From: Paenibacillus sp. FSL H7-0331
Lineage (GTDB): Bacteria; Bacillota; Bacilli; Paenibacillales; NBRC-103111
DNA length: 9,005 nt
Assembly (NCBI RefSeq): GCF_001956045.1
Contig: NZ_MRTH01000088.1
Location: 1-9,005 of the forward strand
Direction of reading: 5' to 3'
Positions within the stretch are counted from its first letter, which is position 1; every line of letters begins with the position of its first letter. A program made the position numbers and the translations under genes. Positions 1 through 9,005 of this stretch are shown one piece after another. The notes beneath the pieces were generated by a model. The model was given only the letters and a program-made list of their open reading frames with translations. It ran no database searches and was not told the DNA's origin.

Positions 1-28
1 GTCGGAAGTCAACATCATTATTACATTG

Positions 29-55
29 AAAGTCGCTTAAATTGCGGCTTTTTTT
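29..55 (+). terminator. Rho-independent terminator of an upstream gene
   Basis: The arms AAAGTCGC and GCGGCTTT form an 8-bp stem with one G-U pair around the loop TTAAATT, followed by a run of seven T. The gene it serves lies mostly or wholly outside the left edge. One forward frame has a TGA at 27-29 directly before the hairpin and could be the last codons of that gene, but eight codons are too few to identify it. Confidence 0.75.
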
Positions 56-60
56 AGTTA

Positions 61-140
61 TGTAATAGGGTTCTTGTCATCGGTTGATGTCAAGAACCCT
101 ATTACATTTCCTATAAATAACAAGAACCTTATTACATTCC
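61..140. repeat. Three copies of a 16-bp repeat at 30-bp spacing; the first two form a perfect inverted repeat
   Basis: TGTAATAGGGTTCTTG at 61-76 is a perfect 16-bp inverted match to CAAGAACCCTATTACA at 91-106. Inside, CATC/GATG (78-81 and 86-89) extends the stem around the loop GGTT. A third copy in the second orientation begins at 121, and 91-110 and 121-140 are identical at 18 of 20 positions. The starts 61, 91 and 121 are exactly 30 bp apart, so the copies lie on the same face of the helix. There is no T-run after the hairpin, so it is not a standard terminator. It could be an operator array, transposon or MITE ends, or a dispersed palindrome family. I do not recognise it. The stretch 141-281 that follows shows no gene and no convincing promoter. 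Confidence 0.8.
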
Positions 141-281
141 CGACGGAGTGACTTAATAATTATTATGTAAACTTATGTTGTCGGTACTCGCTAAGCTATA
201 CGATAGAGCAGAATAACGCAGCCCATAATTCCAATAAATGGTACATTTCATTGTTGTGCATGCCATGAAAAGAGGTGTGTT

Positions 282-515
282 ATGAGTGAAGTTCAGAGAT
301 GTTCAATGAGGATTGAGGATTATGATAAGATAGCTCATTTTGGCCAAAATTCTTTGGCAATACTATTTCTTTAGAGTTTGATAGTAGAGAAGGGATGAAT
401 ACCTATTTAATCTAATCAAGAAAAAGAACAAATAGAAATATCTGAGCAGTTATACATGCCATATGCACATATAGATAATGTTCCGATTTATCAAACTACT
501 GATTTTCTACTGTGA
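282..515 (+). pseudogene. Decayed small gene, possibly a GNAT acetyltransferase relic
   Basis: An AGAGGTG ribosome binding site (271-277) precedes ATG 282. The opening frame reads MSEVQRCSMRIEDYDKIAHF and soon stops at TAG 372-374. A second frame (about 329-412) continues with ISLEFDSREGMNTYLI, then stops at 413-415. The first frame is open again from 411 to the TGA at 513-515 (ending VPIYQTTDFLL). The IEDYDK and DSREGMNTYL pieces resemble the first 45 or so residues of small GNAT N-acetyltransferases, which often show an IEDYD stretch and then a DSRE(N/G) stretch. The last third does not look like GNAT. A large hairpin starts 5 nt after the final stop, as expected at a gene end. I infer a frameshifted and internally deleted gene; three short unrelated ORFs are the alternative. 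Confidence 0.35.
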
Positions 516-519
516 CTCA

Positions 520-554
520 GAGGGTGAACACTTTTAAAAAAAGTGCTCACCCTC
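520..554. terminator. Large hairpin, possible degenerate or bidirectional terminator
   Basis: The arms GAGGGTGAACACTTTT (520-535) and AAAAGTGCTCACCCTC (539-554) pair over 16 positions with a single A-C mismatch and an AAA loop. No T-run follows on either strand, so it is not a textbook intrinsic terminator. Its place 5 nt after the end of the decayed frame, and upstream of the next promoter, still suggests that it once closed that transcription unit and insulates the gene at 691. Confidence 0.45.
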
Positions 555-590
555 CGGGTCATTTATATCAAATGGTAGTAATGCTAAAAA

Positions 591-656
591 AGTAAGATGT
601 ATCAAGTTAAAAAGGAAGATCCATCATTCTCGATAGATTAAGGATAGGCTTATAAT
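591..656 (+). promoter_or_regulatory. Promoter of the FAD oxidoreductase gene with a duplicated activator-type operator
   Basis: A perfect -10 TATAAT is at 651-656, with a poor -35 (TTCTCG, 627-632) 18 bp upstream. Directly upstream and overlapping the -35 is a 42-bp element (591-632) that recurs at 4517-4558 with 38 of 42 identities. It holds two direct half-sites, AAGATGTATCA (594-604) and AAGATCCATCA (616-626), 22 bp apart, which is about two helical turns. A weak -35 with tandem direct sites abutting it is the usual arrangement of an AraC-type activator-dependent promoter. Transcription should start near 663, leaving a leader of about 28 nt. The binding protein is inferred; the AraC-family gene at 2205-3035 is the nearest candidate. 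Confidence 0.75.
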
Positions 657-690
657 AATAAACGTAAACGTAATTAGGAGGAGGAATAAA

Positions 691-2211
691 ATGTACCAGG
701 AGAAACAGTACGATATTGTAATTTACGGAGGGACTGCGGCAGGTATTATGGCCGCTGTTCAAGCAAAAAAAATGGGTAAAAATGCAGTCGTGATCGAGCC
801 AAGTCAGCGAATTGGGGGCTTGACCACTGGAGGCCTGGGAGATACGGACTTCGGGATGAAGGAAGCTATCGGGGGCTTATCCTTGGAGTTTTACAAACGG
901 GTAGCTCAGAAATATTCACATGACGGAGCTTGCTGGCTGTTTGAACCTAAAGTAGCGCTCGAGGTTTTACAAGATTTGGTGGCGGAACATAACATCGAAG
1001 TCATATACGGAGAAAGGCTACGTCTAAAAGACGAGGTCACAAAGAAAGGTTCAAAAATTATCTCCATTTGCATGGAATCCGGGAACCTCTATCAAGGCAA
1101 AGTGTTTATTGATGCTACTTATGAAGGGGATTTAATGGGTAAATCGGGCGTATCCTATTTTGTCGGCCGGGAGTCCAATTCACAATATGGGGAGACATTA
1201 AACGGCATTCATCCTGGCAATGAACTCAATGAACTACCCAGCGGGATCGATCCATATGTCATTAAAGGGGTGCCCTCGAGCGGCTTGCTTTTGCGAGTCA
1301 ATCCTCACCGAGGAGGCAACATGGGCGATGGAGACACAAAGCTTCAAGCTTATAACTTCCGCATGTGTTTGACGAATAATCCGGACAACCGCCTGGAGAT
1401 CGAAAAGCCTGAGGGATATAACGAAGCCGATTATGAAATTTTGTTCCGGGCCATCGAGCAAGGGCAAAGTTCGAAATTTTTTAAATTGAATAAGGTAACT
1501 TCGGATAAGACAGATTCCAATAACAACAGTGGCATTTCTACGGATTATAACGGAATGAACCATAGTTATGCAGAGGCGGATTATCTTGAGCGGGAACACA
1601 TGTGGCATTCTCATCGCCTCTATCAGCAAGGCTATGTGTGGACCATTCAAAATCATCCGCGAGTGCCGGAGGAAATTCGGGCGGTCTACAAGCCATGGGG
1701 CTTGCCGCTCGATGAATTTATCGAGACAGGTCACTGGACTCCACAGTTATACATCAGAGAATCCCGCAGAATGATTAGTGACTATGTTGTGACCGAGCAT
1801 GTGGTCAGATTGGAAAAACCTGTGCTCGATTCCGTTGGAATGGGCTCCTTTGCCATGGACTCACATCACACGCAATATTATGTAAACGAAGACGGGCATG
1901 TTAGCACGGAAGGCGGATTTTACGTAAAATTAAAAGCCCCTTATCAGATAAGCTATCAAGCAATTGTGCCAAAACGGACAGAGTGCACCAATCTAATTGT
2001 GCCGGTATGTGTTTCGGCTACCCATGCAGCCTATGGTTCGATCAGGATGGAGCCCGTATTTATGATCCTGGGGCAATCGGCTGCGGCTGCAGCCGTTCTG
2101 GCACTTGATACGGATGGTATCGTTCAAAATGTAAAGTATGAGCAGCTTCATTCCCTGCTCGTTCAAGAAAATCAGGTATTATACGTAGACGTCCTAAGCA
2201 CGCATCAATAA
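691..2211 (+). CDS. FAD-dependent oxidoreductase, PF12831 type
   Basis: This 506-residue protein is a probable cytoplasmic flavoenzyme; no signal peptide or membrane segment is visible. The N-terminus is a Rossmann FAD-binding fold: the YDIVIYGGTAAGIMAA strand-loop-helix (residues 7-22, a GG-TAAG variant of GxGxxG), the acidic E36 at the end of strand 2, and the family-like IGGLTTGGLGDTDFG (41-55). Later family-like stretches are DATYEGDLM (141-149), IRESRRM (355-361) and IRMEPVFMILGQSAAAAA (451-468), the C-terminal FAD-contacting part. Relatives are sometimes labelled xanthan-lyase-related, but the substrate is unknown to me; a sugar or sugar acid is an inference from context. The start is fixed by AGGAGGAGG at 676-684, 6 nt before ATG. 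It is transcribed from its own promoter, which shares its operator with the sugar ABC operon. Its stop overlaps the convergent regulator gene by 7 bp. Confidence 0.85.
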   Translation: MYQEKQYDIVIYGGTAAGIMAAVQAKKMGKNAVVIEPSQRIGGLTTGGLGDTDFGMKEAIGGLSLEFYKRVAQKYSHDGACWLFEPKVALEVLQDLVAEHNIEVIYGERLRLKDEVTKKGSKIISICMESGNLYQGKVFIDATYEGDLMGKSGVSYFVGRESNSQYGETLNGIHPGNELNELPSGIDPYVIKGVPSSGLLLRVNPHRGGNMGDGDTKLQAYNFRMCLTNNPDNRLEIEKPEGYNEADYEILFRAIEQGQSSKFFKLNKVTSDKTDSNNNSGISTDYNGMNHSYAEADYLEREHMWHSHRLYQQGYVWTIQNHPRVPEEIRAVYKPWGLPLDEFIETGHWTPQLYIRESRRMISDYVVTEHVVRLEKPVLDSVGMGSFAMDSHHTQYYVNEDGHVSTEGGFYVKLKAPYQISYQAIVPKRTECTNLIVPVCVSATHAAYGSIRMEPVFMILGQSAAAAAVLALDTDGIVQNVKYEQLHSLLVQENQVLYVDVLSTHQ

Positions 2212-3035
2212 GGATTGAACCCATATCCAAATTTGCGCCGGTATTCGCCTGGGGGATGTCCAAATCGTTCGCGGAAAACTCGGCAAAAATGAGGGTAACT
2301 CTCAAAGCCTGTCTTTTCAGCAACCTGTTCCAGCGCAAGATTGCTGTAGAGCACCTGCTGCTGCGCAAGCTTTAGCCTAACGTCAATACAGTAGGCGAAC
2401 AGCGATTGGCCAAAAGCGGCTTTAAACAGATATGAGCAGCGTGAGACGCTTAATCCGACAGAGGCCGATATTTTTTCTAAACTAAGAGGTTCATTGGCAT
2501 GACTTTCTATAAATAGCTTAAGTTTATGAGCGATATCTGCTCCTTTGGTGCGTTGTTTGCTCTTAATTACTTGCTCCAGTGTCAAACAAAGCGTTCTAAG
2601 AAGGTAGTCCATGATCTCCTCTTGGTTCTGCATGACTTTTTTCTTTTCGCTGATAATATGCTTCCATAGGGTAATGACCGTATCGTCAAAGCCAATGTTT
2701 GTTTTAGTGGGCAAGTCTTTGTTTTTCCACCACGAGTCCAGCCATTCCCCGTTACCGGCCAGGAAATAGTCGCCGACAGGTTGAACCGCACCCGAATCAG
2801 GAGCGCTTCGGGGCTGCACATTGAGTTCGTATGGCTGATCCGGAGGATAGATGAGCAGGTCACCGGGGATGATGGTCTCGGATTTCCCTCCCACCAGTGC
2901 GCGACAGGATCCTTCTGACTGAAGCCGGAACATGTAGAAGTTCAGCCCGTCTTTATACGTAACGGAGTGAGGCTTAGTGTGGGTGAAATAATTAGCATAA
3001 ATGACGCTGGATTGGTGTTGAACTGACCTCGTCAT
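2205..3035 (-). CDS. AraC-family transcriptional regulator
   Basis: This 276-residue one-component regulator has an N-terminal cupin-like sensor half (about residues 25-90, with GDLLIYPPDQPYEL typical of the AraC_binding barrel), a helical linker, and a C-terminal double helix-turn-helix domain (about 170-268). The first HTH is LSLEKISASVGLSVSRCSYL and the second is ALEQVAEKTGF-SYPHFCRVF, followed by the family signature FRERFGHPPGEYRR. An upstream in-frame extension to 3239 exists on this strand, but ATG 3035 is the better start: GGAGG (3045-3049) lies 9 nt before it and the cupin begins soon after. Such proteins usually bind a sugar and activate nearby operons. It sits between two promoters that share a 22-bp-spaced direct repeat, so I infer that it activates the FAD oxidoreductase and ABC operon. 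Its 3' end overlaps the convergent gene's stop, with no terminator between them. Confidence 0.9.
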   Translation of the reverse strand: MTRSVQHQSSVIYANYFTHTKPHSVTYKDGLNFYMFRLQSEGSCRALVGGKSETIIPGDLLIYPPDQPYELNVQPRSAPDSGAVQPVGDYFLAGNGEWLDSWWKNKDLPTKTNIGFDDTVITLWKHIISEKKKVMQNQEEIMDYLLRTLCLTLEQVIKSKQRTKGADIAHKLKLFIESHANEPLSLEKISASVGLSVSRCSYLFKAAFGQSLFAYCIDVRLKLAQQQVLYSNLALEQVAEKTGFESYPHFCRVFRERFGHPPGEYRRKFGYGFNPY

Positions 3036-3071
3036 AGGAAGATTCCTCCAGAAAATAACTATTCTGCTCCG

Positions 3072-3100
3072 ATTATATAGTTTCTTCGTTGAGATTGACA
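3072..3100 (-). promoter_or_regulatory. Probable promoter of the AraC-family gene
   Basis: Read on the minus strand, a perfect TATAAT lies at 3077-3072. The matching -35 region around 3100-3095 (TGTCAA) is weak. Transcription would start near 3064 and give a leader of about 29 nt with the GGAGG site. On the plus strand the same AT-rich patch (3071-3080) could serve as an overlapping divergent -10 for the GH130-like gene, but no good -35 supports it. The GGAAGATTCC beside the regulator's ribosome binding site (3038-3047) resembles the GGAAGATCC of the shared operator, so weak autoregulation is possible. Confidence 0.45.
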
Positions 3101-3123
3101 GAGAAAAGAGAGGAAAACGGATA

Positions 3124-4359
3124 ATGAAACCAAATTTTAAATATTTAAATAAGCCGGCATTAGAACCGGTACCAGGCTGTGACTGGGCCAGCAAAATGGT
3201 GCTGAATCCTGCCATCGTGCAAGATCCAGAGTCGAGCACATTGCATATGTTGTTCAGGGCAACGGGTCCTTGGGCACAAAAGCGGAGAGAAGGCTGCCAC
3301 GACCCATACCCTATTTTCCTAGGCTATGCTACTAGCGAAGATAATGGGGAAACATGGGAAGCCGATTTCAGCGAGCCAGCGCTATCGCCGGCGTTAGGCT
3401 ATGAAGAACACGAACTTTACATTGCAGATATTCATGGAAATCGCGTACGCAATTATGCGAATGGCTGTATGGAAGATCCGCGTATCTTCCCAATTGAAGG
3501 GGAGCTATACGTTAGTGTGGCTTGTCGTCCATTTCCTCCGGGCCCTTATTGGCTGTCGGATGTCCAGACGAGATTTGAATATGTACCAGAGTGGATATTC
3601 AATGGAAGTGAAGCTGAAGACCCCTTTATTAAAACAGCGCGCTCCAATGATACTGTCACGGTTCTATATAAATTAGATTTGCAGCAGTTGAAAATGCGTA
3701 ACTATAGCGCAGCATTCCATTATATAGGCCCACTGACGGAAGGGCACGTTAGCGATAATCGGGACGTTTTTCTTTTTCCTGACAAAATGATGATTCAAGG
3801 GAATTCACAATATGTGATGCTTCATCGTCCAATGAACGTGTTACCGTTCGAGCGAGGAGCTGAAGTGAAGAAACCCTCTATCTACATAGCAGCTGCAAAT
3901 ACGATTGAGGACTTCGCTTCTCCGAAAGCAACGCATCGTCTGCTTGCGACGAGTGTCTTTCACTGGGAGGATAACCGCATTGGTGCAAGTTGGCCGCCAA
4001 TCCGTGTCTCGGACGACGAATGGCTCGTATCTTATCATGGAAAGAAAGACGTTGTGTTTGGCTACACGCAGTCCTTCATGATTGTGAAGGAGCAGCCGAA
4101 CGATTTCCCGGTAGTAACACATCGGTGCTCAGAGCGGCTGATGTTCGCAGAAAGAGAGTGGGAGATGCCTTCCGATTATCCGACGCCTTGCTTATTTACC
4201 ACAGCTGGTATCGTCGTGGGAGATGAGCTGATCATGTCATACGGTGCTGCTGATCAGAAAGTAGGAATTTCTTGGGTCAACTTTAAAGAGTTAACGGATT
4301 ACATCCGTTGTTTCGACGAGAACGGTAGTGCCATTAAAACATATTCGAAGCAAGATTGA
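3124..4359 (+). CDS. GH130-like beta-mannoside phosphorylase/hydrolase
   Basis: This 411-residue protein looks like a five-bladed beta-propeller of glycoside hydrolase family 130; no signal peptide is visible, so it is probably cytoplasmic. Family-like landmarks in order are LNPAIV (27-32), the catalytic-region MEDPRI (116-121, where D118 would be the general acid), NRDVFLFP (212-219), LHRP (233-236), IGASWPPI (286-293), YHGKKD (304-309) and the C-terminal SYGAADQKVG (372-381). GH130 members phosphorolyse or hydrolyse beta-mannosidic linkages; I cannot place this one in a phosphorylase or hydrolase clade by eye. The start ATG follows GAGAGG (3108-3113) by 10 nt. It is divergent from the AraC-type gene across an 88-bp gap and is closed by its own terminator. 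It lacks the shared 42-bp operator, so its regulation may differ from its neighbours. Confidence 0.8.
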   Translation: MKPNFKYLNKPALEPVPGCDWASKMVLNPAIVQDPESSTLHMLFRATGPWAQKRREGCHDPYPIFLGYATSEDNGETWEADFSEPALSPALGYEEHELYIADIHGNRVRNYANGCMEDPRIFPIEGELYVSVACRPFPPGPYWLSDVQTRFEYVPEWIFNGSEAEDPFIKTARSNDTVTVLYKLDLQQLKMRNYSAAFHYIGPLTEGHVSDNRDVFLFPDKMMIQGNSQYVMLHRPMNVLPFERGAEVKKPSIYIAAANTIEDFASPKATHRLLATSVFHWEDNRIGASWPPIRVSDDEWLVSYHGKKDVVFGYTQSFMIVKEQPNDFPVVTHRCSERLMFAEREWEMPSDYPTPCLFTTAGIVVGDELIMSYGAADQKVGISWVNFKELTDYIRCFDENGSAIKTYSKQD

Positions 4360-4412
4360 GAAAAAGGGTAACAAAACTAACAGCATCAGCTACTACATAT
4401 CTATCGGTAAAG

Positions 4413-4464
4413 CTAAAAGGCATGAGTCCGGTACAGTGCCGAATTCATGCCTTTTAGTATTTTT
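4413..4464 (+). terminator. Rho-independent terminator after the GH130-like gene
   Basis: Arms at 4413-4431 and 4439-4457 form a 19-position stem. The outer 13 bp (CTAAAAGGCATGA against TCATGCCTTTTAG) are perfect, and one C-A mismatch and one G-U pair lie further in. The loop is TACAGTG and the tail is TATTTTT. It separates the GH130-like unit from the ABC transporter operon. Confidence 0.9.
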
Positions 4465-4516
4465 CGATTGGTGAGGAGTGCTCTTTCATTTATCCAAAAC
4501 ACCTTCTCATAAAAAC

Positions 4517-4582
4517 AGTAAGATTCATCAAGTATAAAAGGAAGATCCATCATTCTCGCCAATCAGGAAAGCGTTTTATAAT
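4517..4582 (+). promoter_or_regulatory. Promoter of the sugar ABC operon with a duplicated activator-type operator
   Basis: A perfect -10 TATAAT is at 4577-4582, with the same poor -35 (TTCTCG, 4553-4558) at 18 bp as in the promoter at 591-656. The 42-bp element 4517-4558 differs from the upstream copy at only four positions and is ungapped. Its half-sites are AAGATTCATCA (4520-4530) and AAGATCCATCA (4542-4552), again 22 bp apart. Similarity stops sharply at the -35, apart from the -10, which argues for a functional operator rather than a recent DNA duplication. Transcription should start near 4589. Confidence 0.8.
4565..4579 (+). promoter_or_regulatory. cre-like site between -35 and -10 of the ABC operon
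   Basis: AGGAAAGCGTTTTAT fits the catabolite-responsive element consensus WTGNAANCGNWNNCW with two mismatches and keeps the AA-CG core. It lies in the promoter spacer, running into the -10, where CcpA binding would block RNA polymerase. The matching spacer of the FAD oxidoreductase promoter has no such site. The match is imperfect, so this is moderate evidence only. Confidence 0.45.
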
Positions 4583-4589
4583 AGTGTTT

Positions 4590-4688
4590 GTAGGCTAGTG
4601 CCGCAGAGATCACGTCTCGATAGCCGGTGCTTCGAACTTGATAGTAGTCTTTAAGATTAAAATCTAACAACTTGGAGGTGAACGGGAT
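4590..4688 (+). other. Leader of about 100 nt of the ABC operon with a weak nested hairpin
   Basis: From the inferred start near 4589 the leader runs about 100 nt to ATG 4689. GGCTA (4593-4597) can pair with TAGCC (4621-4625) around an inner GAGA/TCTC hairpin (4606-4609 with 4615-4618). A further AGAT/ATCT hairpin (about 4653-4664) lies shortly before the ribosome binding site. Stems are short and no T-run follows, and I recognise no known riboswitch class. It may be a plain long leader. Confidence 0.25.
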
Positions 4689-5645
4689 ATGAGCGTTAGA
4701 ACATTGGAAGTGAAACAAGGTGTCGGAACGGTGAAGGTTGGTAAGAATAGGTGGAAACTGTTTCTCACAAACTTAGATCTCTATGTTTTGCTAATTCCGG
4801 GACTATTATTTTTACTGCTATTCAAATATACGCCCATGTATGGAATTATCATTGCGTTCATGGATTTCAACATTTTCGATGGGTTTACGGGAAGTAAATG
4901 GGTTGGTTTGGCGCAATTCGAGAAATTACTCCATTCGGAAGAATTTATGCAAGTATTTATCAACACACTCTTAATCAGTTTGTACAAGCTTGTGCTTCTC
5001 TTTCCAGTTCCGATTATTATCGCGCTACTGCTGAATGAAGTACGTAAGAGCTGGTTCAAGCGTTCGATTCAAACTATTATTTTTCTGCCGCATTTCTTGT
5101 CTTGGGTTATTATTTCCGGACTGTTCATTACCATACTCTCCCCAAGCGGAGGTTTGGTCAACAATGTGATTGAGTTTTTGGGTGGTACACCGATATCGTT
5201 CTTTCTTGATAATCACTATTTCCGAAGCGTGCTGGTGTTTACCGCAGGTTGGAAGGAATCTGGATGGAACGCGATTATCTTTATTGCGGCGATTGCCGGC
5301 ATTGAGCAAGAGCAATATGAAGCAGCATCCATTGATGGGGCTGGGCGAATTCGCCAGATGATGCACATTACCCTGCCGGGTATCATGCCTACGATTATCC
5401 TGATCCTTGTCTTGCGTCTCGGATATTTACTCGAAGCAGGTACGGAACAAATTTTGACCATGTATAATTCCGTTGTTTATCAATCTGGTGATGTCATTGG
5501 GACTTATGTATATCGAATAGGTCTAGGACAGCAAGACTATAGCTTTAGTACAGCAGTAGGTTTATTTAATTCCGTAATTGGATTCCTCTTGATCGTTTTG
5601 GGCAATGAGCTCAGCAAAAAAGTCGTCAAGCGAAGCATTTGGTAG
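4689..5645 (+). CDS. Sugar ABC transporter permease, LplB-like (CUT1)
   Basis: This is a 318-residue inner-membrane subunit of a carbohydrate importer. About six hydrophobic segments are visible, starting with YVLLIPGLLFLLLFKYTPMYG (32-52, trimmed here to its recognisable core). The cytoplasmic EAA loop that contacts the ATPase is QYEAASIDGAGRIRQMMHIT followed by LPGIMPT (209-235). The KYTPMYG and LYKL/FLPHFLSWV patches are typical of the LplB/polysaccharide permease group in Bacillus and Paenibacillus. It starts 8 nt after GGAGGTG (4674-4680). It is the first gene of the operon and its stop lies 11 nt before the next start, so the pair should be co-translated. No ATPase gene is in the window; such importers in this phylum usually borrow a shared MsmX-type ATPase. 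The substrate is inferred to be an oligosaccharide. Confidence 0.92.
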   Translation: MSVRTLEVKQGVGTVKVGKNRWKLFLTNLDLYVLLIPGLLFLLLFKYTPMYGIIIAFMDFNIFDGFTGSKWVGLAQFEKLLHSEEFMQVFINTLLISLYKLVLLFPVPIIIALLLNEVRKSWFKRSIQTIIFLPHFLSWVIISGLFITILSPSGGLVNNVIEFLGGTPISFFLDNHYFRSVLVFTAGWKESGWNAIIFIAAIAGIEQEQYEAASIDGAGRIRQMMHITLPGIMPTIILILVLRLGYLLEAGTEQILTMYNSVVYQSGDVIGTYVYRIGLGQQDYSFSTAVGLFNSVIGFLLIVLGNELSKKVVKRSIW

Positions 5646-5656
5646 GAGGTGCAGCT

Positions 5657-6532
5657 ATGAAAAAGAAAACAATCGGTGACTGGTCCCTAGATATCTGCGT
5701 ATATGCTACGCTGCTATTGTCTAGCGTGCTTACGCTATTGCCTATGCTCAATGTACTATCCAAAGCATTAAGTAATGAATCAGCGGTCATCTCGGGTAAG
5801 GTCGGCATTCTGCCTGTGGGCTTTCAACTAGAAACGATGAAATATGTTGTATCTTCAAGTCAGTTTTTACATTCGATCTCCGTATCCATTATTGTCATGG
5901 TTGTGGGAACAGTGCTCGCCATTATGTTGACGGCTTTGACGGCTTACCCACTATCCAAGAAGCATCTGCCAGGAATTCCATTTGTCTTGATCCTGTTCAT
6001 TTTTACGATGTTGTTTAATGGTGGCATCATTCCCAATTACATACTAATGAAGGAACTCCACCTCATCAATAGTTTGTGGTCCTTAATGCTGCCTGCACTG
6101 ATTAGCGTGTTTAATCTATTGGTAATTAAGAGCTATTATGAATCTTTACCTGAAGCGTTAGAGGAGTCAGCCAAAATGGATGGGGCTCGTAATTTTACGA
6201 TTCTTTTCCGTATCATTCTTCCGCTAAGTACGCCGGTTATTGCTACAATCGCGCTATTCTATGCGGTATATTTCTGGAATGACTACTTTCACCCTATGCT
6301 GTATATTTCGAAAGCAAGTTTGAAACCATTGCAATTATATCTAAGGGATATTGTCATGGATGCAGATAGCTCGACTGCCCTGAATAGCAGTGTAGACGAT
6401 ATGATGAAAATTTCGCCTGAAGGCATACGATCGGCGACAGTTATTGCTTCTATTATTCCGATGCTGCTCGTCTATCCGTTTCTCCAAAAGCATTTCGTCA
6501 AAGGTGTTCTGATTGGCTCAGTGAAAGGCTAG
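5657..6532 (+). CDS. Sugar ABC transporter permease, YtcP-like (CUT1)
   Basis: This 291-residue partner permease has an N-terminal membrane segment (about 15-35), LTAYPLSKKHLPG (94-106), the typical MLFNGGIIPNYILMKELHLI (118-137), and the EAA loop LPEALEESAKMDGARNFTIL continuing to LPLSTPV (164-194). The C-terminus FLQKHFVKGVLIGSVKG is characteristic of the group. The frame is open upstream to a TTG at 5639 overlapping the previous stop, but ATG 5657 is chosen because AGGAGGT (5644-5650) lies 6 nt before it and MKKK is a normal start. It should form a heterodimer with the preceding permease. A 66-nt gap separates it from the binding-protein gene, with no terminator visible there. Confidence 0.92.
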   Translation: MKKKTIGDWSLDICVYATLLLSSVLTLLPMLNVLSKALSNESAVISGKVGILPVGFQLETMKYVVSSSQFLHSISVSIIVMVVGTVLAIMLTALTAYPLSKKHLPGIPFVLILFIFTMLFNGGIIPNYILMKELHLINSLWSLMLPALISVFNLLVIKSYYESLPEALEESAKMDGARNFTILFRIILPLSTPVIATIALFYAVYFWNDYFHPMLYISKASLKPLQLYLRDIVMDADSSTALNSSVDDMMKISPEGIRSATVIASIIPMLLVYPFLQKHFVKGVLIGSVKG

Positions 6533-6598
6533 AACTTGCGTTAATGCCATCTACGGCTTAATGATAGGATTACATAATGAACTAGGGAGGGTTTTTGT

Positions 6599-8146
6599 AT
6601 GTTGAAGAAAAACAAAAAGCTGATGCTCGTTTCGCTTACAGCTTGCTTGTCAGCTTCATCGCTCGTTGCTTGTTCCTCAGGTGGTACCAGCTCAAGTAGC
6701 TCCACGTCACCAGCATCAGTATCAGCACCGACGGCAGCGGCTGTAAAGCCGGAACTAAAGTCTCTGCAAATTTGGCAAAAGGATGATTATAACACGTATC
6801 CTGTTGCTACATATTTGGAAAAAGCGACGGGTTATAAAGTTCAGTATGATATGCTTCCACAGGATAAACCCCAAGATAAACTGAATATCCTGATTGCTTC
6901 GGGAGAGCCATACGATGTGGTGACTACAGCAGGAACCACAGATTTTAAAGCGCTTTATTCCGATTATGCGAAAAAGGGGGCATTAGTGGATCTTGGACCG
7001 TTAATTGATAAATACGGGCCGAACATTAAAGCTGTCATTGATCCTGAAGCTTTAGAAGCTGCCAAGGTAGATGGGAAGCTATATGCCATTCCAACGAAAA
7101 GCACCAAGACTGTTAATACAGATTTATACATTCGGCAGGATTGGTTGGATAAAGTCGGACTCAAAATGCCGACAACACTTGATGAACTTGTTACAGTTTT
7201 GAAAGCGTTTAAAGAAAAAGATCCAGGCGGGAATGGCGATGGGAATATTCCTTTAACCGTCGGTGGTGATTCATCCTTTATTCCAAATATTGTTGGTGCT
7301 TTCGGCATGCCGAATTTCTGGAATGATGTGAATGGTAAATTAACACCTCGTGTGTTGGATCCCGCCTTCAAAGATTATGCAGCGTTTGTATCTGATTTAT
7401 TTAAACAAGGCTTAATTGATAAAGAATTTGCTGCCAATAAGGCAGCAACTACGAAAGAGAAATTTACAAGCGGTAAGGCCGGTATTCTTATGATGAACTG
7501 GTCGGATGTCCCTACGATTGCTGATGCTTTAACGAAAAATATTCCAACTGCGAAAGCAACGTTTATCCCTGCAGTGCAAGGTAAAGATGGTAAAACAGGC
7601 CTATCTGCTTCGAAAGGCTTTGACCGTATTACCTTCATCCCAAAAGCATCCAAGCATCCGGAAGATGCCATTAAATGGATGAATGCGAAGCTGGAAAAAG
7701 ATACGTTCAGAACGATGGCTATTGGGGAAGAAAATAAACATTACACGCTCAAAGATGGTGCATATTCACCGATCCAACCGATCTTTACCGATGAGCGGAA
7801 TCAAGCGAATAACTTCTTAACGGGAACGGACGATAAGAACTACCCAATTTATTGGCAGGCACGTGTACGTAAGGATATGCGTCTGTACGATGCCTGGAAT
7901 TCATTGAATGGATTAGCGCCTGAACCTACCAAAGTAACTGATCTTCTAGGTTACGCACCATATATGGTGGAATTCTCCAAGAACTTTCAAAGTCTAAATA
8001 CGCAATCTAACGATTACACAACCAAGTTAATTTTTGGTGCTGAGCCGTTTACGGGGATTGATGCATTCATTGCCAAATTCAAATCATCAGGCGGGGACGC
8101 TAGCTACAAAGAAGTCAATGACTGGTATGCAACTGTGAAAAAGTAA
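6599..8146 (+). CDS. Extracellular solute-binding lipoprotein of the sugar ABC importer
   Basis: This 515-residue protein is the membrane-anchored substrate receptor. Residues 1-24 are a lipoprotein signal peptide (MLKKNKK, then a hydrophobic core) with lipobox LVAC, so C25 is the lipidated residue. A Ser/Ala/Thr-rich linker (26-50) precedes the mature fold. The body is a type 1 extracellular solute-binding protein of the LipO/YtcQ kind: LQIWQKDDYNTYPVATYLEK (57-76), GKLYAIPTKSTKTVNTDLYIR (159-179 in part), WLDKVGLKMPTTLDEL (182-197), and an acidic-glycine loop DPGGNGDGNIPLT (208-220) of a type common in these proteins and suggestive of metal binding. GGGAGGG at 6585-6591 lies 7 nt before ATG. 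It is third in the operon after the two permeases. The ligand cannot be read from sequence; a plant-derived oligosaccharide fits the neighbouring enzymes. Confidence 0.93.
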   Translation: MLKKNKKLMLVSLTACLSASSLVACSSGGTSSSSSTSPASVSAPTAAAVKPELKSLQIWQKDDYNTYPVATYLEKATGYKVQYDMLPQDKPQDKLNILIASGEPYDVVTTAGTTDFKALYSDYAKKGALVDLGPLIDKYGPNIKAVIDPEALEAAKVDGKLYAIPTKSTKTVNTDLYIRQDWLDKVGLKMPTTLDELVTVLKAFKEKDPGGNGDGNIPLTVGGDSSFIPNIVGAFGMPNFWNDVNGKLTPRVLDPAFKDYAAFVSDLFKQGLIDKEFAANKAATTKEKFTSGKAGILMMNWSDVPTIADALTKNIPTAKATFIPAVQGKDGKTGLSASKGFDRITFIPKASKHPEDAIKWMNAKLEKDTFRTMAIGEENKHYTLKDGAYSPIQPIFTDERNQANNFLTGTDDKNYPIYWQARVRKDMRLYDAWNSLNGLAPEPTKVTDLLGYAPYMVEFSKNFQSLNTQSNDYTTKLIFGAEPFTGIDAFIAKFKSSGGDASYKEVNDWYATVKK

Positions 8147-8169
8147 GTAATTCATCATTATTTTACAAT

Positions 8170-8224
8170 AAGAGGAGAACTTGCTTGCACGACTGACGTA
8201 GGATCTCCTCTTGTCTGTGTTTTC
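8170..8224 (+). terminator. Probable terminator of the ABC operon
   Basis: AAGAGGAGA (8170-8178) pairs perfectly with TCTCCTCTT (8204-8212) over 9 bp around a 25-nt loop. The tail GTCTGTGTTTTC is only moderately T-rich. It starts 23 nt after the binding-protein stop and precedes a separate promoter, which supports the call. Confidence 0.6.
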
Positions 8225-8257
8225 ATCTATATAGACGATAGTTATTCAACGATCTTA

Positions 8258-8286
8258 TTGGGCCATGCCTAAACAAATAAGATAAT
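8258..8286 (+). promoter_or_regulatory. Candidate promoter of the secreted beta-helix enzyme gene
   Basis: TTGGGC (8258-8263), 17 bp, then GATAAT (8281-8286) is the best sigma-A-like pair in the gap before the last gene. An alternative -10 is TAAGAT at 8278-8283. Transcription would start near 8293 and run through the mini-ORF and the cre site. The -35 is weak, so the assignment is tentative. The 42-bp shared operator is not present here. Confidence 0.35.
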
Positions 8287-8307
8287 TACTTCATGAAAGG
8301 GGAGAGA

Positions 8308-8361
8308 ATGCCGCAAAATAGATTTGTTTGTTATTGCGTAAAATGTCAGCGCTTTCAATAA
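8308..8361 (+). CDS. Possible 17-residue Cys-rich leader peptide
   Basis: GGGGAG (8299-8304) sits a few nt before ATG 8308, followed by MPQNRFVCYCVKCQRFQ and TAA at 8359-8361. The peptide has three cysteines in a C-Y-C-V-K-C pattern. It lies between the likely promoter and the secreted enzyme gene, ending 85 nt before that gene's start, and its last codons overlap the cre site. It may be an upstream leader peptide that tunes expression, or a chance ORF. The ribosome binding site is better than expected for noise, but the length gives little statistical support. I know of no family that matches it. Confidence 0.3.
   Translation: MPQNRFVCYCVKCQRFQ
8344..8357 (+). promoter_or_regulatory. cre site for CcpA
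   Basis: TGTCAGCGCTTTCA matches the cre consensus TGWAANCGNTNWCA at all but one fixed position and is nearly palindromic around AGCGCT. It lies about 50 nt downstream of the inferred transcription start, where CcpA would act as a roadblock. Catabolite repression of a secreted polysaccharide-degrading enzyme is expected biology. Confidence 0.75.
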
Positions 8362-8446
8362 TTCGCAAGCAAGGACCTTGTTTGGCGTACGAAGCTTCGC
8401 TGCCTTACTATCGGTGGGCAGTGAATAATCTTAAGGAGGTATATTC

Positions 8447-9005
8447 ATGTTTACAATGACAAGAAAATTAGTCGGCCTGTTGGTAGTGCTTGCCATCATA
8501 ATCATAGGTTTGTTATCCCGAACGGTTGGAGCAGCTCCAGCTACGATTCAGAATTACCCGATGCCATCCATCTATACCGCATCCAGTGTATTTTCATTGA
8601 AAGCGGATAACCAATCAATTCCTGTGATCAACTATAAGGATGACTATGACTACGCTCAATTTTCTTTTGCCGGCACGGTCAGTATTGAGGTTACTGCTAA
8701 TGTGCCGATTACATCCTATTCCATCAGTCCAATGGCCAAGAACATCGAGGGGACGGTTAATGGGAACAAGCTAACGTTTACGCTTTCTTCCTCAACCTAT
8801 GTGATCGTAAAAATCAATGACCAGACGAAGAGAATTGTCATCGCAGCAGATCCCTTGGAGACGAATATTCCCCCGTCCACAGGTGCCGGGATTTATAATG
8901 TGACCCATTCGCCATACAACGCGGATAATACGGGGACATCGATGGCATCGAACGCGATTCAGCAGGCTATCGATGCCGCCTATCAAGCTGGCGGTGGCAT
9001 TGTAT
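8447..9005 (+). CDS. Secreted right-handed beta-helix glycosidase/lyase (GH28/GH49-like), 5' part
   Basis: The first 186 codons are present and the gene runs off the right edge. Residues 1-30 form a signal peptide: MTRK, a long hydrophobic core (LVGLLVVLAIIIIGLL), and probable cleavage near VGAA-PAT. Residues about 38-137 look like a beta-sandwich N-terminal domain of the GH49/GH28-associated kind (IPVINYKDDYDYAQFSF, then PITSYSISP, then YVIVKI and IVIAADP). From about 148, GIYNVTHSPYNADNTGTSMA and then AIQQAIDAAYQAGGGIV is the classic entry to a pectate-lyase/GH28-type beta-helix (AIQ-AID-A--GGG-V). AAGGAGGT (8433-8440) lies 6 nt before ATG. The protein is exported and likely cleaves a polysaccharide; pectin-type and dextran-type substrates cannot be separated without the missing catalytic part. 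It appears to be its own transcription unit with cre control. Confidence 0.8.
   Translation, partial: MFTMTRKLVGLLVVLAIIIIGLLSRTVGAAPATIQNYPMPSIYTASSVFSLKADNQSIPVINYKDDYDYAQFSFAGTVSIEVTANVPITSYSISPMAKNIEGTVNGNKLTFTLSSSTYVIVKINDQTKRIVIAADPLETNIPPSTGAGIYNVTHSPYNADNTGTSMASNAIQQAIDAAYQAGGGIV

Follow-up and report, generated by a model that had tools for sequence, protein, structure and literature searches.

A tandem operator linked to an AraC/XylS-type regulator and its apparent capture by a sugar importer operon in Paenibacillus

Overview

The window analysed here, a stretch of 9,005 nucleotides from Paenibacillus sp. FSL H7-0331, carries two copies of a 47-bp element, one before a flavoenzyme gene and one before a sugar ABC importer operon. 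Both copies are very probably operators of an AraC/XylS-type regulator encoded between them, which would act by class II activation as a ligand-loaded dimer, and the importer copy would have arisen by promoter exchange. The entry of the importer into the regulon appears to be a recent and traceable promoter capture, and this is the new point here. If it is true, the importer has come under a regulator whose target elsewhere is one promoter only. A patchily distributed, uncharacterised regulator would also gain a precise candidate operator, and a flavoenzyme family that lacks a closely related solved structure would be tied to sugar uptake, which narrows its substrate range. P. oryzisoli and P. 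plantarum on the one hand and P. qinlingensis on the other would form a natural before/after set for a change of the importer's regulator by promoter exchange.

The genes of the window and a probable terminator are the following:

691..2211, + strand: flavoenzyme gene, the operator's usual target (PF12831 FAD_oxidored, Pfam E 1.8e-102)
2205..3035, - strand: AraC/XylS-type regulator gene, 276 aa, product the presumed binder of both operators (PF12833/PF00165)
3124..4359, + strand: GH130-family gene (PF04041), a frequent neighbour with a tblastn match in 21/32 relatives' loci
4413..4457, + strand: 22-nt hairpin followed by a T-rich stretch, a probable terminator upstream of operator 2 (from the sequence)
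4689..5645, + strand: sugar ABC importer permease 1 (PF00528, UgpA-like)
5657..6532, + strand: sugar ABC importer permease 2 (PF00528, GlcU/UgpE-like)
6599..8146, + strand: importer solute-binding lipoprotein (weak NCBIfam matches to carbohydrate-binding proteins, below cut-offs)
8447..9004, + strand: start of a probably secreted protein (related gene in 9/32 loci)

The regulator and the flavoenzyme are 96% and 94% identical, respectively, to their counterparts in P. qinlingensis, and a cluster that matches the regulator at 100% identity bears the name 'unclassified Paenibacillus'. No Pfam match was obtained for the solute-binding lipoprotein (6599-8146) or for the 186 aa of the 8447-9004 product that lie inside the window. 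An 884-aa relative of the latter in P. qinlingensis (L115, 2655-5309) has GH28-like and PF06439 domains.

Structure of the operator

The first observation, an ungapped match of 38/42 positions between the blocks 591-632 and 4517-4558, is confirmed. No other ungapped 42-base pair in the window comes near this figure, the next best having 29 identities, and the top match in each of 10 mononucleotide shuffles of the window reached 26-29. With up to 3 mismatches, AAGATNNATCA-N11-AAGATNNATCA occurs exactly twice in the window, in the two blocks, and 0.02 times on average in 200 dinucleotide shuffles. TATAAT starts at 651 and 4577, 18 bp past each block, as originally described. This gap holds for both window promoters but not for all relatives: it is 18 bp in 27/35 operators and 17 bp in 8/35. 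The block itself had been drawn slightly short, since the conserved A-rich bases before it are part of the element, which is 5 bp longer and covers 586-632 and 4512-4558. Likewise the two direct half-sites are spaced 22 bp apart as claimed, but their unit is longer than AAGATNNATCA, namely AAAANAGNAAGATNCATCA. The poor -35 (TTCTCG) reported at the end of the block is present in the sequence as a weak -35 abutting the proximal half-site.

Compared among relatives, the element therefore has 47 bp and consists of two tandem half-sites AAAANAGNAAGATNCATCA with a 22-bp period and the weak -35 at its end. Its parts lie in the window as follows:

586..632, + strand: operator 1, full element, before the flavoenzyme gene (column conservation, 19 nonredundant operators; identical to P. 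qinlingensis at 47/47 positions, the 72 bp upstream at 59/72)
586..604, + strand: promoter-distal half-site of operator 1 (half-site scan, 1 mismatch)
608..626, + strand: promoter-proximal half-site of operator 1, 22 bp from the distal one (half-site scan, 1 mismatch)
627..632, + strand: weak -35 TTCTCG abutting the proximal half-site of operator 1 (from the sequence; 17-18 bp to the -10 in relatives)
651..656, + strand: -10 TATAAT of the flavoenzyme promoter (sequence match, spacer analysis)
4512..4558, + strand: operator 2, the apparently captured copy, before the importer operon (conservation and alignment)
4512..4530, + strand: promoter-distal half-site of operator 2 (half-site scan, 0 mismatches)
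4534..4552, + strand: promoter-proximal half-site of operator 2 (half-site scan, 1 mismatch)
4577..4582, + strand: -10 TATAAT of the importer promoter (sequence match, spacer analysis)

The operator set comprised 33 operators from 32 loci of 31 genomes and the two of the window, 35 in all, with 26 distinct cores. In 19 nonredundant promoters the conserved part, AAAACAGTAAGATNCATCAANTNNAAAAGGAAGATCCATCATTCTCG, begins at -8 of the core and ends near +38, and its edges are sharp: conservation in the flanks is low at once, the -10 region excepted. Over the 35 operators the identity of the element to itself shifted by 22 bp is 64%, against 18-43% for other shifts of 8 to 30, a figure which carries the assumption of 22-bp spacing made in the operator searches (patterns and PWM).

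The available text of PMC4514859 describes the operators of dimeric AraC/XylS proteins (XylS, MekR, AraC and MtlR of Pseudomonas fluorescens) as tandem half-sites of two short boxes each, located upstream of the -35. In the printed consensus sequences the period is 21 bp in XylS and MekR; MtlR has 22 bp (AGTGC-N5-AGTAT-N7-AGTGC-N5-AGGAT), with a site just before the -35 that takes up at least 37 bp (PMC4514859). As far as that text goes, the present elements resemble the XylS, MekR and MtlR sites in their tandem two-box half-sites, here with a 22-bp period and 47 bp ending on the -35. They differ from the XylS, MekR, AraC and MtlR sites in sequence and in that the binder is here a presumed one. 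The AraC-like half-site geometry noticed at the outset is the same as in these published operators, with direct half-sites 21-22 bp apart; in the 35 operators the proximal half-site stands next to a weak -35, followed by a good -10 at 17-18 bp. By analogy, the putative operator is of a known kind, the AraC/XylS class II type.

Proposed mode of action

Class II activation, both as a term and as a mechanism, is known from the AraC family. In the mechanism that we propose, the two tandem half-sites, with their 22-bp period, would present one face of the DNA to a regulator dimer, probably sugar-loaded, and the protein would recruit RNA polymerase from the proximal half-site, next to the weak -35. 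The flavoenzyme gene would be the general target. The ligand is probably an oligosaccharide or its product, as suggested by the neighbouring genes (GH130 in 21/32 loci, GH28-like in 9/32).

It is the geometry of the promoters that suggests activation rather than repression. AraC itself represses in the absence of arabinose, and a half-site next to the -35 is compatible with activation or repression, so that the regulator might mainly repress, or both activate and repress. We consider this unlikely, since the combination of a weak -35 with a perfect -10 in both window promoters is the usual sign of activator dependence. Nor did the 32 fetched stretches (6-19.5 kb) contain a half-site suited to looping far from the operator beyond single 3-mismatch half-sites in 6/32; one of these six, in L123, lies a short way before the regulator gene. 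As to autoregulation, the 3036-3123 gap that separates the regulator gene from the GH130 gene gave no operator in a PWM scan of the window (threshold 12).

The putative regulator

The C-terminal domain of the regulator contains the two helix-turn-helix motifs of AraC/XylS regulators (PF12833, 2.3e-19; AF2 helices at 186-258), and its Foldseek matches were MarA, SoxS, AdpA-DNA and YesN. In the structure model (pLDDT 85.7, pTM 0.56) the N-terminal domain has by its fold the character of a cupin-like sugar domain, with Foldseek TM (target) of 0.63-0.73 to AraC and 0.71-0.77 to BgaR, and it is thus predicted to resemble AraC and the lactose sensor BgaR. Within the DNA-binding domain C216, Q226 and H249 are fixed in 54/54 orthologs and different in 5/5 distant relatives in the homolog alignment, a pattern that would fit a conserved operator.

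Genes of a histidine kinase and a YesN-type response regulator (by Pfam) are located before the regulator gene in L110 (5711-9095), and counterparts of this pair, recognised by clustering, are found before the regulator gene in L128 (5490-8865).

From the same genus, MsmR1 of Paenibacillus polymyxa SC2 is an AraC/XylS-type regulator of sugar metabolism studied by ChIP-seq; in the available text of PMC9722767 its authors report many targets, autoregulation and two motifs, neither of them with a palindrome or inverted repeat. The present regulator is likened to MsmR1 by that description, as an AraC/XylS-type regulator of the same genus, and not by sequence or motif. In the open-licence literature we found no description of the operator or of the regulator, and there was nothing on bacterial regulation among the matches listed for the motif strings.

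Association of operator and regulator

The original prediction had named the AraC-type protein encoded at 2205-3035 as the binder, and comparison of genomes supports the use of the operator by this linked regulator. In a sample of 392 genomes of the order, with at most 6 regulator candidates scored per genome, regulator orthologs of at least 72% identity were present in 28, followed by a gap down to 47%; the ortholog of G329 is split over two frames. The operator was sought as AAGATNNRTCA-N11-AAGATNNATCATT with at most 1 mismatch, R and TT having been set after the relatives' operators were known. It was present in 28/28 genomes with a regulator ortholog and in 1/364 without, and the reversed control gave 0. 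The Fisher p of 5.8e-42 for this co-occurrence overstates the independent evidence because the genomes are related. In the related genomes scanned, as had been foreseen, the motif occurs wherever the orthologous regulator does and is not scattered at random. The lone match without a regulator, in G026, has 1 mismatch and lies inside a 266-codon open stretch, and no window protein was found in the 3 kb fetched around it.

Operator and regulator occupy the same locus, so co-inheritance of one block could yield much the same table. There are two escapes from simple co-inheritance, namely the genome G157 and the importer copy. A flavoenzyme of at least 78% identity is present in 27/28 regulator genomes. 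The exception is G157, which has only a 56% homologue and has kept regulator and operator despite the loss of the flavoenzyme ortholog. In this locus (L099, G157:C107, 3633-6174) the operator faces the regulator gene from the 3' side, with a very short ORF following and no evident target; the 56% homologue lies on the other side, without an operator. Twelve further genomes with only 50-61% flavoenzyme homologues had no operator. Because G157 keeps both operator and regulator while genomes with 50-61% flavoenzymes lack the operator, the operator tracks the regulator and not the enzyme family. The loci around regulator relatives of 37-47% identity (L130-L134) carried the operator in 0/5 cases. 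Among the operators found, that of L123 (P. sp. HB172176) scores 33.5 and the others 50.3-71.8.

These figures also bear on the idea that a different protein, either another AraC-type protein or a response regulator, binds the operator and that the linked regulator is only co-inherited. Candidates are plentiful, with 1 up to 391 AraC-like ones per genome among the genomes listed, and the regulator gene of L110 has a kinase/YesN-type pair before it, with clustered counterparts in L128. Nevertheless the distribution of the operator with this one ortholog, its retention in G157 without the flavoenzyme ortholog and its absence from the five loci of distant regulator relatives make another binder decidedly improbable.

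The regulon as predicted, joining the flavoenzyme to the importer, would exist in the window and in P. qinlingensis but is not the general state. In 31/32 regulator loci (31 relatives) there is one operator, normally before the flavoenzyme gene, and only L115 of P. qinlingensis has two.

Origin of the importer promoter

In relatives the importer has a different promoter. From 30 genomes of the genus, 21 of them past the permease limit, 20 importer loci (at least 84% identity) were fetched. In 19/20 of these the importer is preceded by a different conserved element, close to ACCAGAAACANAAANATNACCATCTAC, with a TATAAT-like box shortly after it. The native element is missing from one locus, the operator-2 copy of P. 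qinlingensis, and likewise from the window. With 2 mismatches allowed the native element was found in 20/30 genomes (reversed control 0), and the second importer copy of P. qinlingensis (G009:C34) has it.

The native element reads ACCATAAGATTGCACCAGAAACAGAAATATTACCATCTACA in many of L167-L186, for example at G197:C8:145024-145050, and in G070 a second copy (2 mismatches) lies 5 kb away.

The importer operator was also considered as an old, degenerate one, and this was rejected because the regions upstream of native importers score so low. Three native importer leaders gave best PWM scores of -34.9 to -30.8, near the background (shuffled 200-bp sequences: mean -30.5, 99% point -14.0). In the 323 bp upstream of 19 native importers no operator was found either, the scores being -34.9 to -7.7, compared with 69.4 for the P. 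qinlingensis copy; three of the 19 regions were slightly above -14.0 and far below 69.4.

The sequence around operator 2 has a composite structure, in which 4456-4503 matches the native importer region (80-81% to L114, L117 and L118) and two further segments stand out:

4510..4597, + strand: flavoenzyme-promoter-like segment (blastn, alignment; 86-88% over 86-88 bp to L114, L118)
4660..4690, + strand: ribosome-binding region of the native leader, retained before the importer (blastn over 31 bp: L114 94%, L117 90%)

Around 4660-4690 the leader is also 80% identical to L118 over 46 bp (blastn). The 4510-4597 segment matches the flavoenzyme promoter of L118 (P. plantarum; 88% over 86 bp) and the relic in G014 (86% over 88 bp), and those of L101 (87%, 79 bp) and L124 (86%, 83 bp) match it as well. 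With operator 1 as found in the window's own lineage (L115, L116) the match is limited to 47 bp. By these match lengths operator 2 resembles operator 1 less than it does the flavoenzyme promoters found in other species.

The relic in G014 (Paenibacillus sp. Soil766, a sister species) is a decayed flavoenzyme/regulator copy with a 2-mismatch operator (G014:C39, L114 4846-6036). It shows in order the operator, a flavoenzyme gene with a large internal loss, a regulator gene with two stops, and the importer with its native promoter. This arrangement is a possible intermediate of the capture. Because the operator and the importer promoter stand at its opposite ends, simple deletion does not explain the arrangement of the window, and promoter copying or recombination is needed.

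The importer copy of the operator looks like a derived state shared with P. qinlingensis. The usual control element of the importer operon would have been replaced, in the lineage of the window and that species, by a promoter module of the flavoenzyme type, and the importer has thereby probably been rewired to the regulator; we infer the direction of the exchange from the distribution of the two promoter types. The record of the capture seems nearly complete, and the account we favour, with some reserve, is that an operator-promoter module of about 90 bp, probably from an adjacent decaying flavoenzyme/regulator duplicate, took over the importer and doubled the regulon in one step.

The available text of PMC5890482, citing Oren et al. 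2014, speaks of regulatory switching or horizontal regulatory transfer when a conserved gene has its upstream intergenic region exchanged for one that is non-homologous or highly divergent. The importer resembles the cases outlined there in that an unrelated region has replaced the one before an orthologous gene, with flanking native sequence retained. Beyond that description, close species here show between them the donor-type promoter, a decayed copy of the donor locus and the recipient, and there is a candidate for the regulator.

Operator 2 could be a non-functional relic of promoter duplication that exerts no control over the importer. It probably does stem from duplication or recombination, and in G014 a decayed flavoenzyme/regulator copy with an operator is found beside the importer. 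Yet between the window and P. qinlingensis operator 2 is kept at 46/47 positions and its -10 at 6/6, whereas the surroundings are less conserved (upstream 44/72, leader 63/78, permease third codon positions 282/318). Moreover, there is no other exact TATAAT between operator 2 and the importer start. There is accordingly little chance that operator 2 is such a relic, and a functional, regulator-dependent importer promoter remains the preferred reading.

Distribution beyond the family

A species-wide scan for exact AAGATNNATCA-N11-AAGATNNATCA in one genome per species (84,980 species, contigs of at least 3 kb) gave 40 loci, 15 of them in Paenibacillaceae according to record titles. In 15/15 Paenibacillaceae loci a flavoenzyme ortholog (78-96% identity) lies downstream of the operator, and the regulator was within the fetched stretch at 14/15, the fifteenth (L013) showing it in the longer stretch L120. 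At most 2 mismatches gave 27 matches in these 15 genomes, namely 16 exact operators, the 2-mismatch operator of G014:C39 and 10 others, which we judged as a group to be chance matches from their unrelated spacers; a reversed pattern gave 3. That the element is a chance similarity or a dispersed repeat can practically be dismissed: the two-half-site core does occur outside Paenibacillaceae (25/40 loci), but none of the seven window proteins was found there (tblastn 1e-10), and each of the 15 Paenibacillaceae genomes has one convincing copy save G009 (P. qinlingensis) with two and G014 with one and the relic.

In L019, L020, L023 and L040 (Candidatus Aminicenantes) AAGATNNATCA units occur with a 22-bp period and mostly CCCCTACA-like spacers; these loci are unrelated to the window proteins, and the arrays possibly represent another operator or repeat family.

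The flavoenzyme and other features

For the flavoenzyme a single-sequence search gave no PDB relative and a profile search gave 3 weak matches, while Foldseek indicated a general FAD-binding fold only (TM to query 0.17-0.34 among the matches listed). A 3-keto-sugar pathway, considered from the combination of the flavoenzyme with PF06439, was not adopted; PF06439 is presumably a broad lectin-like family. In P. sanguinis (L128, 16076-18535) the importer is followed by another GH130 gene and another PF12831 flavoenzyme gene, each the second of its kind, and since such a pair recurs there, GH130 and PF12831 may form a recurring functional unit.

Near the start of the window, positions 60-81 and 86-107 form an almost perfect inverted repeat of 22 nt around a 4-nt loop. 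Another, partial copy lies at 117-137, and the whole (60-137) may be a small mobile or REP-like repeat.
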